From contig NZ_CP029187.1 of the NCBI RefSeq assembly GCF_003097535.1, forward strand, positions 2,976,001 through 3,040,000: DNA of 64,000 bases, in the 5' to 3' direction. The translations under genes and the position numbers were made by a program. Positions 1 to 64,000 of the stretch are shown one piece after another (within the stretch, counting starts at the first letter, position 1; every line of letters begins with the position of its first letter). The stretch comes from Flavobacterium pallidum. GTDB taxonomy: Bacteria > Bacteroidota > Bacteroidia > Flavobacteriales > Flavobacteriaceae. Under the pieces are notes generated by a model, which saw nothing but the letters and a program-made list of their open reading frames with translations, made no database searches and was not told the DNA's origin.

Positions 1-1622
1 AAAGCGTTTCTCTTTCGGCAAACTGGATGTGGCCCTGTAAAAATGAAGGCGAAGATGCGCGTTTGTATGAGGCAGTCCAAGCCTGTTCGGATTTCGCTAT
101 CGAATTGGGGATCAATATTCCGACAGGAAAGGATTCACTTTCAATGAAGCAGAAATATCCCGATGGCGATGTGATTGCTCCGGGAACGGTCATCATTTCT
201 GCGGCAGCAAATTGCAACGACATTTCGGCTGTAGTTGAACCTGTGCTGAAGAAAAACGGCGGGGATATTTATTACCTGAACCTTTCGAATGACGCCCATA
301 AATTAGGCGGATCTTCATTTGCACAGACATTGAATAAAATCGGGACTGAAGCGCCTACAATCAATGATTCAAAATCATTCAAGGCAGCTTTCGGACTTGT
401 GCAGCAATTGATCCGCGAAGGGAAAATCAAAGCTGGACACGATATCGGCAGCGGCGGTTTGATTACGACATTGCTGGAAATGTGTTTTGCTGATGTGAAC
501 CTCGGCGCTGAACTGGACCTGAGTTCTATTTGCGAAAGCGACACCGTAAAACTGTTATTTGCTGAAAATATCGGCATTGTATTCCAGGCTGATTTGGGTG
601 TGGAAGCAATTTTTAAGCAAAATAATATCACACTATTCCATATCGGAAAAGCGACTGCCAGCAATACTTTAAGCATCACCAACAATAACGACGTATTGTC
701 TTTTGACATTCATAAAACAAGGGACACCTGGTATAAGACTTCTTATCTGTTAGATCAGAAACAATCAGGTACGAAAAAAGCGAAAGAGCGTTTCGACAAT
801 TATAAAAACCAACCATTACAGTTTGTTTTCCCAACCCTTTTTGACGGAAAGAAACCCGTAATCGACCCATTTAAACCGCGTCCGAAAGCAGCCATCATCC
901 GTGAAAAAGGCAGCAACTCCGAGCGCGAAATGGCCAATGCAATGTACCTTGCCGGTTTTGATGTTAAGGACGTGCACATGACCGATTTGATTTCAGGCCG
1001 TGAGACGCTCGAAGACATTCAGTTCATTGGAGCGGTCGGTGGGTTTTCGAATTCCGATGTTTTGGGATCTGCAAAAGGTTGGGCTGGCGCGTTTTTGTAC
1101 AATGAAAAAGCGAAAGCGGCGCTGGAGAATTTCTTCAAAAGGGACGACACTTTATCAGTCGGAATCTGCAATGGTTGCCAGCTATTCATCGAATTAGGGC
1201 TCATTAATCCTGACCATTCCGAGAAACCGAAAATGAAGCACAATGATTCACGCAAACATGAAAGCGGATTCACTTCGGTAACAATCCAGGAAAACAATTC
1301 GGTGATGCTGTCCTCACTGGCAGGAAGTACGCTGGGAGTGTGGATCTCGCACGGTGAAGGTAAATTTGATTTGCCTTATGGAGAAGACCGTTATGATGTC
1401 GTAGCCAAATATGCGTATGAAGGCTATCCGGCCAACCCGAACGGTTCTCACTATGATATCGCTATGATGGCGAGCAGTGACGGACGCCATTTAGTGATGA
1501 TGCCGCATATTGAACGTTCCACTTTCCAATGGAACTGGGCAAATTATCCGGACGGCCGTAATGATGAAGTGTCGCCGTGGCACCAGGCATTTGTGAATGC
1601 GAGGCTTTGGCTGGAGAAATAA
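1..1622 (+). CDS. purL: Phosphoribosylformylglycinamidine synthase PurL, C-terminal part (cut by window edge)
   Basis: This is the ATP-dependent enzyme of the fourth step of de novo purine synthesis, converting FGAR plus glutamine to FGAM. The reading frame is open from base 3, so the first Met at base 27 is internal and the true start lies left of the window. About 539 residues are visible, less than half of the large single-chain PurL. The first half is the end of the AIRS-like synthase domains (GxDSLSMK near residue 45, then SGGL). From about residue 290 a class I glutamine amidotransferase domain follows, with the nucleophile Cys in GICNGCQ and the His/Glu pair in PHIERS. The single-chain form with fused amidotransferase is the proteobacterial/Bacteroidota type, not the separate PurL/PurQ/PurS type. 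A terminator hairpin lies at 1755-1786. The identification is very secure. Confidence 0.97.
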   Translation, partial: SVSLSANWMWPCKNEGEDARLYEAVQACSDFAIELGINIPTGKDSLSMKQKYPDGDVIAPGTVIISAAANCNDISAVVEPVLKKNGGDIYYLNLSNDAHKLGGSSFAQTLNKIGTEAPTINDSKSFKAAFGLVQQLIREGKIKAGHDIGSGGLITTLLEMCFADVNLGAELDLSSICESDTVKLLFAENIGIVFQADLGVEAIFKQNNITLFHIGKATASNTLSITNNNDVLSFDIHKTRDTWYKTSYLLDQKQSGTKKAKERFDNYKNQPLQFVFPTLFDGKKPVIDPFKPRPKAAIIREKGSNSEREMANAMYLAGFDVKDVHMTDLISGRETLEDIQFIGAVGGFSNSDVLGSAKGWAGAFLYNEKAKAALENFFKRDDTLSVGICNGCQLFIELGLINPDHSEKPKMKHNDSRKHESGFTSVTIQENNSVMLSSLAGSTLGVWISHGEGKFDLPYGEDRYDVVAKYAYEGYPANPNGSHYDIAMMASSDGRHLVMMPHIERSTFQWNWANYPDGRNDEVSPWHQAFVNARLWLEK

Positions 1623-1640
1623 GTTTAAACGGTACTAAAT

Positions 1641-1748
1641 GGATTTTAAGACCGCTGCGCTTTAGGATTACAGGATCCTCAGCATAGTCTTAAAATCTTC
1701 AAGTCTTACTGTCTTACAATCCTGCAAGATCATAAGATTCCTAAAATC
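1641..1748. repeat. Dispersed inverted-repeat element, copy A
   Basis: This intergenic element follows purL. It begins with gattttaagaccgctgcgct and contains the partner segment agtcttaaaatc near 1686, then further related segments (tcttactgtcttacaatcc, taagattcctaaaatc). The first 20 bases are the same as in copy D at 51868. It is one of four related copies in the window, each next to the 3' end of a gene. Confidence 0.7.
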
Positions 1749-1754
1749 TCACAT

Positions 1755-1786
1755 AAAGGCTTTCAGGAATGGAAGCCTTTTTTTAT
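1755..1786 (+). terminator. Intrinsic terminator of purL
   Basis: The stem AAAGGCTT / AAGCCTTT has a 10-nt loop and is followed by a T-rich run. It lies 133 bases after the purL stop, beyond repeat copy A. Confidence 0.75.
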
Positions 1787-1809
1787 TTTTAGCCGATACA
1801 AATCCAACC

Positions 1810-2580
1810 ATGAACCATAACTCCTGCCTGAACTGCGGTAAACTTGTACACAGCCGATTCTGTCCTGATTGCGGGCAAAGAACCGATACCCACCGCATTG
1901 TCCTGAAACATTTCCTGTTGCATGATCTGCTGCATGGCGTGTGGCACCTCGAACGCGGCATATTATTTACGATTAGAGAAGCATTCGTAAGGCCGGGACA
2001 GGCTGCATTGGATTATGTCTCAGGCAAACGCATCAGGTATTACAATGTGTTTTATCTTTGCTTACTTATCATCGGATTGAACATTGTGCTAAATCACTTT
2101 TACGATAGTTTTCTGCCAGAGGAGCACATCCAAAGGAAACTTCCCGACGGCTCCTACGATGCCTCCGGTTTTTTCAAGGACAATATTAAATTTATCCTGC
2201 TGGGTATCGTACCGATGTTAGGATTGTCCGCATATACCGTATTCGGCAGGCTAAAGCTGAACCTTGCAGAGCACTTTATATTAGGCGGGATATGTTTATT
2301 GGGGGAACTCGTTATCGGATTGGGCTTTTTCACTGTTGCCTTCCTGGTGCAGTTGCCAGGCATGCCGGATGCTGCCGATTATGCCGTCCTTTTGATACTA
2401 TTGACCATGTTCTTTTATCCGGCATGGGTTTATGGAAACGCGACAAAAGGAATTTACAAATGGTGGGGTAAACTTTGGCGGATGATCTTGTTTTACATCC
2501 TTTCTATTATTTTAATGCTGTTTACGCTGGGTCTTGTATTGTCTATTCTTAGCGGATTTAAGGGAACAGTAAGTTTTTAA
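1810..2580 (+). CDS. DUF3667 family membrane protein with N-terminal zinc ribbon
   Basis: A 256-residue protein of unknown function. It opens with two CxxC pairs (residues 6-9 and 18-21) that would form a zinc ribbon. A conserved block follows (HDLLHGVWHLERGI, then FVRPGQAALDYVSGKR), which is the signature I associate with Pfam DUF3667. The rest holds four to five hydrophobic segments (about residues 77-95, 125-145, 155-185, 190-205 and 220-250), so it is probably an inner-membrane protein. The start is the ATG at 1810; nothing longer is plausible because the purL terminator ends 24 bases upstream. It is probably a single-gene unit facing the convergent sulfatase gene. The function is not known; the family is common in Bacteroidota. 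Confidence 0.85.
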   Translation: MNHNSCLNCGKLVHSRFCPDCGQRTDTHRIVLKHFLLHDLLHGVWHLERGILFTIREAFVRPGQAALDYVSGKRIRYYNVFYLCLLIIGLNIVLNHFYDSFLPEEHIQRKLPDGSYDASGFFKDNIKFILLGIVPMLGLSAYTVFGRLKLNLAEHFILGGICLLGELVIGLGFFTVAFLVQLPGMPDAADYAVLLILLTMFFYPAWVYGNATKGIYKWWGKLWRMILFYILSIILMLFTLGLVLSILSGFKGTVSF

Positions 2581-2587
2581 TGTTTCA

Positions 2588-4519
2588 TCATCTCATCGTA
2601 CTCCCACTCAATCGCTTATCAATAACCCGTTCCATATAATCCTGTAAGAAAGCCTTACAGCGCAATTCCAATAAGTTCATCTCTACGTTTCGCTTTGAAA
2701 TCAGGTTGTGCTCCATGCCTTTGTCTTCTTTGGCATAAAAACCGACCGCTTTCTTTCCGTCAAAAGTGCAGATGTAATTCCCGCACATCATCTGGTACAG
2801 GTTTGCCGAATACTTTATTACGAATGGCGGAACCTTAGTGTCACTAATCAAACTCCTCCCCCAGCTCCTGAACGGCTTCTGGTACCCGATCATATCCAAA
2901 ACCGTAGGATACAAATCGATCTGTTGGGCAAAATCATCGTTTACGCCGGCATATTTTCCGTCCGGCCTGTAAATCATCATCGCCACGGCATTGCGGTTGA
3001 ATTCTTTCTTATATTCATCATAAAATACCGTGTTGCCATGGTCGCCGACCAAAATAAAGATGGTGTTGTTAAACCATGGCTGGGATTTCGCTTTCGCAAA
3101 AAATCGCTTCAGGGCGTAGTCCGTATACCCGATGCACTGGTGGATGTTTACATCGCCCTTAGGGAATTTGCCTTCATATTTCGCAGGCACTTTATAAGGT
3201 TCGTGCGAGGATACTGAAAATAAGGTTGCTAAAAAAGGCTGCTTTTGCTTATTAAGCTCGCGGTCAAAAAACTGGAAGAACGGTTCATCCCAGATCCCCC
3301 ATACGCCATCAAAATCCGCATCATTATTGTATTCCGTCTTGCCAAAATACTGATCAGTGCCTAAGATATTCGAATAACCGAGGAATCCCATCGAGCCATT
3401 CGGCGCACCATGGAAAAAGGAAGTCGAATAACCCTCGCTTTCCAACGTCGAAACCAAAGATTCCGTAGGCTGTTTAGGATAAGGCGAAGAAGTAAAAGCA
3501 TCCTTAAACGACGGAATACCTGCCAATATCGACGACACGGCATGGATCGATTTATGCCCGTTCGAATACGCATTCGTAAAAATCAGGCTATGCTGCGCCA
3601 GTGAATCCACAAAAGGTGTGTAACCGCGGTAGTTTGGGATGTTCGCGTTTTTATTCAGGCAGCCATAATATTCCCGGGCATTGCTTTCCAGGATAAAGAT
3701 CACGACATTCGGTTTTGAAGGCGGATTGTTGTGATATGCTTTCACAGGCATGACAAGCGAATCGATATCGGCTTTTGAAACCAGGCTGACCTTCTGGAAG
3801 CTGTTGCTGAACATCGTACGGATAATCGCAAACGGCGTGTTCATCACAATATCGGCCTGACTTGCCACGCGCACATAACGGCTGGCATCGATCAGATTGA
3901 TGGGACGCGTACTTTTTTGGAAATCGCCGCGGATGCCGCCTATCGTCAGCGTAGCAATAATCAGGAAAGCCATCACTGAAGCGATGAAATAACGTCCGTA
4001 AAATAATATCCGGTCCGGTTTCACCCTGACTTTCTTATACAAATAAATCCAAAGTCCGAACATCACAAAAAACAATAAGAACACATGCCAATACCCGGTA
4101 AGGAAGTTCCAGAAAAGCAGTGCCTTATTCGATTCATGCGCCACCGAATCCGTTATGGCAACAGTTGACCGCCCAAAGTTGAAGCGGTAATAAATGAAAT
4201 CGATAAAGTTCGTTGCATAAGCGATTCCATTCGTAATGAAATACAGGTAAAACAGGAATTTCTGGTATTGCGGGCGCGTATTGGTCGTAAACGGCAAAAT
4301 CGAAAATACTATGAACAATGCATTCACATAAAGGATGGCCGTAGTGTCAAATGCCAAACCGTGGTAATACAGCGTGAGGAATTCCCATGGCCCATCCACA
4401 GGAATCAGTCCGGAATTGTACCAGTAAAACAACAGCCGCGCTACAAAATAAAACACATAAGCCAGCAGGATTCGGTAAAATAAGGCTTTATATTCCTGCA
4501 GTCTTGGAAATCTGGACAT
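2588..4519 (-). CDS. LTA synthase family membrane sulfatase (phosphoglycerol transferase-like)
   Basis: A 643-residue protein with five predicted N-terminal membrane segments (about residues 15-35, 45-70, 80-105, 130-155, 170-190) and a C-terminal extracytoplasmic sulfatase fold (about 260-560). Visible motifs are PNVVIFILESNAREYYG at the fold start, NGHKSIHAVSSILAGIP around the presumed nucleophile, SSHEPYKVP, and the metal-binding VGDHGNTV. LtaS/MdoB relatives transfer phosphoglycerol or phosphoethanolamine groups. Bacteroidota lack classical lipoteichoic acid, so the real substrate (perhaps a lipid or glycan headgroup) is unknown. I chose the ATG at 4519; a TTG two codons upstream is less likely. 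The gene lies just downstream of the BamA/TamA-like gene on the same strand and may be the last member of the envelope cluster. Confidence 0.88.
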   Translation of the reverse strand: MSRFPRLQEYKALFYRILLAYVFYFVARLLFYWYNSGLIPVDGPWEFLTLYYHGLAFDTTAILYVNALFIVFSILPFTTNTRPQYQKFLFYLYFITNGIAYATNFIDFIYYRFNFGRSTVAITDSVAHESNKALLFWNFLTGYWHVFLLFFVMFGLWIYLYKKVRVKPDRILFYGRYFIASVMAFLIIATLTIGGIRGDFQKSTRPINLIDASRYVRVASQADIVMNTPFAIIRTMFSNSFQKVSLVSKADIDSLVMPVKAYHNNPPSKPNVVIFILESNAREYYGCLNKNANIPNYRGYTPFVDSLAQHSLIFTNAYSNGHKSIHAVSSILAGIPSFKDAFTSSPYPKQPTESLVSTLESEGYSTSFFHGAPNGSMGFLGYSNILGTDQYFGKTEYNNDADFDGVWGIWDEPFFQFFDRELNKQKQPFLATLFSVSSHEPYKVPAKYEGKFPKGDVNIHQCIGYTDYALKRFFAKAKSQPWFNNTIFILVGDHGNTVFYDEYKKEFNRNAVAMMIYRPDGKYAGVNDDFAQQIDLYPTVLDMIGYQKPFRSWGRSLISDTKVPPFVIKYSANLYQMMCGNYICTFDGKKAVGFYAKEDKGMEHNLISKRNVEMNLLELRCKAFLQDYMERVIDKRLSGSTMR

Positions 4520-4607
4520 GGGCAAATAATTTGATTACGGAATGCAAAAATAGGGAATTTACACTTTCAAATAGGTACATCCCGAAAGTGTCATTACAAA
4601 TGGTCGA

Positions 4608-6479
4608 TTATTTATAAATAATCGTCCGCGGTTTTCCCAACTCAAAATCCTGCAGCCCAAAATCCTCTGTCTCAAAAGTATTAGTCTTGGTAATATTGCT
4701 CCCCTCGCCCGGAATCGTCGGATAATAGGCCAATGACAGCTGGAACGAACTGAACACCAGGTAATCATTGCTGATGATAAGCCCAATCCCGATGGTGGAA
4801 TATATTTTACTTTTGGTCAGTCCCACCCGGTCATCGCCAATCATCGCCGCAGTATAGTTGAAATACGGATTCAGGCGGAAACCCCAGAGATTCCATGGAG
4901 AGTACGCCTGTGTCTGCAACCCGAGCACCAGTTTTTTCGTACCATACACCGCACTGTTAAACCCACGTATGCCAGCACTGTTATTGCCCTGTGAACCGGC
5001 GCCGTAATTGCCCTGGAAACCACTGCTTTCATTAATCGTAAGCCTGTCCCCGATCGAGTTCAGCCGGTTGGTACCCAGGATAAGCTGCGGTTTGATAAAT
5101 TGCCTGAACTTCCACTTTCCGCTTTCAAGAAGGTTTGTGAAATAGGTGGCCTGGAATGAAAAGGCCGTCTGTTCCGCTTTTCCATCATTAAAAAAAGTAC
5201 CATATTCAAAATTCGTACTAAGGTACCCGAACTTGAAGTAATTGCCGTAGGATGCCCTACCGCCGATATAAGGCCTCTTAATCCCGTTTTTAAATTGGTA
5301 ACCGCCGGTAATGCCATATATTTTCCCGACAGGTACATCTTCAACAATCCCATAATTAAAAAGGAATTTGTCCTCAACGAACTGCCTTGATGAAATCCCG
5401 ATGCCACCCAGGTAGAACTTTTCACCACTAAAGAAATTAATCGAATCGTAAGCGATATGAGGGCTTTCGCGGAATTGCACATGCAACGCCCGCGCGGCAA
5501 GGATCAGGTTCGTCGTGCGTTCATCTTCAGTATTTCCATTAAAAATCCTGATGGCATGCCCAACCCAGTAATCCTGTGAATTGTATTTGAGGTTCTGGCT
5601 GGCATAATTCATGTTTTTATCCGGCAGCGAATCTTTGCGGAACTGCTGGTCAACATACACTCCGCCGGCCCACTTTGCGTAGGGCGAATAAAAAGGCCGC
5701 TCTACATTAAGGCTTTTGCCGTAATAACCATCAAGGTCAATCTGGTAAATGGCGGTGGTTTTTACAAAAGAATTCAGGATGTTTGGGACGGTGTATTTCA
5801 TCCGGTACGCATTCTTCCCATCTTCTATCCTATTGGTAAACTTGTTTTCAAACTGATGACCTGACCCAAGGAAATTACGTTCCTCGAGTTCGATGGAAGT
5901 TCGTGTACTCGACAAAGAACCACGTGGAATAAGGCTCCATGAATCCAGGACACGCACATATACATCCACCGAATCCGGACTCCCAGGAATGGCTTCGGCG
6001 TCAATCAGTACACTGCTCACAAACCTTTGGGAACGCACCAGACGCTCAGATTCCCGAACGAGTAAAGTGTCGAGCGGACGGTTCCTTTTAATCAACAGGA
6101 TATTTTTTATCGCGAGCTGGCTGGACTTGATGTGAAAACGATTTCCCGCTTTCTCAGCCCAGTTTTTCGGGCGTTTGGTAGTGTCAGCAACTGAATAACC
6201 GAAAGGATCATAGGTCGTAACCTCAATGGTTCGGATGATTTTCCCTTCAAAAGCTTTGTATCTTCGCTTCCGCGGCTTGCGGATGGGATTTGACTTTTTA
6301 ACTTCCGTAGGTTCGAAAATCAGTTTGTGGAGGTTCTTCATAAACTTGCTCCGCTTTGAATACTTTTCAATTTTCTTATACATTGCAGCCGAATCCTTGA
6401 CTACAGGCTTCACCTGCGCATTCGCGCTTACGCAAAAAAGAAAGAAAAAAATGGGAGCAAATAAATATTTTAAGGGCAT
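4608..6479 (-). CDS. BamA/TamA-type outer membrane beta-barrel protein
   Basis: A 623-residue protein starting at the ATG at 6479. The signal peptide starts MPLKYLFAPIFFFLFC and ends near SANAQ. An upstream TTG at 6557 would add 26 residues without signal character and is rejected. Residues about 75-190 look like POTRA-type repeats (GKIIRTIEVTTYDPFG, then FVSSVLIDAEAIPGSPDSVD). The remaining two thirds is rich in alternating aromatic and polar strands, ending in a C-terminal beta strand typical of an Omp85-like barrel. It probably inserts or secretes envelope components. It lies about 75 bases downstream of the small unknown gene and is probably part of the 8.7-2.6 kb minus-strand run. The barrel call is good; the exact subfamily is uncertain. 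Confidence 0.78.
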   Translation of the reverse strand: MPLKYLFAPIFFFLFCVSANAQVKPVVKDSAAMYKKIEKYSKRSKFMKNLHKLIFEPTEVKKSNPIRKPRKRRYKAFEGKIIRTIEVTTYDPFGYSVADTTKRPKNWAEKAGNRFHIKSSQLAIKNILLIKRNRPLDTLLVRESERLVRSQRFVSSVLIDAEAIPGSPDSVDVYVRVLDSWSLIPRGSLSSTRTSIELEERNFLGSGHQFENKFTNRIEDGKNAYRMKYTVPNILNSFVKTTAIYQIDLDGYYGKSLNVERPFYSPYAKWAGGVYVDQQFRKDSLPDKNMNYASQNLKYNSQDYWVGHAIRIFNGNTEDERTTNLILAARALHVQFRESPHIAYDSINFFSGEKFYLGGIGISSRQFVEDKFLFNYGIVEDVPVGKIYGITGGYQFKNGIKRPYIGGRASYGNYFKFGYLSTNFEYGTFFNDGKAEQTAFSFQATYFTNLLESGKWKFRQFIKPQLILGTNRLNSIGDRLTINESSGFQGNYGAGSQGNNSAGIRGFNSAVYGTKKLVLGLQTQAYSPWNLWGFRLNPYFNYTAAMIGDDRVGLTKSKIYSTIGIGLIISNDYLVFSSFQLSLAYYPTIPGEGSNITKTNTFETEDFGLQDFELGKPRTIIYK

Positions 6480-6553
6480 CGGCGGTATTTGGATGAACAA
6501 TGTAAGAAAAGTTCCCTTACGAAAAAAGCCTCTGCCAATAGTGTAATTTTTTG

Positions 6554-6919
6554 TCAATCCATCAGGGAATTAGCATGAGATTTCGGCTTGGCTGACAACG
6601 GGGTTTTAATGATCATTTTCGACACCGCCGCCTGGGCTACATTGCCCAGCATCGTTTTGAAAAAATTGTGTGATTTCCCTACGATGACTTTTCGGGCGAT
6701 AAATCCACCCAACAGTCCGACGCCAAGTTTAATCAGTTTGTTCTTCAGGGTTGGGCCACCAGTGATGTCCTGGATTTTTTCCCTGATGATATTCTTCGGA
6801 TTCAGACTTTCTACGGTGTAGTGGAAATGATCTGTAAGGTCCTGCATTTCAGCTTCCCTTTGCATTTCCATCGCTTTGATGGCCTGCCCGAGCGAGAAAT
6901 CGTCATTAATGAGTTGCAT
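6554..6919 (-). CDS. Small protein of unknown function in envelope cluster
   Basis: A 121-residue protein with no domain I can name. The N-terminal half is charged and helical (residues 1-60, with a MEMQREAEMQDL stretch). A glycine-rich hydrophobic segment follows near residues 66-78 (LGVGLLGGFIARKV), then a basic tail with several lysines. It overlaps the end of the holin-X-like gene by 14 bases, so the two are surely co-transcribed and possibly translationally coupled. The pattern resembles small helper proteins found beside holin-X/YtxH genes in Flavobacteria. It may be a peripheral or single-pass inner-membrane partner of the upstream gene; this is inference from context only. Confidence 0.75.
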   Translation of the reverse strand: MQLINDDFSLGQAIKAMEMQREAEMQDLTDHFHYTVESLNPKNIIREKIQDITGGPTLKNKLIKLGVGLLGGFIARKVIVGKSHNFFKTMLGNVAQAAVSKMIIKTPLSAKPKSHANSLMD

Positions 6920-7283
6920 CGCGTTGTTTTTCTTTAAAGATTTCCTTGATTACATAATTGTTGAATCGAAGTTCAATGTATTTCTTCCTGACGAAAACCA
7001 GGATAGCCGTCACAATGACATAAAAACCTGCCATCACAAAGAAACCGTAATAGGCTTTGCCCAGCAAATCACCGATGTACAGTGACAGGCCGATTGTCAG
7101 CAAGAAGAAAAATAAAGCAATACTGACCGCAATAATGATCCTCGACGCAACGGATGCAAATACATCGGTGACTTTGTCAATGGCTTTGAGCCGGTAGAGC
7201 TGAATGGTCGTTTTTCCATATTGCTCAGCCTTGTCAAAAAGTTCGCTGACGAGTACTGCTTTATCTTTCATAATTCCTGACAT
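6906..7283 (-). CDS. Holin-X/DUF1469-like inner-membrane protein
   Basis: A 125-residue protein with a charged N-terminus, two hydrophobic segments (about residues 48-70 and 77-98) and a basic C-terminal tail (KEIFKEKQRD). This arrangement matches the putative actinobacterial holin-X / DUF1469 family, which despite the name is mostly a chromosomal envelope protein. There are no phage genes nearby, so a lytic role is not supported. The ATG at 7283 is 7 bases after the stop of the YtxH gene; a second ATG at 7271 has AGGAA only 2 bases upstream, so the start is unsettled. Co-transcription with YtxH upstream and the 121-residue gene downstream is likely. Confidence 0.8.
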   Translation of the reverse strand: MSGIMKDKAVLVSELFDKAEQYGKTTIQLYRLKAIDKVTDVFASVASRIIIAVSIALFFFLLTIGLSLYIGDLLGKAYYGFFVMAGFYVIVTAILVFVRKKYIELRFNNYVIKEIFKEKQRDATH

Positions 7284-7290
7284 TTAGTGG

Positions 7291-7578
7291 TTATTTTACT
7301 GCGTTGGCAGCACTGGTCGCACTTGATTTTGCTTCAGATGCCAATTCTTTTCCTTCTTCATAAAAATCAGAAGCACGGTCTTTTACTGATTCAAAACGAG
7401 AGGAAATCTGATCTACTACATCCGTATATTTCTGCTTTAAGCCATCAACGGAATCCTTCCCTTTTTTTGCGATTTTTCCGCGTGTGGCAGAACCTTTGTC
7501 CGGTGCGAACAAAATTCCCAAAACTGCTCCTGCTGCCAATCCGGCCAGCGCTCCTAAAACTACTTTACCTGTACTCAT
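7291..7578 (-). CDS. YtxH domain-containing protein
   Basis: A 95-residue protein starting MSTGKVVLGALAGLAAGAVL at the ATG at 7578. It has a single glycine/alanine-rich membrane segment, followed by LFAPDKGSATRGKIAKKG and a long amphipathic helix (about residues 40-95) rich in Lys, Asp and Ser. This is the YtxH pattern (a membrane anchor, the LFAPxxGxxTR motif and a helical tail), known as a general-stress-associated family. A longer reading from an upstream alternative start at 7626 would add 16 polar residues before the membrane anchor and is less likely. It precedes the holin-X-like gene by only a few bases. Confidence 0.88.
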   Translation of the reverse strand: MSTGKVVLGALAGLAAGAVLGILFAPDKGSATRGKIAKKGKDSVDGLKQKYTDVVDQISSRFESVKDRASDFYEEGKELASEAKSSATSAANAVK

Positions 7579-7635
7579 CTTAGTTGTATTTAAATTAATG
7601 AATTGATTATTTTCTTTTTCTAGCAAAATTTCCCG

Positions 7636-8286
7636 TTAAAACATGTAACCTACAGTCAGTTGCAAGACCTGGTTTTTATAATTGACATCGGATGAATCGC
7701 CATCGCTGTCTGTCTTACTGATATCCCACGCACCACGGGCTGAGATGACGAGGTTACTGATGGTGAAGTCGGCACCGACCGTAAATCCGAAGATGTTCTT
7801 CTTGTAATTCTGCCCGTTGATGTCCTCTTCCTGCTCGTTGGTGAAATCACCGTCGTTGAAGTTGTTCTTAGTCTGGATCAGGTAAGAGAATTGCGGACCG
7901 GCAAGTATTGAAAACACAGGGCTCGCTTTAAATTGCAATTGCAAAGGGATATCAATGTAAGTGTTGGTCCTTTTGTATTCATAATCATTGCCCAAAAACG
8001 ATCCTGAAACTTTGAAACCTTTTTCAGAATACATGACCTCAGGCTGGAAACCGATTACTTTCCCAATCGGGATAGCGACAAAGGCTCCTGCAGCAAACCC
8101 GACTTTATTATCGGCTACAAAATCGTTGTTCTGTTCATCATAAACGTTTGAAAGGTTGATACCTGCTTTGACCCCAAAGCGTACGGATTCGCGGTTGTCA
8201 TCAACTGTGGTCGTCGTTTGCTGCGCTGCTACCTTGAATAAGGCAAGATTGGCAAATAAAAATAAAAGGGCTGTTTTCTTTTTCAT
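7636..8286 (-). CDS. PorT-like outer membrane beta-barrel protein
   Basis: A 216-residue secreted protein. The signal peptide is about residues 1-21 (hydrophobic core LLFLFANLALF, cleavage near VAAQ). The mature part reads as an eight-strand barrel of the PF13568/PorT type: RFGVKAGINLSNVY, then FQPEVMYSEKGFKV, IDIPLQLQFKASP, and a final strand ending VGYMF with the terminal Phe typical of outer-membrane barrels. Its loops are rich in Asp and Asn. The family is widespread in Bacteroidota and the name does not prove a role in type IX secretion. It lies 33 bases after the coiled-coil lipoprotein gene and is probably in the same operon. Confidence 0.87.
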   Translation of the reverse strand: MKKKTALLFLFANLALFKVAAQQTTTTVDDNRESVRFGVKAGINLSNVYDEQNNDFVADNKVGFAAGAFVAIPIGKVIGFQPEVMYSEKGFKVSGSFLGNDYEYKRTNTYIDIPLQLQFKASPVFSILAGPQFSYLIQTKNNFNDGDFTNEQEEDINGQNYKKNIFGFTVGADFTISNLVISARGAWDISKTDSDGDSSDVNYKNQVLQLTVGYMF

Positions 8287-8319
8287 GGTGGTTTTTATTT
8301 GGATTTGTATTTATGGGTT

Positions 8320-8748
8320 TTATTTTCGGTTTATGGCTTCAAAGTCCTTTTCTAACGCTGCTGTACGGGCATCGATATCTTTTTTAAATGCGTCCCAGGT
8401 ATCAGCATTGTAAGTTCCGTAAGCGTCTAAAGTCTGCTTCAGCTCCATGTTTTTGATTTCCAGTTTTTCAACCTGTGCATTGAATTTTTGCTTTTGACTC
8501 ATGGTCCCATCGATGGCTTTAATTTTCAAATCGGCAATGGCAAGTTCATTATCGGTGATTTTCTTGCTGATCTTCATCCTGAAATTATCATATTCCCGCA
8601 TAGACTCGCTTTCGGCCTTAATCAATTTTTTTTGCGCCTGGATCATATCTTTCTGTGCATCCTTGAGTTTTTCTTCGTTGTTTTTACAAGAGGAAAATGA
8701 AAGCGAAAAACATAACGCAACAGCTGAAAGTAAGATTGATTTTTTCAT
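8320..8748 (-). CDS. Coiled-coil lipoprotein of unknown function
   Basis: A 142-residue protein with a lipoprotein signal: a hydrophobic core followed by a Cys at about residue 21 in LSFSSCKNN. The mature region is almost wholly helical, with strong heptad-like Lys/Glu/Leu patterns (about residues 25-120), so a periplasmic coiled coil is expected. There is no recognisable catalytic motif. It appears to be the first gene of the minus-strand envelope run that continues through the PorT-like, YtxH and holin-X genes. A perfect 13-base palindrome lies 53 bases upstream (8801-8813), with a near-consensus -7 box between them (CAAAGATG on the plus strand near 8777). Confidence 0.8.
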   Translation of the reverse strand: MKKSILLSAVALCFSLSFSSCKNNEEKLKDAQKDMIQAQKKLIKAESESMREYDNFRMKISKKITDNELAIADLKIKAIDGTMSQKQKFNAQVEKLEIKNMELKQTLDAYGTYNADTWDAFKKDIDARTAALEKDFEAINRK

Positions 8749-8800
8749 ATTGTTTCCGGTTTGGTTTCTACATTACAAAGATGCCAATCGCCTGAAAGAA

Positions 8801-8813
8801 TTGTGTTACACAA
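8801..8813. promoter_or_regulatory. Perfect palindrome, candidate operator upstream of envelope cluster
   Basis: TTGTGTTACACAA is a perfect inverted repeat around one central base, lying between the MlaD stop and the coiled-coil lipoprotein start. It sits roughly where an upstream operator would act on the lipoprotein promoter. The half-site TTGTG resembles those of CRP/FNR-type regulators, but the spacing is not theirs. This is a candidate only. Confidence 0.35.
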
Positions 8814-8872
8814 CTTTTTTTATAGTTTATAATATTTGCTTGATGGGATAATTACCACGTAAGTAAGTGCCT

Positions 8873-9616
8873 CTATTTTTTCTTGGCAGCAGCTTCCTTC
8901 TTCTTCTCAGCTTCTTTTTTAGCTTTCTCTTCCGCTTCTTTCTTAGCCTTTTCTTTCTTCTTGAAATAACCGCGCAACAGGAAATTGTGTTTGGCAGCTT
9001 CCATGTTTTCTTCCAGTCCTTTGCTGCTTCGTTTAAGGTTCCCTAAAGTAGCATCAATATTTTCCGCCATTTTCTTATCCTGTATCAATCGGCCTAGCGT
9101 GCCCTCACCTTTATTGATTTTAATAAGGATATCTGCAATTTCTTCAGAAGCCACAGCGGCATTGTCTGCAGTGACTGAAAGGCTTTTCATAATAGCATCG
9201 GTTTCAACCGGTTCAGCAGAGGCAATCAGTTGGCCGTCTTTTACAATCTTTGAATTAAAACTACCTTGTGAAAGCACGACAACCTTATCGCCGATGATAC
9301 CTTCAGAACCGATTCCTGCTTCGGCATCCGTCTTGATAAAGCGCTGTACATCCTTCTTAATGAGCATATTGACCTTCACCGTCGAATCGTTTATGATACG
9401 GATGTTGTCTACAGTACCCACATTGATTCCGGAAAAACGCACAGTGTTACCCACCTGGAGCCCGCTTACGTTCCTGAAATTAGAAGTCAGCGTAAAGACA
9501 GGGTCAAACAGATTTTTCTGCTTTCCGATAATGAAGATTGCGGCGAAAAACAATACGATTCCGACGATAATGAAAATTCCGAGGCGTACCTTATAATTGT
9601 TGTTGGTTGCTTCCAT
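8873..9616 (-). CDS. MlaD-family (MCE domain) lipid transport protein
   Basis: A 247-residue protein with one N-terminal membrane segment (about residues 10-27, ending FAAIFIIGKQK) and an MCE domain at about residues 37-118 (SGLQVGNTVRFSGINVGTVD, then GSEGIIGDKVVVLSQG). MlaD-type proteins are periplasmic substrate-binding rings of the ABC system that moves phospholipids between the two membranes. The C-terminal 35 residues are an unusual run of Lys, Glu and Ala, strongly charged and helical. The gene starts one base after the stop of the ATPase gene, so it is the third gene of the permease/ATPase/MCE set. No MlaC, MlaB or MlaA is nearby, as is common in Bacteroidota. Confidence 0.92.
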   Translation of the reverse strand: MEATNNNYKVRLGIFIIVGIVLFFAAIFIIGKQKNLFDPVFTLTSNFRNVSGLQVGNTVRFSGINVGTVDNIRIINDSTVKVNMLIKKDVQRFIKTDAEAGIGSEGIIGDKVVVLSQGSFNSKIVKDGQLIASAEPVETDAIMKSLSVTADNAAVASEEIADILIKINKGEGTLGRLIQDKKMAENIDATLGNLKRSSKGLEENMEAAKHNFLLRGYFKKKEKAKKEAEEKAKKEAEKKKEAAAKKK

Positions 9617-9617
9617 T

Positions 9618-10397
9618 TTATGTTGTTTTTAGATTTTTGACGTTTTGACTTTGGAAATAGGAATTGATCAGCTCATCATCGGTTTGCTCAAACTCCTGCG
9701 GTTTCCCTTCTTTGTAAACCCTGCCTTCCTTTAGCATAATCATCCGGTTGGCGGTTGTCCTGGCACACTCGATATCGTGCGTAATGACGATCGAAGATGT
9801 TTTATATTTCTGCTGGATGTCATTGATCAGCAAACTGATTTCATGTGATGTTACCGGATCGAGACCCGTAGTAGGCTCATCATACAACATGATTTCCGGA
9901 TCGACGATAATGGTCCTGGCCAGGCTGATCCTTTTGCGCATCCCGCCTGAAAGTTCCGACGGCATTTTATCAATAGCTTCAGGAAGCCCCACGTTTTCCA
10001 GTGCTTCTTTTACTTTGGCTTCGATTTCGGTTTCTGACAAATCCTTCTTAATCCTGCGTAAAGGAAACTCGAGATTCTGCCTTACCGTCATCGAGTCGTA
10101 CAAGGCACCGCTTTGGAACAGGAAACCGATTTTCTGACGGATTTCATTCAGCTCTTTTTCTTTAAGCTGATTGACATCATGGCCTAAAACATTAATGCTG
10201 CCGGAATCAGCCGTGAGCAAACGCACAATGCATTTGATGGTGACTGATTTTCCGGTACCGGATTTCCCCAGGATGACAAGGTTTTCACCTCTGCGAAGCT
10301 CAAATGATAAATCGTCGAGTACCTGCATGTCACCGAAACCCTTGTACAGGTTCCTGACCTCAACTACGTTTTCAGTATGTGGATTTTCGTTTTTCAT
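9618..10397 (-). CDS. MlaF-type ABC transporter ATP-binding protein
   Basis: A 259-residue ABC ATPase of the lipid-export (Mla) type. It shows the Walker A motif GKSGTGKSV, the Q-loop in FLFQSGALYDSMTV, the signature LSGGMRKRISLARTI, the Walker B motif EIMLYDEPTTGLDP and the H-loop ITHD. The sequence FQSGALYDSMTV followed by SGGMRKR is typical of MlaF rather than of general importers. It overlaps the permease gene upstream by 4 bases and is followed after 1 base by the MCE gene, so ATPase, permease and MCE protein are made together. It acts on the cytoplasmic face of the inner membrane. Confidence 0.95.
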   Translation of the reverse strand: MKNENPHTENVVEVRNLYKGFGDMQVLDDLSFELRRGENLVILGKSGTGKSVTIKCIVRLLTADSGSINVLGHDVNQLKEKELNEIRQKIGFLFQSGALYDSMTVRQNLEFPLRRIKKDLSETEIEAKVKEALENVGLPEAIDKMPSELSGGMRKRISLARTIIVDPEIMLYDEPTTGLDPVTSHEISLLINDIQQKYKTSSIVITHDIECARTTANRMIMLKEGRVYKEGKPQEFEQTDDELINSYFQSQNVKNLKTT

Positions 10398-11230
10398 AAC
10401 ATATCAGTAATTTGTACTGCAATCAAATCGACAATAATCACCAGAAGCGATGCCATCACTACGGCAGAATTCGCGGCAATACCCACGCTCTCGGTTCCCC
10501 GTCCTGCGTTAAATCCTTTATAACATCCTGTAAATCCGATCACCGCACCAAAAAAGAAGGTCTTGATGAATGCGGGAATGAAATCCATGAACGCCACATC
10601 ACCAAAAGCCTGGGTAATGAAAAGCACAAAGCTCACATCGCCTTTAATATTGGCTCCGGCCCAACTCCCGAAGATTCCGAGTGCATCGGCATATAAAACC
10701 AATAATGGCAACATGAATGTTGCGGCCAGTACACGCGGCACGATCAGGAAACGGATCGGATTTGTGGAGGAAACTTCCATGGCATCGATTTGCTCGGTGA
10801 CACGCATAGACCCGATTTCGGCACCCATACCCGACCCTATTTTCCCTGCGCAGATCAGCGCGCAGATTACAGGGCCCATTTCACGGATGATCGAAATGGC
10901 GACCATGCCCGGGAGCATGGTCTCTGCCCCGAAGTCGACCAATACAGGACGCGACTGAATGGTTAGAACCAAACCGATAATGATTCCGGTTATCGAAATA
11001 AGCGGTAGGGATTTATTGCCGATTTCAAAACATTGCTTGATGAATTCACGGAATTCGAATCCGCGTGAAAAAGTATTCCTGATGACCCTGAGTATGAACA
11101 AAAAAGCATCAGCGGTATTTTCGGCTGCTTTCCTGAACTTGTTCGTGTTGCTGATGGTGCCATCGGTTACATCAATCGTTTTCTTCCTTGCATAATGGCT
11201 AATTTTCCTGATAGGTATAATTTTTGTCAT
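10394..11230 (-). CDS. MlaE-type ABC transporter permease
   Basis: A 278-residue inner-membrane protein. After a charged N-terminal region (about 50 residues) come five or so membrane segments with the MlaE-family motifs: LPLISITGIIIGLVLTIQ, MVAISIIREMGPVICALIC, GKIGSGMGAEIGSMRVTEQI and DAMEVSSTNPIRFLIVPR. MlaE forms the membrane core of the phospholipid transport complex with the ATPase and MCE protein encoded next. The start overlaps the stop of the AI-2E permease gene by 4 bases (ATGA junction). The family identity is secure. Confidence 0.94.
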   Translation of the reverse strand: MTKIIPIRKISHYARKKTIDVTDGTISNTNKFRKAAENTADAFLFILRVIRNTFSRGFEFREFIKQCFEIGNKSLPLISITGIIIGLVLTIQSRPVLVDFGAETMLPGMVAISIIREMGPVICALICAGKIGSGMGAEIGSMRVTEQIDAMEVSSTNPIRFLIVPRVLAATFMLPLLVLYADALGIFGSWAGANIKGDVSFVLFITQAFGDVAFMDFIPAFIKTFFFGAVIGFTGCYKGFNAGRGTESVGIAANSAVVMASLLVIIVDLIAVQITDML

Positions 11231-12450
11231 GGCAATTCAGATTGGGTGTTGGGTTTATTTTCTTCTTCGGAAACGGGTTTGACGACAGTCGATGTTACGG
11301 TGAATAACGGCTTCTTGATTTCTTCGGCGACATGTACTGTAGCGTTGTTTTCGTAGGTGTATAATGGGAATTTCATTTTACGCCATTGGTAAGTTTTAGG
11401 CAGGTCATCGCCTACAAGATAGCCCCAGGGTTCGAGAAAATCAATGCGGTCGCAGATGACTTTCATGATGGCTATGAGCGGAATGGCAAGAAACATTCCC
11501 GGAATTCCGGCAATGGCACCGCCGATAATGATACCCAGTATGGAAATGAATGCATTGATTTCAACTTTGGAACTGACAATCATCGGCACCAGGATATTAT
11601 TGTCGATGAACTGGACGATAAGATTTACCACAATAACCCCGACAATAACGGATAAGTCCGGCGAACCGGTAAGTGACGCTACAATACTGAGGAATCCCGC
11701 AAACAGAATCCCGATGTATGGGATCAGGTTCAATAAACCAGTAAGGAGGCCCAGGAGAATGGCATATTTTACGCCAATAATCATAAAGCCCACTGTTGTG
11801 AGTACAGAAACGATAATCATTTCGATAATCAACCCATTGATATAGCCTTTAACGGCCACTTTGATCTGGGTGATGATTTCCTCCAGTTTCGCATGATGTT
11901 CTGATTTAAAAAGCTTGCACAGGAATTTCATGAAATGCGTACGGTACAATAGCATGAGAAACATGTAGATAGGGACGAGAATCAGGCTCATCAGCGTATC
12001 GGTAAAACTCAGCAGGGTGTTGCCGAGCATGGCTTTCCCGGTCTTCATGGTGTCTTTTGTAGCACTGTCAATGTATTCCTGCTGTTCGCGCCGGCTGATT
12101 TCGAAGTGATCGCGCACATACTCCTGAAGGTGTGACAGGTGTATGGAAAAATTCTTCTTGATCATGCCCCAATCTTCTGTAAAATCACTGATCTGAACGG
12201 AAAGAAAAACGACAATTCCCAAAACGATAAGCACAAAAATCAATACCGTGAAAATGACCGCAAGCACATGAGGAAAATGGAGTTTCCTGAAAAATTGCAT
12301 GACAGGACGCAATAAGATGGAAAATATAAACGCGAAAATTACCGGTACGATAATGTCCTTACTTACATAAAAAATATAAAACACAGAAATGAGGCACACT
12401 AAAATGAGCGCCATACGGGCATAAAAAGGGAATTTTATTGTTTCTGTCAT
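11227..12450 (-). CDS. AI-2E family permease
   Basis: A 407-residue membrane protein with about eight hydrophobic segments. It has the family features VPVIFAFIFSILLRPVM near the N-terminus, a long soluble stretch (about residues 95-155), and the conserved C-terminal block GLLNLIPYIGILFAGF, FIDNNILVPMIVSS and GIPGMFLAIPLIA. The family includes proteins proposed to export autoinducer-2 but also sodium/proton antiporters and uncharacterised transporters, so the substrate is not known. The last 50 residues are a polar tail unlike the core. It is the first gene of a four-gene unit with MlaE, MlaF and MlaD, which suggests a link to envelope homeostasis rather than to quorum sensing. Confidence 0.9.
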   Translation of the reverse strand: MTETIKFPFYARMALILVCLISVFYIFYVSKDIIVPVIFAFIFSILLRPVMQFFRKLHFPHVLAVIFTVLIFVLIVLGIVVFLSVQISDFTEDWGMIKKNFSIHLSHLQEYVRDHFEISRREQQEYIDSATKDTMKTGKAMLGNTLLSFTDTLMSLILVPIYMFLMLLYRTHFMKFLCKLFKSEHHAKLEEIITQIKVAVKGYINGLIIEMIIVSVLTTVGFMIIGVKYAILLGLLTGLLNLIPYIGILFAGFLSIVASLTGSPDLSVIVGVIVVNLIVQFIDNNILVPMIVSSKVEINAFISILGIIIGGAIAGIPGMFLAIPLIAIMKVICDRIDFLEPWGYLVGDDLPKTYQWRKMKFPLYTYENNATVHVAEEIKKPLFTVTSTVVKPVSEEENKPNTQSELP

Positions 12451-12576
12451 TTGCTGTTCATATTATCGATGTGCTTTTGGTTTGCACAATTTTTCCTAAT
12501 AATAATGAACAAATTTGACGCTTATTCCGTGAAAACGGATTACGGAAAATACTTTATAAGTTATAGAATTTAAAGA

Positions 12577-13161
12577 TTATGAAAGTGCTGAAAGGTATTG
12601 GTACACTTTATCGACAGGAAGCCCCATGACGTTGGCATAAGAGCCTTCAATTTTCGAAACCCCGATAAAACCTATCCATTCCTGGATTCCGTATGAGCCG
12701 GCTTTATCAAAAGGTTTATAATGGTCGAGGTAATAACGGATGGCATCCTCGGTTAAGGTATTGAACGTCACTTGTGTGGTTTCGGTAATCGTATCGATTT
12801 TATTTTGAAAACGAAAACTTACTGATGTGATCACCATGTGCGTCTTGCCGGAAAGCGATTTCAGCATTTGGAAAGCATTATCGTAATTTCTTGGCTTGCC
12901 TAAAGCTTTCTTTTCAAACCACACAATAGTATCGCTGGTGATCAGGATGTCATTTGGTGTTAATTCGCCTTCGAAAGCATCGCTTTTCAATTTTGAAAGA
13001 AATTCCGTAATCTCATTTTCCTGAAGGTTTTCAGGATAAACCTCCTCGACGTCTTTAAGCCTGATTTCAAAATCAATATCCAGGTCACGCAGGAATTGCT
13101 GCCTCCTCGGCGAACCTGAAGCCAGGATAATATGGTAATTTTTGAGCTTCTGCCTAAGCAT
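12577..13161 (-). CDS. maf: Maf-family nucleoside triphosphate pyrophosphatase
   Basis: A 194-residue protein starting MLRQKLKNYHIILASGSPRR. The SxSPRR motif at the N-terminus (residues 14-19) and the downstream TSDTIVWFEKKALGKP are the Maf/HAM1-like signature for dTTP/UTP-type pyrophosphatases, which clean up non-canonical nucleotides and are linked to septation control. The conserved YGIQEWIG and ANVMGLP near the C-terminus also fit. The start is the ATG at 13161, which overlaps the UbiA stop by 8 bases; a longer reading back to 13227 would add a Cys-rich stretch foreign to the family. It is co-transcribed with the prenyltransferase gene. Confidence 0.92.
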   Translation of the reverse strand: MLRQKLKNYHIILASGSPRRQQFLRDLDIDFEIRLKDVEEVYPENLQENEITEFLSKLKSDAFEGELTPNDILITSDTIVWFEKKALGKPRNYDNAFQMLKSLSGKTHMVITSVSFRFQNKIDTITETTQVTFNTLTEDAIRYYLDHYKPFDKAGSYGIQEWIGFIGVSKIEGSYANVMGLPVDKVYQYLSALS

Positions 13162-14092
13162 ATCTGATGTTGATATTAAGTAACAGGATAGACAGTATCC
13201 CGAAAAACAAAACAAGCTTGAGCACATTGCTCAGCAGATGGAAGTCTTTGGCTGTTGCGGCTGGGAAAGCCTTAAGCATGAAATATACCAGCGGACCCGC
13301 AACCAATACCAGCATATAAGCGGAAATCGCATAGAGGCTGTTGGAAATATAGTAGATATTAATGTAATACAACAAACCCAAAACCATGATCAAAGTCATT
13401 GTGAACAGGATTTTTCTTGTCATTTTCAAGCCCAGCACAATGGGCAATGTATTCATACCCATCGCTGTGTCGCCTTCAATATCTTCTGCATCCTTAGTGA
13501 TTTCACGGATAAGATTGATCAGGAAGCTGAAAAGGGCATAATCTAAGAATATCTCGAAATACATGGCAAAAGTACCTTGTTCTTCTGGCGTAATGGCATG
13601 AGCAGTCATCGGGTATAATTCAAAAATCCCTACAATGATAACACTCATAGAAGCAATGGCGGCAACAAGGATATTCCCAATTAAAAAACTTCTTTTAAAA
13701 CTTGTTGCATACAGGTAAAGGGTTGCAGAAATCACAATAAAAATCGCCGAAAACCCAGGTTTTTGAATCAGGTTTGACAAGTAGAATCCAATTCCTACCC
13801 CTGCTATATTAAGTGCTGCGTAGATGTTGTAAGCAGTGCTTTCCGAAATTACTTTCCCCGCTATAACACTGCTGGGTCTGTTGATATGATCTGTATCCTG
13901 ATCGACAATATTATTGATAATGTAGCCGCCAGCGGCAATCAGTACAGTTGCCAATACCAAAAGTGCAAATTGCCAGTGATTCAAAGCAGTAGGTACGTTA
14001 CGCATGTCCAGGCAGCCATACTTAAAAATGAATTGCATCAGGGCAATCATTATAAGGTTTTGGATACGGATCAATTTCAGGAACGACTTCAT
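13154..14092 (-). CDS. UbiA-family prenyltransferase (annotated in relatives as geranylgeranylglycerol-phosphate geranylgeranyltransferase)
   Basis: A 312-residue integral membrane protein with about nine hydrophobic segments. Both Asp-rich prenyl-diphosphate sites of UbiA enzymes are visible: NNIVDQDTDHINRP (about residue 62) and ITKDAEDIEGDTAMG (about residue 205). These transferases attach an isoprenoid to an aromatic or glycerol-phosphate acceptor. In Flavobacteria this member is often named after the archaeal lipid enzyme, but its acceptor is not settled. It heads a two-gene unit with maf. The first residues MKSFLKLIRIQN fit the family N-terminus, so the start is good. Confidence 0.9.
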   Translation of the reverse strand: MKSFLKLIRIQNLIMIALMQFIFKYGCLDMRNVPTALNHWQFALLVLATVLIAAGGYIINNIVDQDTDHINRPSSVIAGKVISESTAYNIYAALNIAGVGIGFYLSNLIQKPGFSAIFIVISATLYLYATSFKRSFLIGNILVAAIASMSVIIVGIFELYPMTAHAITPEEQGTFAMYFEIFLDYALFSFLINLIREITKDAEDIEGDTAMGMNTLPIVLGLKMTRKILFTMTLIMVLGLLYYINIYYISNSLYAISAYMLVLVAGPLVYFMLKAFPAATAKDFHLLSNVLKLVLFFGILSILLLNINIRYA

Positions 14093-14171
14093 TTTTATAT
14101 GTTATGAGATGGAAAAAAATATTTTTTTTGTGAGCCATGCAAATGTAATCCAAACTGATTTATAAATAAAA

Positions 14172-14197
14172 AAAGCCTGAAAATGTTTTCAGGCTTT
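14172..14197 (-). terminator. Terminator of the Arg/Thr-rich secreted protein gene
   Basis: A perfect 12-bp stem, AAAGCCTGAAAA / TTTTCAGGCTTT, with a 2-base centre, followed by a T-run on the minus strand. It lies 20 bases past the stop at 14219. Confidence 0.8.
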
Positions 14198-14218
14198 AAT
14201 TGTTTATAGAAAATTTCT

Positions 14219-15400
14219 TTATCCTCTGCGATTGCTTCTCTGCCCGCCAGAGTTATTATTCTGTGACCTGGATGGCGTTACGGTCCTTGCAGGCTCGCTG
14301 GTTCTGACTTTCGTTTCTGTCCTTACCGGAGCAGTTTGCCGGGGCTCCGCCTGGATCGTCCTTGCAGGAGCTACCGTTCTTATGTTGGTTTCAGTCCTTG
14401 TCACTACATTCTGCCTGGTTTCCTGAACCGGAGTCCTCGAAGGAGCAACTGTCGCTTCTGAACGGGTATTCCTCACGGGAGTCTGGGCTGTTGAAGACTG
14501 TCCGCGAACCGGAGTATTTACCCTTACAGAAGTTTCTGATCTGCTTCCCGGTGTCACTGTTCTTACCGGAGTTGTTCCATTGCTTCGTACTGCGGTGTTG
14601 TTTCTTGTACCTGTGTTATTAGCCCTCGTGCCGGCTTTAATCCTGTCTGAAGCAGATGCTTCCCTTCGTTGGTCCAGCTCATATCGATTTGCAACATTAT
14701 TGTTACGTTGTGAAAAAGAGCGGTTTGGGTGGGCAACTTCATAACCATTACTTCTTCTGCCGTTATACAAGGCAACAGCACGCTGGCTTCTTCTTACATT
14801 TACGTAATTGTAATGGTTGTGGGTATTGATGCAAACGTCAACGTGTCTTCTGTAACGGTAAATAGGATATGGGGCCCATGTATAATAGTAACCAGGATAA
14901 TAATCCCAATACCATTGTGAATAATAAGGCCTGTAATAATCAGTCCAGAATACATTATAAATCACAGGCCTGGTAACATATACCGGCTCATAAATATAAT
15001 TCGGGCCGTACATATAAGCATCACCCACAACCTGTACCTGCACTTCATTATTATGGTCTCTTTCGACTTCAAGCGTGGCAATGTCCTGGAAAACATCTTT
15101 TGCTAAAATGGATTGGATAACAATCAGGTGGGTTCCGGATTCTGTAGATTCAATCACCCGCAAATAATCTACTTTCCCATCGTTGTTGAGATCAAGATTG
15201 GAGATTTGAGCTTTCGGGTCATTGAGTCGCTTTTCAAAATCTTCAAGATTCGCAGATTCTCCAAAAATGGAAGCTACTGCACGCAAATCGAGGTTGTCAC
15301 TGATGTCGCTGTTTTTAGCATTAACGGTAGTCACATCCTGTGCCCTTGTAAGGTTCACTGTAAGGGCAACAATCATTAGAAATAAGGCTTTTGTTTTCAT
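14219..15400 (-). CDS. Secreted protein with EF-hand-like loop and Arg/Thr/Pro-rich tail, function unknown
   Basis: A 393-residue protein with a signal peptide (about residues 1-20, ending LTRAQ). Residues about 30-110 form a folded-looking region containing LDLNNDGKVDYLRVIE, a good EF-hand-type calcium loop (D-x-N-x-D-G-x-V-D). A Tyr/Trp-rich block follows (about 125-175, many YY and YW pairs). From about residue 215 to the end the sequence is low-complexity, with repeated RTV, RSE and PVR units, probably disordered and highly basic. I do not recognise a named family. It may be a matrix or surface-associated protein. It is a single gene between terminator and promoter regions. Confidence 0.8.
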   Translation of the reverse strand: MKTKALFLMIVALTVNLTRAQDVTTVNAKNSDISDNLDLRAVASIFGESANLEDFEKRLNDPKAQISNLDLNNDGKVDYLRVIESTESGTHLIVIQSILAKDVFQDIATLEVERDHNNEVQVQVVGDAYMYGPNYIYEPVYVTRPVIYNVFWTDYYRPYYSQWYWDYYPGYYYTWAPYPIYRYRRHVDVCINTHNHYNYVNVRRSQRAVALYNGRRSNGYEVAHPNRSFSQRNNNVANRYELDQRREASASDRIKAGTRANNTGTRNNTAVRSNGTTPVRTVTPGSRSETSVRVNTPVRGQSSTAQTPVRNTRSEATVAPSRTPVQETRQNVVTRTETNIRTVAPARTIQAEPRQTAPVRTETKVRTSEPARTVTPSRSQNNNSGGQRSNRRG

Positions 15401-15555
15401 AACCTGAGTTTGTTTAAATTGTTTAGTGAGTGTCTCTCTTTAACAGCTAGACGATAAAAGTCAATAAATGTTTATTGAAAAATGTACATTTAGTATTTAT
15501 TTAACTAAACTACATTTCTTACACACACTTCCCTTATAACAAAAACTATTCCAGA

Positions 15556-17523
15556 TTACTGATTTTGAACACGTTTCATGCAAATACTTTCCGGTGGATG
15601 AAGCACCATCGGGAATTTCTCGATTTTCACGGAACTGCTGTCCAGCCCAAAGGCTTTTTCTTCTGATAAACTCAGTTTCTTGAAAAAGAAATAGGTATTC
15701 ATGATGATTTTCTCATCCCAACGCATTTCGCTGTCATTGGATAGGAATTTCTCGGACAATACAAATTTGAAATCACCGATGATATTGTTACGGCTCAATG
15801 AATCGTAACGGCTGGTGATGTCAACTTCGCCATTTTTCACCAAATCCTTCACGACTTCCTTGAACATGATGTTGATTTTTGTCGGTTCACGGAAACCAAG
15901 ATTAAAATCAATCCTGATCAAATCATCCTTAATGATTTCAGTAACTTTATATTCTGTCTTATAAGGTTCGTTGAGGATATTCACATGTATAAACCAATAT
16001 AAATCAGCACGTTTAGGCCGTTTCTGTAAAATTGAATATAGTACCTTTTCCTCAATTTCATCCGTCCTTGCAGAATTCGTCATGTATACCAGATGCGTGG
16101 CATATTTAGGAATCGTCAAATCTGAACTTAATTCATTGAGCACTTTCTTGTAATTCTCAATCTTGACCATCTTGGTATAATTCTTACTGATCTTCTTGGC
16201 GCGGTACCAGGTGGCCATGATGCCAATGAGTGCCAATGCGATAAATACCGTAACGTATCCTCCTTCACGGAATTTCTGGATGTTGGCAAAAAGAAAAGCA
16301 AACTCGATGGCAAGATATAAGGTAACTATGGCACCGATGAAATACCATTTCACCCTTTTCATAATCATAAAATAGTTCAGCAGGATGGTGGTCATGATCA
16401 TGCAAAGGACAATGGAAAGTCCATATGCTGCCTCCATTTTGCTAGACTCCTGGAAATGCCAGACGACCATAATACATCCTGCCAAAAGCAACCAGTTGAT
16501 TGACGGTATGTAAAGCTGGCCTTTATGGTCCGATGGATATTTGATACGCACTTTAGGCCAGAAACTAAGGCGCATCGCTTCATTGATTAATGTAAAAGAA
16601 CCGCTGATTAGCGCCTGTGACGCAATTACCGCAGCCATCGTGGCTATGGTAATCCCAAAAGGCTGGAACCAATCCGGCATAATGAGGTAGAATGGATTGC
16701 CATTGTTACCACGACCGAGGTTTTCCAGTTTTTGCCCCTCATGTCCGATCAGGTAGGCACCCTGCCCAACATAATTGAGCACGAGTGTCGTTTTTACAAA
16801 AATCCAGCTCACCCTTATGTTTTTCCTGCCGCAATGCCCCATATCAGAATAAAGCGCTTCAGCCCCGGTAGTACAAAGGAATACGGCACCCAGTAAAAAT
16901 ATTCCGCTTGGATGCTCCACCAGTAACTCATAAGCATAATAAGGATTCAGCGCTTTGAAAATTTCAATATGCCCATATATCTGTGAAATACCCAATACAG
17001 CCAGCATTGAAAACCAAATGAGCATCAAAGGGGCAAAGAATTTCCCGACGAGATTGGTTCCAAACTGCTGGATTGAAAATAGGATGATCAGGATCGCAAT
17101 GACATATGGAACGGTATCCAATTCAGGATAAAATGTCTTTAATCCTTCAACTGCCGAAGAAACTGAAATGGGCGGCGTAATAATGCCGTCGGCGAGTAAA
17201 GCACTTCCCCCGATCACAGCGGGCACGATAAGCCATTTCACTTTGGTCCGCCTTACCAGTGCATACAGCGCAAATATCCCACCTTCCCCATTATTATCTG
17301 CGTTCAGCGTGATGATTACATATTTAATCGTGGTCTGTAGCGTGAGTGTCCAAAAGATACATGAAATCCCGCCCAATACCACATCGGCAGCGATTGGATC
17401 ATCACCGACTATGGCCTTCATTACGTAAAGTGGGGAAGTTCCAATATCACCATAGATGATTCCTAAAGTGATCAGTAATCCACCTAATGTGAGTTTATTA
17501 AGGTGGCTTTTATGTGAGCTCAT
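15556..17523 (-). CDS. kup: Kup-type potassium uptake protein
   Basis: A 655-residue transporter of the KUP/HAK/KT family, importing K+ with protons across the inner membrane. The N-terminal family hallmark LGIIYGDIGTSPLYVMKAI is at about residues 20-38, and GGIFALYALVRR and TTGAEALYSDMGHCG follow. About twelve membrane segments occupy residues 12-440; the last 200 residues are a soluble cytoplasmic domain. A Bacteroidota -7 box (TAATTTTG, 17542-17549 on the minus strand) is 18 bases before the start codon. The length is usual for the family. Confidence 0.96.
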   Translation of the reverse strand: MSSHKSHLNKLTLGGLLITLGIIYGDIGTSPLYVMKAIVGDDPIAADVVLGGISCIFWTLTLQTTIKYVIITLNADNNGEGGIFALYALVRRTKVKWLIVPAVIGGSALLADGIITPPISVSSAVEGLKTFYPELDTVPYVIAILIILFSIQQFGTNLVGKFFAPLMLIWFSMLAVLGISQIYGHIEIFKALNPYYAYELLVEHPSGIFLLGAVFLCTTGAEALYSDMGHCGRKNIRVSWIFVKTTLVLNYVGQGAYLIGHEGQKLENLGRGNNGNPFYLIMPDWFQPFGITIATMAAVIASQALISGSFTLINEAMRLSFWPKVRIKYPSDHKGQLYIPSINWLLLAGCIMVVWHFQESSKMEAAYGLSIVLCMIMTTILLNYFMIMKRVKWYFIGAIVTLYLAIEFAFLFANIQKFREGGYVTVFIALALIGIMATWYRAKKISKNYTKMVKIENYKKVLNELSSDLTIPKYATHLVYMTNSARTDEIEEKVLYSILQKRPKRADLYWFIHVNILNEPYKTEYKVTEIIKDDLIRIDFNLGFREPTKINIMFKEVVKDLVKNGEVDITSRYDSLSRNNIIGDFKFVLSEKFLSNDSEMRWDEKIIMNTYFFFKKLSLSEEKAFGLDSSSVKIEKFPMVLHPPESICMKRVQNQ

Positions 17524-17541
17524 AAATAGAATTTAAAGGTA

Positions 17542-17549
17542 CAAAATTA
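17542..17549 (-). promoter_or_regulatory. Candidate -7 promoter box of kup
   Basis: TAATTTTG on the minus strand matches TAnnTTTG, 18 bases from the kup start codon. No clear TTG at the -33 distance was seen, so it is a partial match. Confidence 0.4.
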
Positions 17550-17643
17550 ACGAAATTTTATATATGCAGCCATTTTGCCTGCCTGTTTCTGATGCACACC
17601 TTCTTTAAAAACCTTAAATTTAATACGTCTAAATTTCAATGAG

Positions 17644-18714
17644 ATGAAAAAATTCCTGATTATCACCTTAAGTGCTTCATTTTTAATTTGCTGTAAAAAA
17701 GACCCTGCCGAAAATCCGAAAGCCGATAATGCCATTGAAAGGATTTTCGCTTCCGCAGATGTTGACACGATTACTGCTGACAGCATGTCGATAAGGGCAA
17801 TTCTTATTGATAAGGACAAACTATGGTATGCCGCCAATGATGGCAAATACGGATTTTACGACCTCTCCAGAGGGAAAATGTTCAACGGCCATATCGCCCT
17901 TGATTCTTTAAAACCGGAATTCCGAAGCATCTCCAAAACCGCTGAAAACATATTTATCCTCAATGTAGGAAGTCCTGCATTGTTATATAAAATCTCAAAA
18001 GACGGCAGGCAGGCAAAAATAGTGTATCGCGAAAATGACCCCAAAGCGTTTTATGACAGCATGCAGTTTTTTAACGATAAGGGAGGCATCGCGATGGGGG
18101 ACCCGACTGGAAACTGTCTTTCCGTAATTACAACAACTGACGGCGGCGACAGCTGGAAGAAAATTCTGTGTGATAAATTACCTGCAATCACAGAAGGCGA
18201 AGCAGCATTTGCAGCAAGCAATACCAACCTGATTGTAAAAGGCAGTAACATCTGGATGGTTTCCGGCGGAAAAAAATCACGTTTGTTCCATTCGCCTGAT
18301 AAAGGGAAAACCTGGAACGTCTACAACACGCCAATTGTACAGGGTAAAGTCATGACGGGCATCTTCACCGCCGATTTTTATGATGACAACAACGGATTCA
18401 TTGCCGGTGGTGATTACGAAATCCCAGGCCAAAACCACGGTAATAAAGCCATTACCTCTGATGGTGGGAAAAACTGGAAACTGGTTGCCGAAAACAAAGG
18501 TTTTGGTTACGCATCCTGTGTACAATATGTACCGGGCAGCCATGCAAAACAACTCGTTTGCGTGGGCCCATCCGGATTGCAGTATTCTTCAGATTCAGGA
18601 AATAACTGGAAACAATTATTGAAAGACAAGGATTTATACACCATCCGGTTCCAGAATGATTCTGTAGCTTTTGCCGCTGGCAGGAATAAAATCGTCAGGG
18701 TGAGATTTAAATGA
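17644..18714 (+). CDS. Ycf48/BNR-repeat-like lipoprotein
   Basis: A 356-residue protein with a lipoprotein signal (hydrophobic start, then a Cys in LICCKKDP at about residue 16). The mature part is a beta-propeller of the photosystem-assembly Ycf48 / sialidase-BNR type. The repeated motif S-x-D-x-G-x-x-W is seen as TTDGGDSWKKI, SPDKGKTWNVY, TSDGGKNWKLV and SSDSGNNWKQL. In Bacteroidota such proteins are called oxidoreductases or YCF48-related, but their function is unknown. There is no photosynthetic context. It is a single gene convergent with the helicase gene, with repeat copy B between them. Confidence 0.88.
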   Translation: MKKFLIITLSASFLICCKKDPAENPKADNAIERIFASADVDTITADSMSIRAILIDKDKLWYAANDGKYGFYDLSRGKMFNGHIALDSLKPEFRSISKTAENIFILNVGSPALLYKISKDGRQAKIVYRENDPKAFYDSMQFFNDKGGIAMGDPTGNCLSVITTTDGGDSWKKILCDKLPAITEGEAAFAASNTNLIVKGSNIWMVSGGKKSRLFHSPDKGKTWNVYNTPIVQGKVMTGIFTADFYDDNNGFIAGGDYEIPGQNHGNKAITSDGGKNWKLVAENKGFGYASCVQYVPGSHAKQLVCVGPSGLQYSSDSGNNWKQLLKDKDLYTIRFQNDSVAFAAGRNKIVRVRFK

Positions 18715-18717
18715 ATA

Positions 18718-18800
18718 GGGATTTTAAGACGGTAAGACAGTAAGATTTTAAGATTACGCTAATAGTCTAATACTCTTATAGCGCAGCGGTCTTAAAATCC
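18718..18800. repeat. Dispersed inverted-repeat element, copy B
   Basis: This element lies between the convergent Ycf48-like and helicase genes. Its outer arms ggattttaagac (18719-18730) and gtcttaaaatcc (18789-18800) are perfectly complementary over 12 bases. The right arm is preceded by gcgcagcg, the inner part of the family consensus; the left arm has lost it. Confidence 0.75.
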
Positions 18801-18829
18801 AAAGACTAAAATATTGAACCCTGCACCTC

Positions 18830-20089
18830 CTAATACCACCGCTTCTTATTCTGCTTCGAACCGGTAGATTTCCGGGAGTTCTTATGTCTACCGCCGCTAC
18901 GGTTCGAGTTTGCCGCCGGTGCCGCTTCTGCTTCCGCTTCAGGCTCACCAGAATGCCACGGCCATGGATGGTCGGAAATCGTCTGCACATCAACCTTAAT
19001 GAGTTTTTGTATGTCTTTCCAGTAACCGTGCTCATCTTTGCTGCAGAACGAAATCGCTTCGCCGGCATTTCCGGCACGTCCCGTCCTTCCGATCCGGTGC
19101 ACATAAGTTTCTGGTATGTTCGGCAAATCAAAGTTGATCACATAAGGCAGCTGGTCGATGTCGATTCCCCTTGCGGCAATATCGGTAGCTACAAGTACGC
19201 CCACTTCCTTATTTTTGAAAGCATCAAGCACACGCTGACGCGCACTCTGGGATTTATCTCCGTGGATGGCTTCGGCGGCAACGCCTCTTTTACGCAGGGC
19301 TTTTACAACATTGTCTGCACCATGCTTTGTACGGGAAAAAACCAATACATCGTGCAGGTTTTCATTTCTTATAAGATGGTATAAAAGATTCCGCTTTTCA
19401 GTTTTTTCAACAAAATAGATTTTCTGGTTTACTTTCTCGGCCGTAGAAGAAACCGGTGTTACCGAAACCGTTGCAGGATCTTTTAGGAACATTTCGGCAA
19501 GTTCACGGATCGCAATCGGCATGGTGGCGGAAAAAAGCAATGTTTGCCTGTTATTTGGCGTTAGCTTTACGATCTTCTTTACATCATTGATAAAACCCAT
19601 ATCGAGCATCTGATCCGCTTCATCCAAAACCAAAGTGTGCAAGTGATCCAGGTTGATAAATCCCTGTTTGTGCAAATCAAGTAATCTTCCGGGCGTCGCA
19701 ATCAATACGTCGATTCCTTTACGAAGCTGTTCGACCTGTGGTATTTGTGATACGCCTCCAAAAATAGTCAACTGGCGTATGCTGGTATATTTTCCGTAAT
19801 CGTCGAAGTTCTGCCCGATCTGTACCGCCAATTCGCGGGTTGGCGTGACGACCAAGGCGCGGATATGCTTCAGTTTGCTGCCAGACCCCACAAGCCGGTG
19901 CAGGTGATGGATAATCGGTATGGCAAAAGCCGCCGTTTTCCCGGTTCCTGTTTGCGCACAACCAATAAGGTCGCGCCCGTCAAGGACAATAGGGATGGCC
20001 TGTTCCTGGATTGGCGTAGGATTGGTATAGCCCAAATCGGCTACGGCACGTTGTATATTGTTCGATAATGAAAGGTCTTCAAATTGCAT
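18830..20089 (-). CDS. DEAD-box RNA helicase, RhlE type
   Basis: A 419-residue ATP-dependent RNA helicase. Motifs in order: Q motif NPTPIQEQAIP, motif I AQTGTGKTAAF, Ia PTRELAVQIG, II VLDEADQMLDMGF, III SATMP, then in domain 2 VFSRTKHGADNV, ATDIAARGIDI and VI HRIGRTGRAG. RhlE-like helicases act in ribosome assembly and RNA turnover, often at low temperature. The C-terminal 50 residues are basic and Ser/Asn/Lys-rich (GGRHKNSRKSTGSKQNKKRWY), a likely RNA-binding tail. A -7 box (TATCTTTG, 20129-20136, minus strand) is 39 bases upstream of the start. Confidence 0.95.
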   Translation of the reverse strand: MQFEDLSLSNNIQRAVADLGYTNPTPIQEQAIPIVLDGRDLIGCAQTGTGKTAAFAIPIIHHLHRLVGSGSKLKHIRALVVTPTRELAVQIGQNFDDYGKYTSIRQLTIFGGVSQIPQVEQLRKGIDVLIATPGRLLDLHKQGFINLDHLHTLVLDEADQMLDMGFINDVKKIVKLTPNNRQTLLFSATMPIAIRELAEMFLKDPATVSVTPVSSTAEKVNQKIYFVEKTEKRNLLYHLIRNENLHDVLVFSRTKHGADNVVKALRKRGVAAEAIHGDKSQSARQRVLDAFKNKEVGVLVATDIAARGIDIDQLPYVINFDLPNIPETYVHRIGRTGRAGNAGEAISFCSKDEHGYWKDIQKLIKVDVQTISDHPWPWHSGEPEAEAEAAPAANSNRSGGRHKNSRKSTGSKQNKKRWY

Positions 20090-20128
20090 AAGATAGCTGT
20101 CACAGCCTTATTGCTGTAAAACAGGGCG

Positions 20129-20136
20129 CAAAGATA
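20129..20136 (-). promoter_or_regulatory. Candidate -7 promoter box of the helicase gene
   Basis: TATCTTTG on the minus strand is an exact TAnnTTTG match. A TTC rather than TTG lies at about the right distance upstream. The site falls inside a CGCAAAG-type repeat tract. Confidence 0.45.
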
Positions 20137-20162
20137 GTCTTTTTAGCATTGCGAAAATATTT

Positions 20163-20195
20163 AACCGCAAAGGCGCAAAAGATCCGCAAAGCCAG
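20163..20195. repeat. CGCAAAG direct-repeat tract
   Basis: Three imperfect copies of CGCAAAG occur between the helicase start region and the stop of the 176-residue gene. Similar tracts in this group often sit in intergenic DNA. On the minus strand each CAAAG reads CTTTG, the core of the -7 box. Confidence 0.4.
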
Positions 20196-20213
20196 GGTTC
20201 TAAACTTTTGGGG

Positions 20214-20744
20214 TTAAGATAAAGAAGATTTCGCCTGCTGCAGTGTTTTACCGTGGATGGCAATATCATCAATCAGGTTATTGCGTAAGGTTTCGATATC
20301 ACCGTCAAAATGCCTTGCCCATGCTTCTGAAGCGAAGAGGCTGCGGATTTCACGGATCCTTTTGGTGACTTCTGGAGCGCTAAACAATGTTTTGACATCA
20401 TCAAGCTTAAGATTATTCTTGTGCTGGTACACCACTGTCCGGGTTTGCGGATCGTAATCTATGAAATACAATTTCTCTGTTTCATTGTCAGGATGGAAGG
20501 TTGCCCAAAATGCAAAACCGAGTCTTAAACCATGTTTCTTATCAGCAGCTTCCAAACGCCATTTGCAATTCGCTGCCCGCCCCCAATGGTCTGACAAACG
20601 ATACACGCCACTCTCCATAAAAAAGTAACTGCTGCCGGATTTGCTTTTATGGTTTGGGCGCATACCGGAAACTTCCGACAACGGTTTTTCTTCAAATACG
20701 CAGAAGGTATGTTTGTGGAAGTTGGTTTTATTATATTGTGACAT
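20214..20744 (-). CDS. Conserved-looking hypothetical protein
   Basis: A 176-residue soluble protein that I cannot assign to a family. It has no signal peptide or membrane segment. Aromatic and charged residues are well mixed, as in a folded cytoplasmic protein: a beta-rich centre (YFFMESGVYRLSDHWG, LYFIDYDPQTRTVVYQH) and a helical C-terminal third (residues 110-170, TKRIREIRSLFASEAWARHF). Codon use looks like its neighbours, so a recent transfer is not suggested. It stands alone between the helicase gene and the YceI/pirin unit. The start is the ATG at 20744. Confidence 0.75.
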   Translation of the reverse strand: MSQYNKTNFHKHTFCVFEEKPLSEVSGMRPNHKSKSGSSYFFMESGVYRLSDHWGRAANCKWRLEAADKKHGLRLGFAFWATFHPDNETEKLYFIDYDPQTRTVVYQHKNNLKLDDVKTLFSAPEVTKRIREIRSLFASEAWARHFDGDIETLRNNLIDDIAIHGKTLQQAKSSLS

Positions 20745-20764
20745 GCTGTAAAATTAGTAAAAAA

Positions 20765-20815
20765 GGTTCACGGTACAAGGTTCAGGATAAAACCCTGGAC
20801 TTTGTACCCTGTACC
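20765..20815. repeat. Intergenic hairpin repeat (22-base imperfect arms)
   Basis: The left arm at 20765-20786 and the right arm at 20794-20815 pair at 18 of 22 positions around a 7-base loop; each contains GGTACA on its own strand. The element lies 3' of the YceI gene. It differs in sequence from the other repeat families here. It may act as a terminator-like hairpin for YceI or be a dispersed palindrome. Confidence 0.6.
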
Positions 20816-20831
20816 AATATGAAGTATGAAA

Positions 20832-21362
20832 TTACTGCTTCACAAACTGTAGTTCAATAACCAATTTCACCTCCTCGCTTACCAAAACCCCGCCTGTTTC
20901 CAAAGCGGCATTCCATGAAAGCCCCCAATCCTTGCGGTTCAGTTTTCCGGTGATGGAGAATCCTGCTTTGGTGTTTCCCCATGGATCTTTCATCAGTCCG
21001 CCGAATTCTACCGCTAGGCGTACCGGTTTTGTTCCTCCGTGCAAAGTCAGGTTGCCGTTTAGTTCATAGTCGCCTTCGTTGATTTTGGTAAACGAATTGG
21101 CTTCAAATTTCAGTTCAGGGAATTGTGCCGCATCGAAAAAGTCGCCACTGCGCAGGTGGTTGTCGCGGTCGGCGTTTCCGGTGTTGATGGAATCGGTTTG
21201 CCCGGTAAAATGCACTTTGGCGTTTTCAAAACTGTCGCCTTCGGTTTCAATGGAAGCGTCGAACTTGTCAAACTTTCCTGAAACATTGGTAAACATCATG
21301 TGTTTTACTTTAAATCCGATTTCTGAGTGTGTCGGGTCGATGACCCATTTTGTTGTCGACAT
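20832..21362 (-). CDS. YceI family protein
   Basis: A 176-residue member of the YceI lipocalin-like family, which bind isoprenoid or other amphiphilic lipids in a beta-barrel. The family pattern is clear: TKWVIDPTHSEIGFKVKHMM at the start, then GKFDKFDASIET, HLRSGDFFDAAQFPELKFE, GNLTLHGGTKPVRLAVEF and NRKDWGLSWN. No signal peptide is visible, so this is the cytoplasmic form. It starts 45 bases after the pirin stop on the same strand and is probably co-transcribed with it. Pirin and YceI pairs are common in Bacteroidota and Proteobacteria. Confidence 0.93.
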   Translation of the reverse strand: MSTTKWVIDPTHSEIGFKVKHMMFTNVSGKFDKFDASIETEGDSFENAKVHFTGQTDSINTGNADRDNHLRSGDFFDAAQFPELKFEANSFTKINEGDYELNGNLTLHGGTKPVRLAVEFGGLMKDPWGNTKAGFSITGKLNRKDWGLSWNAALETGGVLVSEEVKLVIELQFVKQ

Positions 21363-21407
21363 AATTTTATTGTTTATTTAAATTAATTATTTAATGATGA
21401 ATTGAAA

Positions 21408-22151
21408 TTAGCTTATGGTTGGAAGCTCCATGGGCACTTCCATCAAAAGGATTTCTGCGCCTTCCGACAATGATGTGATATTAATAGTGTTTGTATCACT
21501 GATGCCGAAGCCGTCACGGGTGCCAAGCGTTTGTCCATCAATTTCGAAGCTTCCTTTCAGGATGAATGCATAGATGCCATTTCCTTCTTTTTTAAGATTG
21601 TAGGAAGTAGTAATATGATTGTCAAATTCCCCTAAATGAAACCAGGCATCCTGGTGGATCCATACGCCTTCATCGTCAGCATTAGGAGATAGTATTTGCT
21701 GTAACCTGTTGTGCCTGTCGGCCACATCTAATGTGATTTGGTCATAACGCGGCACCACATTTCTTTTATTTGGTATTACCCAAATCTGCAGGAACTTTGC
21801 AGCCTCACCCTGGTTTTTATTGTATTCACTGTGGGTAACGCCGCTTCCGGCACTCATTACCTGTATGTCTCCTTTGCGGATCACGGCCGTATTACCCATA
21901 CTGTCCTTGTGCTCCAAATCACCTTCAAGCGGGATCGAAATGATTTCCATATCGTGGTGCGGATGTGTGCCGAAACCCATTCCGCCATTTACGCGGTCGT
22001 CATTCAATACGCGGAGCACCCCGAAGTGTACCCGCTCCGGATTATTATATCCGGCGAAACTGAAAGTATGGTATGATTCGAGCCAGCCGTGATTGGCATA
22101 GCCTCTTGTAGCAGCTTTGTGCAGCGTAGTATTTTTATTATTTGTTTCCAT
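21408..22151 (-). CDS. Pirin family protein
   Basis: A 247-residue bicupin. The N-terminal cupin holds the metal-binding cluster FGTHPHHDMEIISIPLEG with HxH and a downstream Glu/His (SGVTHSEYN). The first residues (RGYANHGWLESYHTFSFAGY) are the standard pirin start after a short leader. Pirins are Fe-binding proteins, some with quercetin dioxygenase activity and others acting as redox-sensitive regulators; which applies is unknown here. The length is typical. It heads a likely two-gene unit with YceI. An imperfect inverted repeat (GTTCCAGTGTTT at 22179-22190 and its partner at about 22198-22210) lies just upstream. Confidence 0.92.
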   Translation of the reverse strand: METNNKNTTLHKAATRGYANHGWLESYHTFSFAGYNNPERVHFGVLRVLNDDRVNGGMGFGTHPHHDMEIISIPLEGDLEHKDSMGNTAVIRKGDIQVMSAGSGVTHSEYNKNQGEAAKFLQIWVIPNKRNVVPRYDQITLDVADRHNRLQQILSPNADDEGVWIHQDAWFHLGEFDNHITTSYNLKKEGNGIYAFILKGSFEIDGQTLGTRDGFGISDTNTINITSLSEGAEILLMEVPMELPTIS

Positions 22152-22178
22152 GATTTTGTGTTTTAATTACAGGACAAA

Positions 22179-22210
22179 GTTCCAGTGTTTACACTTAAAA
22201 AACATTGAAC
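22179..22210. promoter_or_regulatory. Inverted repeat upstream of pirin, candidate operator
   Basis: GTTCCAGTGTTT and AAACATTGAAC face each other across about 8 bases, 28 bases before the pirin start. The match is imperfect and no regulator gene is adjacent, so this is a weak candidate. Confidence 0.25.
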
Positions 22211-22355
22211 TGGGACAAGAAATAGATTTGCAGGCAATTTGCAGTTTTTAATAGGATGCGAATTATACAACCATTACACGTAATTCCGTAAGGGGTTTCA
22301 CGCAAAACAATCTGAAATTTACATTCATAAAAATGTTAAACCAAAACCTAGTAAA

Positions 22356-22679
22356 ATGAAAAAATCAACCTTATATTTAGTAATGATGCTGCTTACCTTA
22401 ACATTGGCCCCTGCCAATACATTTGCAGCGACGGCTCCGGTTACCCATACATTAAGTGCTGACCCAACAGGGGAAATGCCTGCCAGGGTGAAAGTGCTGC
22501 TTGACCGCCTTGAGGAAATTAAGGCTATGGACAAATCCGATATGTCCCGTGCGGAAAGAAAAGCACTCCGCAAAGAGGTACGCGCCATAAAATCAGAGTT
22601 GCGATCCACAGGCGGCGGTGTCTACCTTTCGGTTGGTGCCATCATCATTATCATTTTGCTGCTGATCTTACTATTGTAA
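22356..22679 (+). CDS. Small secreted or membrane-anchored protein, function unknown
   Basis: A 107-residue protein with an N-terminal signal peptide (hydrophobic LVMMLLTLTLAP, cleavage near TFAA) and a strongly hydrophobic C-terminal segment (about residues 90-107, Ile/Leu only, preceded by GGGVYLSVGA). Between them is a short charged helix (RVKVLLDRLEEIKAMDKSDM). It is likely anchored in the membrane by its C-terminus with the helix in the periplasm. I know no function. It is the first of three consecutive small exported-protein genes on this strand. Confidence 0.8.
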   Translation: MKKSTLYLVMMLLTLTLAPANTFAATAPVTHTLSADPTGEMPARVKVLLDRLEEIKAMDKSDMSRAERKALRKEVRAIKSELRSTGGGVYLSVGAIIIIILLLILLL

Positions 22680-22707
22680 GCATTTTTAACAACCTAAGTC
22701 AACGATT

Positions 22708-23109
22708 ATGAAATTACTTAAAATAACAATAGCATTGATCTTCCTGAATGGTCTTTGGGCAAATGCACAAACTACGATCAATATAGGAACGACCGCTGAA
22801 ACTCCAGTTGTAAGGTATTATTACCTTCCGGAAGCTGAAGCTTATTATGACGCTAATGACAAGACTTACATTTATCTGAAAAATGGCAAATGGGGTCATT
22901 GGAAGAATCTTCCGCCCGGCCAGGCTAAAAAGGTCCGCTGGATTAAACTGAGTGATTACCGTGGGGACACGCCTTATGTTGATATTGAAAGGCACAAAGT
23001 GTTGTATGTGAAGCCAAAAACGGTTGTAGTTGCTACAAAGTCGAATACCGTAGCGGTAAAATCCTCAGGAAAAGTGAAGGCTAAAAGAGTCCATGTGACG
23101 AAAAAATAA
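22708..23109 (+). CDS. Small secreted basic protein, paralogue of the next gene
   Basis: A 133-residue protein with a signal peptide (residues 1-20, ending LWANAQ). The mature core has VVRYYYLPEAEAYYDANDK, YIYLKNGKWGHWKNLPPG and ISDYRGD-like (LSDYRGDTPYVD) segments that recur almost unchanged in the next gene. The C-terminal 35 residues are Lys/Val/Thr-rich and basic. No named family is recognised. The two genes have about 90 bases between them and look like an old tandem duplication that diverged mainly at the C-terminus. Confidence 0.8.
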   Translation: MKLLKITIALIFLNGLWANAQTTINIGTTAETPVVRYYYLPEAEAYYDANDKTYIYLKNGKWGHWKNLPPGQAKKVRWIKLSDYRGDTPYVDIERHKVLYVKPKTVVVATKSNTVAVKSSGKVKAKRVHVTKK

Positions 23110-23201
23110 ATTCTTTTCAGGTCAATCCGAGGAAAAATGCCTTCGCCTTTAAACCAAACCAAAGGCCGATTCGAAAATTAATAATATTTAAAACTACGAT
23201 T

Positions 23202-23636
23202 ATGAAAACATTACGATTAACCTTTGCATTACTGTTGTTTGCAATTGTCACAAATGCGCAGATCAACCTAAACATTAATCCTACGGTTGTCGAGGCAACT
23301 CCGAAACCGGTTGTAGTAAGGTATTATTACCTTCCTGACTATTCTTCGTATTACGATGTCTCAACTAAGAGGTATATTTACAGGACCAACAATCGTTGGA
23401 TCCGCGCTAAATACTTACCTGGACGGGCCAGAAACTATTCTTACGACAAGTGCCGTAAAATAGAAATCAGCGACTATCGCGGGGATAGGCCATATATTTA
23501 TTACAAAAAACATTATGCCCAGTATGCACCCGTAGTTGTCAGACGTCCTGCCGTGGTTTATGTGGACCGCAAACCCGGAAAAGGGCATGGGAAACACCAC
23601 GGCAAAGGACATGGAAAAGGCCACGGACATCATTAA
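23202..23636 (+). CDS. Small secreted protein with His/Gly/Lys-rich tail
   Basis: A 144-residue paralogue of the preceding gene. It has a signal peptide (ending VTNAQ), then VVVRYYYLPDYSSYYD, a Tyr/Arg-rich core and ISDYRGDRPYIYYKKHYAQY. The last 20 residues repeat Gly-His-Gly-Lys (GKHHGKGHGKGHGHH), a tail of the kind that binds Ni, Zn or Cu, or simply a charged disordered end. The sibling gene has a Lys/Val tail instead, so the tail is the fast-evolving part. A terminator at 23653-23676 follows immediately. Confidence 0.8.
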   Translation: MKTLRLTFALLLFAIVTNAQINLNINPTVVEATPKPVVVRYYYLPDYSSYYDVSTKRYIYRTNNRWIRAKYLPGRARNYSYDKCRKIEISDYRGDRPYIYYKKHYAQYAPVVVRRPAVVYVDRKPGKGHGKHHGKGHGKGHGHH

Positions 23637-23652
23637 AATAAGTTGAAAAATC

Positions 23653-23676
23653 GAAGCCCCGTCTGGGGCTTTTTTG
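23653..23676 (+). terminator. Terminator of the small secreted protein genes
   Basis: The stem AGCCCC / GGGGCT has a 4-base loop followed by a run of T, 17 bases after the stop at 23636. Confidence 0.9.
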
Positions 23677-23718
23677 TTAAACAAAAGGCAATGCAGTTAT
23701 GGGTTTGATATTATTGGG

Positions 23719-23726
23719 TATATTTG
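23719..23726 (+). promoter_or_regulatory. Candidate -7 promoter box of the PIG-L gene
   Basis: TATATTTG matches TAnnTTTG, 27 bases before the start at 23754. The TTG nearest upstream is too close for the usual 17-23 spacing, so only the -7 part is supported. Confidence 0.4.
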
Positions 23727-23753
23727 GCGACCATCAAAAATTGAAACCGGAAC

Positions 23754-26249
23754 ATGCGAAAAATCAGCTTTTTACTGCTTTTTATTATTTCTGTCAATAG
23801 CAGCATCCAGGCACAGCAGCCTGTAAAACCAAATGTCGCCGACATTTATGCCCAAATCCAGAAACTCAACGTCCTTGGCACGGTACTTTATATCGCCGCA
23901 CATCCTGATGATGAAAACACACGGTTGATTTCCTATTATGCCAATGATAAAAAATACAGGACCGGTTACCTTTCACTGACGCGCGGGGACGGCGGGCAAA
24001 ACCTTATTGGCCCGGAGCTGCGCGAACTATTGGGAACTATCCGTACCCAGGAATTGCTCGAAGCGCGCAAGATTGACGGTGGCGAACAGTTCTTTTCCCG
24101 TGCCAACGATTTCGGGTATTCCAAGAACCCTGACGAAACGTTAAACATTTGGGATAAAAGCCAGGTTTTAAGTGACATCATCTGGCAAATCCGCAAATTC
24201 CAGCCCGATGTGATCATCAATCGTTTTGATCATCGTACACCGGGTACAACACATGGGCATCATACGGCTTCGGCTATGCTGAGTTTTGAAAGTTTCGACC
24301 TCGTAAATGACCCGAAATCATATCCCGAACAGTTGCAATATGTAAAGCCGTGGCAGCCAAAACGCATGTTCTTCAATACCTCATGGTGGTTTTATGGCAG
24401 TAAGGAAAAATTCGAACAGGCTGATAAAAGCAATATGTACAGCCTGCAAAACGGTGTTTATTTCCCGATGCTGGGCAAATCAAACCAGGAGATCGCAGCG
24501 CTAAGCCGCAGCCGACACCAATCTCAGGGGTTCGGAAGCACTGGTACGCGTGGGGAAGAAACCGAATATCTTGAATTCATAAAAGGCAGTAAACCTGAAA
24601 ATAAATCCGATATATTTGAAGGCATCGATACTTCATGGAATCGTGTGGAAGGAGGGCAACCGATCGGCATCCTGCTTGCTGAGGTAGAAAAAAACTTTGA
24701 TTTCAAAAATCCTGCCGCCAGCGTACCAAATCTTGTCAAGGCTTACCAGATGATTCAGGCATTGAATGAAGACCATTGGAAACCCCTGAAATTGGCAGAA
24801 ATAAAGAAAATTATAGCAGGTTGCACAGGACTTTATCTGGAAGCCGTAACCAATATTGAGGAAACGACCCCGGGGAGCAGGATAAAAGTAAAAGCTGAGG
24901 TGACGAACAGAAGCGATACTGATATGACCCTGACATCAGTGACTTTTCTCCCAAACCACAATACAATGCCACAAAACGCTTTACTGAAAAACAACATTCC
25001 TTTCACAATCGAACAGGAAATTGAAATAGGACAGCAAATGGCTTACACGCAACCTTATTGGCTTGATGAAAAAGGCAGCATCGGCATGTACCGTGTCAAT
25101 GAGCAGCTCAATATCGGTAAACCAGATGTGATCCGGGAATTGAAGGCTGTTTTCAATATTAATATTAACGGCATTGTGATTCCTTTCGACAAGGACATCG
25201 TTTATAAATTCAATGATGATGTTAAGGGCGAGATTTTCCGTCCGTTTGATATTGTCCCCGATGTTTCACTGTCCATACTCAACAAAGTTGCCATCTTCAA
25301 CACGAAAAAATCAAAGCACATCGAAGTGGCAGTCAAAGCCGGAAAAGACAATGTGACAGGCAATCTTTCGCTGAACCTGCCTGCAGGCTGGAAAATTATT
25401 CCTTCACAAACGGCTTTTGATTTAAGCAGGAAAGGCGCTGAACAAATTTTCACCTTTGAAGTTTTCCCTCCTGCAATGGGCAGTGAGGCACTCGCAAAGG
25501 CAACGGCTGTGATCGACGGGAAATCTTTCAGCCAGGAACAAATCAACATCAACTATGACCATATTTCGAGGCAACAGGTCCTGAAGCCTGCCGAAGCACG
25601 TTTTATCAGGCTGGACATCAAAACCGGAGCGGAGAAGATTGCCTACATCATGGGCGTTGGCGATGAAGTACCGAAAAGCCTGACACAGATGGGATATTCC
25701 GTAACGGTGATGAAGCCTGAAGAAATCTCTAAGGAACGGCTGATGAATTTCGATGTGGCCATGACGGGCATCCGCGCTTACAATGTTGTCCAGGCACTAT
25801 CGCTGAAACAGGACGTATTATTTGATTTTGTAAAAGAAGGTAAAACGATGATCGTGCAATACAACACTACCGACGATCTGGTTACCGATAAAATTGCGCC
25901 TTTCCCATTGAAATTATCCCGCGACCGGGTTACGGAAGAAAATGCGCCCGTGCGTTTCCTAAAGCCTGACGCGGACATACTGAATTCACCCAACAAAATC
26001 ACCGCAAAGGATTTCGAAGGCTGGCGCCAGGAACAGGGTTTGTATTACCCGAATGAATGGGATAAGGCCTTCACTCCTATCCTTTCTTCAAATGACAAGG
26101 GCGAACCTGCAAAAAACGGTGCATTGCTCGTAGCCAGTTATGGCAAAGGCCACTATATCTATACCGGGCTGAGCTTTTTCAGGGAATTGCCAGAAGGCGT
26201 TTCCGGAGCGTACCGCCTGATGGCCAACCTGATTTCCGTTAAAAATTAA
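23754..26249 (+). CDS. PIG-L family deacetylase, large secreted form
   Basis: An 831-residue protein with a signal peptide (about residues 1-21, ending SSIQAQ). The PIG-L/LmbE domain is in the N-terminal third: the metal motif AHPDDE is at residues 49-54, then LTRGDGGQNLIGPELRELLG, and the second metal site THGHHT is near residue 170. These zinc enzymes deacetylate N-acetylglucosamine-type substrates. The middle (about residues 370-620) reads as beta-sandwich modules. The C-terminal third (about 625-831) resembles an amidotransferase-like or ThuA-like fold (FDVAMTGIRAYNV, GKTMIVQYNT, ending GKGHYIYTGLSFFRELP). It probably acts on an extracellular sugar conjugate. A tiny membrane-protein gene and a symporter gene follow directly, suggesting uptake of the product. 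Confidence 0.9.
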   Translation: MRKISFLLLFIISVNSSIQAQQPVKPNVADIYAQIQKLNVLGTVLYIAAHPDDENTRLISYYANDKKYRTGYLSLTRGDGGQNLIGPELRELLGTIRTQELLEARKIDGGEQFFSRANDFGYSKNPDETLNIWDKSQVLSDIIWQIRKFQPDVIINRFDHRTPGTTHGHHTASAMLSFESFDLVNDPKSYPEQLQYVKPWQPKRMFFNTSWWFYGSKEKFEQADKSNMYSLQNGVYFPMLGKSNQEIAALSRSRHQSQGFGSTGTRGEETEYLEFIKGSKPENKSDIFEGIDTSWNRVEGGQPIGILLAEVEKNFDFKNPAASVPNLVKAYQMIQALNEDHWKPLKLAEIKKIIAGCTGLYLEAVTNIEETTPGSRIKVKAEVTNRSDTDMTLTSVTFLPNHNTMPQNALLKNNIPFTIEQEIEIGQQMAYTQPYWLDEKGSIGMYRVNEQLNIGKPDVIRELKAVFNININGIVIPFDKDIVYKFNDDVKGEIFRPFDIVPDVSLSILNKVAIFNTKKSKHIEVAVKAGKDNVTGNLSLNLPAGWKIIPSQTAFDLSRKGAEQIFTFEVFPPAMGSEALAKATAVIDGKSFSQEQININYDHISRQQVLKPAEARFIRLDIKTGAEKIAYIMGVGDEVPKSLTQMGYSVTVMKPEEISKERLMNFDVAMTGIRAYNVVQALSLKQDVLFDFVKEGKTMIVQYNTTDDLVTDKIAPFPLKLSRDRVTEENAPVRFLKPDADILNSPNKITAKDFEGWRQEQGLYYPNEWDKAFTPILSSNDKGEPAKNGALLVASYGKGHYIYTGLSFFRELPEGVSGAYRLMANLISVKN

Positions 26250-26252
26250 CCC

Positions 26253-26357
26253 ATGGCCGAAAATCAATCCCGCTGGAAAAAAAGCTACACTGCCGTGCTG
26301 TTTGCCAATGCCTGCTACATCCTGATATTTTATTTTCTAATGCGTTATTCTTCGTAA
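26253..26357 (+). CDS. 34-residue single-pass membrane protein
   Basis: A short ORF starting ATG 4 bases after the PIG-L stop and ending TAA directly against the ATG of the symporter (no gap). It encodes a basic N-terminus (MAENQSRWKKSYTAVLF), then one hydrophobic segment (about residues 14-30) and RYSS at the end. The tight, in-phase packing, the membrane-helix pattern with a positive N-terminus (Cys-in expected) and the complete use of the gap argue for a real gene. It is probably an accessory subunit of the symporter, like the small proteins found with other transporters. Confidence 0.7.
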   Translation: MAENQSRWKKSYTAVLFANACYILIFYFLMRYSS

Positions 26358-28073
26358 ATGGAACCGATTGACTGGATTGTACTGATCGCGACGCTTTTCT
26401 TCATCGTTTTTTATGGCGTATGGAAAACGACTGGCAGCAAAAACGTGAACGAATACATCCTCGGCAACAATGAAACACCGTGGTATACTGTCGGGATTTC
26501 AGTGATGGCTACCCAGGCGAGTGCCATTACATTCCTGTCGACACCGGGACAGGCTTATGACAGCGGGATGGGTTTTGTGCAGTTTTATTTCGGGCTGCCA
26601 CTCGCCATGGTCATAATCTGCTATACCTTTATTCCGATTTACCATAAACTGAAAGTGTATACGGCTTACGAATTCCTCGAAAGGAGATTCGACATGAAAA
26701 CCCGTACACTGGCGGCGATATTGTTTTTAGTGCAACGCGGACTCGGCACCGGGATTACTATTTATGCCCCGGCGATTATCCTTTCGACCATTTTAGGTTG
26801 GGATTTGAACAAGATGATTATCGGCATCGGGACATTAGTGGTTTTGTATACTTTTTCAGGTGGCACGAAAGCAGTCAATGTCACACACAAACAGCAAATG
26901 TTCATCATCATGCTGGGGATGGGCGTAGCTTTTTACCTGATATTACACGCACTTCCCGACGACATTACTTTCGGCAAAGCATTGCAAATTGCGGGCGCCA
27001 GTGACAAGATGACCATTCTCGATTTTTCTTTCGACCCTAAAAGCCGTTATACTTTCTGGAGTGGCATTACCGGCGGTTTGTTCCTGATGCTGTCCTATTT
27101 CGGGACCGACCAATCGCAGGTGCAGCGTTATCTTTCGGGGAAATCGATCAGGGAAAGCCAGATGGGGCTTATCCTGAACGGAATCATGAAAGTCCCGATG
27201 CAGTTTTTCATCCTTCTGACCGGTGTGATGGTTTTCGTTTTCTTCCAATTTCGTGAAGTCCCGCTGAATTTCAATCCGAACAGTAAAGGGATTGCAGCAC
27301 ATTCCGCTTACGCAAAAGAATATCAGTCACTTGAAACTGAACTGTCCGATGTGGGCGCTAAAAAGAAATTGGCCGTCATCGCATTGGCCAAAAGTGACAC
27401 TGAAAACCCTGCCCTGAAAATGGAAATCAAATCGCTCAACAAGTACGAAAAAGAACTCCGTACCAAAGGCCAGGAACTGATCGGGAAAGCACAGGGAAAA
27501 GACAAATCCAGTGACGCCGATTATATCTTCATTTATTTCATAGTGCATTACCTGCCACGCGGATTTATCGGACTGCTGCTTGCGGTGATCTTATGCGCTG
27601 CCATGTCATCTACGGCATCGGGATTGAACGCGTTGGCATCGACTACTGTAATTGATTTATACAAGCGCAACCTGAACACGGAAAAACCCGATAAGCATTT
27701 CGTAAATGCTGGCAAGTTCTTTACCATATTATGGGGTGCCGTCGCCATCTCATTTGCCTGTGTCGGAAGTTTATTTGTGAACCTGATCCAATTGGTAAAT
27801 ATTGTCGGATCAATATTCTATGGCACGGTATTGGGGATTTTCCTCGTTGGTTTTTACATCAACTATGTGAAATCTGCAGCCATCTTCTGGAGCGCGGTCA
27901 TCAGCCAGCTGATTATTTTTATCATCTATTATTATGCCATACACATATATCCTGACGGACAGGAAAAACTGGGTTATTTATGGCTGAATTTTATCGGTGC
28001 GGTATTGACAGTATTGTTTTCAATAATCTTTCAAGTATTTGCGCTAAAGAAAAATACCTCACTTGAAGCATAA
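26358..28073 (+). CDS. Sodium:solute symporter (SSS family)
   Basis: A 571-residue transporter of the SSS family with about 13 membrane segments. Family features include GVSVMATQASAITFLSTPGQ-like sequence in the first helices (SVMATQASAITFLSTPG), LVQRGLGTGITIYAPA, TDQSQVQRYLSGKS (the SSS signature region) and AAMSSTASGLNALAS late in the protein. A charged soluble insert of about 70 residues (about 320-390, rich in Lys, Glu, Leu) splits the transmembrane part and is unusual. Substrates vary (sugars, sialic acid, amino acids). The upstream secreted PIG-L deacetylase suggests an amino-sugar-type substrate, which is inference. Confidence 0.93.
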   Translation: MEPIDWIVLIATLFFIVFYGVWKTTGSKNVNEYILGNNETPWYTVGISVMATQASAITFLSTPGQAYDSGMGFVQFYFGLPLAMVIICYTFIPIYHKLKVYTAYEFLERRFDMKTRTLAAILFLVQRGLGTGITIYAPAIILSTILGWDLNKMIIGIGTLVVLYTFSGGTKAVNVTHKQQMFIIMLGMGVAFYLILHALPDDITFGKALQIAGASDKMTILDFSFDPKSRYTFWSGITGGLFLMLSYFGTDQSQVQRYLSGKSIRESQMGLILNGIMKVPMQFFILLTGVMVFVFFQFREVPLNFNPNSKGIAAHSAYAKEYQSLETELSDVGAKKKLAVIALAKSDTENPALKMEIKSLNKYEKELRTKGQELIGKAQGKDKSSDADYIFIYFIVHYLPRGFIGLLLAVILCAAMSSTASGLNALASTTVIDLYKRNLNTEKPDKHFVNAGKFFTILWGAVAISFACVGSLFVNLIQLVNIVGSIFYGTVLGIFLVGFYINYVKSAAIFWSAVISQLIIFIIYYYAIHIYPDGQEKLGYLWLNFIGAVLTVLFSIIFQVFALKKNTSLEA

Positions 28074-28104
28074 AAAAAGCCGTGAAATTCAGGGCTTTTT
28101 TTTT
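28072..28104. terminator. Shared terminator between convergent symporter and DUF2911 genes
   Basis: AAAAAAAGCC and GGCTTTTTTTTT pair across about 11 bases. The A-run and T-run on either side allow termination in both directions. Confidence 0.8.
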
Positions 28105-28119
28105 AATATTTCAGGATAA

Positions 28120-28962
28120 TTATTTCTTGCTCCATTCCGCAATACTGTCCTTGTTCATTTTTACGTAATCCGCGTTCTTGGCTGCTTCAGCAGCAGCAAG
28201 TGAAATCTTTGCAGTCTCGATTGCGCCTTTTTTGTCGCCCAGTTTCGCCTGGATTAAAGACTTAAGCCTGGTGTACCAAAATGGATTCGGTTGTTTCATT
28301 TCCAATGCTTTGTTCACATATTCCAAAGCAACTTTCATGTCATCTCCTGACTGGAAATAATATTGCGCCGACGAGAAATAATCGTCAGCTGAAGGTCCGG
28401 CCAGTGCTTTCTTGATGCTTTCCGTAGCGGTTTTTCTGGTAGGGACTTCAAATTTAACTGCAGCAACCGTTTTCTCCCAGGAGATTTCAAGCATACCATA
28501 GTTATTGTCGAGCCCATTAATACCGATCGTAAAACTCTCCACGTTACGGTTCAGCATTTCAGGTTTTACATTGGTTTTCAAGGCCACTTTACTTTCATCC
28601 CAGGTTTCCGGAGTACCCCAGTTGTCAGTACTGCTGTAAAAAATCACATCCCAGTTGTCCGCTTTAGGAGTGGTATACAATGCATATTTCCCTTTTTTCA
28701 GGGTCTTGCCATCAATCACGACATCTTCGCTGAAATTAATTGTGGTATTGGCATTCGCACCGGTCCTCCATAATTTTCCGAAAGGAACCAAATCTCCGAA
28801 AATGGTGCGCCCTTTCACACCCGGGCGTGAATAATCAACGGTAACATCCGTAAGGCCTACCACCTGTTCTACATGTGCCTTAGGGCTTGGCGCCGGCGTT
28901 TTTACCTGTGCTGTAAGGTATGTTACACATAATAAAGTCGCTACGATAAATAATTTTCTCAT
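28120..28962 (-). CDS. DUF2911 domain secreted protein
   Basis: A 280-residue protein. I take the ATG at 28962, giving the signal peptide MRKLFIVATLLCVTYLTAQ; the upstream Met adds 8 residues without improving it. The DUF2911 core is at about residues 25-150: VTVDYSRPGVKGRTIFGDLVPFG, then LWRTGANANTTINFSED, GKYALYTTPKADNW and MLEISWEKT. The C-terminal 90 residues resemble tetratricopeptide-like helices (ALEYVNKALEMKQPNPFWYTR, then KKGAIETAKISLAAAEAA). The function is unknown; the family is common in Bacteroidota periplasm. A -7 box TAATTTTG (28984-28991, minus strand) is 21 bases from the start. Confidence 0.9.
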   Translation of the reverse strand: MRKLFIVATLLCVTYLTAQVKTPAPSPKAHVEQVVGLTDVTVDYSRPGVKGRTIFGDLVPFGKLWRTGANANTTINFSEDVVIDGKTLKKGKYALYTTPKADNWDVIFYSSTDNWGTPETWDESKVALKTNVKPEMLNRNVESFTIGINGLDNNYGMLEISWEKTVAAVKFEVPTRKTATESIKKALAGPSADDYFSSAQYYFQSGDDMKVALEYVNKALEMKQPNPFWYTRLKSLIQAKLGDKKGAIETAKISLAAAEAAKNADYVKMNKDSIAEWSKK

Positions 28963-28983
28963 AAGTAAGGTTTTATATTTCGC

Positions 28984-28991
28984 CAAAATTA
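28984..28991 (-). promoter_or_regulatory. Candidate -7 promoter box of DUF2911 gene
   Basis: TAATTTTG on the minus strand, 21 bases upstream of the start. A near-consensus TTTC rather than TTG lies upstream. Confidence 0.45.
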
Positions 28992-29076
28992 CGCATTCAG
29001 GCAGGGTTGAAATGTTAATATTATATTAATTTAAGTTTAGTCTGTTTCATGTTTTAAAGAAAGCATTAAACATTTG

Positions 29077-29084
29077 TATCTTTG
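29077..29084 (+). promoter_or_regulatory. Candidate -7 promoter box of SRPBCC gene
   Basis: TATCTTTG is an exact TAnnTTTG match ending at 29084, 14 bases before the ATG at 29099. It overlaps a GTG that could otherwise be read as an earlier start, so it favours the ATG. Confidence 0.5.
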
Positions 29085-29098
29085 TGAAAACTTGCCCT

Positions 29099-29578
29099 AT
29101 GTTTACAAAAAGAAACATCCAATGCTTATCAACCTCTGTAGATGAAGCCTGGGATTTTTTATCCGATCCGAAAAACCTGGCGAAAATTACACCACCCGAT
29201 TTACGGTTCGAGATTGTCTCAGGTGCTGAAAAAAAGATGTATGCCGGCCAGATCATCCAATATCATGTACGGTCTTTTTTTGGTATAAAAACAGAATGGA
29301 TTGCTGAAATCACTTATGTAAAAGAAAAGGCCTATTTTGTTGACGAGCAACGTTATGGCCCATACAAAATGTGGCATCACAAACATTTTATAAGAGCCAT
29401 TCCAAATGGTGTCGAAATGGAAAATATCGTTGATTATAGCGTTCCCCTGGGTATTTTTGGCAAATGGATTCATTCTTTTATCATAAAGCCAAAATTGGAT
29501 AAAATTTTTGAATTCAGGCGACAGAAGCTGATTGAAATTTTCGGTGAATATGATCCTGAAGTAAGTAAAACAGCATAA
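29099..29578 (+). CDS. SRPBCC family protein (cell-division-inhibitor-like)
   Basis: A 159-residue START/SRPBCC-fold protein of the type placed next to photolyase or SDR genes. Motifs: VDEAWDFLSDPKNLAKITPP near the start, QIIQYHVRSFFGIKTEWIAEI and VDEQRYGPYKMWHHKHF. The fold binds hydrophobic ligands. I use the ATG at 29099; the GTG at 29084 overlaps the -7 box. The stop overlaps the photolyase start in a TAATG junction, so the two are translated as one unit. Its role next to a photolyase is unknown. Confidence 0.88.
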   Translation: MFTKRNIQCLSTSVDEAWDFLSDPKNLAKITPPDLRFEIVSGAEKKMYAGQIIQYHVRSFFGIKTEWIAEITYVKEKAYFVDEQRYGPYKMWHHKHFIRAIPNGVEMENIVDYSVPLGIFGKWIHSFIIKPKLDKIFEFRRQKLIEIFGEYDPEVSKTA

Positions 29579-30879
29579 TGGAAAAAGACAAAATCAATAT
29601 TTTCTGGTTCAGGAGGGATTTAAGGCTCGATGACAACCGCGGTTTTTATGAAGCGCTTACATCCGGACTCAAAGTGCTTCCTATGTTCATTTTTGACGAT
29701 AAAATTTTATCCGAATTGCCAAAAGACGATGCGCGGGTTACGTTTATCCATTCCCTTTTGGATGCGATGAATGAAAAACTGAAGGAGTCAAAATGTTCAC
29801 TTGCTGTATTTCATGGTGATCCGGCCAAAATTTTTGAAGACCTCATCCGGGACAACCAAATCGAAACTATTTTTACAAACCACGATTATGAACCTTACGC
29901 ACGCAAACGCGACAAGGCGGTGTACCAGGTTTTTAAAGAAAATAATATTGCATTTAAGACTTACAAAGACCAGGTCATTTTTGAAAAAGATGAAATCATT
30001 AAAGAAGACGGTAAGCCCTATGTCGTTTTTACGCCTTATTCAAACAAATGGCTGGAGCATTTCCATAAAACGGATTTGAAGCATTTCCCGTCCGAAAATC
30101 ATTTTGACAAAATTGCAGCCCACTCACACCCTTTTCCATCATTGAAAAAAATCGGGTTCCAAAAGTCGGGAATTTCGGTTCCCGAATACAACATTTCAAA
30201 GGACTTGGTTCACAATTATGAAGGCACAAGGAATTTTCCGGCTCTGGACAAAACTTCAAAACTGAGTCCACACCTGCGTTTCGGAGCCGTTCCGATCAGG
30301 AAAATGGTTCAGAAGGCGAATCAGGAATCCAATAAGACTTTCCTGAAGGAATTGATCTGGCGCGAATTTTTTATGCAAATCCTGTGGCATTTTCCGCATA
30401 CCGTGAATAAAAGTTTCCGACCAAAATATGACAACATCAAATGGATTTACAGTGAAGTAAATTTCAAGAAATGGTGTGAAGGCAAAACCGGTTATCCGAT
30501 TGTAGATGCGGGAATGCGCGAACTTAATGAAACCGGCCACATGCACAACCGCGTCCGTATGGTGGTGGCGAGTTTCCTCTGTAAACATTTATTGATCGAC
30601 TGGCGCTGGGGCGAAGCCTATTTTGCCGAAAAATTATTGGATTATGAACAATCCAGCAATGTCGGGAACTGGCAATGGGCAGCGGGAAGCGGTGTGGATG
30701 CCGCGCCATATTTCAGGATTTTCAATCCGGCGGAGCAGGCAAAAAAGTTTGATAAGGACGGAAAATACATCCGGAGATGGGTCAGGGAATTTGACACGGA
30801 TTCGTATCCCGAACCCATAGTCGATCACAAAGAAGCACGTGAACGATGCCTTAAGGTGTTTAAGGAAGCTTTAGTGTAA
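29578..30879 (+). CDS. Cryptochrome/DNA photolyase family protein
   Basis: A 433-residue flavoprotein. The N-terminal photolyase alpha/beta domain begins INIFWFRRDLRLDDNRG. The FAD-binding helical domain carries KELIWREFFMQILWHFP, AGMRELNETGHMHNRVRM and DYEQSSNVGNWQWAAGSG, all typical of class I CPD photolyases and relatives. It would repair UV-made pyrimidine dimers using blue light, with FAD and an antenna cofactor. It is coupled to the SRPBCC gene by a TAATG overlap. Its last codons overlap the convergent HAD gene by 9 bases, so both ends are fixed by neighbours. Length is usual. Confidence 0.95.
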   Translation: MEKDKINIFWFRRDLRLDDNRGFYEALTSGLKVLPMFIFDDKILSELPKDDARVTFIHSLLDAMNEKLKESKCSLAVFHGDPAKIFEDLIRDNQIETIFTNHDYEPYARKRDKAVYQVFKENNIAFKTYKDQVIFEKDEIIKEDGKPYVVFTPYSNKWLEHFHKTDLKHFPSENHFDKIAAHSHPFPSLKKIGFQKSGISVPEYNISKDLVHNYEGTRNFPALDKTSKLSPHLRFGAVPIRKMVQKANQESNKTFLKELIWREFFMQILWHFPHTVNKSFRPKYDNIKWIYSEVNFKKWCEGKTGYPIVDAGMRELNETGHMHNRVRMVVASFLCKHLLIDWRWGEAYFAEKLLDYEQSSNVGNWQWAAGSGVDAAPYFRIFNPAEQAKKFDKDGKYIRRWVREFDTDSYPEPIVDHKEARERCLKVFKEALV

Positions 30880-31527
30880 ACCTTTAACGGTTTCAAAATC
30901 CAGCTCGTTAAAATGGGTAATGATTTTGTCGGCCAGTGATAAATCCTGTAGTTTCGAATGCGGACTGACGTACCCAATGCAATAAATTCCCGCTGACTTT
31001 GCCGCTTTCACGCCATTCGTACTGTCTTCAATCACGATACAGTTTTCAATTGGGGTTCCTGATAAACGCGCCGCTTCAATGAAAATCGCGGGATCTGGCT
31101 TTGATTTCGGGAAATCTTCACCCGAAACGATGTATGTAAAATACTGATGCAGCTTAAACCGGTTAAAAACACGCTCAATAGTAACTTTAGCGGAAGATGA
31201 AGCTAAAACTAGCTGCATGCCTTTTGAATGCAAATCTTTGATCAGGTTTTCCACGCCTTCTAAAAGGTATAAATCTTCCTTTTTGTCGAAGGCATCATTA
31301 AACAATTCCCTTTTTCTGTTGACCAAAACATCGACTTCATGTGGGAGACCGAAGTTTTCCTTCAGTTTTTCATAAGTATTTTTGGTTGAAAATCCGGTGA
31401 AGGTTGCATACATTTCTGCCGGAACATCAATGTTTAGATCATTAAAATGCTGGTTGTAGGCAAAATGATGCACTGGCTCCGTATCAACGATAACGCCATC
31501 CATATCAAAAATAACTGTTTGTATCAT
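30871..31527 (-). CDS. HAD-family phosphatase, beta-phosphoglucomutase-like
   Basis: A 218-residue HAD hydrolase of subclass IA. Motif I FDMDGVIVDTEP holds the nucleophile Asp; motif II is LVLASSSAK; motif III Lys is near FPKSKPDPAIF; motif IV is IVIEDSTNGVKAAKSAG. The VIVDTEP cap entrance is like beta-phosphoglucomutase and related sugar-phosphate phosphatases; the substrate cannot be told from sequence. It is a single gene with a good promoter upstream (31545-31572) and a 9-base 3' overlap with the photolyase gene. Confidence 0.92.
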   Translation of the reverse strand: MIQTVIFDMDGVIVDTEPVHHFAYNQHFNDLNIDVPAEMYATFTGFSTKNTYEKLKENFGLPHEVDVLVNRKRELFNDAFDKKEDLYLLEGVENLIKDLHSKGMQLVLASSSAKVTIERVFNRFKLHQYFTYIVSGEDFPKSKPDPAIFIEAARLSGTPIENCIVIEDSTNGVKAAKSAGIYCIGYVSPHSKLQDLSLADKIITHFNELDFETVKGLH

Positions 31528-31544
31528 GTGGTTGTATTGTGCGG

Positions 31545-31572
31545 CAAATTTACAAAGTTTAGAGGGCTACAA
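31545..31572 (-). promoter_or_regulatory. Bacteroidota-type promoter of the HAD gene
   Basis: On the minus strand TTG is followed after 17 bases by TAAATTTG, 17 bases from the start codon. Both boxes and the spacing fit the -33/-7 consensus of Bacteroidota sigma factor. Confidence 0.7.
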
Positions 31573-31659
31573 ATCATTTTCACAAAAAGATAACATGCCG
31601 TTTGAAAGGCCATTAAACTATTTGGATTAACTTTAGTCAGAAACACAAAAAATTGACTT

Positions 31660-32202
31660 TTGACCGACGAGGAAGAATTCATAAAGGAATTGCTTGATCC
31701 GAAAACGCAAAATGCCGCGTTTCAGAAATTGCTTGCGCAATACCAGCGGCCTTTATATTCGCACATCAGGAGTATCGTACTGAACCACGACGATGCCGAC
31801 GATGTGCTCCAGAATACTTTCGTAAAGGTTTTCAGACACCTTAAAAATTTCAAGGGCGACAGTAAGCTCTTTACATGGATGTACCGTATTGCAACGAATG
31901 AGTCGATTACTTTCATCAACAATAAAGCAAAAAAACACAGGCAAACCAGTGAAGAATACCAACAAAGGCAGATTGAAAAAATTAAAGCGGATGATTATTT
32001 CGATGGCGACGAAATTCAGTTGAAACTGCAAAAATCTGTGACTTTGCTGCCTGAAAAGCAACAACTTGTATTTAAAATGAAATATTATCAGGATTTGAAA
32101 TATGAGGAAATATCCGAAATCCTGGGCACGTCTGTCGGTGCTTTAAAAGCATCTTATTTTCATGCCGTAAGGAAAATTGAGGAATTCATGAATAAAGGTT
32201 AA
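31660..32202 (+). CDS. RNA polymerase ECF sigma factor
   Basis: A 180-residue ECF sigma factor. Region 2 is at about residues 25-95 (YQRPLYSHIRSIVLNHDDADDVLQNTFVKVFRHL, with the DDVLQNTF core) and region 4 at about 120-175 (LPEKQQLVFKMKYYQDLKYEEISEILGT, then GALKASYFHAVRKI). The frame has a stop at 31654-31656 and no ATG until well inside region 2, so the TTG at 31660 must be the start. It is followed by a membrane protein and a secreted sensor-like gene in the same direction, the usual ECF/anti-sigma/sensor order of Flavobacteria. Confidence 0.94.
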   Translation: MTDEEEFIKELLDPKTQNAAFQKLLAQYQRPLYSHIRSIVLNHDDADDVLQNTFVKVFRHLKNFKGDSKLFTWMYRIATNESITFINNKAKKHRQTSEEYQQRQIEKIKADDYFDGDEIQLKLQKSVTLLPEKQQLVFKMKYYQDLKYEEISEILGTSVGALKASYFHAVRKIEEFMNKG

Positions 32203-32232
32203 ACTAACGAAAAAATAAAAAGTCTCAGCAAT

Positions 32233-32643
32233 ATGGAAAATTTCAAACTGGACGAACACCCGAAAATCAGCAGCGGATTCCGCGAACCAGCAGGATATTT
32301 TGAAAGCCTTTCCGCTTCTGTAATGGCAAAAATAAATGCGGAACAGCCAAAGGTCATTCCGCTTTACAAACGTTATAAAATAATATGGTGCGCCGCGGCG
32401 GCAGTGGTCTTTGCAGCCCTCATGATTCCTGTCATCAATGATTTTACGCCAAAAGAAGCCCAGCCAGATGCCGTTTCAATCGAGAACTACCTCACTTATC
32501 AATCGAATATTTCAACTGATGATATTGCGTCGCTCCTTAATGAGGAAGACCTTGACAATATCGACAGCGACATTTCCCTTGACGATAAATCCATCGAGGA
32601 AGTCCTTACTTCCGACAATAATTTTGAAAACCTAATAGATTAA
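32233..32643 (+). CDS. Membrane protein, candidate anti-sigma factor
   Basis: A 136-residue protein with a short cytoplasmic N-terminus (about 45 residues), one membrane segment (about residues 48-68, IIWCAAAAVVFAALMIPV) and a strongly acidic periplasmic tail (about 70-136, many Asp and Glu). This is the topology of membrane-bound anti-sigma factors. I see no zinc-binding ASD motif (HxxxCxxC), so the call rests on topology and position after the ECF gene by 30 bases. It is followed after 2 bases by the sensor-like gene. Confidence 0.8.
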   Translation: MENFKLDEHPKISSGFREPAGYFESLSASVMAKINAEQPKVIPLYKRYKIIWCAAAAVVFAALMIPVINDFTPKEAQPDAVSIENYLTYQSNISTDDIASLLNEEDLDNIDSDISLDDKSIEEVLTSDNNFENLID

Positions 32644-32645
32644 TT

Positions 32646-33086
32646 ATGAGAAAGATATTGACCTTCATTTTATTCTTCTGTACAATTGCGACGTTTGCGC
32701 AGGTGTCAAAAGAGAAAATCAAATCACTGAAAGTGGCCTTCATTACCAAGGAACTCGAACTGACTTCTGCGGAAGCGGAAAAATTCTGGCCATTCTTCAA
32801 TGCTTATGAAGACAGGCAATTTGAAATCCGGTTCAAGAAAATCAAGGAGATCAAAAGAAAAATGGAGCAACCGGCGGTAGACAAACTCACGGAAAAAGAG
32901 GCCTCGGCATTACTCACACAACTCGAGGAAGCAGAGCAGGACCTGGCAGACAACCGCAAAAAACTGATTACAAACCTGAAAACCGTCATCAGTCCGATCA
33001 AGATTTTAAAGCTCAAGAAAGCCGAAGACGACTTCAATCATAAATTATTGCGCCAGTACAAACAAAAAGGCGGAGATAAGGAATGA
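32646..33086 (+). CDS. Periplasmic sensor-like protein of the ECF module (Spy/CpxP-like helical)
   Basis: A 146-residue exported protein. The signal peptide is about residues 1-19 (ending ATFAQ). The mature part is all helical and charged, with ELELTSAEAEKFWPFFNAYED and EASALLTQLEEAEQDLADNRK, the pattern of the Spy/CpxP-like periplasmic stress sensors annotated in Flavobacteria as sensor of ECF-type sigma factor. It probably acts as a chaperone or signal input for the upstream sigma/anti-sigma pair. The spacing (2 bases from the anti-sigma gene) shows co-transcription. Confidence 0.85.
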   Translation: MRKILTFILFFCTIATFAQVSKEKIKSLKVAFITKELELTSAEAEKFWPFFNAYEDRQFEIRFKKIKEIKRKMEQPAVDKLTEKEASALLTQLEEAEQDLADNRKKLITNLKTVISPIKILKLKKAEDDFNHKLLRQYKQKGGDKE

Positions 33087-33089
33087 TAA

Positions 33090-33121
33090 TTGCTTTGGTT
33101 TCATAAAAAGCAATAGCTTTG
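33090..33121 (+). promoter_or_regulatory. Bacteroidota-type promoter of the LETM1-related gene
   Basis: TTG (33090-33092), then 21 bases, then TAGCTTTG (33114-33121). The start ATG is 17 bases downstream. Both boxes and the spacing match the consensus. Confidence 0.7.
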
Positions 33122-33138
33122 TATCCTAACCCGATACT

Positions 33139-34335
33139 ATGATAAATCCTTCGGCTCCAGGCTGGATAGATAAATTTTTCGCAGAGCAGCAACCGCTGAA
33201 ATTGCAAGAAATTGCTGAGCCTGAAGTACTGTACCAACGCATCAGGAAAACAGGATTCATATATGGCCATATTGTTGCTTTAGACACGCCGAAAGCCATT
33301 ACCACAAGAAACAAAACGCCCGAGGAAAATTCGAAAATAGCCTTGCTCAGCACGCTTTATAACGTACACAGCCTCGTGACTAAAGAATACGACCCTGCAA
33401 AATTTATTGCAGCGGCGGTGTCTTTTTACAAGGCAACGAATAAGGAAAGTTTTAACCCGCTCAAGAAAGTATTGCCCGACAATACTGTTACGGGCGAACT
33501 GGAAAAAATGATCGGGGAAAGGGTGCAGACGAATGAAAACCTGATCAGCAGGAATTTTTCTCACATCCTGACCAATGCCTTGCTGTTTGAAGATATCCTG
33601 GCGTTTCAGCAGTACCTGATTCACGGTGAAGTTGCAGGCGGATACATGAAACGGTTGGAAGAAACCATTATCAGCGTGGTTTCACTGGCATTAAATACGA
33701 AATCAGAAAAATCGCCTTATGATGATCTGCTGGTGAAATTGTTCGAATCTTCGGTACGCTACACTAAATTCTCAAAGGTCAATATCAGTAATCTGGAGGC
33801 TTTGGAACTGGATTACTTCAGGTATAAATTCGAGAAATTCTACATAATCGATATGGCCGGACTTGCGATGTGCAGCGACGGCATCATTGAGGAACGGGAA
33901 GAGGAATTCCTGTTGAAACTGGCACAGCTGATGGATATCCGTGCTTCATTTGTTGAAGAAAGCATTATGCAGACTGACGCTTTTATCAGCAAATACAAAA
34001 AGGAAATTCCCTATTTCAATTATTCGAATCCGGTGAAGCATTTTTACGACCACACCACACAGTATGTCATGATGCTCATCACGCGGAACAAGAAAAGGCT
34101 GCAGAAGGAACTGGCAAACAACGGCGAACTGATGATGCTTCTGACGCATTCCACACACAGGAGCCTTGATAGCAAGGAAAAGAAAAAAGTAAAGAAACAG
34201 CTGCTGGAGTTTTGCAAAACCGTACCATCGCTGACGATTTTCCTTTTGCCGGGCGGAAGTCTGTTATTGCCGTTATTGATTAAATTCATCCCGAAAATGC
34301 TCCCGACAACGTTTAACGAAAACCTGGAAGAATAA
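33139..34335 (+). CDS. LETM1-related biofilm-associated protein
   Basis: A 398-residue protein that matches the family named LETM1-related biofilm-associated protein in Flavobacteria. It has MINPSAPGWIDKFFAEQQP at the N-terminus, a tellurite-resistance-TerB-like helical middle (about residues 230-285, YIIDMAGLAMCSDGIIEEREEEFL) and a C-terminal LETM1-like part with KKKVKKQLLEFCKTVPSLTIFLLPGGSLLLPLLIKFIP, where the Pro/Gly-rich hydrophobic end recalls LETM1 ribosome-binding proteins. The function is not established; family members were linked to biofilm formation. It has its own promoter just upstream and is followed by a bidirectional terminator. Confidence 0.85.
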   Translation: MINPSAPGWIDKFFAEQQPLKLQEIAEPEVLYQRIRKTGFIYGHIVALDTPKAITTRNKTPEENSKIALLSTLYNVHSLVTKEYDPAKFIAAAVSFYKATNKESFNPLKKVLPDNTVTGELEKMIGERVQTNENLISRNFSHILTNALLFEDILAFQQYLIHGEVAGGYMKRLEETIISVVSLALNTKSEKSPYDDLLVKLFESSVRYTKFSKVNISNLEALELDYFRYKFEKFYIIDMAGLAMCSDGIIEEREEEFLLKLAQLMDIRASFVEESIMQTDAFISKYKKEIPYFNYSNPVKHFYDHTTQYVMMLITRNKKRLQKELANNGELMMLLTHSTHRSLDSKEKKKVKKQLLEFCKTVPSLTIFLLPGGSLLLPLLIKFIPKMLPTTFNENLEE

Positions 34336-34366
34336 AAAAAAGCTGCCCGAAAGCAGCTTTATTATT
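34334..34366. terminator. Shared terminator between LETM1-related and carbonic anhydrase genes
   Basis: AAAGCTGC and GCAGCTTT form an 8-bp stem around 6 bases, with an A-run before it. It fills the 30-base gap between the convergent stop codons. Confidence 0.85.
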
Positions 34367-35001
34367 TAGAATTTTAACTGATAGACCGTCTCCAGGTCTT
34401 CCGTTCCCGACAGATCTACGTTCAGGTCGGTTACATAACCTGAATTAAGTCCGTAAACCCAGCCGTGCAGCGTAAGCTCCTGACCTGATTTCCAGGCAGC
34501 CTGTACGATTGACGTTTTGGCCAGGTCAAAAACCTGCTCCTTTACATTCAGTTCCACAAATGCATTGAAGCGGTCATCTTCGTTAATGATGGAATCCAGG
34601 TAATTGTGGTGCAGCCTGTAAACATCCTTGATGTGGCGGATCCAGTTGTCGATGATACCGATAGAGGAATTTCCCATAGCTGCTTTCACACCGCCGCAAC
34701 CGTAATGCCCGCACACGATGACGTGTTTTACTTTAAGCACATTTACAGAATAATCGAGTACGCTGAGCATGTTCATATCAGAATGCACGACCATATTGGC
34801 AATGTTACGATGCACGAAAACCTCGCCTGGCTTGGCTCCGATAATTTCATTTGCAGGTACGCGGCTGTCAGAACACCCGATCCATAAAAGTGGCGGCGTT
34901 TGCCCTTTTGCTAAATCCTTAAAATAATTCGGGTCGATAGCAAGTGTTTTTTCAACCCATTCCTTATTGTTGTCTAAAATCTTTTTATAAAAATCTTCCA
35001 T
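34366..35001 (-). CDS. Beta-class carbonic anhydrase
   Basis: A 211-residue zinc enzyme interconverting CO2 and bicarbonate. The zinc ligands are visible in LLWIGCSDSRVPANEIIG (Cys and Asp) and CGHYGCGGVKAAM (His and Cys). The stretch VFVHRNIANMV is also typical. The length matches bacterial beta-CAs. The gene is 77 bases downstream of the SulP anion transporter gene on the same strand, a pairing known for bicarbonate uptake and use. Joint transcription is likely but no terminator was seen between them. Confidence 0.96.
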   Translation of the reverse strand: MEDFYKKILDNNKEWVEKTLAIDPNYFKDLAKGQTPPLLWIGCSDSRVPANEIIGAKPGEVFVHRNIANMVVHSDMNMLSVLDYSVNVLKVKHVIVCGHYGCGGVKAAMGNSSIGIIDNWIRHIKDVYRLHHNYLDSIINEDDRFNAFVELNVKEQVFDLAKTSIVQAAWKSGQELTLHGWVYGLNSGYVTDLNVDLSGTEDLETVYQLKF

Positions 35002-35078
35002 TGTTAAAAGTTTTTTTTTCAGGTGTGAGATCCGGGAATAAAAGTACGGAATTCACAGCATCCTGACGTTATTGATTA

Positions 35079-36725
35079 TTAATTATTAAGTTCCGTTTTT
35101 GCTTTTTTACCTTTTTGCTCCAATTGGTCATCGTGATGTTTTATCGAAACATGGTTTTGGATTTCATCCGTGTTTTCAAGGTTATAGGCTTTTTTGAAAC
35201 CTTTGAGCTTGACTTTAATGTTTTCGTCTTTTGCCCGGACCGCTTTGAATTCCCTTATCAGATCCAATACATCATGCGCGATGTAGACCGTATCGGCGGC
35301 ATTGATGATGACTTTGGAATTTTCAGGGATTTCATTCAATGTAGACTTGATTGCAGCTTTATTCAGGAACGACACTTCCTGTGCCAGATCGATTTGGATG
35401 ATGTCACCGTCTTCATATTCCCTTTTATGGAAATGATAGGCGCGCTTGAGGTTTCCCTTCAGTACAAAAATGATGCTGATGATAAGCCCTAAGGCCACAC
35501 CTTTCAGCAAATCGGTAAAAACCACAAACACAAGCGTCGCTATAAAAGGCACGAATTGGTATTTCCCTTTTTCCCAAAAATGCTTTACTGTCGATGGTTT
35601 TGCCAATTTATATCCTACCAGCAAAAGCACAGCTGCCAATGCTGCAAACGGAATTTTATTCAGCAACACCGGAATCGTCAGCACGCAAATCAACAGGAAA
35701 AAACCGTGGATGATGGTCGACATTTTAGATTTGGCACCGGCACTGCTGTTCGCCGAAGTACGCACTACTACTGAAGTCATCGGCAATCCGCCCAACAAAC
35801 CGCTCAGCAGGTTTCCAATTCCCTGGGCTTTTAATTCCATATCGGTGTCCGTATAGCGCTTTTGCACATCCATCCTGTCAGCAGCCTCAATACACAACAA
35901 GGTTTCGATGGAAGCGACCACTGCAATAGTAGCGCCGGTGATCCAGACCTTATAATTTCCCAAAGCAGTAAAATCAGGCATTGTGATGATATTCTTAAAA
36001 TCATCTACCGATTGAGGAACCGGTAATTTCACCAAATGCTCCGGGGCAATTGCCAGGGAACTTCCGCTGGAAAGGAAAATTTCATTTAAAATAATGCTGA
36101 GGATGACAACGATCAACGCTCCCGGAACCAATTTGATTTTCTTCAGGAACGGTACTTTATCCCATGCAATCAGGATGGTAAGTGAAATTACCGTAATCAA
36201 TATCGCACCAAGATGAAGGTGGTTGAAAATACCGAAAATTTCTGAAAAGGAGTTCTTTCCATCAAACTGAAGGAAAGATTCATCACCTTCAAAATCTCCA
36301 TCGTAGCCCAGTGCGTGCGGAATCTGCTTCAAAATAATGATTACTCCAATCCCGGCCAGCATCCCTTCAATAACATTAGTGGGAATGTAGTTGGACAATG
36401 TCCCTGCCTTGATGAATCCCAAAATCAATTGAAGAAACCCTGCAACCATAACCGCTGCAAGGAATATATCGAATGCCTTAAAATCTGTAATCGCTACTAA
36501 AACAATCGCTGTAAGTCCTGCTGCCGGTCCCGAAACGCTAAGGTGTGAGGTGCTTAACGATCCGACTACGATACCGCCGATAATGCCGGCAATAATGCCC
36601 GATAATGGTGGCGCTCCGGAAGCCAGCGAAATACCCAGGCACAGGGGAAGTGCCACTAAAAATACCACCAAACCGGATGCGAAATCGGATTTGAGGTTTG
36701 CCAAAAGATTGATTTTTTTTGTCAT
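35079..36725 (-). CDS. SulP family anion (bicarbonate/sulfate) transporter with STAS domain
   Basis: A 548-residue transporter. The N-terminal half has about ten membrane segments with SulP motifs (VFLVALPLCLGISLASGAPP, GSLSTSHLSVSGPAAGLTAI). A C-terminal STAS domain follows the last membrane segment, at about residues 435-520 (GDIIQIDLAQEVSFLNKAAI, KVIINAADTVYIAHDVLDLI). SulP members move bicarbonate, sulfate or other anions with sodium or protons. The neighbouring carbonic anhydrase points to bicarbonate, which is inference. A near-palindrome overlaps the upstream region at 36757-36779. Confidence 0.94.
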   Translation of the reverse strand: MTKKINLLANLKSDFASGLVVFLVALPLCLGISLASGAPPLSGIIAGIIGGIVVGSLSTSHLSVSGPAAGLTAIVLVAITDFKAFDIFLAAVMVAGFLQLILGFIKAGTLSNYIPTNVIEGMLAGIGVIIILKQIPHALGYDGDFEGDESFLQFDGKNSFSEIFGIFNHLHLGAILITVISLTILIAWDKVPFLKKIKLVPGALIVVILSIILNEIFLSSGSSLAIAPEHLVKLPVPQSVDDFKNIITMPDFTALGNYKVWITGATIAVVASIETLLCIEAADRMDVQKRYTDTDMELKAQGIGNLLSGLLGGLPMTSVVVRTSANSSAGAKSKMSTIIHGFFLLICVLTIPVLLNKIPFAALAAVLLLVGYKLAKPSTVKHFWEKGKYQFVPFIATLVFVVFTDLLKGVALGLIISIIFVLKGNLKRAYHFHKREYEDGDIIQIDLAQEVSFLNKAAIKSTLNEIPENSKVIINAADTVYIAHDVLDLIREFKAVRAKDENIKVKLKGFKKAYNLENTDEIQNHVSIKHHDDQLEQKGKKAKTELNN

Positions 36726-36756
36726 ATTGCCTAAACTGAAATGAATACAAAGTGAA

Positions 36757-36779
36757 GCAAGCCCGCAATGCAGGGTTGC
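36757..36779. promoter_or_regulatory. Imperfect 23-base palindrome upstream of SulP, candidate operator
   Basis: The arms GCAA-CC-GCA and TGC-GG-TTGC face each other with 18 of 23 bases symmetric. It sits 32 bases before the SulP start, overlapping the likely -33 area. Candidate regulatory site only. Confidence 0.35.
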
Positions 36780-36803
36780 AAAAAACGATAAGTCAGATTG
36801 TAT

Positions 36804-37088
36804 TTACGCGTTAGGCGGTGGAGAAAAGATAGAAGGCGTCACATTATCGTGGCGCGATTGGTTTTCAGAGATGATCAGTCCGGATGTGTGCTTTTCAAAA
36901 TTGAAGAAATCATAGTGGAAAATCTTCAATTCAGCTTTTAATTCCTTTACTTCTTTGTGTACGAGTTCTTCTTCGGACATGTTGAAAAATACCGATGTAT
37001 CCGAACTTTTCTTAATCAGGCTCACAATTGTGGGTGTGGCCAGAAAAGTCAGGAATATGATAATCATTATTTTTACAGCAAATTTCAT
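36804..37088 (-). CDS. Small membrane-anchored protein, function unknown
   Basis: A 94-residue protein starting at the ATG at 37088 (the TTG three codons earlier is less likely). It has one N-terminal hydrophobic segment (about residues 1-20, MKFAVKIMIIIFLTFLATPT), then a mostly hydrophilic region with acidic helix (EEELVHKEVKELKAELKIF). The C-terminus is polar and Pro-rich. It is probably a single-pass inner-membrane or exported protein. It stands between the SulP and Dps genes on the same strand and has no assigned family; repeat copy C lies upstream. Confidence 0.65.
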   Translation of the reverse strand: MKFAVKIMIIIFLTFLATPTIVSLIKKSSDTSVFFNMSEEELVHKEVKELKAELKIFHYDFFNFEKHTSGLIISENQSRHDNVTPSIFSPPPNA

Positions 37089-37165
37089 CGGGGGCAAATG
37101 TATCGTACAGGAATCTGTTAGAAAAGTTTTACAACCGATTTAATTAAAATTTAACATTTATAAAC

Positions 37166-37241
37166 GGATTTTAAGACTGCGGCGCTTTTAGATTTTAAGA
37201 TTACTCAATTTCAAATCTTATAGTATCACAGTCTTAAAATC
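37166..37241. repeat. Dispersed inverted-repeat element, copy C
   Basis: The arms gattttaagac (37167-37177) and gtcttaaaatc (37231-37241) are perfectly complementary. The left arm continues into tgcggcgc, close to the family consensus. It lies just 3' of the dps gene. Confidence 0.75.
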
Positions 37242-37253
37242 AACAAAACTATT

Positions 37254-37733
37254 TTATAAAGACTCTTCAAGCCAGGCATTCATCATCCAGATTGTCTTTT
37301 CCTGCTCAGAAATAAAGTCACTCATCAGTGAATTGGTGCCTTCATCGTTGATATCTGCGGTTTTGATAAGGATTTCACGCTCGATCTTCAACAATCCGGA
37401 AAGCGATTCTACGATCAGGTGGATGGCTTTTTCGTCATTGGAAATATTCTTTCCGACGACAATTTTGTTGTTTTTCACATAATCCTCAAATGTATGCAAA
37501 GGTGTTCCGCCAATAGTCAATACGCGCTCTGCCACCAAATCTACCTTCAGCTGTGCGTCATTGTAAAGTTCTTCAAATTTTACATGAAGGTTAAAAAACC
37601 GCTTTCCCCGTATATTCCAGTGGATACCGCGCAGATTCTGGTAATATACCTGGAAACTTGATAACAGGATATTAAGGTCGTTGCTGATTTCTTCCATTTC
37701 CTTAATGGGAAGGCCTAAAAGATTTATTTTCAT
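37254..37733 (-). CDS. dps: Dps-family DNA-protecting ferritin-like protein
   Basis: A 159-residue member of the Dps family, which form dodecamers that store iron and protect DNA from peroxide. The ferroxidase ligands are in LRGIHWNIRGKRFFNLH (His, then Glu/His nearby) and QLKVDLVAERVLTIGG (Asp and Glu). The length fits. It is transcribed divergently from an OxyR-type regulator gene, with 95 bases between the starts, the classic arrangement for peroxide control. The start is the ATG at 37733. Confidence 0.95.
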   Translation of the reverse strand: MKINLLGLPIKEMEEISNDLNILLSSFQVYYQNLRGIHWNIRGKRFFNLHVKFEELYNDAQLKVDLVAERVLTIGGTPLHTFEDYVKNNKIVVGKNISNDEKAIHLIVESLSGLLKIEREILIKTADINDEGTNSLMSDFISEQEKTIWMMNAWLEESL

Positions 37734-37828
37734 AATAATATTGTGTTTATATAAAAATAAGCATTTTCATGCAAAAATGGTATAAGGTAAATTGATAGTT
37801 TTTATATTTGTATCAAAAATTACTATAT
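37734..37828. promoter_or_regulatory. Divergent dps-oxyR control region
   Basis: The 95-base gap between the two divergent genes holds the near-palindrome CATTTTCATGCAAAAATG (37763-37780 region) and the halves ATAG (37796-37799) and CTAT (37822-37825). The last two look like OxyR half-sites but have the wrong spacing (22 rather than 7 bases). The -7 box TATATTTG at 37803-37810 serves oxyR. OxyR binding here is likely from context, not proven. Confidence 0.45.
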
Positions 37829-38785
37829 ATGACCATCACCCAATTACAATATGTACTCGCTGTCGCTGAATATAAAAACTTCACATTAGCCGCTGAAAAG
37901 TGCTTCGTTACGCAACCCACGCTGAGTATGCAGATCCAAAAAATCGAAGAGGAACTTAATATCTTAATATTTGACCGAAGCAAAAAACCGATCCAGCTCA
38001 CGGATATCGGGCAAAAAATTGTAACCCAGGCCAAAAATATCGTAAACGAAGCCGATCGTATCAAAGACATTGTTGAACAACAGAAAGGATTTATCGGCGG
38101 GGAATTCCGTTTGGGAATCATCCCAACGATTATGCCCACGCTGCTGCCGATGTTCCTGAATAATTTCATTAAAAAATATCCGAAAGTCAAACTGATTATT
38201 GAAGAGCTCAATACTGAAGAAATCATCAACCGCCTGAAAAACGGACATCTTGATGCCGCGATTGCAGCAACACCTTTGGAAGAAGAAAAGTTAAAAGAAA
38301 TCGTACTGTATTTCGAGCCTTTTGTGGCTTATTTACCGGAATCGCATGCCATGGCCAACAAAAAAGAAATTGAAGTGAGCGACCTCAATATTGAAGAAAT
38401 ACTGATGCTCCAGGACGGGCATTGTTTCCGTGACGGAATTTTAAATTTGTGCAAAAGCAACGGCGGCGGTAACAATAACGGCAACTTCAGGCTCGAAAGC
38501 GGCAGTTTTGAAACACTCATCAAACTGGCCGATGAAGGATTGGGAACTACACTCCTGCCCTATCTCCACACTTTGGATTTAAGCGATAAGGACAAAGTGA
38601 AACTGCACCAGTTTAAAGAGCCAAAACCCGCACGTGAGGTCAGCCTTGTCTTTCCAAAAACGGAGCTCAAGATCCATATCATCGATGCCTTGCGGAGCAC
38701 GATTGCTGGCGTGATCAAAGGCGCGATTGTTTTCCAGAATGTACAGATTGTAAGTCCGTTGGCTAAAGCCGGCAGTAAGCAATAG
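37829..38785 (+). CDS. oxyR: OxyR-type LysR regulator
   Basis: A 318-residue LysR-family regulator starting MTITQLQYVLAVAEYKNFTL at the ATG at 37829. The helix-turn-helix is at about residues 18-42 (LAAEKCFVTQPTLSMQIQKIE). The redox signature is the pair of Cys in GHCFRDGILNLC, equal to the disulfide-forming pair in OxyR of Gram-negatives. The remainder is the sensory domain. It would sense hydrogen peroxide and activate detoxification genes, including the divergent dps. Start, length and motif agree. A terminator shared with the next gene follows at 38812-38838. Confidence 0.95.
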   Translation: MTITQLQYVLAVAEYKNFTLAAEKCFVTQPTLSMQIQKIEEELNILIFDRSKKPIQLTDIGQKIVTQAKNIVNEADRIKDIVEQQKGFIGGEFRLGIIPTIMPTLLPMFLNNFIKKYPKVKLIIEELNTEEIINRLKNGHLDAAIAATPLEEEKLKEIVLYFEPFVAYLPESHAMANKKEIEVSDLNIEEILMLQDGHCFRDGILNLCKSNGGGNNNGNFRLESGSFETLIKLADEGLGTTLLPYLHTLDLSDKDKVKLHQFKEPKPAREVSLVFPKTELKIHIIDALRSTIAGVIKGAIVFQNVQIVSPLAKAGSKQ

Positions 38786-38811
38786 CAGCTGGAATTATAC
38801 TATTATCAAAT

Positions 38812-38838
38812 AAAAAAGGAGCCGTTTAAGCTCCTTTT
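38812..38838. terminator. Shared terminator between oxyR and the 65-residue gene
   Basis: AAAAGGAGC and GCTCCTTTT form a perfect 9-bp stem with a 7-base loop; flanking A and T runs permit both directions. Confidence 0.85.
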
Positions 38839-38842
38839 AGTT

Positions 38843-39040
38843 TTATGCATTTAGATAAATCTGGCAGTGTTTCAATTCGGGTTTTTGTTCCACAAATCTC
38901 GAAAGCCACTCCGTTAACTGTTCGATTTCGTACGGCAGCAATACCTTTAGCGCTTTTCGTACTTCTTTACAAAAAAGTATGGGGTCGAAACTGACACTTT
39001 CCAGTATGCCTTTGGTATAGGTGAACATAGTTTTTTCCAT
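38843..39040 (-). CDS. Small hypothetical protein (65 residues)
   Basis: A 65-residue soluble protein, starting at the ATG at 39040. It has a helical look: ILFCKEVRKALKVLLPYEIEQL then LSRFVEQKPELKHCQIYLNA. No signal or membrane segment is seen. It lies convergent with oxyR against a good bidirectional terminator, and divergent from pheT, so it is bounded like a real gene. Similar short ORFs occur before pheT in Flavobacteria, which I recall but could not check. The function is unknown. Confidence 0.65.
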   Translation of the reverse strand: MEKTMFTYTKGILESVSFDPILFCKEVRKALKVLLPYEIEQLTEWLSRFVEQKPELKHCQIYLNA

Positions 39041-39197
39041 AAATGAAATTGCTTCTTTTAGTTAAAAACCTTTTTAAACTTCAATACCAAATTTAAAAAA
39101 TTTAAGATTACAAAATCATTATGGTGTGTTAATTTATTTTTTTTAACTAATTGCTGTTGACAACTATCTTTTAGGGTATTTTTCGCGTGCAATCATT

Positions 39198-39205
39198 TAT
39201 ATTTG
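39198..39205 (+). promoter_or_regulatory. Candidate -7 promoter box of pheT
   Basis: TATATTTG is an exact TAnnTTTG match, 19 bases before the start at 39225. The -33 TTG is not at a standard distance. Confidence 0.45.
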
Positions 39206-39224
39206 CACCGATTAAAATTCCTTT

Positions 39225-41648
39225 ATGAAGATATCTTACAACTGGCTGAAACAATTCATTAAAATCGACTGGAAATCTGAAGAAACCGCTGCCCTGCTTA
39301 CTGATTTAGGACTGGAAGTAGAAGCTGTCGAAGCGTATCAATCCGTAAAAGGCGGATTGGAAGGCATTCTTGTAGGCCATGTGCTAACGTGTGTACAGCA
39401 TCCAAATGCCGACCGCCTGAAAGTAACGACTGTCGACCTTGGAAACGGAACACCTCTACAAATCGTCTGCGGTGCTGCAAATGTTGCGGCTGGCCAGAAA
39501 GTTGCGGTGGCCACCATCGGCACGACCTTATATGATAAAGATGGGAACGCCTTCCAGATCAAGAAAGGAAAAATCCGTGACCAGGAAAGCCATGGTATGA
39601 TTTGTGCCGAAGACGAAATCGGGCTGGGTGACAGCCATGAAGGAATTATGGTCCTGGACGAAACATTGGTTCCGGGAACGCCTGTCGCCAAAGTTTTTAA
39701 TATCGAAAATGACGAAGTGTTCGAGATCGGATTGACGCCTAACCGCGCTGATGCCATGAGCCATATGGGCGTAGCGCGCGACCTGCGTGCCGGTTTACAG
39801 CAAAAAGGCATTAATACGGAATTAAAGACGCCTTCCATCAGCAATTTCAGGATTGACAAGCGCACGCTCAAAATTGACGTGAAAATAGACGATGCCAAGT
39901 TGGCCCCGAGATATTGCGGCGTGACCATCTCGGGCGTTACGGTAAAACCTTCGCCGGAATGGCTGCAGAACAGGCTGAAGGCAATCGGGCTTACACCAAA
40001 AAACAACATAGTGGATGTCACCAATTATGTACTCCATGAGCTTGGGCAGCCATTACATGCTTTTGACGCCACTAAAATCAATGGCAATAAAATCATTGTG
40101 AAAACAATGCCAGCCGGAACAAAATTTATTACGCTTGACGATGTCGAAAGGACATTGCACGAAGATGATCTGATGATTTGCGATGAAAAAGGCCCATTGT
40201 GCTTTGCAGGTGTTTTCGGCGGTAAGCATTCGGGAGTTAGTGAAAACACAAGCAATATCTTTTTGGAAAGTGCCTATTTCAATCCGGTGAGCGTACGTAA
40301 AACTGCTAAAAGGCAAGCGTTAAATACAGATGCTTCCTTCCGTTTTGAAAGAGGCATCGATCCTACGATTACTGAATATGCGTTAAAAAGGGCAGCTATC
40401 CTCATCCAGGAAGTGGCCGGAGGCGAAATCACTTCAGATGTAATTGATGTATATCCAAAGAAGATTGAAGACTTTCCGGTTTTCCTGAATTTTGAAAAAG
40501 CAGCGAAAATCATCGGCCAGGAACTGCCAAAAGAAACCATTAAGAAAATTTTAGTGTCCCTTGATATTAAAGTGAATAGCGTTTCCGATGCGGGACTTGG
40601 ATTGATTATTCCGGCTTATCGCGTCGATGTACAGCGGGAAATTGACGTGATTGAAGAAATCCTCAGGGTTTACGGATACAACAATATCAACTTTACGAAG
40701 AAACTCAACGCCACAGTTTCAAATTCACCACGCACCGAAGATTACAAGGTACAGAATATTATCGCAAACCAACTGATGTCATTGGGTTTCAATGAAATGA
40801 TGGCGAACTCTTTGACGACACCGGAGTATGTGTCGCTTTCGGAGCAGCTTAAGGAAGAAGAAAACGTTATCATCATCAATCCGTTAAGTAAGGATTTATC
40901 GGCGATGAGGCAATCTTTATTGTTTTCAGGACTCGAAGCCGTATCTTACAACATCAATCGCAGGAATGCCGATCTGAAGCTTTTTGAATTCGGGAAAAGT
41001 TACCGTAAGGATGGCGACGCTTACGCAGAAAACAAACACCTGACGCTTTTCCTGACCGGAAACCGGATGAAGGAAAGCTGGACCATACCGCAACAGGTTT
41101 CAGGTTTCTTCCTTTTTAAAGGATATGTAAACAGCATCCTGTCACGCCTTGGCATTACAAAAACAAACATCCAGCCTGTAATTTCCGATGTTTTCGCCGA
41201 AGGAATTTCGATTGCTGTTGGGGATGATGTCCTGGTGGAAATGGGTACGGTGAAAAAATCAGTTGCCAGGCATTTTGATATCAAGCAGGAAGTTTTATTT
41301 GCCGATTTCAACTGGGAGTTGGTTTTAAAATCCATCAATACCAAAATCCGTTTTGCCGACATTCCTAAATATCCTGAAGTACGACGTGACCTGGCTTTAC
41401 TCCTGGATGAAAAAATCCAGTTTGATGCCATTTATGATATTGCCAGGCAATCAGAGAAATCCTTGTTAAAGGAAATCGACCTTTTTGATGTTTACACCGG
41501 GAAAAACCTGCCGGAAGGCAAGAAATCCTATGCCTTAAGCTTCATCATACAGGACAACAGCAAAACCCTGACTGATGTGCAGATTGACAAAATCATGGGC
41601 AAATTACAGCAGAAATTCGAAACAGAACTGGGCGCAGTATTAAGATAA
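39225..41648 (+). CDS. pheT: Phenylalanyl-tRNA synthetase beta subunit
   Basis: An 807-residue subunit of the alpha2-beta2 enzyme that charges tRNA-Phe. Order of domains: an N-terminal B1 region (KISYNWLKQFIKIDW), an EMAP/tRNA-binding domain (about residues 45-150, VGHVLTCVQHPNADRLKV), the B3/B4 editing region (about 210-395), the B5 domain, the core with the class II-like fold (about 480-690) and the C-terminal anticodon-binding FDX-ACB domain (RRDLALLLDEKIQFDAIYDIA onwards). Length matches the family. pheS is not in the window. Confidence 0.97.
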   Translation: MKISYNWLKQFIKIDWKSEETAALLTDLGLEVEAVEAYQSVKGGLEGILVGHVLTCVQHPNADRLKVTTVDLGNGTPLQIVCGAANVAAGQKVAVATIGTTLYDKDGNAFQIKKGKIRDQESHGMICAEDEIGLGDSHEGIMVLDETLVPGTPVAKVFNIENDEVFEIGLTPNRADAMSHMGVARDLRAGLQQKGINTELKTPSISNFRIDKRTLKIDVKIDDAKLAPRYCGVTISGVTVKPSPEWLQNRLKAIGLTPKNNIVDVTNYVLHELGQPLHAFDATKINGNKIIVKTMPAGTKFITLDDVERTLHEDDLMICDEKGPLCFAGVFGGKHSGVSENTSNIFLESAYFNPVSVRKTAKRQALNTDASFRFERGIDPTITEYALKRAAILIQEVAGGEITSDVIDVYPKKIEDFPVFLNFEKAAKIIGQELPKETIKKILVSLDIKVNSVSDAGLGLIIPAYRVDVQREIDVIEEILRVYGYNNINFTKKLNATVSNSPRTEDYKVQNIIANQLMSLGFNEMMANSLTTPEYVSLSEQLKEEENVIIINPLSKDLSAMRQSLLFSGLEAVSYNINRRNADLKLFEFGKSYRKDGDAYAENKHLTLFLTGNRMKESWTIPQQVSGFFLFKGYVNSILSRLGITKTNIQPVISDVFAEGISIAVGDDVLVEMGTVKKSVARHFDIKQEVLFADFNWELVLKSINTKIRFADIPKYPEVRRDLALLLDEKIQFDAIYDIARQSEKSLLKEIDLFDVYTGKNLPEGKKSYALSFIIQDNSKTLTDVQIDKIMGKLQQKFETELGAVLR

Positions 41649-41650
41649 AA

Positions 41651-41678
41651 AAAATCCCGGCCTCACAGCCGGGATCAT
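41651..41678. terminator. Terminator between pheT and the fasciclin gene
   Basis: ATCCCGGC and GCCGGGAT form a perfect 8-bp stem with a 6-base loop. The A-run lies on the pheT side, giving a T-run on the minus strand, so it serves mainly the fasciclin gene. Confidence 0.8.
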
Positions 41679-41700
41679 CAACCAAACCAAAACAAGTTTC

Positions 41701-42258
41701 TTATTTGTGCATCAAAACGTTGTCTACAACGTGGATGACACCATTTGACTGGTATACATTGGCGGTAGTTACCGTCGATGTATTCCCTTTTTCGTCTGTC
41801 AATACCAGCTTACTGCCCTCCATGCTTGCAGTCAGTTTTCCGCCTTCAACAGTGGTAAGGACTGCTTTGCCTCCACCGGCTTTAATGGCTGCGGCAATGG
41901 CTTTGCTGTCCATTTTCCCTGCAACGACGTGGTATGTGAGGATACCTTGCAACATTTTTTTATTCTCTGGCTTTAGTAACGTTTCCACTGTCCCTTTTGG
42001 TAGTTTATCGAACGCGGCATTCGTCGGTGCAAAAACGGTAAATGGTCCTTTGCTCTGTAAAGTACCTGCCAAATCAGCAGCTTTCACTGCAGCAACCAAA
42101 GTGGTGTGGTCTTTTGAATTTACTGCATTTTCTACTATATTCTTATTGGCATACATCGCTGCACCACCCACCATCGGGTTTTCCTGCGCAAAAACATTAG
42201 CTGTTAAAAAAAGTGCGGCAATGGCAACCGCTGCTGATAAAAATTTTGGTGTTTTCAT
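41701..42258 (-). CDS. Fasciclin domain-containing secreted protein
   Basis: A 185-residue protein with a signal peptide (about residues 1-24, ending TANVFAQ) and one fasciclin (FAS1) domain (about 50-183). FAS1 boxes are seen: DHTTLVAAVKAADLAGTLQ, GPFTVFAPTNAAFDKLPKGT, ILTYHVVAGKMDS and a C-terminal SNGVIHVVDNVLM. FAS1 domains mediate adhesion or protein contact; single-domain bacterial forms are common, with no specific known role. It is a lone gene. Confidence 0.95.
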   Translation of the reverse strand: MKTPKFLSAAVAIAALFLTANVFAQENPMVGGAAMYANKNIVENAVNSKDHTTLVAAVKAADLAGTLQSKGPFTVFAPTNAAFDKLPKGTVETLLKPENKKMLQGILTYHVVAGKMDSKAIAAAIKAGGGKAVLTTVEGGKLTASMEGSKLVLTDEKGNTSTVTTANVYQSNGVIHVVDNVLMHK

Positions 42259-42557
42259 AAATAAGTTATTAAGTTATGATGTAATCTACGCCTATGTCCC
42301 GAAGATGGTTTTACAGGATTACCATTTTAACAGGGTTTTATGATACCGGAATACTCGAGACTGATAAAAGAAAACCCCGCATTGCTGCAGGGCTTCCCAG
42401 ATTTCAGACTTTTTTCTTTAAAAACTTTTCTTTAAAAACTTACTCAAAGTTAGCTATCAAAAACCGTTTCAAGATAGCAAATGAGTATTGGTGCATTTTG
42501 AATTAGAATATGAAAAAACGTTGAGATGCCGGGATTTATAAAGTAGGCATTACAAAA
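42259..42557. other. Intergenic stretch without gene
   Basis: Nearly 300 bases between the fasciclin gene start and the LRR gene stop. It contains only the LRR gene terminator hairpin (42370-42396) and A/T-rich sequence with direct ctttaaaaact pairs near 42415-42441. No convincing ORF is seen. Confidence 0.6.
42370..42396 (-). terminator. Likely terminator of the smaller LRR gene
   Basis: CCCCGCA and TGCAGGG pair imperfectly around ttgc, with flanking A-run giving T-run on the minus strand. The hairpin resembles the terminators at 44919-44948 and 47524-47551. Confidence 0.6.
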
Positions 42558-44831
42558 TTATTGCTTGATAAATTTCGCGGCTGAAGTTCCTTTTTCAGAA
42601 TATATCCTGACAATATAATTTCCCGCTTCCAAACCGGAAACATCGATTTTCTCCATCGGATGGGTCACGGACTGAAGCAACTGCCCCAAAACATTATAAA
42701 CAGAAATGGAATTGATCCGGACGTTATCTTTAGATTTGATGCTTAAAATATCACGCACCGGATTTGGGTATAAGGTAAAATCACTGTCGAAGTTAAAATC
42801 ATCCATCCCTAAAACCTGGATTGCCGTCGTCGTCGTATTGGTAAGAATCGGTGCATTATAATCAAAATAAATACTGGCTGTATTGCTGAAAGTATTTCCT
42901 ACAACCAACGTGGGCTTGGTCTTGATTTTGAAAGCAACGTAACCGTCATTATTGGCATCATCAAAAGGAAGCTGTATATTTTGAAAGATGAATTCGACTT
43001 TATTCGTATCAGTAATCCTTGTAATAAAAGGATGGCTTCCGTCAACTGGAATTAAAGATGCAATATCAAATTTTGAAGTATCAATTATATCTTTTACCAC
43101 TATATTTTCAGCATTGGCTGTTCCCGTATTTTCAAAACGGATGATATAATGTACATATTTTCCAATCATTTCCGGTGCAATAGTATTGCCTTCAAGACAC
43201 GTTTTATCATTCGGATCTAAGGAATTGACAACATTTTGAATGATACTTATTTGATTGTCTTGCGGTGTTTCATCAATCAGTGAAGATTGAACAGATGCGT
43301 CACAAGAAACAATTTCTCCACTATTCACCGGAGGATTATCCGTAGTAGAATTAATATGCATCACAAATGATATCTCCGTAGTTTCAAATGGCTGTAAACC
43401 TTCGAAATCCCAACTGAGCATATTTTCAGCCTGAACTGACGGCGTAGTATCGGTGCTTAAGAGTTCCATAATCAAATCGTTGAAGTTGAAATGAAGCGTG
43501 CCCGATTGCACATGGGTTCCGTTATTTTTACAGATGATTTTGTAACGTGAATTAAAGCCTGGCCTAAGCGTCCTTGCAATTAGATTTATTTCAAGGTCAT
43601 TGTGTTGGCCATTGGCTGAAAGGCAGAAATCTTGAACGAATGGACTGACAGTAGCCGGAAAAGCAACTGTAGCAGTTGGCGGACTTACACTAAAATAGGA
43701 AGGATATTCCGGAACGGGAGTAATCGTGTGTGTGCCTGCCTGCACAGGATAAGAATAATTATCGGTAGTATTGTTGAAATATCTGCCCGTGTTGCTACCA
43801 TCAGAAAATACGAGCCTGAGCAACACATTTGGATCAGTTGCCTCACAGCCGTTACCATCTATATCGTAAGTCGTATTTCCCGTAATATTATAAAAAGCGC
43901 CTCCTGGCTCGAACGAGCAATATGAATTGACTTCACAGGAAGTGAAACCATATTGGATTGCCAAGGATTTGATGCCATTGATTCGATTTTCATCAGCACA
44001 AATGTACTTGACAGATGGATTAAAATCGAATCTGAGATATGACTCCGTCAATTTACCATTTTTCAGGAATAACGTTTCCAATTGATTTGAATTGAGGTAA
44101 AGCTGCTGGACTTTAGGAAGGGAAGTGATATCCAGTGTCGTCAGATTATTATTTTCACAGGTAATATCCCTCAGTTCAGTTAAACCATCGAGCTGCAATC
44201 CGGTGATGGCATTGAGGCTCACATCAAGGTATTGAAGCTGGGGATGCGCAGTAAGGTTTATGGGGCCAGAAATTCCGCATTGGCGACAGCCGAAAGTGAG
44301 GAGCGAGTGCAGTACCGGTAGATTGTCCAAAAGATCCGGTATATTATTATTATTACTGATCAGCACCGTTAAATTGGGCACAAGGTTCAGGTCTAAACTG
44401 GTAATGCCTGTAGCCGAACACCGCAACAACAAAAGATTCCCCAATCCATTCAGGTCGATTTGCCCCAGCGCATTATTGTTGCAGTAAAGGCGCTGGAGGT
44501 TTGACAGCATTCCGATATTAAGGGAAGTAAGATTATTTGTACTGCAATCGAGCATTTTCAGATTGGTAAAATATTCGATTCCTCCCAATGAGGTCAATCC
44601 TACATTGAAAAGATTCAATCCTGCAACGGCCAGCGCTTCAGTCTGATCAATTTCCAAATCTCCGTTGGTATCTACAATCATACCCTGATTATTAGTACCC
44701 ATGGCATTCATATTTGCACTATTTGAAGCAAGAAGTTTTGCTTTGAACACAGGATCGGTAAAGTTAATTGCCTGTGCATTTACGGATAAACAAAAAGACA
44801 ATCCAAAAACAAAAAAGTAAAATTTCTTCAT
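42558..44831 (-). CDS. LRR-containing T9SS-secreted protein (smaller paralogue)
   Basis: A 757-residue protein, from the ATG at 44831 (MKKFYFFVFGLSFCL, signal peptide cleaved near SVNAQA). The N-terminal half (about residues 70-310) has leucine-rich repeats of the Bacteroidota type with LxxLxCxxN-like units. A Cys-containing spacer (about 310-420) and Ig/DUF11-like sheets follow, with SLDPNDKTCLEGN marking the DUF7619-type module. The end (about 690-757) is a type A T9SS sorting domain (FTLYPNPVRDILSIKSKDN to FIKQ). It is exported to the cell surface by T9SS and may bind protein or carbohydrate. The next gene is its paralogue. Confidence 0.9.
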   Translation of the reverse strand: MKKFYFFVFGLSFCLSVNAQAINFTDPVFKAKLLASNSANMNAMGTNNQGMIVDTNGDLEIDQTEALAVAGLNLFNVGLTSLGGIEYFTNLKMLDCSTNNLTSLNIGMLSNLQRLYCNNNALGQIDLNGLGNLLLLRCSATGITSLDLNLVPNLTVLISNNNNIPDLLDNLPVLHSLLTFGCRQCGISGPINLTAHPQLQYLDVSLNAITGLQLDGLTELRDITCENNNLTTLDITSLPKVQQLYLNSNQLETLFLKNGKLTESYLRFDFNPSVKYICADENRINGIKSLAIQYGFTSCEVNSYCSFEPGGAFYNITGNTTYDIDGNGCEATDPNVLLRLVFSDGSNTGRYFNNTTDNYSYPVQAGTHTITPVPEYPSYFSVSPPTATVAFPATVSPFVQDFCLSANGQHNDLEINLIARTLRPGFNSRYKIICKNNGTHVQSGTLHFNFNDLIMELLSTDTTPSVQAENMLSWDFEGLQPFETTEISFVMHINSTTDNPPVNSGEIVSCDASVQSSLIDETPQDNQISIIQNVVNSLDPNDKTCLEGNTIAPEMIGKYVHYIIRFENTGTANAENIVVKDIIDTSKFDIASLIPVDGSHPFITRITDTNKVEFIFQNIQLPFDDANNDGYVAFKIKTKPTLVVGNTFSNTASIYFDYNAPILTNTTTTAIQVLGMDDFNFDSDFTLYPNPVRDILSIKSKDNVRINSISVYNVLGQLLQSVTHPMEKIDVSGLEAGNYIVRIYSEKGTSAAKFIKQ

Positions 44832-44918
44832 AGTCAATATTATTACGCCATAAATGTAAGCATGAAATTTGTAAAAATGAACCACAATGAGTATATGGCC
44901 GTTTTGAACGAGAATCTA

Positions 44919-44948
44919 AAAAAAAAGCCCCGCATCACTGCAGGGCCT
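44919..44948 (-). terminator. Terminator of the larger LRR gene
   Basis: GCCCCGCA / TGCAGGGC stem with one mismatch, plus an A-run that gives T's on the minus strand. Confidence 0.8.
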
Positions 44949-44963
44949 TAATCATTAATGCGA

Positions 44964-47483
44964 TTACCTTTTAATAAATTTCGACGAAGCCTTGCCCTTA
45001 TCCGTAATAATACTAATGATATAATTTCCTGCTGTCAATTCAGAAACGTTAATATTTTCCATGGGATTTGCAACTGTTAAAATCAATTGCCCCAAAATAT
45101 TATAAACCGAAATGGAATGAATTATCGTATTGTCTTTTGATTTAATTTTCAGCGTATCATTTACAGGGTTTGGGAATAATGTAAATTGAGTGTTAAAATC
45201 AAAATCATCTGTCCCTAAAACCTGAATCGCAGTTGTAGCAGTGTTAGTTACAATCGGTGCATTATAATCAAAATAAATATTAGCTGTATTGCTGAATGTA
45301 TTTCCAACAACAAGTGTAGGTCCCGTTTTAATTTTGAAAGCAACGTAGCCATCATTGTTGGCATCGTCAAAAGGCAACTGAATATTTTCAAAAATGAATT
45401 CCACTTTATTGGTGTCAGAAATGCGCGTCGTGAACGGATGGCTGCCGTCAAGCGGAATCAAAGATGAAATATCAAATTTTGAAGTGTCAATCATGTCTTT
45501 TACAACGATATTTTCAGCATTGGCTGTTCCCGTATTTTCAAACCGGATCATATAATGTACGTATTTCCCAACCATATCCGGCGAAACAGTATTGCCTTCG
45601 AGACAGGTTTTGTCGTTTGGATCCAAAGAATTGACGACGGTTTGGTTTAGGGTAAAGGTGTTGTCTGCAGGCGTTTCATCAGTTTGGGAAGATGAAATCG
45701 CGACGGTATAATGCAGGATCTCACCGCCTTGTAAAGATGGCGTTTCAACAGGAGAATTTAGATTAATTGTGATATAAATGGTTCTTGATTCAAAAGGCTG
45801 TAAATCTGTAAATGTCCAAACCAATGATTCCGGAGATGGTCCGACAGTGTCAGGATTCGCATCAGTAACTTCAAGAATTGTATCGTCAAATGACATGTTT
45901 ATTGACCCGGATTGTGCATGGGTACCTTTGTTTTTGTATATAATTTTATAATTTGCGTCGAAGCCGGGTCTTGCCACATCAATCGGTACTAGTGAAATTT
46001 CAAGATCAGGGTGGGTGCCGTTAGGTGAAATACAGAAATCATGCAAACTTGGACTGGCCGTTGATGGAAAATTAACTGAAAAGTCTGGCGGCGACACAAC
46101 AAAATATGACGGATTTTCAAGTATTAACGTAACAACCTGATTACCGGATGGCGTGGCAATCATGTAATTCCCTGAATTGTCGGAAGTAAAAGTAGCTTCA
46201 GTAGTCCCATTTGTTACATTATATTTTAAACGTGGAAATGTCGGATCGTTTGCATCACAACCATTGAGATCAGCGTCAAAAATATTCTTTCCCTGTATAG
46301 TATAAAACGTGCCGCCGGGAGTAAAAGAACAGTAAGTATTCACTTCACAGCTATTGTATAGGCCAATGCCATAGAGATGATTACGAATATATGTGATCTC
46401 GTTTTCATCCGCACATATATAATTCAGTTGGTTATCATTAGTAAAATTGACAGTACCCTGATAACGCCCATTCTTGATGAAAAGGCTTTTGAGTTGCGAA
46501 TTGTCCTGTGCATAAATTTCTGTCAGCAATTTACAATTGCTTAAATCAAGTGTTTCAAATTGATTGCTTTGGCAGCGTATAACATGAAGGTTCGTCAAGT
46601 CCTGCGTATTCAAGGTGGTTAACAGGTTATTCATGCAATTTAATCCGTAGAGGTGTATCAGTCCACTGAGATCCAGTGATGTGAAGCTATTGTAATTTAC
46701 ATCAATCACACTTAAAGAAATCGCCGCACTGAGGTCCAGCGTGGTGAGTTGATTATAAGAACAATAAAGTGTCTGGATATTCACCCCGGAAATATTAAGT
46801 GAATTTAGTCCACAACCGTCACACCTGAGTGAATTAACAGACGTCATTCCAACAAAATCCAGAACATCAAGCTGGTTGTTATAACTCGCATTAAAATCGA
46901 ACATATAGGTTAGTCCGGACATGTTCAGCGTTTGCAATTGGTTGTTATTGGCATATAAATACCTTAAATTACTTAAGCCTGTCAAATCCAGGTTTGTAAT
47001 CTGGTCATGAGAGCAATCCAGATGATAAAGATCGGACGTACCGGAAACATTCAGCGACGTAATCTGGTTATAATTGCAATCCAGATGATAAAGATTGGCC
47101 AGACCAGAAACATCCAGCGACGTAATCTGGTTATAACTGCAATCCAGATAATACAGATTGGGCATACTGGAAACATCCAGCGACGTAATCTGATTATTCT
47201 GGCATGTGATATATGTCAGGTTTGTGAATGCTTCAATTCCGGTTAAGGACGATATGTTTGACGCATGAAGTCCCAACTTGTATACCTGCAACGCTTCGTT
47301 CACTTGTATTTCACCATCGCCATTCGCATCAACAGTAATATAATTACCTAATATATCTTTAGCAACACTATCATTAGCAGGCAATAACAATTTTGCTTTG
47401 AAAATGGGGTCGGGGATATTTATAGTCTGACCATTAACTCCTATTATAAAGAACAAAAAAACGAAAAATGGAAATTTTCTCAT
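44964..47483 (-). CDS. LRR-containing T9SS-secreted protein (larger paralogue)
   Basis: An 839-residue protein with signal peptide (about residues 1-18, ending GVNGQT). LRRs span about residues 70-370 in 20-23-residue units; those at about residues 103-166 are near-identical (SLDVSGLANLYHLDCNYNQI), encoded by 63-base DNA repeats. The rest matches the smaller paralogue: DUF7619-type module with SLDPNDKTCLEGN, and type A sorting domain (LFPNPVNDTLKIKSKDN to FIKR). The two paralogues share the C-terminal half almost word for word, while their LRR halves diverge. It is probably a surface ligand-binding protein whose LRR number changes easily. Confidence 0.9.
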   Translation of the reverse strand: MRKFPFFVFLFFIIGVNGQTINIPDPIFKAKLLLPANDSVAKDILGNYITVDANGDGEIQVNEALQVYKLGLHASNISSLTGIEAFTNLTYITCQNNQITSLDVSSMPNLYYLDCSYNQITSLDVSGLANLYHLDCNYNQITSLNVSGTSDLYHLDCSHDQITNLDLTGLSNLRYLYANNNQLQTLNMSGLTYMFDFNASYNNQLDVLDFVGMTSVNSLRCDGCGLNSLNISGVNIQTLYCSYNQLTTLDLSAAISLSVIDVNYNSFTSLDLSGLIHLYGLNCMNNLLTTLNTQDLTNLHVIRCQSNQFETLDLSNCKLLTEIYAQDNSQLKSLFIKNGRYQGTVNFTNDNQLNYICADENEITYIRNHLYGIGLYNSCEVNTYCSFTPGGTFYTIQGKNIFDADLNGCDANDPTFPRLKYNVTNGTTEATFTSDNSGNYMIATPSGNQVVTLILENPSYFVVSPPDFSVNFPSTASPSLHDFCISPNGTHPDLEISLVPIDVARPGFDANYKIIYKNKGTHAQSGSINMSFDDTILEVTDANPDTVGPSPESLVWTFTDLQPFESRTIYITINLNSPVETPSLQGGEILHYTVAISSSQTDETPADNTFTLNQTVVNSLDPNDKTCLEGNTVSPDMVGKYVHYMIRFENTGTANAENIVVKDMIDTSKFDISSLIPLDGSHPFTTRISDTNKVEFIFENIQLPFDDANNDGYVAFKIKTGPTLVVGNTFSNTANIYFDYNAPIVTNTATTAIQVLGTDDFDFNTQFTLFPNPVNDTLKIKSKDNTIIHSISVYNILGQLILTVANPMENINVSELTAGNYIISIITDKGKASSKFIKR
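46986..47210 (-). repeat. 63-base tandem repeats inside the larger LRR gene
   Basis: The block gacgtaatctggttat-type repeats with exact period 63 (starts near 46986, 47049, 47112 and a partial at 47175). The middle two copies are the most alike. Each encodes one 21-residue leucine-rich repeat. It is a recent expansion at DNA level, not a CRISPR array because it is in frame and has no spacers. Confidence 0.9.
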
Positions 47484-47523
47484 AAATAAATATTGGCCAG
47501 TAAATATATAAAATTATTTTAAC

Positions 47524-47551
47524 AAAAAAGCCCCGCATTTCTGCAGGGCTT
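47524..47551 (-). terminator. Terminator of rpsA
   Basis: GCCCCGCA / TGCAGGGC pair around ttc-t with one mismatch, and the A-run before it gives a T-run on the minus strand. It lies 22 bases past the rpsA stop. Confidence 0.85.
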
Positions 47552-47572
47552 TCATATAATATAAAGAAATTA

Positions 47573-49345
47573 TTATTTCTCTCCTTTTTCCATCTTCGCT
47601 TTCAATTCAGCAAGAATGTCGTTGTTGTCACCTAACGTAGATGCAGAAGCATTGTTATTGTTAGAAGTAACAGCGTCGCTGGCCGCTTTCGCGTTTTTCT
47701 CTTCTTCCTCACGGAAGATAGCAGTATGCGAAGCTACAACCCTCTTAAATTCCTTATTGAACTCGATTACCTTGAAATCAGCTACTTCGCCTTTTTTCAA
47801 TTTCTTTCCGTCTTCTTTCTCAAGGTGACGTGAAGGGATGAAAGCAACGATATCGTCTCCGAATTCTACAGTAGCGCCTTTGTCAACGATTTCTGAGATG
47901 GTCCCGTTATGAACGGTGCCCACTGCGAAGGAATCCTCATACTTATCCCAAGGGTTGGCCTGGGTTTGTTTGTGGCCCAAAGATAGTTTACGTCCGTCAA
48001 CATCAAGTTCAAGTACTACAACCTCAAGTTTTTCGCCAACGCTAACAAACTCAGATGGGTGTTTGATTTTCTTAGTCCATGACAAATCAGAGATGTAAAT
48101 TAAACCATCAATTCCTTCTTCCAATTCTACGAATACACCGAAGTTGGTGAAGTTACGAACGATTCCTGTGTGCTTGGAACCTACAGGGTATTTAGAAGTG
48201 ATATCAGTCCATGGATCCTGTGACAGTTGCTTGATGCCTAAGGACATCTTACGGTCTTCACGGTCCAAAGTAAGGATAACTGCCTCTACAGTATCACCAA
48301 CTTTTACGAAATCCTGAGCCGAACGCAGGTGCGTAGACCATGACATTTCAGATACGTGGATTAAACCTTCAACACCTTCAGCTACTTCGATAAATGCACC
48401 GTAATCAGCGATAACGACTACCTTACCTTTTACTTTATCACCTACTTTCAGGTTAGCATCAAGCGCATCCCATGGGTGTGCGTTCAATTGCTTAAGACCC
48501 AATTGGATTCTTGTTTTCTCATCATCGAAATCAAGGATTACCACGTTCAGTTTCTGATCTAATTCAAGAACTTCGCTTGGGTGGTTGATACGTGACCATG
48601 AAAGGTCAGTGATGTGGATCAATCCGTCAACACCTCCAAGGTCGATGAATACTCCGTAAGAAGTGATGTTTTTCACAACGCCTTCAAGTACCTGTCCTTT
48701 TTGCAATTGACCGATAATTTCTTTTTTCTGTACTTCAATATCCGCTTCGATAAGCGCTTTGTGAGAAACCACTACGTTTTTGAATTCGTGGTTGATTTTC
48801 ACTACTTTGAATTCCATCATCTTGTTTACATACTGATCGTAATCACGGATTGGTTTTACGTCAATTTGTGAACCCGGAAGGAAAGCCTCAATTCCGAAAA
48901 CGTCAACGATCATACCGCCTTTAGTCCTGCATTTTACAAAACCGTTTACGATTTCTCCTGTTTCGTTTGCGTTGATTACGCGATCCCATGCTTTGATCGT
49001 ACGTGCTTTTCTGTGCGAAAGAACCAACTGACCTGTTTTGTCCTCACGGATGTCAATCAATACTTCTACTTTGTCACCTACTTTCAGGTTTGGATTGTAA
49101 CGGAATTCGTTCAAAGAGATAACTCCTTCAGATTTCGCGTTGATGTCAACAATAGCGTCACGGTCAGTGATCCTTACTACAACACCTTCCACTACTTCTT
49201 CCTGATCTGTTGAGATGAAAGTCTTGTCTACCAATTCTTCGAATTCCTGTAGGTTTTTTTCGTCAACAGCATCAATTCCTTCCTGGAAGTTGTGCCAGTT
49301 AAAGTTCTCTAAAAATTCCGCTTGTGTTTTTGTTTGTTCAGACAT
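47573..49345 (-). CDS. rpsA: 30S ribosomal protein S1
   Basis: A 590-residue S1 protein with about six S1 RNA-binding repeats. Visible repeat starts: VEGVVVRITDRDAIVDI, GEIVNGFVKCRTKGGMIVDVFG, GQVLEGVVKNITSYGVFIDLGG, KVKGKVVVIADYGAFIEVAEG, KHTGIVRNFTNFGVFVELEEG, and VHNGTISEIVDKGATVEF. The first two are divergent, as in other bacteria. S1 helps mRNA bind the 30S subunit. The end is a low-complexity Asn/Ser/Ala stretch, then ILAELKAKMEKGEK. A strong promoter lies 115 bases upstream. In Bacteroidota, which rarely use Shine-Dalgarno pairing, S1 is an important element of initiation. Confidence 0.97.
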   Translation of the reverse strand: MSEQTKTQAEFLENFNWHNFQEGIDAVDEKNLQEFEELVDKTFISTDQEEVVEGVVVRITDRDAIVDINAKSEGVISLNEFRYNPNLKVGDKVEVLIDIREDKTGQLVLSHRKARTIKAWDRVINANETGEIVNGFVKCRTKGGMIVDVFGIEAFLPGSQIDVKPIRDYDQYVNKMMEFKVVKINHEFKNVVVSHKALIEADIEVQKKEIIGQLQKGQVLEGVVKNITSYGVFIDLGGVDGLIHITDLSWSRINHPSEVLELDQKLNVVILDFDDEKTRIQLGLKQLNAHPWDALDANLKVGDKVKGKVVVIADYGAFIEVAEGVEGLIHVSEMSWSTHLRSAQDFVKVGDTVEAVILTLDREDRKMSLGIKQLSQDPWTDITSKYPVGSKHTGIVRNFTNFGVFVELEEGIDGLIYISDLSWTKKIKHPSEFVSVGEKLEVVVLELDVDGRKLSLGHKQTQANPWDKYEDSFAVGTVHNGTISEIVDKGATVEFGDDIVAFIPSRHLEKEDGKKLKKGEVADFKVIEFNKEFKRVVASHTAIFREEEEKNAKAASDAVTSNNNNASASTLGDNNDILAELKAKMEKGEK

Positions 49346-49460
49346 GCTGATAAAAAATTTGTATTCTGTATTCCTGCGCTGCTTAAGATAAAAATATCAG
49401 AAGTGTTTTTAAAATAAAGTTCAGTACCTAAAGGGCAACGCTTCTCTTCCAAAAGGTGCG

Positions 49461-49490
49461 CAAAATTACGACTTTATTTTTGATTTGCAA
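49461..49490 (-). promoter_or_regulatory. Bacteroidota-type promoter of rpsA
   Basis: On the minus strand TTG (49490-49488) is followed after 19 bases by TAATTTTG (49468-49461). Both boxes and the spacing fit. Transcription would start near 49455, leaving a leader of about 110 bases. Confidence 0.75.
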
Positions 49491-49580
49491 ATAGTTGGAT
49501 ATTCAAATACGCTAAAATTTACTTAAAATGAAAATATGGATTTTCAGGAGCATTACGACGGAACTTCTCAGGATTCATCT

Positions 49581-49648
49581 GCCCGCTGTCCGCTATATCT
49601 TTTCTGGCTAAAGAAGCCATAAAAAGGATGCCGCTTCCATCGGGGCTA
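49581..49648 (+). repeat. Structured repeat, copy X
   Basis: Plus-strand reading: CTGTCCGCTATATC, then a stem CTTTTC-TGGCT / AGCCA-TAAAAAG around a 5-base loop (49599-49626), then GGATGCCGCTTCCATC (GATG/CATC hairpin). Copy Y at 53143-53265 has the same fixed parts, but its central stem differs and still pairs. Copy X also has a repeat of AGGATGCCGC soon after (49649-49658). The left arm with GGCGTGCCC is not recognisable here. Confidence 0.65.
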
Positions 49649-49670
49649 GGATGCCGCACTGTACTCCTAT

Positions 49671-49714
49671 CAAATAAGAAACCCTTTCGTTTCAAGGAAA
49701 GGGCTTCTTATTTG
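49671..49714 (-). terminator. Long hairpin terminator of the nucleoside transporter gene
   Basis: CAAATAAGAA-A-CCCTTTC and GAAAGGG-C-TTCTTATTTG pair over 18 positions with one mismatch, around a short loop. It ends 4 bases before the stop codon of the transporter. Confidence 0.85.
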
Positions 49715-49717
49715 ATA

Positions 49718-50971
49718 TTAATGCGCTATCTCCGCCACATCTTCCGGCACGTGCTTATGCTTGAACATCAATCCAAACAAAACAGCGATCACCAAAGCAT
49801 AACCTGCAAATGAAAGCCAGATGTTATGCCAGTCCCTCGCGCCATCGTGGGTGAAATAAGTATCGATCACATAACCGCTGATCAATCCGCCAAAGAAGGC
49901 ACCAAATCCGTTGGACATCATCATAAATAATCCCTGGGCTGAAGAACGGATTTTGGAATCGGTAGTCGTTTCTACAAACAGTGATCCCGAGATATTGAAG
50001 AAATCGAATGCCATTCCGTAAACGATACACGACAATACGATCATCCACAATCCATCGGCAGGATTTCCGTACGCAAACAAACCGAAACGCAATACCCAGG
50101 CAAACATCGAAATCAGCATCACGCGCTTGATTCCAAACCGTTTCAAAAAGAAAGGAATCGCAAGGATAAACAAGGTTTCTGAAATCTGCGAAATAGACAT
50201 AATCAACGTTGATTTCTTTACGATGATACTTTCCGCATATTCCGGCATTTTCCCGAACTCGGAAAGGAATACGTCACCATACATATTGGTCAATTGCAGC
50301 GCAGCCCCTAAGAACATTGAAAACATAAAGAACAACGCCATTTTATAAGTCCCGAACAATTTGAAGGCATCCAGTCCCAGTTTCTGAGCTAAAGTAGCAT
50401 TCTCAGAAATCAGTTTTTGCGGCGGGCATTTGGGCAGACTGAAAGAATAAATTCCAAGTGCAATGGCGGCTACAGCGGCAATGTAGAACATATTGGCAGA
50501 CGCTTTATTGTCGGTTAAATTGGTCAGCCACATAGCCGCAATGAAACCAACCGTTCCCCAAACCCTGATGGGTGGAAACACTTTTATCACATCGTACTGA
50601 TTGTTTTTCAGCACATTGTATGCTACCGAATTCGAAAGTGAAATCGTTGGCATATAACATAGCATTGCTGCAAATATAACCCAGTAAAACGTTGTTGGAT
50701 CCTGAACCTGCGGAATGTAAAATAAGGCGACCCCGCCAAGGATGTGAAGTATGCCGTAAAGTTTTTCGGCATTAATCCATTTGTCTGCAATTATCCCTGT
50801 GATAGCAGGCATGATGATAGATGATAATCCAAGTGTGGAAAAAATCGCCCCAAATTGCTCACCACTCCATTGTTTGGTAGCAAACCAGTAATTCCCGACA
50901 GTAATCAGCCACGCTCCCCAAACAAAAAACTGCAGGAAGCTCATGGCCGTAAGCCTAAATTTTATACTCAT
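49718..50971 (-). CDS. Nucleoside:H+ symporter (NHS/NupG family MFS)
   Basis: A 417-residue membrane protein of the major facilitator superfamily with about 12 hydrophobic segments. The beginning FRLTAMSFLQFFVWGAWLIT, then KQWSGEQFGAIFSTLGLSSI and ISNSVAYNV-like CYMPTISLSNSVAYNVL are typical of the nucleoside:proton symporter family (PF03825). The C-terminal HKHVPEDVAEIAH is soluble and acidic. It would import nucleosides. It is a single gene closed by a long hairpin; no nucleoside-use gene other than cmk is near. Confidence 0.87.
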   Translation of the reverse strand: MSIKFRLTAMSFLQFFVWGAWLITVGNYWFATKQWSGEQFGAIFSTLGLSSIIMPAITGIIADKWINAEKLYGILHILGGVALFYIPQVQDPTTFYWVIFAAMLCYMPTISLSNSVAYNVLKNNQYDVIKVFPPIRVWGTVGFIAAMWLTNLTDNKASANMFYIAAVAAIALGIYSFSLPKCPPQKLISENATLAQKLGLDAFKLFGTYKMALFFMFSMFLGAALQLTNMYGDVFLSEFGKMPEYAESIIVKKSTLIMSISQISETLFILAIPFFLKRFGIKRVMLISMFAWVLRFGLFAYGNPADGLWMIVLSCIVYGMAFDFFNISGSLFVETTTDSKIRSSAQGLFMMMSNGFGAFFGGLISGYVIDTYFTHDGARDWHNIWLSFAGYALVIAVLFGLMFKHKHVPEDVAEIAH

Positions 50972-51042
50972 ATTAAATTAGTTTTTGGTTGATTAATAAA
51001 CAGCCTGTAAAACTAACATTAAAAATGAGATGGGCAAATGGA

Positions 51043-51145
51043 AATTAGAAAATGTGGCAATTAGAAAATGAGATAATGAATAGGGGATCGATAAAATTAT
51101 GCGCTTTTTATTGACAACGAATCGCATTATCTAATTATCTAATTC
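51043..51145. repeat. AT-rich aattagataatt hairpin tract at the cmk 3' end
   Basis: aattagaaaatgagataatg (about 51059-51078) faces cattatctaattatctaatt (51126-51144). The right arm runs into the cmk gene and forms its stop codon and last codons. A related tract lies at the lon 3' end (53334-53377). Confidence 0.5.
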
Positions 51146-51817
51146 CTTAACGAGTCCGAGTACCGTTTCGAATTGCTCCTCCCGCGTCAAATCCGAATTG
51201 TCAATCTCATAAGCCCCATCCGCCTTTACCAATGGGGAATCGTCACGGTGGGTATCAATATAATCGCGCTCTTCAACGTTTTTGAGGACTTCGTCATAAG
51301 AAACGCTGTCGCCTTTGGCTTTGAGTTCGTCATACCGCCTCTGCGCGCGGGTGGCGGCGCTGGCAGTCATGAATATCTTCAATTCGGCATCGGGAAAAAC
51401 AACGGTTCCGATATCACGGCCATCCATTACGATGCCTTTGTCTTTGCCCATTTGTTGCTGTTGCTCGACCAGTTTGGCACGAACTTCAGAAACTTCGGCA
51501 ACCTTGCTCACAAATCCCGACACTTCAATCGTACGGATTTCCTTTTCAACATTGACATCGTTCAAATACATTTCACCAAACCCCAATTCCGCATTGAAAA
51601 CAAAATGAAGCTTAATATACGGAAGGCTCGCAATCAAAGTGTCCTTATCAAAAAATTCCTTGTCTATATAACCATTCTGCATCGCGAAATAAGCCACTGC
51701 GCGATACATCGCACCCGTATCGACATAAACATAGCCCAAATGTTTCGCGAGCTGTTTTGCAATAGTACTTTTTCCGGTGGATGAGAAGCCGTCAATGGCG
51801 ATGGTGATTTTTTTCAT
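51131..51817 (-). CDS. cmk: Cytidylate kinase
   Basis: A 228-residue kinase phosphorylating CMP/dCMP. It starts MKKITIAIDGFSSTGKSTIA (P-loop GFSSTGKST); a 5-residue longer reading from the upstream Met is less likely. Other features: the CMP-binding YVDTGAMYRAVAYFA, GIVMDGRDIGTVVFPDAELK and RAQRRYDELKAKG. Length is usual. The last residues (KELDN) are encoded inside the AT-rich repeat tract at 51126-51145. A -7 box candidate (TAACTTTG, 51847-51854 minus strand) is upstream. Confidence 0.95.
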   Translation of the reverse strand: MKKITIAIDGFSSTGKSTIAKQLAKHLGYVYVDTGAMYRAVAYFAMQNGYIDKEFFDKDTLIASLPYIKLHFVFNAELGFGEMYLNDVNVEKEIRTIEVSGFVSKVAEVSEVRAKLVEQQQQMGKDKGIVMDGRDIGTVVFPDAELKIFMTASAATRAQRRYDELKAKGDSVSYDEVLKNVEERDYIDTHRDDSPLVKADGAYEIDNSDLTREEQFETVLGLVKELDN

Positions 51818-51846
51818 TTTTTTGAGTTGCAAAGTGACAAAGCAGC

Positions 51847-51854
51847 AAAGTTAC
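51847..51854 (-). promoter_or_regulatory. Candidate -7 promoter box of cmk in a CAAAG tract
   Basis: TAACTTTG on the minus strand matches TAnnTTTG, 29 bases upstream of the ATG. It lies within a run of CAAAG direct repeats (51828-51863). No standard -33 TTG was seen. Confidence 0.4.
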
Positions 51855-51867
51855 AAAGTTTGAGGAG

Positions 51868-51951
51868 GATTTTAAGACCGCTGCGCTGTAAGATTTTAAG
51901 ATATTGTATTACAGCCGTCACAAATCCTAAAGCGCAGCGGCCTTACAATCT
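51868..51951. repeat. Dispersed inverted-repeat element, copy D
   Basis: The left arm is gattttaagaccgctgcgct (51869-51888); the right arm (51932-51951) is its complement except at 2 of 20 bases. This is the longest-armed copy in the window. It lies 3' of porQ, between porQ and cmk. Middle sequence: gtaagattttaagatattg and cgtcacaaatcc. Confidence 0.85.
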
Positions 51952-51968
51952 TATAATCCAATTACTAA

Positions 51969-52997
51969 TTAATCTTCATCTCCAAAATTAATCGTCAACC
52001 CAAATAAACTCGTATTGGCTGCCAAGGTATATCGTGAATAAGAATAATCAAATTTCAATTTGTTGATCTTTAATCCGAAACCGACGGAAATCCCCGAGAA
52101 ATTACGCTGTTCCAGAAGCCGAAGCTCCTCTGCCCTCCTGAAATTATAGCCTACACGCAGGTTAAAACCTTTCTTGGGAAACAATTCCGCACCAAGTATG
52201 ACGTGGCGCAAGGCATTATTAAAAATAGATATCTTTTCCGGAGTCGAACCGCCGTCAATAGAACCTTCAGCACGCGCCGGATTCGAAAAAGCGATCTGCC
52301 ATTGCTGTAAATTCTCGAGCGTCACATGCCAGCGGATTGGTACGTTTTCCATTTCCTGCGACACGCCGAACATGACTTCCAAAGGCAATTTCTCACGCGT
52401 CCCGGCATAGGTCGTAATCTGCGTCCCGATATTCCGGATCACAAACGCCCAGTTCACATCATTGTCCTCATCGATGTAGAGCGCGCCCAAATCTGCGGCG
52501 GCGCCAAAAGAATTATACGTTTCCAAAGTAGACGAAATCAATTTTGCATTCGCCCCTACATAAAAATCCGAATACGGGATATTATAAGCATACCCAAACG
52601 ACAGCGCGATCTCACTCCCTGTAAAATCCGCCGTCCGGTTTCCATTTTCATCCGTTCCCTGAAATGTACCGTAATTGACATAATTGATCCCGCCATGGAA
52701 CGTTTGCACATGCCGGTCATACGTATACGCATAAGCCGCCGTGCCATAAGTCACTTCCCCGAACAAACTGCCGTAATTCATCGACAGCCTGTTGTCCATC
52801 GCAGGGTTTATCGTAGCCGGGTTAAAGAACGCCTGGTTGACATCATAGTCATACAGCGTCAGGATTTTACCACCCAAAGCCGACTGCCGTGGCGATGTTA
52901 TCAGGCTCAGGAACTGGTAAACCGATTTCCCACCTATCTGACCAAAGGAAGCAGCAGAGATAAGGAATACGATGCAGGTAAGTCGGTTTTTAAACAT
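51969..52997 (-). CDS. porQ: Type IX secretion system protein PorQ
   Basis: A 342-residue outer membrane protein of the PorV/PorQ (FadL-like) barrel group, part of the T9SS attachment complex. It begins MFKNRLTCIVFLISAASFGQ at the ATG at 52997; the 34-residue extension back to 53099 is rejected. Features: SVYQFLSLITSPRQSALGGK, QAFFNPATINPAMDNRLSMNYGSLFG, and the final FSGISVGFGLKINKLKFDYSYSRYTLAANTSLFGLTINFGDED. The protein name comes from position, order and the SPRQSALGGK motif. The lon-porQ-cmk order is the one I know for Flavobacteria. It would help move T9SS substrates such as the two LRR proteins here. Confidence 0.9.
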   Translation of the reverse strand: MFKNRLTCIVFLISAASFGQIGGKSVYQFLSLITSPRQSALGGKILTLYDYDVNQAFFNPATINPAMDNRLSMNYGSLFGEVTYGTAAYAYTYDRHVQTFHGGINYVNYGTFQGTDENGNRTADFTGSEIALSFGYAYNIPYSDFYVGANAKLISSTLETYNSFGAAADLGALYIDEDNDVNWAFVIRNIGTQITTYAGTREKLPLEVMFGVSQEMENVPIRWHVTLENLQQWQIAFSNPARAEGSIDGGSTPEKISIFNNALRHVILGAELFPKKGFNLRVGYNFRRAEELRLLEQRNFSGISVGFGLKINKLKFDYSYSRYTLAANTSLFGLTINFGDED

Positions 52998-53142
52998 GAA
53001 TGCCGTAGTAATTGCGGTACTATAACGCAGCTGCGAAGATATTATTTTTTTAGAGAAGAAAGAATCAGGATTCAGGAAGAAGATAATGATTATCTGCAAA
53101 TCCTGAATACTGCCAACTCTTATTGATTACTGCGGCTATTTT

Positions 53143-53265
53143 GGGCGTGCCCTCGTTGCGGAAATTATAGACATACATCGGAAGTCTTTCCTGCAACGAG
53201 GCCGGGCTGTCCGCTTTATCTTTTTCTAACCCCCCGGGATTAGAAAAAGGATGCCGCTTCCATCC
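53143..53265 (+). repeat. Structured repeat, copy Y (fullest copy)
   Basis: Plus-strand order: GGGCGTGCC, stem CCTCGTTGC (53151-53159) pairing with GCAACGAGG (53193-53201), then CCGGGCTGTCCGCTTTATC, a perfect 10-bp stem CTTTTTCTAA / TTAGAAAAAG (53220-53229 and 53240-53249), then GGATGCCGCTTCCATCC (GGATG/CATCC). Compared with copy X the fixed parts match and the central stem is different but still pairs. Confidence 0.8.
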
Positions 53266-53306
53266 CTCACGCAGAATACCCAAAAATTAACGAATCATTT
53301 CCAATG

Positions 53307-53330
53307 AAAAAAGCCGGAAATACTTCCGGC
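53307..53330 (-). terminator. Terminator of lon
   Basis: GCCGGAA / TTCCGGC form a 7-bp stem with a 4-base loop, and an A-run before it gives T's on the minus strand. It lies 45 bases past the lon stop. Confidence 0.85.
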
Positions 53331-53333
53331 CTG

Positions 53334-53377
53334 ATTATCTAATTTTCTAATTATCGGATTGTCTAATTATCTAATTA
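53334..53377. repeat. AT-rich ctaattatctaatt tract at the lon 3' end
   Basis: Several partial copies of tctaattatctaatt run from the terminator into the lon stop codon. The same unit occurs in the cmk 3' tract (51126-51145). Confidence 0.5.
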
Positions 53378-55822
53378 CAAAGTCTTCGCATGCTTCACCT
53401 TCTCATCCAGAATCGCAATCTTCAGCACCTCGCTCATTTCCTTAACATAATGAAAGGTCAGCCCTTCAATATAAGTCTTGTTGATCTCCTCAACATCGCT
53501 TTGATTGTCGGCACACATAATGATTTCCTTAATGTTGGCACGTTTGGCCGCAAGGATTTTTTCTTTGATTCCGCCCACAGGCAGCACTTTGCCGCGAAGC
53601 GTAATCTCGCCTGTCATCGCAAGGTTTTTCCTGATTTTATGCTGCGTCAGCACCGATACCAACGATGTCAGCATGGCAATTCCCGCACTTGGCCCGTCTT
53701 TCGGCGTGGCACCTTCCGGAATATGGATGTGCAGGTTGTATTTCGGCAGGATTTCAGGGTCAATGCCCAGCCTGTCCGCATTAGCTTTGATGTATTCAAG
53801 TGCAATCGTCGCCGATTCTTTCATCACCGTCCCTAAGTTACCGGTCATCGTCATAGAACCTTTCCCTTTGGAAATCAGCGATTCAATGAATAATATATCA
53901 CCTCCAACACTCGTCCAGGCCAATCCTGTCACCACTCCGGCCACATCATTGCTTTCTGACTTATCGCGGTGGAGTTTCGGTGCGCCCAGGATTTGCACAA
54001 CGTCAGCATCTGTAACCTTGATATTGTAATCTTCTTCCATCGCAACCGATTTTGCCGCATGTCGGATCACCTGTGCAATCTTATTCTCAAGGTTCCTGAC
54101 ACCGGATTCACGGGTATAGCCTTCTATGATTTTTTCGAGTTGCTTCTTGCCAATAGAAAGTTGTTTGGCCGTCAATCCATGTGCCGTAAGTTGCTTCGGG
54201 AACAAATGGTTCCTGGCAATCTCCACCTTTTCCTCGATCGTATATCCTGACATTTTGATGACTTCCATCCTGTCGCGCAAAGCGGGCTGGATGGCACTTA
54301 AATTATTGGAAGTGGCGATGAACATGATTTTTGACAAATCATAACCCATCTCAAGGAAATTATCATAAAATTCGCTGTTCTGTTCCGGATCCAAGACCTC
54401 CAGCAACGCCGAAGACGGATCGCCCTGATTGCTGTTCGACAACTTATCAATCTCATCCAGAACGAAAACCGGATTCGAAGTTCCTGCCTTCTTAATGCTT
54501 TGGATAATTCGGCCAGGCATAGCCCCAATATAAGTTTTCCTGTGCCCGCGGATTTCCGCCTCATCACGCAAACCGCCCAGTGAGATACGCACATATTCCC
54601 TGCCCAAAGCTTCGGCCACAGATTTCCCGATTGAGGTCTTCCCTACTCCGGGAGGCCCTGTAAGGCAAAGTATAGGCGATTTCATATCGTTGCGCAGTTT
54701 CAGGACGGCAAGGTGTTCGATCATTCTCTTTTTAACATCATCCAACCCAAAATGGTCGCGGTCCAGAACCTGCTGCGCGCGCTTCAAATCAAAATTATCT
54801 TTTGAGAATTCATTCCAAGGCAATTCGAGGAACAACTCAAGGTAATTTCTTTGGATCCCGAAATCAGGCGCCTGCGGATTCATACGCTGCATTTTCGACA
54901 ATTCCTTATCAAAATGCTTTTGTGTCTTTTCATCCCATTTTTTGGCTTTCGCCTTTTGGCGCATGTCGTCAATTTCCTCTTCCTGTGAAACACCGCCCAG
55001 TTCTTCCTGGATGGTTTTCATCTGCTGGTGCAGGAAATATTCGCGCTGCTGCTGGTCAAGGTCAAAACGCACTTTCGACTGGATGTCGTTCTTAAGTTCG
55101 AGTTTCTGCAATTCAATATTCATGAACCTCAACGTGGCAAGGGCGCGGTCCTTGAGGTTATTCATCGCAAGTAAATCCTGCTTTTCCCTTACCGAAAGGT
55201 TCATGTTCGATGAAACAAAATTCACCAGAAACGACTGACTTTCAATATTTTTTATAGCAAAAGTCGCTTCAGTAGGGATATTCGGGCTTTCCTGGATAAT
55301 CTGTGTGGCCAATTCCTTCAAAGAATCGATAATCGCTGAAAATTCCTTTTCTCCTTTTTTAGGGCGTTTTTCAGGAACCTCCTTGATGTTGGCCTTTAGA
55401 TATGGTAATTCCGTGACCGTCTCAATCTCAAAACGCTTTTTACCCTGAAGGATTACGGTGACATTCCCGTCAGGCATTTTAAGTACGCGGAGTATTTTGG
55501 CTACCGTTCCGATGGTATTGATATCGACAGAAGTGGGATCCTCAATTTCCTCATTGATTTGCGACACCACACCGATGATTTTATCGCTGTTATTCGCATC
55601 GTTAATTAACCTGATGGATTTATCCCTGCCCGCTGTGATGGGGATCACGACTCCTGGGAAAAGGACCGTGTTCCGTAATGGCAGGATGGGCAATGATGAG
55701 GGAAGTTCCTCATTGGCCATTTCCTCTTCATCTTCGGCGGTTAACAGGGGGATCAGATCTGCTTCAGAGTCTAAATCCTGAAGTGACAAATTGTCAAGTG
55801 TAGTAATTTTTTGGCTGGACAT
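53375..55822 (-). CDS. lon: ATP-dependent protease Lon (endopeptidase La)
   Basis: An 815-residue Lon protease. The N-terminal LAN domain is at about residues 40-235, beginning [19 protein letters not shown]; the AAA+ ATPase has Walker [20 protein letters not shown] and Walker B DEIDKLS; the proteolytic domain carries the catalytic Ser in [11 protein letters not shown] and Lys in [16 protein letters not shown]. It degrades misfolded and regulatory proteins. Length is typical. The gene leads a lon-porQ-cmk run on the minus strand, although each has its own termination or repeat elements between. A -7 box (TAAATTTG, 55869-55876) is 46 bases upstream. Confidence 0.97.
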
Positions 55823-55849
55823 ATGTTTTTTAAGTCATTTTGTCATTAT

Positions 55850-55862
55850 CCCAAAACTTGGG
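55850..55862. promoter_or_regulatory. CCCAA-AAC-TTGGG inverted repeat at the lon promoter
   Basis: A 5-bp palindrome with a 3-base centre (55850-55862), just downstream of the lon -7 box. It could be an operator or a 5'-end hairpin of lon mRNA. Candidate only. Confidence 0.3.
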
Positions 55863-55868
55863 TAACGA

Positions 55869-55876
55869 CAAATTTA
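55869..55876 (-). promoter_or_regulatory. Candidate -7 promoter box of lon
   Basis: TAAATTTG on the minus strand matches TAnnTTTG, 46 bases from the start codon. No good -33 TTG is at the usual distance. Confidence 0.4.
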
Positions 55877-55964
55877 TTGTTTAAAATCGTGTATACTTCT
55901 GAACGCCAGATAAAATTGAGTTAAAATTTCACCTGCGCTCCAACCTCTGGACAATCATTGTGCC

Positions 55965-55992
55965 AAAAAAAATCCCGGACAAAGCCGGGATT
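55965..55992 (-). terminator. Terminator of the DUF6252-type lipoprotein gene
   Basis: AATCCCGG / CCGGGATT form a perfect 8-bp stem around 6 bases, with A's on the left giving a T-run on the minus strand. Confidence 0.9.
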
Positions 55993-56011
55993 AGTATAAA
56001 AATCGTTTTTA

Positions 56012-57208
56012 TTAGTAATCTACGCTAAAAGCGCCTTCAGTGACCTGAAGTGTTACCGTGCCTTCAAAATTTTTCATGGTAACCGAAAATGTTCCCGTAA
56101 CATGCGTAGCGGTCATTTGGGTTATTGTAACCGTTCCTGCGGTTGCCTGATATAAAACATCATCTTTCAGAAGATGGGCTCCCACCACGTCATCAGTTAG
56201 TGGGCCCGTGATATTATAAGTACCTGGCGACAATCCCTCATTAACTCGCAATCCTAAATTATCATCATTTGGCTTGGTCCCTACAATGCTGATGTAATCC
56301 GGAACTCCGGTGCCGGAAACGGCCGCAACATCGATTTGGGTTTCAGCGAATTCAGTACCGTCGATTTTGGCGAAAAACGTATCAGTTGAAGGATTCGGAT
56401 TTGTGCTCGTGTAGGATACCGTGAAGGTTCCGTTTGTGAATTCCTTGTTTGGGACAGCAGGATTTGCATCAAATTCAGACCAGATTCCGGTAAAGTGAAA
56501 TGTTCCAGAAATCGTGTGGGCAGTAGTGTTGATTTCAGTAATGACAACCTCGCCGTTGGTTTCAAAATTTTCATTGGCATTGGAATAACCGAATTCGGAA
56601 TTGGCATTTAAATTATAAAATATACCTGCGTTATCAGTGTAAGTTCCCGTGGTTTGCCCGTCAAGCAATATGGCAAAACCCTGGCCATTCGCTTTCAATC
56701 CAGTGATCGTTATCCCGTCACCACTGATAAAAGCACTTGTTGATGTTGCAACAAAGGTGGTACCGTCAAAATCAGCCTTAAAAACACCGGTCTGCGGATT
56801 TGGATTCGGATTTGGATCAATGATGATTTCATCATCTACCGAAATCGGGCCCGCCCAGTCACTCTTCAGTTCCCCGCAATTCGTACGCACATAGAAATCA
56901 TATTCCAGAGTAGTATCCAAGCCATCAACCGAAAAGGAATGCTCGGCGGTTGTGACTGATGTTCCCTGGCCGTGTACAAACCCGGCTGGGCCATATTCCA
57001 CTTCCCATAAATCGCCTTCCGATACCCATGTCAGCGTAACTTTGGTTTCCACAAAATCAGAGGAAGAAAAGGAAGTCGGTTCCGGACATTCGGTAATGTT
57101 TGGATTCAGTACATACGGATCAATCGGTTCTACATCTTCCGAACAGGAGCTTAAGGACAGCAAAGTCAGCAAAGCAAATACCCTGAATATTATTTTGAAG
57201 TTTTTCAT
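56012..57208 (-). CDS. Lipoprotein with FN3-like domain and two DUF6252-like domains
   Basis: A 398-residue lipoprotein (signal then Cys in LLSLSSCSEDVEP, about residue 22). A fibronectin-III-like domain (about residues 40-125: TKVTLTWVSEGDLWEVEYG, TTLEYDFYVRTNCG) is followed by an Asn-Pro linker (DPNPNPNPQTG). Then come two similar beta-rich domains of about 120 residues each: one begins FKADFDGTTFVATSTSAF, the other FFAKIDGTEFAETQIDVA. Both end with a similar ISGTF/VTGTF and VTMKNFEGTVT/FTVSYT pattern. This internal duplication resembles the DUF6252 family. It is a surface or periplasmic protein of unknown function. Confidence 0.8.
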   Translation of the reverse strand: MKNFKIIFRVFALLTLLSLSSCSEDVEPIDPYVLNPNITECPEPTSFSSSDFVETKVTLTWVSEGDLWEVEYGPAGFVHGQGTSVTTAEHSFSVDGLDTTLEYDFYVRTNCGELKSDWAGPISVDDEIIIDPNPNPNPQTGVFKADFDGTTFVATSTSAFISGDGITITGLKANGQGFAILLDGQTTGTYTDNAGIFYNLNANSEFGYSNANENFETNGEVVITEINTTAHTISGTFHFTGIWSEFDANPAVPNKEFTNGTFTVSYTSTNPNPSTDTFFAKIDGTEFAETQIDVAAVSGTGVPDYISIVGTKPNDDNLGLRVNEGLSPGTYNITGPLTDDVVGAHLLKDDVLYQATAGTVTITQMTATHVTGTFSVTMKNFEGTVTLQVTEGAFSVDY

Positions 57209-57249
57209 AACAGTTTTTTTATTCGCCCCAAATATAATTTATTTTATGA

Positions 57250-58569
57250 TTATGTCAACTTTTTCCGCGGGACTCTTCTGAGCAACAATAACCCGACCAG
57301 GAAAAACAGCGCCAGGAATACAATGGCAAACCTTGGACTTCCTGTAATCTGGTCAATAATACCGTAAACCATCATACCAATCACGATGCCGATTTTCTCG
57401 GAAACATCATAAAAACTGAAGAATGATGCCGTGTCTTCGGTTTCAGGGAGCAATTTAGAATAAGTGGACCGCGACAATGCCTGAATGCCGCCCATTACCA
57501 ATCCTACCAAGCCTGCCATAGCATAGAATTGCATTGGCGTAGTAATAAAATAAGCCCCAATGCACAATAGGAACCAGAACGCGTTAATGACAATCAATAC
57601 CGGAATATTGCCGAATTTTGCCGAAGCCCTCGACGTTAAAACCGCGCCCAAAACTGCGACCAGTTGGATGACCAAAATACAAATGATCAGGCCGGTAGTA
57701 CTTTGGTCTGCATTTTCCCATTTGATTTCCTGTGAACCGAAATAAGTTGCAATCAACATCACTGTCTGTACGGCCATGCTATATACAAAAAAGCTGCTGA
57801 GGTATCTTTTGAGCGGCACGTTTTCCTTTAATAATCCCCAGACTTTCTTCAACTCACGGAAACCGTTGAATATCACTTCGCGTGTAATTTTTTCTGCATT
57901 TTTATTGCCTTTCGGCAGATAATAATAAGTGTACTGGCTGAAAATAATCCACCAGGCACCTACACTGATGAACGAATATTTCATCGCTTTCAATGCCGCT
58001 TCCAAAGGTTCGCCAGTAATCCCGAAAATAGCCGGTTTCATGACCATGGCAAGGTTTACTACCAATAAAATGACGCTGCCCAGATACCCAAGCGAATAGC
58101 CTTTGGCACTGATTTTATCCTGCTGTTCCGGATATGCGATATCAGGCAAATACGAATTGTAAAACACGAGGCTTCCCCAAAAACCGATCAGACCAAGGAA
58201 ATAAAACAACAAGCCTGTATAAATATTCTCGAGGTCAAACCAATACAATCCCATGCAGGAAAATGCGCCAAGGTAGCAGAAAAAGCGCATGAAGTTTTTC
58301 TTATTGCCCACATAATCCGCAATTCCGGACAGTAATGGTGAAAAGAATGCCACGGCAAGGAAAGCCGCCGCGGTAACGAAGCTGATCAATGCCGAGTTCT
58401 TCAGCGAGGTCCCGAAAACATAGATGTAGTGGTCGCGTCCTGTAAACAGCTTTTCATAAAAAATCGGAAATATTGCTGAGGAAATCGTCAATGGATATAC
58501 GGAATTCGCCCAATCGTAAAACGCCCAGGCGTTTAGTAGTTTTTTGCTTCCTTTTTCTAAATCGGCCAT
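57250..58569 (-). CDS. MFS transporter, UMF1 (Atg22-like) family
   Basis: A 439-residue membrane protein of the vacuole-effluxer Atg22-like MFS family with about 12 segments. Motifs: LLNAWAFYDWANSVYPLTI at the start, FFSPLLSGIADYVGNKKNFM (MFS signature), GVALFGLVGGIQALSRSTYSKL-like GLVGLVMGGIQALSRSTYSKLLP, and TEDTASFFSFYDVSEKIGIV. The substrate is not known for bacterial members. Single gene, ATG start at 58569. Confidence 0.9.
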   Translation of the reverse strand: MADLEKGSKKLLNAWAFYDWANSVYPLTISSAIFPIFYEKLFTGRDHYIYVFGTSLKNSALISFVTAAAFLAVAFFSPLLSGIADYVGNKKNFMRFFCYLGAFSCMGLYWFDLENIYTGLLFYFLGLIGFWGSLVFYNSYLPDIAYPEQQDKISAKGYSLGYLGSVILLVVNLAMVMKPAIFGITGEPLEAALKAMKYSFISVGAWWIIFSQYTYYYLPKGNKNAEKITREVIFNGFRELKKVWGLLKENVPLKRYLSSFFVYSMAVQTVMLIATYFGSQEIKWENADQSTTGLIICILVIQLVAVLGAVLTSRASAKFGNIPVLIVINAFWFLLCIGAYFITTPMQFYAMAGLVGLVMGGIQALSRSTYSKLLPETEDTASFFSFYDVSEKIGIVIGMMVYGIIDQITGSPRFAIVFLALFFLVGLLLLRRVPRKKLT

Positions 58570-58698
58570 AGTGAAGATTTTTCACGAATGTATTTATTTT
58601 TTTTGGGATTGTGGAAACGTTGCTTCAATTTCACGGAAAGTTAATGCTAAAGGCACCGCAGGATCGTGCCAAAAACTCGCATCACTATGCTGTGCAAA

Positions 58699-58729
58699 TA
58701 AAAAAGCTGCCTCTCAAAGAAGCAGCTTC
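58699..58729 (-). terminator. Terminator of the M48 protease gene
   Basis: AAGCTGC / GCAGCTT form a 7-bp stem with an 11-base loop and the left A-run that gives T's on the minus strand. Confidence 0.8.
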
Positions 58730-58757
58730 ACTATAATTTACTGTAATTGTAGACGGA

Positions 58758-59570
58758 TTACTTATAAACCACGCCAAACTTCGCTGCAGTCGCTTTAGCT
58801 TTCGGAATCAGATTCTTGATATTCCTGATCCTTGTGGCATCAGACGGGTGCGTGCTCAGGAATTCCGGCGGCGCGGCACCACCATTTGCAGACATCCTTT
58901 GCCAGAAAACTACCGCCTGGTCCGGATTGTAACCGGCAATCGCCATTAGTGTAAGCCCGATTTCATCTGCCTCAGACTCATTGCTGCGGCTGAAAGGAAG
59001 GGTGACCGCGAGGGTCGAGCCCAGTCCGTACGCTTGCTGGAAAATCGCCTGGTTCTGTGTTGATTGCCCTGAAGTAGCGGCGACTACCCCTACCCCGACC
59101 AGTTGTTGCAATTGGTCTACACTCATACGTTGTGCGCCGTGGTTTGCCAAAGCGTGGGAAACCTCGTGCCCTAAAACGGTAGCCAATCCGGCTTCATCTT
59201 TGGTAACCGGCAGTATCCCGGAGTATACCACAATCTTTCCGCCCGGCATGCACCAGGCATTCACTTCCTTATTCTCTACCAGTTTGTATTCCCAGGCATA
59301 ACCGTTAAGGTAATCTTTCTGCCCGAGTGAATTCAGGTATTTCTCGGCTGCAATACGGATTTTGTTACCCACAGTCTGTACCTGTTGTGCGGCAGCCGAG
59401 CCCGACACTACTTTATTTTCCGTAAGGAATTGCTTGTACTGTGCAAATGCAGTTGGAAATATCTGATCATTCGAAACGAAGTTCAGCGTTTTCTTTCCGG
59501 TAAACGGGTTTGTCGCACAGGATGCACCGAGCGCAACTGCAAAAGCAGATATTATTACGTATTTTCTCAT
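58758..59570 (-). CDS. M48 family metallopeptidase (lipoprotein, LoiP/BepA-like)
   Basis: A 270-residue zinc protease with a lipoprotein signal (LGASCATNPFTG, Cys near residue 19). The zinc site HEVSH lies in VLGHEVSHALANHGAQR, with the third ligand Glu in NESEADEIGLTLMA. These periplasmic metalloproteases take part in outer-membrane quality control. Length and motif spacing fit the M48B/C type. It is a single gene with a -7 box (TACTTTTG, 59593-59600, minus strand) 23 bases before the start. Confidence 0.95.
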   Translation of the reverse strand: MRKYVIISAFAVALGASCATNPFTGKKTLNFVSNDQIFPTAFAQYKQFLTENKVVSGSAAAQQVQTVGNKIRIAAEKYLNSLGQKDYLNGYAWEYKLVENKEVNAWCMPGGKIVVYSGILPVTKDEAGLATVLGHEVSHALANHGAQRMSVDQLQQLVGVGVVAATSGQSTQNQAIFQQAYGLGSTLAVTLPFSRSNESEADEIGLTLMAIAGYNPDQAVVFWQRMSANGGAAPPEFLSTHPSDATRIRNIKNLIPKAKATAAKFGVVYK

Positions 59571-59592
59571 GGTTTATGGTTTTAAAACATTC

Positions 59593-59600
59593 CAAAAGTA
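59593..59600 (-). promoter_or_regulatory. Candidate -7 promoter box of the M48 gene
   Basis: TACTTTTG on the minus strand matches TAnnTTTG, 22 bases from the start codon. The -33 TTG is not at a standard distance. Confidence 0.4.
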
Positions 59601-59609
59601 CGATTTTAA

Positions 59610-62006
59610 TTACGCGCCGGTAATATGTAATTCCGTAAAATCTTTATCAATAAACAATGTATTCCCATTAAACTGGATCGTATCTGCAGCAGCGCGTTCA
59701 TTATCAATATAAATGGTCTTGACCTGGAATGGGAGTCCGTGGAGGTTGATTTTGAATTTGCTGTACGGAATCTCAAACTTCCCTTCCTTATGCTGCTGGA
59801 TAATAAGCTGGTTTTCCTTGCCATTGAAGGTAAAGGTTGAAAAGCTGTAACGCCCTTTATTGTAATCATAACCGTCCTGAGCGTCTTCATACAGGAAGGA
59901 TTTTTCCTTTCCGAGCTTATAATATACTTCCAAAGTCACCTCGTCAAATTTCAGTTCGCCTACATATTGCTGCACCGGATATTTCGGGATGATGCCGCCT
60001 TCCTTAATGAAAATAGGAATCTGGTCATAATCCGTTTTTACCCAAAGTTCTTTCTTTCCTGAAACCAGTTCACCGGTCCAGTAATTGTACCAATTCCCGA
60101 CAGGAAGGTACATTCTCCTCCCCTGCGCATTCGGTTCGAGGATTGGGCAGACCAGGATGTGGTTCCCGAAAATGAATTCATCAGTACGGTAATGCGTCTG
60201 CGGATCTTCCTGGTCGAAATATACCAATGGCTTCAGCATAGGGACACCGTCATTAATATATTCATAAAACATCGTATACAGATAGGGCAATAACTGGTAA
60301 CGCAGGCTGACGAATTTCCGCGTGATGTCAATCACTTCTTCGTCAAATGACCACGGTTCCTGATCACCATGATCTCCGGAGGAATGTGTACGGCAGAATG
60401 GATGGAACACGCCCAGCTGGATCCAGCGCGCATACAATTCGCCGGAAGGCTGCTCTGCAAAACCACCGATATCGGAACCCGTAAATCCCATCCCTGAAAT
60501 GGACATCCGCTGCATCTGTATGTTTGCGATCCAAAGGTGTTCCCAACTTGCTACATTGTCGCCGGTCCAGGAGGACGTGTAGCGCTGCGCCCCGGAATAT
60601 GCAGAACGCGTAATGATGAAGGGCCTTTTCGGGTATGCGAAACGCTTCACGCCTTCATAAGTAGCCCGTGCCATCTGCGTACCGTATATATTGTGTGCTT
60701 TGCGGTGGCTGCAAGGGTTACCGTCATAATCGTGGCGTACGTCCATCGGGAAGGTTTTGCCCGGAACTTCCATTACGGCAGGCTCATTCATATCGTTCCA
60801 GACGCCTTTCACGCCGATGTCTGAAATCAGTTCGCGGAACAATCCGGCCCACCATTCGCGGACTTCAGGATTGGTATAATCAGGGAAGTTGCATTCGCCG
60901 GGCCAGACCTTGCCTTTCATGTACGGGCCGTCAGCCCTTTTGCAGAAATAATCTTTTTCCAAAGCTTCCTTGTAAACCCAATAATCCTTATCGATTTTTA
61001 TTCCAGGATCGATAATGACGACGGTCTTGAAACCATCTTCAGCCAGTTCGGCAACCATCTTTTTCGGGTCGGGGAAATACTCCTTATTCCATGTAAAACA
61101 ACGAAAACCGTCCATATAATCGATGTCGAGGTAAATGGCATCGCACGGGATCTGCAACTCGCGGAACTTTGAGGTAATTTCCCTGACCTTGCTCTCCGGA
61201 TAGTAGCTCCACTTGCATTGGTGGTACCCTAATGTCCACATGGGCGGCATTTCGGGTTTTCCGGTCAAATGCGTATAAGTGGTCACGACATCAGCCATTT
61301 GCGGGCCGTAAATAAAGTAATAGTTCATCTCCCCGCCTTCAGCCCAAAAACTCGTGACGTTCCTTCTTTCCTGTGCAAAATCAAAATTGGTACGGAAGGT
61401 ATTGTCAAAGAAAATACCGTAGGCTTTCCGGTTATGCAGCCCGATGTAAAACGGCACGACTTTATACAGCGGCTCCTGGTCTTTATGGAAGGCATACTGG
61501 TCCATTGCCCAGTTCTCAACACGTTTGCCTTTAAGGTTTGAATGCGAAGCCTTATCACCTAAGCCGTAATAACTTTCACCATCGTGCGATACCTTGCTCA
61601 TCTTCACGATATTCCCGCCGAAATTGTAATTTTCCTCCCAGTGAAAACCGAGCTCGTCCTCAAGAATGACATTGTTATCCAAATCTGTCAGCAAAATCTT
61701 AAGGTCCGTTTTGCTGACACGGCAGATGAGCTTGCTGGTGTTTATCTGATAAAAAGTCTTCTGCTCTATGAGCTCGAGGAAGTTATAGCCATGTGACTGG
61801 CTTTTATCGATAGCATAGGAAAAGTCATTGCTGAAATAACCCTTAGTCGTGTAGCGGAAGCGTATGAGGCTGTCGCGCAGCACGGTAATTTTGAGGATGA
61901 CATTATTATCGGTATGGAAAAAGACGGAATCGGCTTCTTGCTGTACCGATGATACTGCTGTGGGATACAAATCGCCTTTATATTCTAGTTCAGTGTTTGT
62001 AATCAT
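59610..62006 (-). CDS. Glycoside hydrolase family 31 alpha-glucosidase
   Basis: A 798-residue cytoplasmic-looking GH31 enzyme (no signal peptide). An N-terminal sheet domain (about residues 1-230) precedes the catalytic barrel. The nucleophile Asp is in GVWNDMNEPAVME and the acid/base region in SWTGDNVASWEHLW; GFTGSDIGGFAEQPSGELY also fits. The residue pattern MPPMWTLGYHQCKWSYYPES is the family entry motif. GH31 enzymes release terminal alpha-glucose from maltose, isomaltose or similar; the exact linkage cannot be read. It lies near glgB, so use of internal alpha-glucans is plausible. A -7 box candidate (TAAATTTG, minus strand) is at 62029-62036. Confidence 0.94.
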   Translation of the reverse strand: MITNTELEYKGDLYPTAVSSVQQEADSVFFHTDNNVILKITVLRDSLIRFRYTTKGYFSNDFSYAIDKSQSHGYNFLELIEQKTFYQINTSKLICRVSKTDLKILLTDLDNNVILEDELGFHWEENYNFGGNIVKMSKVSHDGESYYGLGDKASHSNLKGKRVENWAMDQYAFHKDQEPLYKVVPFYIGLHNRKAYGIFFDNTFRTNFDFAQERRNVTSFWAEGGEMNYYFIYGPQMADVVTTYTHLTGKPEMPPMWTLGYHQCKWSYYPESKVREITSKFRELQIPCDAIYLDIDYMDGFRCFTWNKEYFPDPKKMVAELAEDGFKTVVIIDPGIKIDKDYWVYKEALEKDYFCKRADGPYMKGKVWPGECNFPDYTNPEVREWWAGLFRELISDIGVKGVWNDMNEPAVMEVPGKTFPMDVRHDYDGNPCSHRKAHNIYGTQMARATYEGVKRFAYPKRPFIITRSAYSGAQRYTSSWTGDNVASWEHLWIANIQMQRMSISGMGFTGSDIGGFAEQPSGELYARWIQLGVFHPFCRTHSSGDHGDQEPWSFDEEVIDITRKFVSLRYQLLPYLYTMFYEYINDGVPMLKPLVYFDQEDPQTHYRTDEFIFGNHILVCPILEPNAQGRRMYLPVGNWYNYWTGELVSGKKELWVKTDYDQIPIFIKEGGIIPKYPVQQYVGELKFDEVTLEVYYKLGKEKSFLYEDAQDGYDYNKGRYSFSTFTFNGKENQLIIQQHKEGKFEIPYSKFKINLHGLPFQVKTIYIDNERAAADTIQFNGNTLFIDKDFTELHITGA

Positions 62007-62219
62007 GTTTAAGAGGGTTGGAAAAAGCCAAATTTACAAAGTTAAGGTTAAGTTGGTGTTGGTAAGTTGGTGGAGTTTTCAACGATAACGTTGTAGGTTG
62101 CAGATGCTGTACCATGGTTTTTGGACTTTTGGGTTTTATTGCAATTTGATAAAGTATCGGGAAAGAATTTTATTCCAGTCGCAATGCAGCTTTTTGATTC
62201 ATTATATTACTTTTGTTAT

Positions 62220-62624
62220 ATGGCAAATCCAAAAATAAAAATCCTCCTCACCCCATTTGATAAAGCCATTGAATCCCTTTGCTGGCTTTTAATAATAAGC
62301 ATCTGGATTCTGGTATTTGTAAATTACCCGAAGCTACCAGACATCATCCCCATCCACTTCGATCTTTCAGGGAATGCGGATGGCTTTGGCGCGAAGGAAA
62401 ACCTTTTTGCCCTGCCCATCGTGATTACGATACTGGCTATCGGGCTTTCTTTCCTAAACAAATTCCCGCATATTTTCAATTATATGGCAGCGATAACACC
62501 TGGGAATGCCATAAGGCAATATACTCTTGCAACAAGATTTATCAGGTTCTTAAAGCTCGGGACAGTTATTATTTTCGGGATGATTGTATTTGGCATGATC
62601 AGGAGCGCGGGCGGGAATGCCTGA
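62220..62624 (+). CDS. DUF1648 domain membrane protein
   Basis: A 134-residue protein starting MANPKIKILLTPFDKAIESL at the ATG at 62220; an in-frame Met 33 codons earlier is rejected because it adds unlikely sequence. Three hydrophobic segments (about residues 18-36, 58-78, 103-125) enclose KLPDIIPIHFDLSGNADGFG, which is the DUF1648 signature of SdpI-like immunity proteins and their relatives. Possible roles are unknown here. It is the only plus-strand gene between the minus-strand GH31 and glgB genes. Confidence 0.85.
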   Translation: MANPKIKILLTPFDKAIESLCWLLIISIWILVFVNYPKLPDIIPIHFDLSGNADGFGAKENLFALPIVITILAIGLSFLNKFPHIFNYMAAITPGNAIRQYTLATRFIRFLKLGTVIIFGMIVFGMIRSAGGNA

Positions 62625-62654
62625 ATTAGACTGGTGAGATAATTATCCCATTTG

Positions 62655-64000
62655 CTAATTAACCTTAAATACCACTACGCCTAAAGGCGGCAATTCCACC
62701 TCTGCCGAGAAATCTCTCCCGTTCCATTCCTTCTTTTCAATCTTTACAGGTTTGATATTGCTTATGCCTGACCCACCGTATTCCTTGCTGTCCGAATTAA
62801 AGATTTCCGTCAGCTTGCCTTTGCCGGGCAATCCAACGCGGTAAGGCATACGTACAACCGGAGTAAAGTTACAAACGACAACCAGATCCTGTTTTGGATT
62901 TTCGCCTTTCCTGATGAAAGAGATTACAGCATTCTGATGGTCGTCATGGCTGATCCACTCGAAACCTTCAGGACTGAATTGCTTTTCATACAATGCCGGA
63001 TTGTTTTTGTATAAGGCATTCAGATCAGTAATTGCTTTCTTAACGCCCTTGTGAAAACTATATTCGAGCAGGTGCCAGTCGAGGCTGCCGTCAAATTTCC
63101 ACTCCGCATACTGGCCAAATTCTGAACCCATGAACAACAGTTTGCCGCCGGGATGCGTAAACATATAACTGTACAACAGCCTTAAATTGGCGAAAGCCTG
63201 CCATTCATCGCCAGGCATACGGCCTAAAATAGAACTTTTGCCATGCACTACTTCATCATGCGAAAGCGGCAGCATAAAGTTTTCTGAAAAAGCATAGGTC
63301 ATTGAAAACGTCAGGTCGTTCTGGTGGTATTTCCGGTAGACGGCCTCGCGTTTGAAGTATTGCAGCGTATCGTGCATCCAGCCCATCATCCATTTCATCC
63401 CGAAACCCAGTCCGCCGTTGTATGTAGGGCGCGACACCATCGGGAATGACGTGCTTTCCTCGGCAATCGTCTGTACGCCTTCAAAAGTGGTGTACACCGC
63501 TTCGTTGAAATCCTTCAGGAAGCTGATCGTATCGAGGTTTTCGCGGCCTCCGTAAATATTGGGTTCCCATTCGCCTTCCTTCCTTGAATAATCCAGATGC
63601 AACATGGAGGCAACGGCGTCTACCCGCAGTCCGTCAATGTGGTAATTTTGCAGCCAGAAAATCGCATTACTGATTAAAAACGAACGCACTTCATTGCGCC
63701 CGTAATTGAACACGAGGCTTTTCCAGTCCGGATGGTAGCCTTTACGGCGATCGGGATGCTCATATAAATGAGAGCCGTCGAAATACCCCAGACCATGCGC
63801 ATCATCAGGGAAATGCGACGGCACCCAATCCAGGATGACGCCAATTCCCGCCTGGTGCAGCTTATCTACCAAAAACATGAAATCCTGTGGCTTGCCAAAA
63901 CGCGATGTGGGTGCGAAATACCCGACGAGCTGATAACCCCATGACGGGTCGTATGGGTATTCCATGACCGGTAACAATTCAACATGGGTAAAACCGGTTT
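62655..64000 (-). CDS. glgB: 1,4-alpha-glucan branching enzyme, C-terminal part (cut by window edge)
   Basis: About 448 residues of glycogen branching enzyme are visible; the N-terminus lies beyond 64000 because the frame remains open to the window edge. The GH13 core is evident: [15 protein letters not shown], nucleophile Asp in [12 protein letters not shown], acid/base Glu in TIAEEST, and [14 protein letters not shown]. The C-terminal beta domain (about the last 100 residues) ends in [12 protein letters not shown]. It makes alpha-1,6 branches in glycogen. Upstream members of the glycogen operon are outside the window. Confidence 0.96.

Follow-up and report, generated by a model that had tools for sequence, protein, structure and literature searches.

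The closest described system is the Flavo-1 motif (RF01705; Weinberg et al. 2010, PMC2864571), which the accessible part of the table in that paper enters as RNA 'y', cis-regulatory 'n' and switch 'n'. In the available excerpt of an F. psychrophilum transcriptome study (PMC9723704), matches lie sense or antisense indistinctly and many fall outside transcribed regions. The available portion of a review of the most abundant small RNAs (PMC9029176) lists Flavo-1 as known from homology searches only, with no function entered. The accessible text of these three papers gives Flavo-1 neither a function nor the label of a DNA repeat, and none of the entries listed by a wider literature search calls it one. 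REP-like sequences have been called by the thousands in two Flavobacterium species with RepRanger (PMC12306157, accessible part), and these calls may include Flavo-1.

Here, we describe two copies of Flavo-1 and place them among their homologs. As an identification this is ordinary, Flavo-1 being a family already known and functionally unexplained. New here are a branched class of the element (class II) and its reading as DNA: Flavo-1 has likely been misfiled, being a DNA element that includes a branched class, and is moderately interesting as such.

Two Flavo-1 copies in the window

The window, by which we mean the entire 64-kb stretch of Flavobacterium pallidum DNA that was analyzed, contains two Rfam matches above cut-off and no others: copies X (E 4.6e-13) and Y (E 2.3e-08). 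Both belong to the published Flavo-1 family, cover positions 1-76 of the model and exceed its gathering score of 42 bits (Table 1). The initial annotation had suggested the name Flavo-1, and cmscan against RF01705 bears this out with 69.1 and 52.0 bits. The common blocks that it had noticed, GCTGTCCGCT[A/T]TATCTTTT (95%) and AAAAAGGATGCCGCTTCCATC (100%), were found where it had put them, as were the stems CTTTTTCTAACCCC/GGGATTAGAAAAAG and CCTCGTTGCGGAAA/TTCCTGCAACGAGG, and these features go beyond chance by the Rfam E-values for the 64-kb window. The model strand of both copies is the minus strand, so that plus-strand transcripts would represent the wrong strand for the model. A 9-bp stem had also been proposed to flank Y; the stem exists but forms part of Y itself, as a second hairpin within the element that GCGTG/CACGC closes.

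Table 1. Coordinates of the two Flavo-1 copies, their parts and the neighboring hairpins in the window
Feature	Position	Strand	Remark
Copy X, Flavo-1 class I (TAGCCC-C-GAT ... AGC-G-GG)	49575..49651	-	cmscan 69.1 bits
X 5' arm TAGCCCCGATGGAAGCGGCATCC	49626..49648	-	
X terminal hairpin (variable), with a T-A pair closing the TCTTT loop	49600..49625	-	
X 3' arm GATATAGCGGACAGCGGG	49582..49599	-	
Inverted repeat directly behind the 417-aa gene 49718-50971 (-)	49668..49717	.	5' of X, outside the element
Copy Y, entire class II element (three-way junction)	53145..53272	-	Rfam covers just 53196-53277
Y main hairpin GGGATGG...ACAGCCC (Flavo-1 core)	53204..53266	-	
Y second hairpin, stem CCTCGTTGC/GCAACGAGG	53151..53201	-	same stem in copy #106 of this genome and in BFFFF1 copy B43
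Y basal stem, 5' strand GCGTG	53268..53272	-	
Y basal stem, 3' strand CACGC	53145..53149	-	
Hairpin resembling a terminator, following the 815-aa gene 53375-55822 (-)	53311..53332	-	5' of Y, outside the element

Both window copies are positioned upstream of the next gene, in sense to it. The end of X lies 230 nt ahead of the start of a 590-aa gene (47573-49345, minus strand) that, judging from its translation, we take to resemble ribosomal protein S1, and Y is flanked by what are presumably Lon-like and PorQ-like genes, again named from translations. The TCTTT loop of X is, by eye, frequent among class I copies, while its 3' foot (usually GCTCC) is unrecognizable. The inverted repeat 5' of X is perhaps the terminator of the 417-aa gene, and the terminator scan matched it on the plus strand only; terminator-like sites in the region number 5 against 4.2 expected in shuffles, hardly an excess. 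Short TTATCTAA/AATTAGAA repeats lie near both intergenic regions (51043-51152 and 53329-53376).

Copies across the genome

The window occupies C1:2976001-3040000 of a 3.55-Mb genome, which carries 115 Flavo-1 matches at E<=1, 102 of them above cut-off. The neighborhoods of 109 of the 115 copies were analyzed with genes from a home-made gene caller: 107 are intergenic, two overlap a called gene, and three lack one called neighbor. Where both neighbors were called (104 copies), 32 are codirectional with them and 36 opposite, while divergent genes flank 23 copies and convergent genes 13. A consistent sense orientation to a gene is thus absent (32 sense and 36 antisense of 68 sites), and replication-strand bias is likewise absent, with 55 and 53 among the best 108 copies when dnaA is placed at 25-1419 and the terminus is assumed opposite. 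Copies do sit close to stop codons: where a side faces a stop, the two are within 20 nt of each other in 46 of 96 cases, whereas start-facing sides come that close to a start in 13 of 115, and stop-adjacent copies present either end foremost (23/45 and 23/51).

No flank sequence common to many copies of this genome was found. Using a self-made, insensitive detector, antisense terminators within 40 nt were seen at the 3' end of 11 of 109 copies here and 10 of 76 in the related strain BFFFF1, a weak excess only over the other arrangements (3' sense 4 and 1, 5' sense 5 and 4, 5' antisense 2 and 5, respectively). Arm patterns were also searched in this genome for an autonomous version whose arms would enclose a gene, and this reading was rejected on two arms without an Rfam match. 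These, a left arm at 417985 and a right arm at 2560996, belong to variant elements with fewer than 150 nt between arms and, in one, an arm insert; further arm matches with 3 mismatches lie at 3260637 and at 1204012, 2081642 and 2158966. Two pairs of copies, #59/#80 (L057, L076) and #70/#90 (L067, L085), have 1.5-kb duplicated flanks 5' of the element, and in #59/#80 the terminal hairpins are wholly different though arms and flank agree.

Distribution in relatives and age of the sites

Flavo-1 is a family of Bacteroidetes, mainly of Flavobacteriaceae, and the nearest named relatives of this genome are Flavobacterium. Among other genomes of the genus, 34 of 36 have a match at E<=0.001, and at the level of the order 5 of 23 do. 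Matches per genome of the genus range from 0 (G018 and G020) to at least 65, and G024 and G033 each have a single match below cut-off. The nearest named relative found is Flavobacterium sp. BFFFF1, whose PorQ-like protein (in L151) is 91% identical and which has 106 Flavo-1 matches, 87 above cut-off. We examined 76 of these copies (75 above cut-off), and 28 occupy the site of a copy in this genome with both flanks conserved; a further two share only the 3' flank and one only the 5' flank, giving 31 in all. The 28 common sites indicate that many sites are old, and mobility at the present day is only putative.

Flavo-1 sites differ between related species. One BFFFF1 element has no counterpart in our window near 31528-31613, and copy #75 of this genome has none in BFFFF1. 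At the site of Y, BFFFF1 carries a degenerate relative that blastn aligns at 84% over 58 bp, without a match above cut-off in L151, and at the site of X it has nothing alignable. Comparison of this genome with BFFFF1 gave no clean empty site and no target duplication: between genes, the two have diverged too far for empty sites to mark exact insertion boundaries. Similarity of this genome to BFFFF1 breaks off at the element's 5' end in two comparisons (L042 with L221, L093 with L206), and L206 has ~541 further bases at the 3' end. Four copies in G053 (L288, L293, L297 and L303) resemble one another over the element (~85 bp) and not over the flanks, indicating that what spread in G053 was the element by itself.

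Larger repeats surround Flavo-1 elsewhere. Those in G027 (L287, L299, L302) look like rRNA-operon flanks, as judged from antisense frames, and G032 has a repeat of 330 bp (L285, L290). A blast search for carriage of X on phages or plasmids gave no match; an exact pattern match places a Flavo-1-like copy in each of four viral-labelled contigs (L271-L274).

Anatomy of the two classes

Class I elements, such as X, read TAGCCC-N-GAT-N-G-n-AGCGG ... ATCC-TTTT-[variable hairpin]-AAAA-GAT ... AGCGGA-N'-AGC-N'-GG-bulge-GCTCC, with an A-run after it: in 112 of 116, A is the third base past GCTCC. Their 5' flanks have a weak consensus only and are, by eye, not promoter-like. Class II elements, such as Y, combine a basal stem (e.g. 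GCGTG/CACGC), the core of class I with GGGAT...AGCCC at its entrance, and a second hairpin, and therefore form a three-way junction. The exact complement of an element's own basal pentamer is present in 31 of 37 class II elements, compared with 25 of 181 for swapped pentamers. The second hairpin takes a short YCC-NNN-GGN form in 22 of the 37 and is longer in the others, as in Y; 21 of the 22 short ones are capped by GNA (GCA 16, GAA 3, GGA 2) and one by ACA. Extra hairpins are possible in either arm, and a variable terminal structure sits on a conserved stem. The RF01705 consensus (76 positions) stops inside the element, and thus lacks the basal AGC/GCT of class I as well as the basal stem and second hairpin of class II.

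The elements of this genome and BFFFF1 were parsed; 165 of 185 fitted the parser and 20 did not. An automatic census of loops in the parsed elements found GNA in 8 of 43 triloops, and neither GNRA nor UNCG in 27 tetraloops; the minimum stem of 3 that it imposed confounds this census, which gives no support to GNA caps in general. A module like CCCGAGCGNAGCGAACTG (or its complement) recurs in or beside Flavo-1 arms at L025, L098, L194, L195 and L196.

Pairing is kept while sequence changes

Single copies differ in how strongly they fold. As DNA, Y folds better than 200 of 200 shuffles on the minus (z -4.56) and the plus strand (z -4.10), and X is unremarkable (z -1.37 and -0.89, respectively); the minus strand folded as RNA gives z -3.27 for Y and -0.82 for X. 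Over 47 aligned class I copies, 96.7% of 1076 cells are paired compared with 83.0 in shuffles, and 145 cells have changed on both sides compared with 41.7 in shuffles (0/500 reach this number) and 13-29 for slid partners. Column pairs with two-sided changes number 12 against 8.6 in shuffles, and further pair types show no excess (29 against 29.6; 359/500).

Among the 165 parsed elements, position 12-70 exhibits all four Watson-Crick pairs (GC 99, TA 24, CG 18, AT 10). The description of fixed loops on a changing but pairing stem, made from X and Y alone, thus extends to the class I copies and to the parsed elements: homologs exist, and they pair. Conserved within the stem are purine mismatches, counted as A.G 157, G.A 154, A.G 143 and G.A 153 by a parser that takes the best-pairing reading of each element and so lowers mismatch counts; as a consequence of these mismatches, one internal loop is mostly G-N-A on both strands (13-15, 67-69). 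In DNA, both GNA triloops and sheared G.A pairs have particular stability, and RNA too contains GNA loops and G.A pairs.

Wobble pairs bear on whether the folded molecule is DNA or RNA. The five core pairs (825 cells) comprise 786 Watson-Crick, 10 G-T, 7 A-C and 22 other combinations. In a control of 14 distinct tRNAs at the examined loci, 271 of 301 pairs are Watson-Crick, 30 are G-T and none are A-C. G-T pairs are thus fewer in the Flavo-1 core (Fisher p 2.4e-10 for G-T against Watson-Crick), with the reservation that the control is small and that ARAGORN may favor G-T over A-C. Over the whole class I stem (1076 cells), G-T occurs 23 times, 13 of them at one column pair, and A-C 4 times; this excess implies that the model strand is the folded strand and leaves room for RNA.

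Sites common to this genome and BFFFF1 show what happens to a copy after insertion. From 30 syntenic pairs, 23 were usable, as four were unparsed and three were dropped as misparsed; the weak elements dropped (own104, own107, own108) had held 12 of 16 broken positions, and own89/B24 and own61/B51 were left out as not syntenic. Across the 161 pair positions in the 23 ortholog pairs, 130 are unchanged, 24 have changed on both sides and are still Watson-Crick, 3 have changed via G-T, and 4 are broken. Changes thus mostly keep pairing, which indicates that structure is kept at a site after insertion. Ortholog arms are more alike than the mean paralog similarity in 17 of 23 only, so exchange among the copies of one genome could explain part of this pattern. 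At two conserved sites (own6/B42 and own19/B15), the terminal hairpin has been swapped for an unrelated, well-paired one, with 3' flanks hardly altered.

Leader and defense-like genes in G048

In G048, which belongs to another family of the order, Flavo-1 forms the 3' end of a ~370-bp repeat. The left part of this repeat, a leader of ~200 bp, recurs beside unrelated genes, often without Flavo-1: over half of 30 matches to the repeat lack it. All seven Flavo-1 copies of G048 overlap the repeat, and six of the seven also include the leader part. At 19 of 21 sites, the leader starts no more than ~60 nt from where an open frame (taken as the longest nearby) starts, and these frames seem unrelated to each other. 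Ten of the genes at these 21 sites were scanned, of which six look defense-like and four gave no match. PADLOC matches include a helicase, PDC-M54A, PD-T4-7 and Old/GajA, and the domains found are NB-ARC and nSTAND plus Mrr. For six G048 copies with flanking sequence, an A-run and a hairpin directly adjoin the 3' end and resemble, by eye, the facing gene's terminator. The other examined loci yielded no leader (best E 0.055), and its association with Flavo-1 may be lineage-specific.

Leader-headed single genes in G048 (L334-L345, e.g. L337 14903-17714) often stand behind housekeeping-like genes, sometimes in a row ~1 kb apart, and look like a gene-cassette system. A short reading frame through Flavo-1 in G048 was considered and dropped, because by eye the frame is not kept among copies.

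What Flavo-1 may be

The initial annotation had left a structured RNA and a palindromic mobile repeat side by side; the evidence leans to the mobile repeat, RNA being the less likely of the two. We consider Flavo-1 to be probably a dispersed, non-coding and non-autonomous DNA repeat of ~80-130 bp, REP/MITE-like, and we lean, a little less firmly, towards folded DNA rather than folded RNA. It is high-copy, intergenic and orientation-neutral, with strictly paired arms, conserved purine mismatches and freely varying terminal hairpins. The Rfam type (Gene; sRNA) would instead make each copy a structured-RNA gene in a family of trans-acting sRNAs. Strong covariation and the whole-stem excess of G-T over A-C in class I (23 against 4) agree with this, as do several F. 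psychrophilum 5' transcribed regions that coincide with matches in the accessible part of PMC9723704. Still, the same excerpt has matches that are not strand-consistent and many that are untranscribed, and 115 copies in one genome, the equal frequency of both orientations behind stop codons, a copy number of 0 to at least 65 within one genus, few G-T pairs in the core and 5' flanks that by eye do not resemble promoters make such a family unlikely. A cis-regulatory mRNA element, either a 5' UTR structure, as X before the 590-aa gene, or a 3' UTR stabilizer, would fit the sense placement of both window copies upstream of the next gene and the many copies just behind stop codons; with sense and antisense balanced genome-wide (32 against 36) and either end of stop-adjacent copies foremost (23/45 and 23/51), we regard it as quite unlikely.

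Among mobile repeats, a GTAG-type REP moved by a RAYT (Y1 transposase), possibly an extinct one, would also be high-copy, intergenic and a hairpin with mismatches, and PF01797 matches occur in 33 of 60 genomes searched. This genome has none, however, nor do G004, G029 and G030 with at least 64 Flavo-1 matches each, and G033 has a clear PF01797 (105.8 bits) yet a single sub-cut-off Flavo-1 match. There is also no conserved GTAG: of 116 class I copies, 76 carry C and 28 carry T immediately ahead of TAGCCC/CAGCCC. RAYT does not track copy number, and we reject the link as largely refuted for this genome and very improbable overall. We find it equally hard to credit that Flavo-1 is an attC-like folded attachment site of a gene-capture system with cargo genes inserted beside it. 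attC sites keep structure rather than sequence and have variable terminal structures (accessible part of PMC2727003), and in G048 the copies overlap the leader repeat (leader part in 6/7) with 6/10 leader genes defense-like. Against it stand the conservation of both sides at most sites shared with BFFFF1 (28 both, 2 only 3', 1 only 5'), the lack of a flank sequence common to many copies of this genome, class I ends in the 47-copy alignment that read TAGCCC and GCTCC instead of GTT/AAC R boxes, and the G048 leader matches, over half of 30 without Flavo-1. A broader version is a long shot: Flavo-1 as the structure-recognized ssDNA attachment site of a Flavobacteriales gene-capture or transposition machinery, with the folded site alone having spread in most Flavobacterium and, in G048-like lineages, marking the junction of insertions of single leader-bearing defense genes behind housekeeping genes.

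If Flavo-1 is a folded DNA repeat, one strand would, when single-stranded, form a long, imperfect hairpin in class I and a three-way junction in class II. The folded DNA might then be recognized by a protein of the host or of a mobile element, via the purine-purine pairs instead of the stem sequence, and this protein could copy or move the element; in this genome the putative mobilizer would not be a RAYT. Copies would survive best just behind stop codons and off promoters, and any Flavo-1 transcript would be incidental 3' UTR or antisense RNA. Such 'small RNAs' would then be mobile DNA, sRNA counts in Bacteroidetes would be inflated, and a structure-selective DNA-processing enzyme would still have to be found. 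The ~100 copies here and in BFFFF1 offer a natural set for comparing selection on folded DNA with that on folded RNA.

Comparison with known repeats and attachment sites

MITEs and ERIC/BOX-type intergenic repeats are dispersed, non-coding palindromic repeats, and in this Flavo-1 resembles them. Unlike MITEs, it shows no target duplication at the sites compared with BFFFF1, and covariation between copies is stronger than expected of decaying MITEs. The REP elements of the RAYT and CGTC types, as described in the accessible part of PMC3733652, are like Flavo-1 short, high-copy, intergenic and often downstream of genes, and they too are imperfect hairpins with variable loops. The CGTC type, which is without a dedicated transposase and has been reported from Bacteroidetes, shares this likeness, although its stem is 8-9 bp and that of Flavo-1 much longer. 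Going by the same excerpt, Flavo-1 is two to six times longer than these 20-40 bp REPs and lacks a GTAG foot, it differs from them in its conserved 3x3 purine internal loops and its branched class, and GT pairs, frequent in GTAG REP stems, are rare in its core. With respect to integron attC sites (accessible part of PMC2727003), Flavo-1 differs in that no R boxes were found at its ends and its copies are dispersed; it resembles them in holding structure over sequence, in its variable terminal structure, and in its strand-specific irregularities.
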